Positions 1-14,319 of a stretch of 14,319 nt of DNA are shown one piece after another. This DNA is from a bacterium (GTDB taxonomy: Bacteria; SZUA-182; DTGQ01). The stretch lies in the NCBI GenBank assembly GCA_023512255.1, contig JAILZY010000083.1:1-14319 (forward strand). Reading direction: 5' to 3'. The notes under the pieces were generated by a model, which had not been told where the DNA came from, ran no database searches, and saw only the letters and a program-made list of their open reading frames with translations. Within the stretch, counting starts at the first letter, position 1. Every line of letters begins with the position of its first letter. The position numbers were made by a program, and so were the translations under genes.

Positions 1-30
1 GGAAATCCAGAGGGTTGCTGCAATTATACA

Positions 31-57
31 TGGATTATCACTTTCGCGGGCATGACG
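31..57 (+). repeat. Degenerate dispersed palindromic repeat, copy A
   Basis: The segment reads TGGATTatcaCTTTCGCGGG followed by CATGACG. It resembles a palindromic unit of the form TGGATTCCCGCTTNCGCGGG + AATGACG, of which four more degenerate copies occur here (3251-3280, 6484-6514, 13779-13803, 13840-13865). This is an intergenic repeat with no coding role visible. The family assignment rests on similarity between the copies. Confidence 0.5.
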
Positions 58-130
58 ATAAAAAAGTGTCCGGTAGTAAATGTCTGATATATAAGAGCGA
101 AAAAATTGATCAGGAGATGAGGATTTATCC

Positions 131-1165
131 ATGTGTCTGCCATCCAGCAACTCAGGTCAGGATTCCAGCGGCATAGCCCTAGTTACGGTAATGTTTTTAA
201 TGGCTATCTTTTTTATCTTGGGGACGGCTATCCTGACAAACGTAGCCACTGAATATAAGATCAGCCAGAATCACAAAAGAAGCCTTCAGGCCTTCTATGC
301 TAGTGAGGCTGGTCTGGCTGAGGCTTCGGCCAGGATAAAACATAATACCGCTATCCTAGATCAGGATGGCGACCCCAATTGGATCTCGCCTGCAAGCGGC
401 CTCCCCTTCGACTATCGATACTCGATTACCTACGATTCTAATAACCATATATATAAGATAGTCTCTGAGGGGAAAGACCCTACCCACACCGCCAGCAAGC
501 GGATCATTGCCGAGCTGAAGCGCTCATTCTCCTCGGCTGATATTATCTCTCCTGTCTACTGCGGATCGGGGGAAAACAGAGGACAGCCAAACCGTATCTA
601 CGGGGATTCATCCTGCCCTGCCTGGGCAGATGACCATGATCACACCAATGATACCAGTGCTCCCTGCGTGGTTACCCCGAACCCCTATGTCAGCGCATCC
701 GATCCCCTTGACTTCGATCAGGACCAGCTAATCACGTCTAATCCTAACAAGATGCTCTATAATGTGGCTCCTATCGACCTTCAGGCCATGGCCGATTATT
801 ACCGTACGGTGGCCGACCTAACCAGCATTCCCAATGGTAATAGCGATATCGGCGCCCCAGGGGACCTCAAGGTAGTCTACATCAGCGGTTTGGAAACTAT
901 CGCCGGGAATAGAGATGGCTATGGCATCTTAGTGGTTAGTGGAAGACTTCACCCTTCGGGACAGCTCCACTGGTATGGAGTAGTCATTGTGCTTGGTGAG
1001 TTCAAGCAGACAGGCAATAGTCAGATTACGGGCGCGATTTTAACCCCAAATAAGTTTGAGATGTGCGGCAATCCCGATATCCAGTGGTGCCCTGATTTAA
1101 TCAGAAAGGTTATGAATGATGCCGGCGTAGCACCTTTGACTATGGTGAGCTGGGTTGAGGATTGA
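131..1165 (+). CDS. PilX-like type IV pilus minor pilin / prepilin-like protein
   Basis: Likely a minor pilin or pilus-assembly component inserted in the inner membrane by its hydrophobic N-terminal helix. The 344-residue product begins with a short polar leader ending in Gly14, then a hydrophobic stretch (about 15-36), as in class III prepilin-like proteins processed after the glycine. There is no Glu at mature position 5. The segment after the helix carries FYASEAG (55-61), the hallmark of the PilX N-terminal domain. The C-terminal half (about 240-310) has alternating small hydrophobic strands (YGILVVSG, YGVVIVLGEF) typical of PilX-family C-terminal domains, and six cysteines lie beyond residue 140, so disulfides are possible. 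An AGGAG lies about 13 bases upstream of the chosen start. No other pilus gene is seen, so the rest of the cluster may lie to the left. Family assignment is good; exact role is inferred. Confidence 0.8.
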   Translation: MCLPSSNSGQDSSGIALVTVMFLMAIFFILGTAILTNVATEYKISQNHKRSLQAFYASEAGLAEASARIKHNTAILDQDGDPNWISPASGLPFDYRYSITYDSNNHIYKIVSEGKDPTHTASKRIIAELKRSFSSADIISPVYCGSGENRGQPNRIYGDSSCPAWADDHDHTNDTSAPCVVTPNPYVSASDPLDFDQDQLITSNPNKMLYNVAPIDLQAMADYYRTVADLTSIPNGNSDIGAPGDLKVVYISGLETIAGNRDGYGILVVSGRLHPSGQLHWYGVVIVLGEFKQTGNSQITGAILTPNKFEMCGNPDIQWCPDLIRKVMNDAGVAPLTMVSWVED

Positions 1166-1168
1166 GAA

Positions 1169-1227
1169 TCTTGATTAGCGCTGGTGATTAGCATGGGTCT
1201 TGATTAGCGCTAGGTTATTAGCACGGG
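1169..1227. repeat. Tandem duplication of about 29 bp after the pilin gene
   Basis: Two adjacent imperfect copies, 1169-1197 and 1198-1227, each start TCTTGATTAGCGCT and end ATTAGCAYGGG. They begin 3 bp after the pilin stop codon. No terminator is visible in the gap down to the promoter at 1394. Confidence 0.85.
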
Positions 1228-1393
1228 GCGAATTACAGATGTTCTCAAAATCCACCTCACCTTGATGGAAAAAGGGCAAGGAAGGGGGATGATTTTATCT
1301 GCCCTGCCCACTAAAGCCTCCCAAATCAAGGGGAAGGAGAGAGTATAGGAGTCTTCAATAAAGATGGGGAACATCTTGATGAATTATTTTTTC

Positions 1394-1423
1394 TTGACAG
1401 AGAAAATAAAAATATAATATATT
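1394..1423 (+). promoter_or_regulatory. Predicted sigma70 promoter of the cobalamin operon
   Basis: A perfect -35 box TTGACA (1394-1399) is followed after 18 bases by TATATT (1418-1423), in an A/T-rich spacer. It lies about 30 bases before the riboswitch P1 helix, as expected for a riboswitch-led transcript. Overlapping TATAAT-like sequence makes the exact -10 uncertain. Confidence 0.65.
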
Positions 1424-1449
1424 AAAACCATAAGCTATATTAAGTTTTT

Positions 1450-1630
1450 AAGTTCATGGGTAACGCCTTAACCAAAAAGGCTCTTTTAAGGGAAAATGGT
1501 GCAAAGCCATTGCGGGCCCGCCGCTGTATCCGGGGATGAAAGCTGCAAAAAGCCACTGTCTGCAAGAAAGAGATGGGAAGGCGCAGTGAGTAAGATGATC
1601 CGGGAGCCAGAAGACCTGCCTGTGAACATG
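1450..1630 (+). ncRNA. Cobalamin (B12) riboswitch
   Basis: This is an adenosylcobalamin-sensing aptamer in the 5' leader of the operon. It shows the conserved core in order: AAGGGAA (1488-1494), GGTGCAAAGCC, GCGGGCCCGCCGCTGT (a variant of the usual GCxGxCCCGCCACTGT), AAGCCACTGTC, GGGAAGG, GATGATCCGGGAGCCAG and the B12 box AGCCAGAAGACCTGCC (1605-1620). A closing P1 helix can be drawn from GTTCA (1452-1456) with TGAAC (1623-1627). The element precedes a terminator and then cobD, so it is expected to reduce cobalt-uptake and corrin-biosynthesis expression when cobalamin is bound. The core match leaves little doubt; the outer limits are approximate. Confidence 0.96.
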
Positions 1631-1712
1631 ATTTGAAGGATAATGGTTAACCCCGTGGAGTAGGGTAAGCGCATTATCTGGGGATTATATTACGGTAGGA
1701 TGGAATAACGGC

Positions 1713-1755
1713 ATCCCCGAGCCTGTGTATAAGATCAGGCTCGGGGATTTTTTTT
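1713..1755 (+). terminator. Intrinsic terminator downstream of the B12 riboswitch
   Basis: A perfect 13-bp stem, ATCCCCGAGCCTG (1713-1725) and CAGGCTCGGGGAT (1736-1748), encloses a 10-base loop and runs into eight T residues (1748-1755). Its place after the riboswitch points to ligand-controlled attenuation of transcription. The competing antiterminator was not resolved; the segment 1630-1712 is the place to look for it. Confidence 0.93.
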
Positions 1756-1790
1756 GAGCCTAATTTTTAATCCCAAAATTGAGTGGTTCT

Positions 1791-1890
1791 TTCGCTAAGT
1801 GCGCAACCCAAAGTGCGCAGCAGATCAATTACGCTATCAATTGTAGGTGCAGACCTTGTGCCCGCCAAGCTTGTGCACTTTATTAGCGAA
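1791..1890. promoter_or_regulatory. Structured intergenic element (16-bp closing stem) before cobD
   Basis: TTCGCTAA and GTGCGCAA (1791-1806) can pair with TTGTGCAC (1871-1878) and TTAGCGAA (1883-1890): 16 pairs including one G-U, with a four-base bulge, enclosing 64 bases. It lies between the attenuator and cobD, within the untranslated leader if the terminator is read through. It does not match the B12 aptamer and has no terminal T tract. It may be an RNA structure or a DNA palindromic repeat; the function is unknown. Confidence 0.55.
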
Positions 1891-1943
1891 AAAACCGTTT
1901 AGTTATTGAGACTCCTAGCCGAAAAGGCCGCACGGATACAAGC

Positions 1944-3035
1944 ATGAATTTTTTTCAATCACAGTATGAACATGGCGGAAATGTTAAAAAATTGGCTGAA
2001 GCCGCTGGCTGCCCAGCCGAGGAGATTCTTGATTTTTCAGCCAACATCAATCCCCTCGGCCCCCCTCGGTGGCTTAGTTCTCTGATCAGCTCAAAGGCAG
2101 ACTCCCTGCTGGCGCACTATCCAGACCCTGATTGTCGCTCCTTAGTCAAGGCTATTGCTCATAGATACTCCATACCGGAGGAGGAGATCCTGATCGGAAA
2201 CGGATCAACCGAGCTTCTCTACCTCCTGCCGCGAGCTGCTTCGGTCTCAAGGGCTATTATTCCCGTACCCTCATATACCGACTACCTCAAAGCCTCTTAT
2301 CTGGCGGGATTATCAGTTGAGATTATCCCTTTGGAAGAAGAGAGCGAATTTAAGCTTGATCTTGCCGCCATCAAAGCCCGGCTTCAAGGGAATGAGCTAG
2401 TGGTGCTCGGCCAGCCGAACAATCCTACAGGATGTTTGCTTGATCCAAATTCCTTGCGCTTTTTGGCGCCGCGGCATCCTTCTACCCTTTTTCTGGTGGA
2501 TGAGGCCTTTATTGATTTTGTTGATCGGGCTGACAGTTTGATCTTTCGTCGGCCAGCCAATATCATTGTGCTTCGCTCACTCACTAAATTCTATGCTATC
2601 CCTGGCTTAAGATTAGGCTGGGCCGCGGCTGACAAAGCTATAGCCGAGAGGGTACGGCAGATCGCCCCACCCTGGTCAGTAAATTCAATCGCTCAGGCCT
2701 GTGGAGAAGCACTTCTCGGTCAGGATGATGAATATACCCTAAAAACCCTAGCCTTGATAGCGCAAGAGCGCAAATTCATGCTCACTGAGCTCCGTTCCTT
2801 GTCAGGGCTAACTGTTTTTGCCGGTGAGGCTAATTTTATCCTAGTCCGGATTGATCACTGGGGTTTTAAGGCGAAAACCTTAGCCCAGCGGATGTTGACC
2901 GAAGGGAGGGTGGCTATTCGCCCCGGCGATAATTTCCCAGGACTGGACGAGCGCTACTTTCGGCTGGCGATTAGAACACGGGAAGAAAACAGACGGCTTT
3001 TAGCAGCCCTCAAGGCTGTCATGGGCTCTCTTTAA
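1944..3035 (+). CDS. cobD: Threonine-phosphate decarboxylase CobD (PLP-dependent)
   Basis: Makes (R)-1-amino-2-propanol O-2-phosphate from L-threonine phosphate, the linker later joined to the corrin ring by CbiB, the next gene. The 363-residue product has the fold-type I aminotransferase layout of the CobD/HisC family. YEHGGN (9-14) and DFSANINPLGPP (30-41) are typical CobD N-terminal motifs. PNNPTG (158-163) and VDEAF (185-189) contact the cofactor, and SLTKFYAIPGLRLGW (212-226) carries the PLP-binding lysine, K215. Length fits the family. HisC is the main alternative, but the N-terminal motifs and operon context favour CobD. The ribosome-binding site is weak. It is the first gene after the riboswitch-terminator, so it should be cobalamin-repressed. 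Confidence 0.93.
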   Translation: MNFFQSQYEHGGNVKKLAEAAGCPAEEILDFSANINPLGPPRWLSSLISSKADSLLAHYPDPDCRSLVKAIAHRYSIPEEEILIGNGSTELLYLLPRAASVSRAIIPVPSYTDYLKASYLAGLSVEIIPLEEESEFKLDLAAIKARLQGNELVVLGQPNNPTGCLLDPNSLRFLAPRHPSTLFLVDEAFIDFVDRADSLIFRRPANIIVLRSLTKFYAIPGLRLGWAAADKAIAERVRQIAPPWSVNSIAQACGEALLGQDDEYTLKTLALIAQERKFMLTELRSLSGLTVFAGEANFILVRIDHWGFKAKTLAQRMLTEGRVAIRPGDNFPGLDERYFRLAIRTREENRRLLAALKAVMGSL

Positions 3036-3047
3036 GCCAACGGGCTG

Positions 3048-3090
3048 AAAGCCATGAGTGAAATATATAAAAAGCCATAAGTGAAATATA
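3048..3090. repeat. 20-bp tandem duplication after cobD
   Basis: AAAGCCATRAGTGAAATATA occurs at 3048-3067 and again at 3071-3090 with one mismatch, directly behind the cobD stop codon. Confidence 0.85.
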
Positions 3091-3100
3091 AAATTAAAAT

Positions 3101-3420
3101 TATACTTTTTTATTTTCCTATGCTTTTGCACTTTTTCTCCGAGACCTTGCATTTTTTCTCCTAGCCCTTGATTTTACTGGATTTGCTATTAGAGGTAACT
3201 TTCAAGGATTTCAAAGCGTTAAAAAATTTCTGCAAAGAGGTAGTATTTTCTTGGATTCCCGCTTTTGCGGTAGTGACGAAGAGTTAATAGAGTTGATGAA
3301 GACTATACTTTTGCACTTTTTCTCTGAACCCTTGATTTTAGTGGGTTTGGTATGAAAGATAATTTTCAAGAAGTTCAAGGCATGGGGAGAGTTCTGCAAA
3401 AGTGTAGTGAAGAGTTAATG
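3101..3420. repeat. Diverged direct duplication filling the cobD-cbiB gap
   Basis: Unit A (about 3101-3290) and unit B (about 3304-3420) share the same order of blocks: CTTTTGCACTTTTTCTC, CCCTTGATTTTA, TTTCAAG, TTCTGCAAA, GTAGTG and GAAGAGTTAAT. Unit A carries an extra block containing GGATTCCCGCTTTTGCGG (3253-3270), flanked by GTAG on both sides, that is missing from unit B. Unit B runs into the start region of cbiB. No gene is supported in 3036-3417. Confidence 0.65.
3251..3280 (+). repeat. Degenerate dispersed palindromic repeat, copy B
   Basis: TTGGATTCCCGCTTTTGCGG followed by TAGTGACGAA closely matches the TGGATTCCCGCTTNCGCGGG + AATGACG unit. It is the block that distinguishes unit A from unit B of the surrounding duplication, so it may have inserted after the duplication formed. 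Confidence 0.6.
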
Positions 3421-4392
3421 ATGCTAGCAAGAGTGACCGCAAGATTAGAGTATCAAATTTTACTAGCCCTAGGGCTTGACCTTTTGCTTGGTGATCCGCC
3501 CTGGTTCCCTCATCCGGTTAAATTGATCGGAAGGGTAGCGCTCAGATTAGAATCCTCTTTTAGGCGATTCTTCTCTCCGCCTCGGCTGGCAGGGACAGCC
3601 CTGGCCGGGGTTATAATTTCCCTAAGTGGGCTCGTGACTTTTCTCATTATAAAGGGAGCAGGCCGGGTTCATCCCCTGGCTGAAGATGCCCTCTCGGTCC
3701 TGATTATCTATACTGCCCTGGCGATCCGGGATCTCATTTACCACAGCGGGCAGGTTTACCGGTGTCTGGAGCGCGGCGATCTGGCCAGAGCCAGGAAGCG
3801 GGTGTCTCTTATGGTTGGCCGAGATACGGACCAGCTAGATGAGAAGGGGGTAGTGCGGGCCGCGGTGGAAAGTGTAGCTGAGAATATAGTCGATGGCGTC
3901 AGTGCGCCTTTGTTCTTTGCCGTGCTGGCCGGGCCTGTCGGCGCTATGATTTATAAAGCCATCAATACACTTGACTCAACCTTTGGTTATAAAAATGAGT
4001 GCTACCGCGAATTCGGATGGGCTTCAGCCAGGATTGATGATGTGGCCAATTATCTCCCTGCCAGGCTGACCGCTCCCCTAGTTCCGGTAGCGGCTTTTCT
4101 GCTTGGGCTAAAACCAGCTAATTCCCTTAGGATCATGTGCCGTGACCGCAAAAAGCACCCAAGTCCAAATTCAGGCTGGGCCGAAGCTGCCTTTGCCGGT
4201 GCACTCGGTGTGCAATTAGGCGGCCTCAATTATTATGGCGGCTGTCCTTCATCTCGGCCAACTTTGGGAGATGCAGACACAGAGCTCAAATTATACCATA
4301 TCCTCAGGGCCAATACCCTGGCTATTACCACTGCCGCTCTGGCCGCAGCCTTATTCATCTGCTTGCGCCGCCTGGCTGTTTTTCTGCTTTAG
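3418..4392 (+). CDS. cbiB: Adenosylcobinamide-phosphate synthase CbiB (membrane protein)
   Basis: Joins aminopropanol phosphate, made by CobD, to adenosylcobyric acid in the inner membrane. Typical motifs are LDLLLGDPPWFPHPVKLIGR near the N-terminus, SVAENIVDGVSAPLFFA, YKAINTLDSTFGYKNE and FGWASARIDDVANYLPARLT, with several hydrophobic segments (TM5-like spacing and a C-terminal hydrophobic end). The frame is open from an ATG at 3352 (346 codons), but the first 22 codons fall in a duplicated intergenic repeat. Starting at 3418 or 3421 gives about 324 residues, and the protein then opens like other CbiB proteins, with hydrophobic sequence before the GDP motif. That is why 3418 is chosen; its Shine-Dalgarno (GAAG) is weak. 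It sits between cobD and the cbiX-cbiC fusion. Confidence 0.92.
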   Translation: MMLARVTARLEYQILLALGLDLLLGDPPWFPHPVKLIGRVALRLESSFRRFFSPPRLAGTALAGVIISLSGLVTFLIIKGAGRVHPLAEDALSVLIIYTALAIRDLIYHSGQVYRCLERGDLARARKRVSLMVGRDTDQLDEKGVVRAAVESVAENIVDGVSAPLFFAVLAGPVGAMIYKAINTLDSTFGYKNECYREFGWASARIDDVANYLPARLTAPLVPVAAFLLGLKPANSLRIMCRDRKKHPSPNSGWAEAAFAGALGVQLGGLNYYGGCPSSRPTLGDADTELKLYHILRANTLAITTAALAAALFICLRRLAVFLL

Positions 4393-4460
4393 CCTGCTTG
4401 AGCTTTTTGGAGGTGTACATTTTGCGGATTAGCAATAGAACCAATAAATCTTAAAAGACT

Positions 4461-4571
4461 CGCTCTTATATCAGACACCATAAACCCTATATCAGAACAA
4501 CCATAAACCCTCGAAGGGGCTTAGCTATTACTAGGGTTATGTTTCTTAATGGTAGCTAATAAATAAGAGCG
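4461..4571. promoter_or_regulatory. Nested inverted and tandem repeats upstream of cbiX-cbiC
   Basis: CGCTCTTAT (4461-4469) pairs perfectly with ATAAGAGCG (4563-4571). Inside, TTAGCT (4521-4526) pairs with AGCTAA (4554-4559), and CATAAACCCT can pair with AGGGTTATG (4533-4541) with one bulged base. The left arm also contains a tandem duplication: TATATCAGACACCATAAACCC (21 bp, 4467-4487) is followed by a 23-bp copy with minor changes at 4488-4510. The left end matches, in reverse complement and with a 2-bp insertion, the segment 82-99 before the pilin gene, so this is more likely a dispersed repeat than a dedicated regulator. Confidence 0.55.
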
Positions 4572-4593
4572 AAAGGACTTAAAGGAGAAAATA

Positions 4594-5655
4594 ATGAAAA
4601 AAGCGCTCATCCTGCTGGGGCATGGCTCCCGTCTTAAGGAAGCCAATGAATCCCTGTACTCTCTAGCCAAGATAATAAAGAGCAAAAGCAGCCTAGCCAT
4701 AGTGCAACCGGCTTTTCTCCAGCTCGCCTCACCTACCTTACGGGAAGGGATTGAGAGCTGTCTTGCTCAAGGGGCTTCAGAAATCATCGTCCACCCCTAT
4801 TTTCTCTATCCAGGAGCCCATGTACTCCATGATATCCCCGCGATCATTGAAGCCGCCCGCCAAGATCACCCCCAAGTGCGCATCAGGCTCACTCCGCCCT
4901 TGGGAGTAGATGACAAGCTGGCAGAGATTGTTCTTGAAAGAGTTACCGAAATTGAAAAAGAGGCTAACTTGCCGCCTGATCAGGAATTAGATTCTCAACA
5001 ATTAGATCAGCTTCTCTCTGATCCAGACCTGATCGAAAGAAGAAGTCTTGAGATCATCTCAGCTAAAATTCAAGAAGAGGCCTTTCCAATACCCTTGCGC
5101 CCGATAATCAAACGGGTCATTCATGCTACGGCAGATCTGGCCATTGTTTCTGATATTCGCTTCTCCCCCCATTTTTACCAGCAAATTTCAACCTCTCTGC
5201 TCCAGGGAGCGCCGATCATCACCGATGTCTTCATGCTCAAGGAAGCCTTGAATTTGTCCCTATTATCCAAGTTCCGCAATCCGCTCTTTTGCTTTATTCG
5301 GGATAGAGAGGTGAGTGAGATGGCAGAAAAAGAGAAGATCACCCGCTCTATGGCTGCGGTACGAAAAGGAGCCTCTCTTTATCCTGAGGGGATTTATCTT
5401 TTTGGCAATGCTCCGACTGCCCTCCGGGAGATGATCCAGCTATACCGCTGGGGGAAAATTGTACCCGCGGCTGTGGTTGGCTGTCCGGTCGGGTTTGTGG
5501 GCGCATCGGAGGTTAAACGCGAGCTTTGTCAGACAGATCTTCCCTATTTCACCTGCCTGGGCGCCAAGGGAGGAAGTGCTATGGCCGCCGCGGTCATCAA
5601 TGCCCTGCTGCGAGAATTAGCTAAAATTCAATGCCAAAATAGCCAAAATAAATAA
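4594..5655 (+). CDS. cbiX-cbiC: CbiX-CbiC fusion: sirohydrochlorin cobaltochelatase and cobalt-precorrin-8 methylmutase
   Basis: One 353-residue cytoplasmic polypeptide with two activities. Residues 1-125 are a short CbiX (CbiXS-type) chelatase that inserts cobalt into sirohydrochlorin. LLGHGSR carries metal-ligand H10, and HPYFLYPGAHVLHDIP carries the second expected ligand, H76. Residues 126-145 are a polar linker. Residues 146-353 are CbiC/CobH, which moves the C11 methyl to C12 to give cobyrinate. KRVIHATADLA carries the expected catalytic H177; GNAPTAL, GCPVGFVGASEVKREL and GAKGGSAMAAAVINAL are strong CbiC motifs. AGGAG sits 6 bases before the ATG. The two enzymes act at opposite ends of ring synthesis, so the fusion does not channel adjacent steps; co-expression or stoichiometry is a more likely benefit. 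The stop codon lies in a 13-bp tandem duplication (5641-5666). Confidence 0.93.
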   Translation: MKKALILLGHGSRLKEANESLYSLAKIIKSKSSLAIVQPAFLQLASPTLREGIESCLAQGASEIIVHPYFLYPGAHVLHDIPAIIEAARQDHPQVRIRLTPPLGVDDKLAEIVLERVTEIEKEANLPPDQELDSQQLDQLLSDPDLIERRSLEIISAKIQEEAFPIPLRPIIKRVIHATADLAIVSDIRFSPHFYQQISTSLLQGAPIITDVFMLKEALNLSLLSKFRNPLFCFIRDREVSEMAEKEKITRSMAAVRKGASLYPEGIYLFGNAPTALREMIQLYRWGKIVPAAVVGCPVGFVGASEVKRELCQTDLPYFTCLGAKGGSAMAAAVINALLRELAKIQCQNSQNK

Positions 5656-5666
5656 CCAAAATAAAT
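5641..5666. repeat. 13-bp tandem duplication over the cbiX-cbiC stop codon
   Basis: AGCCAAAATAAAT (5641-5653) is followed directly by AACCAAAATAAAT (5654-5666), one mismatch. The TAA stop of cbiX-cbiC (5653-5655) spans the junction. Confidence 0.8.
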
Positions 5667-5687
5667 AATTTAAGGAGGACAAGGCTT

Positions 5688-6440
5688 ATGAAGAAAAAAA
5701 TTTCAACCCATACAACCCATATTTTCATCATTCTCTCTATTACTTTCTCGATCATATTCAGCAGAGCCACGCCTGCCCTGGCAATGCACATTTCAGAGGG
5801 GATTCTTCCCATGCCCTGGGCCATATTCTGGACCCTGCTAGCGGTCCCCTTTCTTATCCGGGGGCTTTTTGAGATCAAAAGGGAAAAAGAGACTCTGCCA
5901 AGCTATCTTCCCCTGCTGGGCATGATTGGGGCAGCGGTGTTTGTATTCTCCTGCCTGCCAATTCCGGTTCCCATAGCTGGAACATGCAGCCATCCGGCAG
6001 GCACAGGGCTTTCGGTAATTCTACTGGGATTTTCCCCCAGTGTCATGGTAGCTGCGGCCGCGCTCCTCATCCAGGCTCTTTTCCTTGCTCACGGGGGGCT
6101 GACTACCTTCGGCGCCAATGTGTTCTCGATGGGCATTATGGGCTCAGTAGCAGGTTTGGCCGCTTTTCAGCTCGGCAAGTCAATGAGGCTCCCCTTATTC
6201 TGGCGAGCCTTTATAGCTGGTGTAGCCGCAGACCTAGCTACCTACCTGGCCACCTCAGTTGAGCTTGGCCTTGCCCTGCATGGAGATCAGGCCCTTGGCA
6301 AGGTTATCGCTACCATCTTCATCTCATTTTTGCCAACCCAGCTCCCTTTATGCCTTCTGGAGGGCGTGCTCACGGCTGGAGCAGTAGTTTATATTTATAA
6401 ACATCGACCTGTAGTTCTTCAGAAATTGCAGGTGGTTTAA
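5688..6440 (+). CDS. cbiM: Cobalt ECF importer substrate-binding subunit CbiM
   Basis: Integral membrane S-component that captures Co2+ for the CbiMNQO energy-coupling-factor transporter. Residues 1-32 look like a cleavable signal peptide (KKK, hydrophobic core, cleavage after TPALA). Cleavage would leave Met33-His34-Ile-Ser as the new N-terminus, the Met-His ligand pair needed for metal binding in CbiM/NikM proteins. GTCSHPAGTG places another expected ligand at H102, and ALFLAHGGLTTFGANVFSMGIMG is a family signature. About six further hydrophobic segments follow. Starting at 5688 is supported by AAGGAGG 9 bases upstream. NikM is a close relative, but a B12-riboswitch operon argues for cobalt. 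The gene leads the cbiMNQO block. Confidence 0.95.
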   Translation: MKKKISTHTTHIFIILSITFSIIFSRATPALAMHISEGILPMPWAIFWTLLAVPFLIRGLFEIKREKETLPSYLPLLGMIGAAVFVFSCLPIPVPIAGTCSHPAGTGLSVILLGFSPSVMVAAAALLIQALFLAHGGLTTFGANVFSMGIMGSVAGLAAFQLGKSMRLPLFWRAFIAGVAADLATYLATSVELGLALHGDQALGKVIATIFISFLPTQLPLCLLEGVLTAGAVVYIYKHRPVVLQKLQVV

Positions 6441-6483
6441 GGGGATAATCTTGAGGTGGGAATCCCGTAATATCAAGCTCTTA

Positions 6484-6514
6484 TGATTCTTGCGCTTGCG
6501 CAGGAATGGCATAG
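6484..6514 (+). repeat. Degenerate dispersed palindromic repeat, copy C, in the cbiM-cbiN gap
   Basis: TGATTCTTGCGCTTGCGCAG followed by GAATGGCATAG resembles the TGGATTCCCGCTTNCGCGGG + AATGACG unit. The rest of the 193-bp gap (6515-6625) is AT-rich with irregular GATATAGATAT and ATATAACGG repetitions; no gene is supported there. Confidence 0.5.
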
Positions 6515-6633
6515 TGGATCTATATAAAGTAAAACAGATATAGATATGGATATAGATATAATGTAAGATATAACGGTAATGTAATATATAATGGATAATA
6601 TATAACGGATATAACGGAGGAAATTTTAAGAGT

Positions 6634-6954
6634 ATGAATAATAATATAAGAAAGAAAAAGGTAGTATTTCTGCTTTCAGTTATGATCATGGTGGTAATTT
6701 CTATTTTTTTGATAGCTGCCCAACCGGCCTCTTTCTCCTGGGGGGCTGAATGGGCAGGGGTTGATGAGACTGTGGTTGAAAAGTATGCTGAAAAGTATGG
6801 CCGCTCGGCCCGTGAGCCTTTCATTAATACCGACCAGGGAGATTTGCTACTCTTTGTCTTTTGTCTGGCAGGCACAGTTGGCGGATTTGTTATGGGCTAT
6901 TCATTCCATAAATTTTTCCACGAGCCGGAAAAAGAGCCCTCAAGGCCATGCTGA
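6634..6954 (+). CDS. cbiN: Cobalt transport accessory protein CbiN
   Basis: Small membrane partner that lets CbiM load cobalt in the CbiMNQO importer. The 106-residue product has two hydrophobic segments (about 9-28 and 71-92) separated by a periplasmic loop that is acidic in its first part, the usual CbiN topology. The stretch WGAEWAGVDETVVEKYAEKYG resembles the GxDGxAxE-type periplasmic region of the family, and EPFINTDQGDLLLFVFCLAG leads into the second helix. GGAGG lies 13 bases before the ATG. Its last 7 bases overlap the cbiQ start, which indicates translational coupling. It is unusually separated from cbiM by 193 bp of repeat-rich sequence. Confidence 0.9.
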   Translation: MNNNIRKKKVVFLLSVMIMVVISIFLIAAQPASFSWGAEWAGVDETVVEKYAEKYGRSAREPFINTDQGDLLLFVFCLAGTVGGFVMGYSFHKFFHEPEKEPSRPC

Positions 6955-7718
6955 CTCATCATCTGCTCGATCGAAAACTATTCGGCCAAAATACCTGGTT
7001 TGGAAAGCTTGATCCGCGGCTTAAAATAATCTTTATCCTGCTGGCCTTGGCCATCAACCTTGGTCGGAATTCTTTCCCAACCTGCGGATTCTTTACCCTG
7101 CTGGCCATCTTTTTCTTTATCTTAGCCAGGGTTTCGCTAAAGGCCCTGGTCATTCGGCTGATTCCTCCGGCAGGAGTGGCGGCCATTGTAGTCCTCATGC
7201 AGGCAGTTTTAGTCAGAGGGACCCCTCTGCTGGTGCTCTCTCTCCCCTCTGTTAGCCTTAGGATAGCTGTTTCTCACCAGGGGCTCATCCAGGGTGGGCT
7301 GCGGGCTTGCCTGATCCTGAGCGGAACGCTTTTAATCCTGCTCCTTGTCCTAACCACACCTGAGCATCGAATGGTATCTTCGATGGCCTGGTTTCGGATG
7401 CCAGCTCTATTTGTTGATCTTTTTCTCTTTATCTCTCGCTATCTCTTCCTCCTGGCTGAAGAGACAGACAGGATCTTTGAGGCGCAGCGGGTTAGGCTAG
7501 GCTACAGCGGCTGGCGGCAAAGCCTACGCTCGCTTCAGACCCTTGGCGGGATGCTTATTCTGAGGGCTTTTGACCGGGCCGAGAATGTATATCAGGCCAT
7601 GCAAAGTCGGGGCTATGATGGCCAAAAGGTTACCATTGTGCCAGATCCTCTGACCAGGAGGGATTATCTTTCCCTATTCATCCTTCTGGGGTTGAATTTA
7701 GTGGGGTTAGTCATCTAG
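6948..7718 (+). CDS. cbiQ: ECF transporter transmembrane T-component CbiQ
   Basis: Transmembrane coupling subunit linking ATP hydrolysis by CbiO to substrate release by CbiM. The 256-residue protein starts with the family's LFGQNTWFGKLDPRLKIIF segment (11-29), has four to five hydrophobic helices between 25 and 170, and carries two coupling motifs in its cytoplasmic part: EAQRVRLGY (178-186) and QAMQSRGYDG (216-225). The second is close to the usual A-x-x-x-R-G form; the first lacks the exact R-G pair (VRLG), a mild deviation. A hydrophobic C-terminal helix ends the protein. It overlaps cbiN by 7 bases and is followed 19 bases later by cbiO. Confidence 0.94.
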   Translation: MLTHHLLDRKLFGQNTWFGKLDPRLKIIFILLALAINLGRNSFPTCGFFTLLAIFFFILARVSLKALVIRLIPPAGVAAIVVLMQAVLVRGTPLLVLSLPSVSLRIAVSHQGLIQGGLRACLILSGTLLILLLVLTTPEHRMVSSMAWFRMPALFVDLFLFISRYLFLLAEETDRIFEAQRVRLGYSGWRQSLRSLQTLGGMLILRAFDRAENVYQAMQSRGYDGQKVTIVPDPLTRRDYLSLFILLGLNLVGLVI

Positions 7719-7737
7719 GGAGGACACCATAAATAAA

Positions 7738-8604
7738 ATGCAGGATCAGCAGCAGCCAATTTTGACTGTAGAGAATATCAGCTTTCAATACCCTGATCAT
7801 ACCCTTGGCCTTGATGGAGTCTCTTTGACCATTAAACAGGGTGAATTTTTCTCAATCCTTGGGGCCAACGGCGCCGGAAAGACCACTCTGCTGAAGATTC
7901 TAAATGGCCTTCTGAAACCCTCATCTGGTCGGGTATTATTTCGGGGAAATGATTTATCCTCTCTTGACAAAAATTTTCTTTTTTCCCACATCTGCACGGT
8001 TTTTCAAGACCCGAACGATCAGCTCTTTGCCCAGACCGTCGAGCAGGACATCTCCTACGGCCCGTATAATCAGGGGCTGCCTGAGCCTGAGGTCCGCCTG
8101 AGAGTGAAAAAAGCCCTCGAGCTAGTTGGGATGGCCGAGGCAGCCCAAAAATCAATTCGCAGCCTAAGTTATGGTCAAAAAAAACGGATTTGCCTAGCAG
8201 GCGTTTTAGCCATGCAGCCTGAGGTTATGATTCTCGATGAGCCGACCTCTGGCCTTGATCCTATGGGGGTTAGCTCCATTATGCGGCTTTTGAAGAAACT
8301 GAATCAGGAAGAGGGGATCACTATGATTATGGCTACCCATGTGGTTGACCTTGTTCCGCTCTTTATCAACCGACTGGCTATCTTGCGCCGGGGAAAGATG
8401 GTGCAGGTGGGAACCCCGGAGGATATTTTCAATGATCCGAGCATGGTCAGAGGCGCAAGCTTGCGCCTTCCCAGGATAGCGCACCTTTTAGAAATCCTTA
8501 AAAAAGAGGACCACCTTGAGGTTGAGAAAATCCCCTTGACCATTGGAGAGGCAAGGCGAACAATCGTCAACCTGATAGCCAAGAGACGACAAGATGCTGT
8601 TTGA
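7738..8604 (+). CDS. cbiO: ECF cobalt transporter ATPase CbiO
   Basis: Cytoplasmic ABC ATPase powering cobalt import. All nucleotide-binding motifs are intact: Walker A GANGAGKTT (42-50), Q-loop VFQDPNDQLF (Q90; the DPxxQ form is typical of ECF ATPases), signature LSYGQKKR (143-150), Walker B VMILDEPT with D167 and E168, D-loop SGLD, and switch H201. The length of 288 is usual for EcfA/CbiO. A GGGAGG lies 14 bases before the ATG, longer than ideal, but no closer start is available. The 3' end overlaps the cbiD start by 11 bases, so the two are probably translationally coupled. One ATPase gene suggests a homodimer. Confidence 0.96.
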   Translation: MQDQQQPILTVENISFQYPDHTLGLDGVSLTIKQGEFFSILGANGAGKTTLLKILNGLLKPSSGRVLFRGNDLSSLDKNFLFSHICTVFQDPNDQLFAQTVEQDISYGPYNQGLPEPEVRLRVKKALELVGMAEAAQKSIRSLSYGQKKRICLAGVLAMQPEVMILDEPTSGLDPMGVSSIMRLLKKLNQEEGITMIMATHVVDLVPLFINRLAILRRGKMVQVGTPEDIFNDPSMVRGASLRLPRIAHLLEILKKEDHLEVEKIPLTIGEARRTIVNLIAKRRQDAV

Positions 8605-9763
8605 TGGCCGGCAAATCGGAAAATCAGCTCCCCAGCAAAAGGCAGCCACAAGGCCCCTTCGGCCAGGCTATACCACTGGCTCGTGTGCCGCGGCCGCAGC
8701 CCGTGCCTGCCTGGAGCATCTGCTGTTGCATCGGCAATTTGCTCCTACAAGTCTACTTCTTCCTTCTGGCCAGCGGCTTGAGCTTCAGCCAATCAATCCG
8801 TGCACAGGCCGCAGCTGGGCAGCCTGCGGCATTATCAAAGATGCGGGGGATGATCCTGATGTTACTCACGGGATTGAAATTCGAGCCAAGGTATCTGTGC
8901 TAGATAAGGCATCTGTAGTAGATAAGGCAGCCGTGCTGGATCTTGATAGCCAGTCGGGAAATGATCGAGCAGATGAGATCATCATCGTGGGAGGAGAGGG
9001 AGTGGGGCGAATCACCAAGCCAGGGCTTGAGCTTCCACCGGGTGAGCCAGCCATAAATCCGACTCCTCGCAGGATGATCCGGGACAATGCCCGGGAAATT
9101 CTACGTGAGGCTCACTTTCGCAGCCGGCTCATGATTGAGATTTCCGCTCCCCAGGGCAATCTTATAGCCACCAAAACCATCAATGCCCGCTTAGGGATCA
9201 TCGGTGGGATATCCATTTTGGGCACAACAGGAGTGGTTGAGCCAATATCTGCCCTGGCCTGGCAGGATACTGTGGTCGCCTGCCTCAAGGTGGCCAAAGC
9301 CTGCGGTTGTGAAGGTGTGGTGCTAACTCCCGGAAGGTCAAGTGAGGAAGCTGCCCAGAGGCTTTTTCCCCATTGGCCGCAAGAGGCTTTCATCATCATG
9401 GGAGATTATGTAGGCTTTTCCCTCCAGCAGGCTAAAAAATTTGGCTTCCAACAGATTATTGTCGCGGCCCAGTTTGCCAAATTGCTAAAAATCGCCCAAG
9501 GGTGGGGCAATACCCATGCGGATCATTCCCAGATAGATCGAGCCTGGCTAGCCAAGGTCGCCCACCAGGCAGGCTATGGACAAAAGACTGTGGCCTTTAT
9601 GACCCAGCAGGCCCAAACTGCCCGCACGATTTATCAGTATCTAAGAGAGCAGTCAGACAGCCTCTTTTTCCCCTTACTGGTTAAACGAATTTCAAGGGAT
9701 TTAGGGGTGCGGTGTATACTCTTTTCCTACGAAGGAGAAAAAATCGCCGACAGCCATGCTTAA
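8594..9763 (+). CDS. cbiD: Cobalt-precorrin-5B (C1)-methyltransferase CbiD
   Basis: SAM-dependent methylation at C1 in the anaerobic corrin pathway. The 389-residue product carries the CbiD N-terminal signature PGYTTGSCAAAAARA (24-38), GGEGVGRITKPGL (133-145), INPTPRRMIRDN and TTGVVEPISALAW. Between the first two motifs is a short acidic/alanine-rich stretch, KVSVLDKASVVDKAAVLDLD (99-118), that looks like three copies of a six-residue unit, V-[SA]-V-[LV]-D-[KL]. The DNA below it repeats with an 18-bp period (about 8890-8945), suggesting an in-frame tandem expansion at a surface loop. The start overlaps cbiO. The stop sits in a 20-bp-period tandem duplication (9750-9785). Confidence 0.94.
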   Translation: MLFDGRQIGKSAPQQKAATRPLRPGYTTGSCAAAAARACLEHLLLHRQFAPTSLLLPSGQRLELQPINPCTGRSWAACGIIKDAGDDPDVTHGIEIRAKVSVLDKASVVDKAAVLDLDSQSGNDRADEIIIVGGEGVGRITKPGLELPPGEPAINPTPRRMIRDNAREILREAHFRSRLMIEISAPQGNLIATKTINARLGIIGGISILGTTGVVEPISALAWQDTVVACLKVAKACGCEGVVLTPGRSSEEAAQRLFPHWPQEAFIIMGDYVGFSLQQAKKFGFQQIIVAAQFAKLLKIAQGWGNTHADHSQIDRAWLAKVAHQAGYGQKTVAFMTQQAQTARTIYQYLREQSDSLFFPLLVKRISRDLGVRCILFSYEGEKIADSHA

Positions 9764-9785
9764 TACTTAACAGCCATGCTTAATA
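9750..9785. repeat. Tandem duplication over the cbiD stop codon
   Basis: ACAGCCATGCTTAATA occurs at 9750-9765 and again at 9770-9785, identical over 16 bases with a 20-bp period. The first copy holds the cbiD stop codon. A second short pair follows in the same gap: GCTYATAGTCATAA at 9802-9815 and 9836-9849. Confidence 0.85.
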
Positions 9786-9861
9786 GTCTATACAGTCACA
9801 GGCTCATAGTCATAAACAGCCGCACCATATATCATGCTTATAGTCATAACGAGCAGCTTAC

Positions 9862-9898
9862 ATGAAAAGTTTGAACTTATATGAAGAGTTTAAATGAG
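9862..9898. repeat. 19-bp tandem duplication of the cbiE-cbiT start region
   Basis: ATGAAAAGTTTGAACTTAT (9862-9880) is followed directly by ATGAAGAGTTTAAATGAGT (9881-9899). Both begin with codons for MKSLN, but the upstream ATG opens an 11-codon frame that ends in TGA at 9895-9897, overlapping the true start. The upstream copy is therefore a decoy start or a small upstream ORF. Neither copy has a clear ribosome-binding site. Confidence 0.75.
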
Positions 9899-11161
9899 TG
9901 GTTGCACATTGTAGGTATTGACCCTTGCCCAGCCGCGGGCATCTTAAGCCAAAAGGCAGGTAGTCAAGATCGCTCTCAGCCACATCGGCCCATCCTGCCT
10001 CTGCCTAATGATACGGCGCTATTGGCTGGAGCAGCCAGGCTCTTAGAGCTTTTCCCAGATTTTTCAGGGCAGAAGCTTCCCCTGACTGCGGGTGATCTTG
10101 ATTCCTTCATCGCTCGGATAAAATCCTACCGCGGGCAGCGAGTGGTTGTCCTGGCCTCAGGTGATCCGAATTTTTATGGCCTGGCTGCCACCCTGCTTCA
10201 GCATGTTGATCGAAAGGAGGTGGCCATTTATCCAGCGGTAAGCTCCATGCAATGGGCCTTTGCTAAGGCCAAGATTCCCTGGCATGATGCTGCCCTGATC
10301 AGCCTGCACGGTCGGCCGATGCATCATCTGGCCCGAATCTGGCCAAGGGAAAAAATCGGCATCTTTACCGACCGGGAAAATACCCCACTGCGGATTGCCT
10401 CCTTCCTGCTGGAGCGGGGCGCAAGGCCAGAGGGAGAGTATTTTTTGCTCGAAAATCTTGGCGCTGAAGATGAGAAAATAACCTGCGGCAGACTCAAAGA
10501 TCTGGCTGCTGCTCAGGCAGAGAATGCCCCTCTCAACATCCTCTTGCTTATAAAAGCGGCCTCACCTGAGAGCCCCTTTAGCCGATACCCTGCCCCAGGG
10601 CTTCCAGAAGAGGAATTTTACCATACGGCCGGTCTGATCACTAAGCGGGAAATCAGAGCCGCGGTGCTCTCTTTCCTGAGACCGCAGGAGGATTCAATCC
10701 TCTGGGATATTGGGGCTGGAAGCGGCTCGGTGTCAATCGAGGCCTCGCGCCTCATCCGATCAGGCCTTATCCTGGCCGTAGAAAAAAAGCCTGCCGAGGT
10801 GGAAAACATCATCAAAAACCGCCAAAAATTCCAGGTGTTAAACCTTGAGGTTATTTTGGGAGAGGCCCCCATCGCCCTGGCCGGGCTGCCTGATCCTGAT
10901 CGGATTTTTATCGGCGGAAGTGGCCGCTCTCTTAGCCATAATCTAGTCGCTTGCTGGCAGAGGCTAAAAAAGGGAGGGGTTATGGTCATAAATGCCATTA
11001 CTCTGGAGAGTCTGACCACAGCCAGAGAATTCCTGGTCTCCCAAGCTCGTCGTTTTGATATAATTGCCATCCAAGTTTCCCGAAAGAAAGAGCTGGCCGG
11101 ATCAACCATCATGGAGCCTTCAGCACCGGTATATATTTGCCTTGGGGAAAAGGATTTATAA
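9881..11161 (+). CDS. cbiE-cbiT: CbiE-CbiT fusion: cobalt-precorrin-7 (C5)-methyltransferase and cobalt-precorrin-6B (C15)-methyltransferase (decarboxylating)
   Basis: A 426-residue bifunctional protein equivalent to CobL. Residues 1-225 are CbiE, a class III tetrapyrrole methylase: RVVVLASGDPNFYG (87-100) is the conserved core, and YPAVSSMQWAFAKAKIPWHDA (117-137) and LHGRP follow. The N-terminal loop reads HIVGIDPCPAAG (9-20), where the family usually has a GIG-[PE]-[GD]-G form, and about 20 unconserved residues follow; SAM binding there may be altered. Residues 245-426 are CbiT: GLITKREIRAAVLSFL (251-266), then the class I SAM motif DIGAGSGSVSIE (276-287) and the acidic AVEKKPAE. RIFIGGSGRSL is also typical. 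It is the last recognisable operon gene. Its stop is only 2 bp before the first CRISPR repeat, with no terminator between. Confidence 0.94.
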   Translation: MKSLNEWLHIVGIDPCPAAGILSQKAGSQDRSQPHRPILPLPNDTALLAGAARLLELFPDFSGQKLPLTAGDLDSFIARIKSYRGQRVVVLASGDPNFYGLAATLLQHVDRKEVAIYPAVSSMQWAFAKAKIPWHDAALISLHGRPMHHLARIWPREKIGIFTDRENTPLRIASFLLERGARPEGEYFLLENLGAEDEKITCGRLKDLAAAQAENAPLNILLLIKAASPESPFSRYPAPGLPEEEFYHTAGLITKREIRAAVLSFLRPQEDSILWDIGAGSGSVSIEASRLIRSGLILAVEKKPAEVENIIKNRQKFQVLNLEVILGEAPIALAGLPDPDRIFIGGSGRSLSHNLVACWQRLKKGGVMVINAITLESLTTAREFLVSQARRFDIIAIQVSRKKELAGSTIMEPSAPVYICLGEKDL

Positions 11162-11163
11162 AT

Positions 11164-11349
11164 GTCGCAATCCCTTAATCATCAGGTCATGGATTTCTAC
11201 TTACGGCGGCTCCCAATGATCCATATCCCCCTCCGGAGGTGGAGGTCGTATATAAAACCCTGGAAACATCTCATCCGGGGCACATGTATTTAGGAGCGGC
11301 GGTAGCCCTATAGTCGCAATCCCTTAATCATCAGGTCATGGATTTCTAC
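11164..11349 (-). CRISPR. Two outlying CRISPR repeats around a 112-bp interval
   Basis: Repeats at 11164-11200 and 11313-11349 are identical to the main-array consensus, which starts GTCGCAATCCC and ends GGATTTCTAC on the + strand. The interval 11201-11312 is 112 bp, far above the 38-54 bp of the main array. No internal repeat remnant is seen in it. It is open on the + strand from 11203 (...VVYKTLETSHPGHMYLGAAVAL, then stop) and also open on the - strand, so it may be a captured gene fragment or an unusually long spacer. The first repeat begins 2 bp after the cbiE-cbiT stop codon. Confidence 0.85.
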
Positions 11350-11782
11350 TTGAATATCAAGACAGCCAAGAACGCTATAAATGCAACAAGTGCTAAACCG
11401 ATGAGGATCACACCCCATTTTATCATTCTAACAATAGATTGTAATTCCTTATTTGTAGAAAAAAATCCTTTTTCTATTATATTAATTCCAGTTCCCAACA
11501 GCATAAGAACATCATCTGCCCAGCCTATGTGATCGGGATATCTGGAATAATATCAATTGGAGAAATCGTATATAACACCGCTAGCCCGAGCAGCACATAT
11601 GGCCAAAATGAGACCTTATTTTCGGCAGGTATTACCGACATGACATCGGTAGCCACATTCGAACCAGAAGAAGCACATACCAATTCTGTCTTTTGAGCTG
11701 GTGAATTAAGAAACTCACCGCAATGTTTACACTTGATGGCTTGATCTTGAATCTCTTCTGCACAAAATGGGCACGCTTTCAT
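11346..11782 (-). pseudogene. Frameshifted zinc-ribbon / DUF1232 membrane protein
   Basis: Reads leftward from an ATG at 11782-11780 with a good AAGGAG ribosome-binding site. Residues 1-25 are a zinc ribbon, CPFCAEEIQDQAIKCKHCG, with four cysteines (4, 7, 18, 21). A hydrophobic segment then leads to SPIDIIPDIPI, the core of DUF1232 (YkvA-like) proteins. The frame stops at 11525, but two extra bases (or one lost) at 11529-11530 account for it: in the shifted frame the protein continues IGWADDVLMLLGTGINIIEK and ends in a hydrophobic helix near ALVAFIAFLAVLIFK, about 144 residues in all. The last codon uses one base of the CRISPR repeat at 11313-11349, and the TAG stop (11348-11346) lies inside that repeat. 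A sequencing error could also explain the frameshift. DUF1232 function is not established. Confidence 0.82.
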
Positions 11783-11787
11783 TTTGC

Positions 11788-12010
11788 TCTCCTTAACGTG
11801 AGTTCGATATAACTATGGTGAAAAAAAATAAGTAAATCAAGCGGATATACTCAAAAACCGTGAATATAAGACTCTAATAAGAGTACAAATAGTTAATCAC
11901 GTCTATAAATTGGGATGATAATACTATTTAATTTCCTAGAAGTCTCGGAAAAATAAAATGTTAATAGTTTCTTATAAGCTCCCTTATGTCGAACTCACGT
12001 TCTCCTTAAC
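11788..12010. mobile_element. MITE-like element with terminal inverted repeats and flanking direct repeat
   Basis: AACGTGAGTTCGATATAA (11795-11812) is the reverse complement of TTATGTCGAACTCACGTT (11984-12001) except for one base. TCTCCTTAAC occurs just outside or overlapping both ends (11788-11797 and 12001-12010), consistent with a target-site duplication of about 9-10 bp. The roughly 203-207-bp body is AT-rich and has no ORF, as in non-autonomous elements. It lies between the promoter region and the ribosome-binding site of the DUF1232 gene. The boundary is uncertain by 1-3 bases because inverted and direct repeats overlap. Confidence 0.7.
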
Positions 12011-12108
12011 TTTACTTTCGACAATATCTGTTCGCCCATTCGGATTTTGATTGACATTCCTTATCTTGGTGGAAGTTGGAGAGGGCTGGATATCAATATT
12101 CAACCCCC

Positions 12109-13031
12109 GTCGCAATCCCTTAATCATCAGGTCATGGATTTCTACCCGCAAATCCTTTTAACCCGCCCTAAAATCCTTTTAACCCGCCCGTCGCAATCCC
12201 TTAATCATCAGGTCATGGATTTCTACAGAATGCTTGACACTGAACTTGAAAAGAGTAAACAGGAAGTTTCTTCAAGGTATGTCGCAATCCCTTAATCATC
12301 AGGTCATGGATTTCTACTTGATTAGAATATTTCTCATCACTTCACATTGTTCATGCGTCGCAATCCCTTAATCATCAGGTCATGGATTTCTACCCAAAGT
12401 GCAAAACCAAGATATTCAGCAGAACTGAGTATGATGTGTCGCAATCCCTTAATCATCAGGTCATGGATTTCTACAGAAAAATAATGAGAATGGAAATACA
12501 AATCCAGCTTAAAAATTTTAAAGTCGCAATCCCTTAATCATCAGGTCATGGATTTCTACGATAATCCCCCCGACATCATCAGGGAGGGGCGGGATGCCGC
12601 CCTGGGGGGTCGCAATCCCTTAATCATCAGGTCATGGATTTCTACAATGTCGACAGCATCGCTTAGGATTGGCTCTTTTGAGTAGGTCGCAATCCCTTAA
12701 TCATCAGGTCATGGATTTCTACCTAGGTACGAGAGAACTTTGAACGGACTTAGTGCAATAAAAACCGTCGCAATCCCTTAATCATCGGGTCATGGATTTC
12801 TACTATGATTGGGGGGGGAAAAATAATCCATTAACATTAACATTGTCGCAATCCCTTAATCATCAGGTCATGGATTTCTACTTATCAGTGCCATACCAAG
12901 TCGCTTCTTTTATGCTTGTGTCGCAATCCCTTAATCATCAGGTCATGGATTTCTACTCTCTATTAATTCACTATTTGTTAGTGAGTTAATAGAGGTCGCA
13001 ATCCCTTAATCATCAGGTCATAGATTTCTAC
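12109..13031 (-). CRISPR. CRISPR array, 12 repeats of 37 bp and 11 spacers, no cas genes in window
   Basis: Repeats start at 12109, 12190, 12281, 12357, 12438, 12523, 12609, 12686, 12767, 12845, 12920 and 12995. Spacer lengths are 44, 54, 39, 44, 48, 49, 40, 44, 41, 38 and 38. All repeats are identical except 12767 (A to G at repeat position 21) and 12995 (G to A at position 28). The - strand is chosen as transcribed because the repeat then ends AAGGGATTGCGAC, resembling the ATTGAAAC-type 5' handle of many type I and III crRNAs, and because AT-rich, gene-free sequence suitable for a leader lies only on the right. AATCC and GGATT in the repeat can pair weakly. Spacers 12227-12280 and 12560-12608 read as open, protein-like sequence. 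Type cannot be assigned without cas genes. Confidence 0.97.
12957..12994. repeat. CRISPR spacer that is a near-perfect hairpin
   Basis: The spacer is one T, then CTCTATTAATTCACTA, a TTTGT loop, then TAGTGAGTTAATAGAG. The arms form 16 pairs including one G-T wobble and use the whole spacer. If the leader is on the right, this is the newest spacer. Confidence 0.85.
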
Positions 13032-13260
13032 CCCTTGCCTTTTTTGCACCAATAGATTCAAGTAGTTATTCTGGCATTTCCTGTAAGGTATCTTTTCCAT
13101 GCTCATCATCGACCCTCAAAACTCCCTAATTTGTCCTCTCAATGCTAATTTAATCTTAAAATATCAATAACTTGCCGTTTCCCTGTAACCACACCCTCTT
13201 TTGGGTATGTTTTAAAATTTCGTTTATTATACAAATTTATTCTATAAATTATAAAAAATT
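13032..13260 (-). promoter_or_regulatory. Candidate CRISPR leader
   Basis: AT-rich non-coding sequence adjoining the last repeat. It would act leftward if the array is transcribed on the - strand. Read on that strand it contains TATAAT (at 13231-13226) with only a weak -35 match. The left flank of the array is a gene and has no room for a leader. The assignment depends on the inferred orientation. Confidence 0.4.
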
Positions 13261-14319
13261 CTAAATTGCATAATATGGCCTAATTTTCTTATCCCAGCCA
13301 AAGCAGGATTGCCATCCTTAAATAAAAAACCTGGATTCAATAAAAAGCCTGGATTCCTAGTTTTAAGACCGTGTCGTAATTAAATTCCCTTCTACTCTTG
13401 AGTGTCAATTTTTCATCTTGCCCCGCTTTTATCTTGCCTCACTTGCCCTGCTTGCTCAACCTAATCTCGCCCTGCCCGCTTGCCCCACTCGCCCGCTCTC
13501 TTGCCCTTTGCCCCTCTTGCCTTATTCTCTTTGCTCAAAATGCTAATCTGTAACCTTATCTTAAAATGTATCTGGTAGTGAGGTTCAGATAGGCTTTTAA
13601 TCAATCATCCATCTAATCAATCATCCATCGGCCAAAAATAGTTTTTGCTCAAATACCATGTTTAATTAAATCATACTCAAAGTTTGATTTAAAATCAAGA
13701 TCTTTTTTTAAAAAATTTCACTTATTAGTTAGCTCTCCATCATTATTATTTGCGCATTTATTATTTCCGCGTCTATTATTGCCGCGCAAGCGGGGATCCA
13801 TGGTCGTGAGAAGAGGCATAAGCAGGCAGCTTGTCAATTCATTTTCGCGCAAGTGGGAATCCTGGGACATACGCAAGCCCTGTGGCCAGGAGGCGATTGC
13901 TAATCATTTCCGGGTAAGCTAATGTCTAGAAAAGGTGAACGAAGTATAGAGTGAATTTTAACTAAGAATCCAATATCAGAACTTTACTCAAGTTGAGGAT
14001 ATTGGAATGGCATCAAAGCTACTATACTTGTTCAAGTTAGGTTTTGATTGGCATGAGGATTTCCCTCTTTGGGCAAGGCCTTTAAATCTACGCTAAGAGT
14101 GAATCTTTCTGTGATGGCACACCTTTAATGGGGTGAAATCTATATATAGGTGAAATCTATATATATTAAATGAAATGTATATATAATGAAATGCCTGTTA
14201 TCTGGCCAAGCAGCCGGCTTTTAAGGTAAATCAGCAAGGGAACTCAGATGTTCCCCATGTTTAAATTAGGAGGAGGAGATAAGCCGCAGGGTAAGGGTAT
14301 TGAGGTAAAAGACAATAGT
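13261..14319. other. Gene-free, repeat-rich AT-rich region
   Basis: No convincing coding sequence is seen on either strand. It holds three short tandem duplications: an 18-bp pair ending CCTGGATTC (13321-13338, 13339-13356), AATCAATCATCCATC (13599-13613, 13615-13629) and GGTGAAATCTATATATA (14132-14148, 14149-14165). A pyrimidine-rich tract with about nine CTTGCC-like units lies at 13415-13525, and two inverted copies of the dispersed palindromic repeat at 13779-13865. A 29-codon frame from 14007 has no ribosome-binding site. AGGAGGAGGAG at 14268-14278 could be a ribosome-binding site for a gene beyond the window. Confidence 0.6.
13779..13865 (-). repeat. Two dispersed palindromic repeats, copies D and E
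   Basis: On the - strand, 13803-13779 reads TGGATCCCCGCTTGCGCGGC and 13865-13840 includes AGGATTCCCACTTGCGCG followed by AAAATG. Both match the TGGATTCCCGCTTNCGCGGG + AATGACG unit. They lie in the same orientation about 60 bp apart. Confidence 0.55.

Follow-up and report, generated by a model that had tools for sequence, protein, structure and literature searches.

The spacers of CRISPR arrays are thought to be strictly measured. Two kinds of event that respect repeat borders are known in principle: Cas1-Cas2 can integrate DNA and copy the repeat in doing so, or two repeats can recombine homologously. Solo repeat units are known to occur next to phage genes, and Cre-type RNA modules close to cas genes; each integron cassette consists of a single gene with a recombination site behind it, and all point the same way. 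In CRISPR locus F of Sulfolobus solfataricus, an 899-bp fragment of a pNOB8-like plasmid lies between two repeats (PMC4390879, section 4.5), and the same review remarks that very few array irregularities of this kind have been observed (PMC4390879). Insertions of transposable elements into CRISPR arrays have likewise been described, as in the cases of a 132-bp MITE, ISH4 and ISC1359 (PMC4390879). In casposons, a Cas1-family enzyme, the casposase, inserts long DNA with duplication of the target site (PMC6977970, PMC4046053).

The window considered here is a whole contig (C87; 14,319 nucleotides) of a draft bacterial genome of 3.83 Mb in 172 contigs; on it, a CRISPR array follows a cobalamin-synthesis operon (Table 1). 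Within the operon, positions 4594-5655 encode a single protein that fuses the CbiX and CbiC (precorrin-8X methylmutase) domains. The 14 repeats of the array, against 0 expected in shuffled sequence, are regularly arranged with a leader at one end, which is common with that of a second array on C112 (4 repeats) and partly with that of a third on C120, a contig whose first bases match the repeat-proximal 77 bp of the window leader. The position of the leader, to the right of the repeats, means that transcription of the array runs leftward from the minus strand, that its two leftmost intervals are the oldest and that the gene in the second of these points in the same direction as the array transcript. 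From left to right, the intervals measure 112, 759, 44, 54, 39, 44, 48, 49, 40, 44, 41, 38 and 38 bp. The normal spacers of this array are thus 38-54 bp long, and the usual range across the arrays is 35-63 bp; outside it fall the 759-bp interval (also when counted as 546 bp without its MITE), its 112-bp neighbour, for which no match was found in Pfam, NCBIfam or plasmids, and a 515-bp interval on C120.

Table 1. Features of the array and its surroundings, in positions of the window
Feature	Position	Strand	Remarks
cbiET	9881..11161	+	2 bp separate its stop codon from the last repeat; next gene in the congener is cbiL
CRISPR array, transcribed leftward	11164..13031	-	14 repeats of 37 nt; leader side
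Oversized 112-bp interval, oldest in the array	11201..11312	-	minus-strand frame ends in TAA beside the repeat
Perfect repeat flanking the gene at its 3' end, source of its stop codon	11313..11349	-	repeat match
Zinc-ribbon, DUF1232 and transmembrane gene, frameshifted near 11533-11540	11346..11782	-	ORF, profiles
Gene-bearing interval, 759 bp	11350..12108	-	546 bp without the MITE and one copy of the target duplication
MITE, ends AACGTGAG...CTCACGTT	11795..12001		207 bp; CTCCTT duplication at 11789-11794 and 12002-12007
Rest of the block upstream of the gene, reaching the repeat	12008..12108	-	sequence
Perfect repeat flanking the block on its 5' side	12109..12145	-	repeat match
Leader	13032..13253	-	222 bp, 97.7% identical to the leader of the C112 array
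Stretch upstream of the leader	13339..13581	-	resembles (about 69% identity) the roughly 300 bp that follow cas2 on C11
IS-type end at the contig end	14244..14319		similar ends close C144 and C130; a 22-bp part is common to C10 and C11

The original prediction, made from the letters of the window, had placed a zinc-ribbon/DUF1232 gene, read like the array transcript and ending in a stop codon furnished by the repeat, in a 759-bp space between two unmutated repeats. All of this stands: the coordinates hold, both flanking repeats are exact copies, the direction of the array is fixed by the leader, which matches that of C112 over its full 222 bp, and the profile searches support the family assignment. 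The gene starts at 11782, preceded by AAGGAG, and encodes MKACPFCAEEIQ..., a zinc ribbon, and ...LYTISPIDIIPDIP, the DUF1232 domain. Its minus-strand ORF at 11525-11782 scores 26.8 bits against Zn_ribbon_3, just below the cut-off of 27, and 25.9 bits against DUF1232 (PF06803), rising to 32.2 bits when the frameshift is bridged by X, the cut-off being 23. Past the frameshift, the other frame is open, reading DHIGWADDVLML... and a hydrophobic helix ending ...VLIFK, and then closes with a TAG at 11348-11346, formed by bases 2-4 of the repeat as it is transcribed. In other genomes, the nearest homologues, which are 31-35% identical, have the C-termini ...ALVVK and ...ALIVK, immediately followed by the stop; as they terminate at the same residue, the repeat starts at the natural stop codon of the gene. 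The DUF1232 homologues are general small proteins present in 52 of the 386 genomes searched, and a broad genome scan with the gene of the block found zinc-ribbon relatives only. The further claim that the gene is now inactive is plausible in view of the frameshift and the MITE, with the reservation that the frameshift may be a one-base sequencing error.

Three features came to light beyond that prediction: the 207-bp MITE, the oversized 112-bp interval and a second gene-bearing interval, that on C120. The 6-bp target duplication of the MITE, CTCCTT, keeps AAGGAG beside the start codon of the gene, and, as the MITE came later, the block was originally 546 bp long. A relative of the MITE that is 85% identical lies at C15:1907-2126; the ends of the family are AACGTGAGTTCGAYAT, and partial copies occur on C21, C88, C97 and C128. 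A MITE-like end is also seen just before cbiL on C10.

The surroundings of the array can be compared with those in a congener (G001). Its cbiET is 76% identical and is followed by cbiL, with neither an array nor a DUF1232 gene at this site. In the genome under study, cbiL lies near the end of C10, and C10 and the window have IS-type ends with a shared 22-bp part, so that the array with its leader has probably landed between cbiET and cbiL. Two arrays of the congener have 88 and 42 repeats with intervals of 33-38 and 38-51 bp, respectively, and none larger. The DUF1232 gene, with a GC content of 39% and a GC3 of 37-43%, differs from the neighbouring cob genes (GC 50%, GC3 53-54%) and is close to the spacers (GC 39%); the gene in the C120 interval, which codes for 106 aa, has a GC of 44% and a GC3 of 37%. 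Both genes, therefore, look like mobile-element DNA, as the spacers do, and for the DUF1232 gene it is composition that suggests this.

The original prediction had also proposed looking for further genes flanked by the same repeat, and this led to C120 and C144. C120 has 23 copies of the repeat, some of them decayed, and its oldest interval, of 515 bp, contains the complete 106-aa gene in array orientation, with mutated distal repeats. C144 has one degenerate copy and starts within a second copy of the 106-aa gene, of which it holds the 3' end together with most of the repeat (97% identity over 190 bp). Next on C144 come cas6, a gene for a CARF-type protein, cas10 and other csm genes, and then csm5, of which the first half is present before an IS end interrupts it. 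On C11 there are genes for a CARF nuclease, csx3, cas1 and cas2, and an ORF with no family match that we take for the remainder of csm5. A type III-A set is thus linked to this repeat, with Cas6, Cas10 (Csm1) and Csm5 encoded on C144 near its solo repeat, and cas1 and cas2 on C11. Since part of C11 is about 69% identical to the stretch upstream of the window leader and C120 begins inside the leader, C11, a leader and C120 probably join. We infer the order C144-C11-C120, in which case the III-A locus would have a copy of the 106-aa gene and its repeat on either side, and the C120 array is probably the array of that locus.

The 106-aa gene had no match in Pfam, PHROGs, NCBIfam, PADLOC or viral contigs. 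Its sole outside orthologue among the 386 genomes is in G001 (63% identical), where its neighbours are a Mu-like portal gene on one side and a peptidase gene on the other, and no repeats are present. Several smaller observations attach to these contigs. Past the repeat of the 106-aa gene on C120, there is a possible decayed terminal repeat at L009:2388-2424 (3' half ATTAAGGGATGGCAAC), and the 515-bp block contains a palindromic REP-like sequence at L009:1850-1920 with relatives on C135 and other contigs. The csm5 gene appears to be split by an IS (right ends of C144 and C11; L082, L079), the ends of which also close C87, C10 and C130, so that III-A interference may be impaired. Solo repeats occur directly upstream of cas6 on C144 (L011:157-193) and just upstream of cas1 in G001 (L085:7187-7223), the latter immediately before the gene and 1.8 kb from the congener's array of 42 repeats. 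Possible roles for these solo repeats are in the processing of the cas mRNA by Cas6 or in regulation.

The presence of exact repeats on both sides, together with the lack of any spacer remnant at the 3' border of the gene, points to an event that respected the repeat borders. Our favoured reading, to which we give a probability of roughly 0.4, is that the array, while still young, captured an undivided piece of mobile-element DNA between two of its repeats, most likely through oversize integration by Cas1-Cas2. The type III-A Cas1-Cas2 would have integrated an untrimmed fragment of about 546 bp beside the leader, with the repeat being copied on both sides as for a normal spacer. Normal spacers acquired later would then have pushed the block towards the old end of the array. 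The block then decayed through the entry of the MITE next to the ribosome-binding site and a break in the coding frame. On C120, the 515-bp gene block would be a second such capture. We would name Cas1-Cas2 as the capturing agent, in preference to recombination, in that a single step then explains both borders and the foreign composition. In keeping with capture are the unmutated flanking repeats, the foreign composition, the second case on C120, the oversized 112-bp neighbour and the Sulfolobus parallel. To these, the gene content and sequence similarities of the contigs would add the III-A set with cas1 and cas2, and a region after cas2 that resembles the stretch upstream of the leader. On these grounds, this system seems to have captured DNA of the size of a gene on more than one occasion, and the block is most likely decayed captured foreign DNA and not a working immune gene.

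Against oversize capture stands, in the first place, the fact that Cas1-Cas2 complexes measure spacer length, and we know of no report of a 500-bp integration by them. Further, just three of the 38 intervals in the three arrays of the genome exceed 100 bp, namely the two oldest of the 13 in the window array and the oldest of the 22 on C120; a placement of this kind has a probability of about 1/1716 and is not what random oversize capture predicts. The two whole genes both run with the array, one of them stopping exactly at the repeat, and so show more order than random fragments would. A donor for the DUF1232 block was found neither in the genome itself nor among phages or plasmids, nor in viral contigs, where one scan gave zinc-ribbon matches only and another no match.

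The other main candidate, which we regard as possible and the strongest of the alternatives, had been raised in the original prediction as repeat-to-repeat recombination and has gained from the finding that another gene with its repeat is present twice in the genome. Here, the gene would have come already joined to a repeat, from a mobile element or another array, and entered as a unit of gene and repeat by homologous recombination between repeats. The presence of the 106-aa gene and the repeat downstream of it on both C120 and C144, at 97% identity, fits this, as do the solo repeats beside genes in this genome and in G001, and the three arrays with a common leader and repeat would furnish abundant substrates. 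Moreover, pNOB8, the plasmid of the Sulfolobus case, itself carries a small CRISPR locus (PMC4390879). Recombination may indeed be needed in any event for the duplicated copy of the 106-aa gene and its repeat. However, it leaves the first joining of gene and repeat unexplained, the DUF1232 block has no second copy in the genome, and the exact repeat was not found in other genomes or viral contigs. Neither Cas1-Cas2 integration nor repeat recombination alone explains the oldest-end position of every case.

That position is what recommends the next alternative, which we nevertheless consider doubtful: a leader and repeat landed beside resident genes at which a stray repeat was already present, and later growth from the leader side left the oversize intervals as a scar of the array's founding. 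Every such interval is leader-distal, and the distal repeats at the 106-aa gene are mutated, whereas those in the window are perfect. The related proposal that repeats integrated around an older gene gains no support at this site, given the congener's cbiET-cbiL arrangement free of both the array and the DUF1232 gene, and the composition of the block differs from that of its neighbourhood. Founding beside resident genes would account for the oldest-end cases, but it fits the perfect distal repeats and the congener site less well.

A broader idea, improbable as we see it, is that arrays in this lineage act as sites of whole-gene capture, where a small gene and its repeat, always in array orientation, would enter as a unit, spread as copies among the arrays and to the cas locus, and could be expressed from the array transcript with trimming by Cas6, in the manner of integron cassettes. 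Slightly less probable still is the splitting of the array by a large insertion, in which a mobile element bearing the gene would have entered a spacer. A MITE is present in the block and IS elements are active in the genome, but no element ends lie at the block borders, the paired ends and target duplication being those of the inner MITE, and no further copies of the block occur in the genome. The natural end of the gene is the repeat itself, leaving no half of a spacer on that side, and on the strength of this exact border we rejected an element inserted into a spacer. A wrong contig join within the 37-bp repeat is very unlikely, for, although a 172-contig draft with many identical repeats and collapsed copies at other contig ends invites such errors, the contig ends share about 75-76 bp, which suggests joins from words longer than the repeat, and the same structure recurs independently on C120. 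Equally improbable is a gene retained for immunity and expressed from the array transcript, a role for which no evidence was found: its orientation, its ribosome-binding site and a stop codon upstream of what is probably the Cas6 cut would suit such cargo, but the frameshift and MITE, the general nature of the DUF1232 homologues and the lack of a PADLOC match speak against it.

Set beside the known systems, the C144 unit resembles solo repeats and Cre-type modules in having a gene beside a single CRISPR repeat, but in neither array does the neighbouring interval share a promoter-like seed match with the gene block. A single overlapping match of 9-10 nt between the 112-bp interval and the block is intragenic and away from the promoter, and none was found for C120; CreA-like regulation by the neighbouring intervals was accordingly rejected. 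As in integron cassettes, the genes of the block and of C120 are single and in one orientation, whereas here there is no integrase or attC, and the repeat is a unit of spacer acquisition. The MITE within the block recalls the IS and MITE insertions into arrays, with the difference that it is secondary and that the block is bordered by repeats and not by transposon ends. The reaction supposed for the block is that of casposons, with a CRISPR repeat as the duplicated site; yet the block is one small gene lacking terminal inverted repeats, PolB and a casposase, its only paired ends being those of the MITE.

The occurrence of gene-sized intervals twice in one genome, between perfect or near-perfect repeats and at the oldest end, offers a concrete case in which integration of long DNA by Cas1-Cas2 can be set against cargo exchange by repeat recombination, and either answer would bear on the birth of arrays and the supposed casposon origin of CRISPR. 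Further parallels to a gene-sized interval were not found in open papers, which is weak evidence. The closest likeness is to locus F of S. solfataricus, where gene-sized mobile-element DNA also lies between the repeats of an otherwise regular array. Unlike that locus, the present case involves two arrays of one genome, the blocks at their oldest ends contain whole small genes that are read in the direction of the array, and one of the gene and repeat units has a second copy beside cas6. The gene-sized interval is a rare form of a known irregularity, and its recurrence within one genome adds to its interest.
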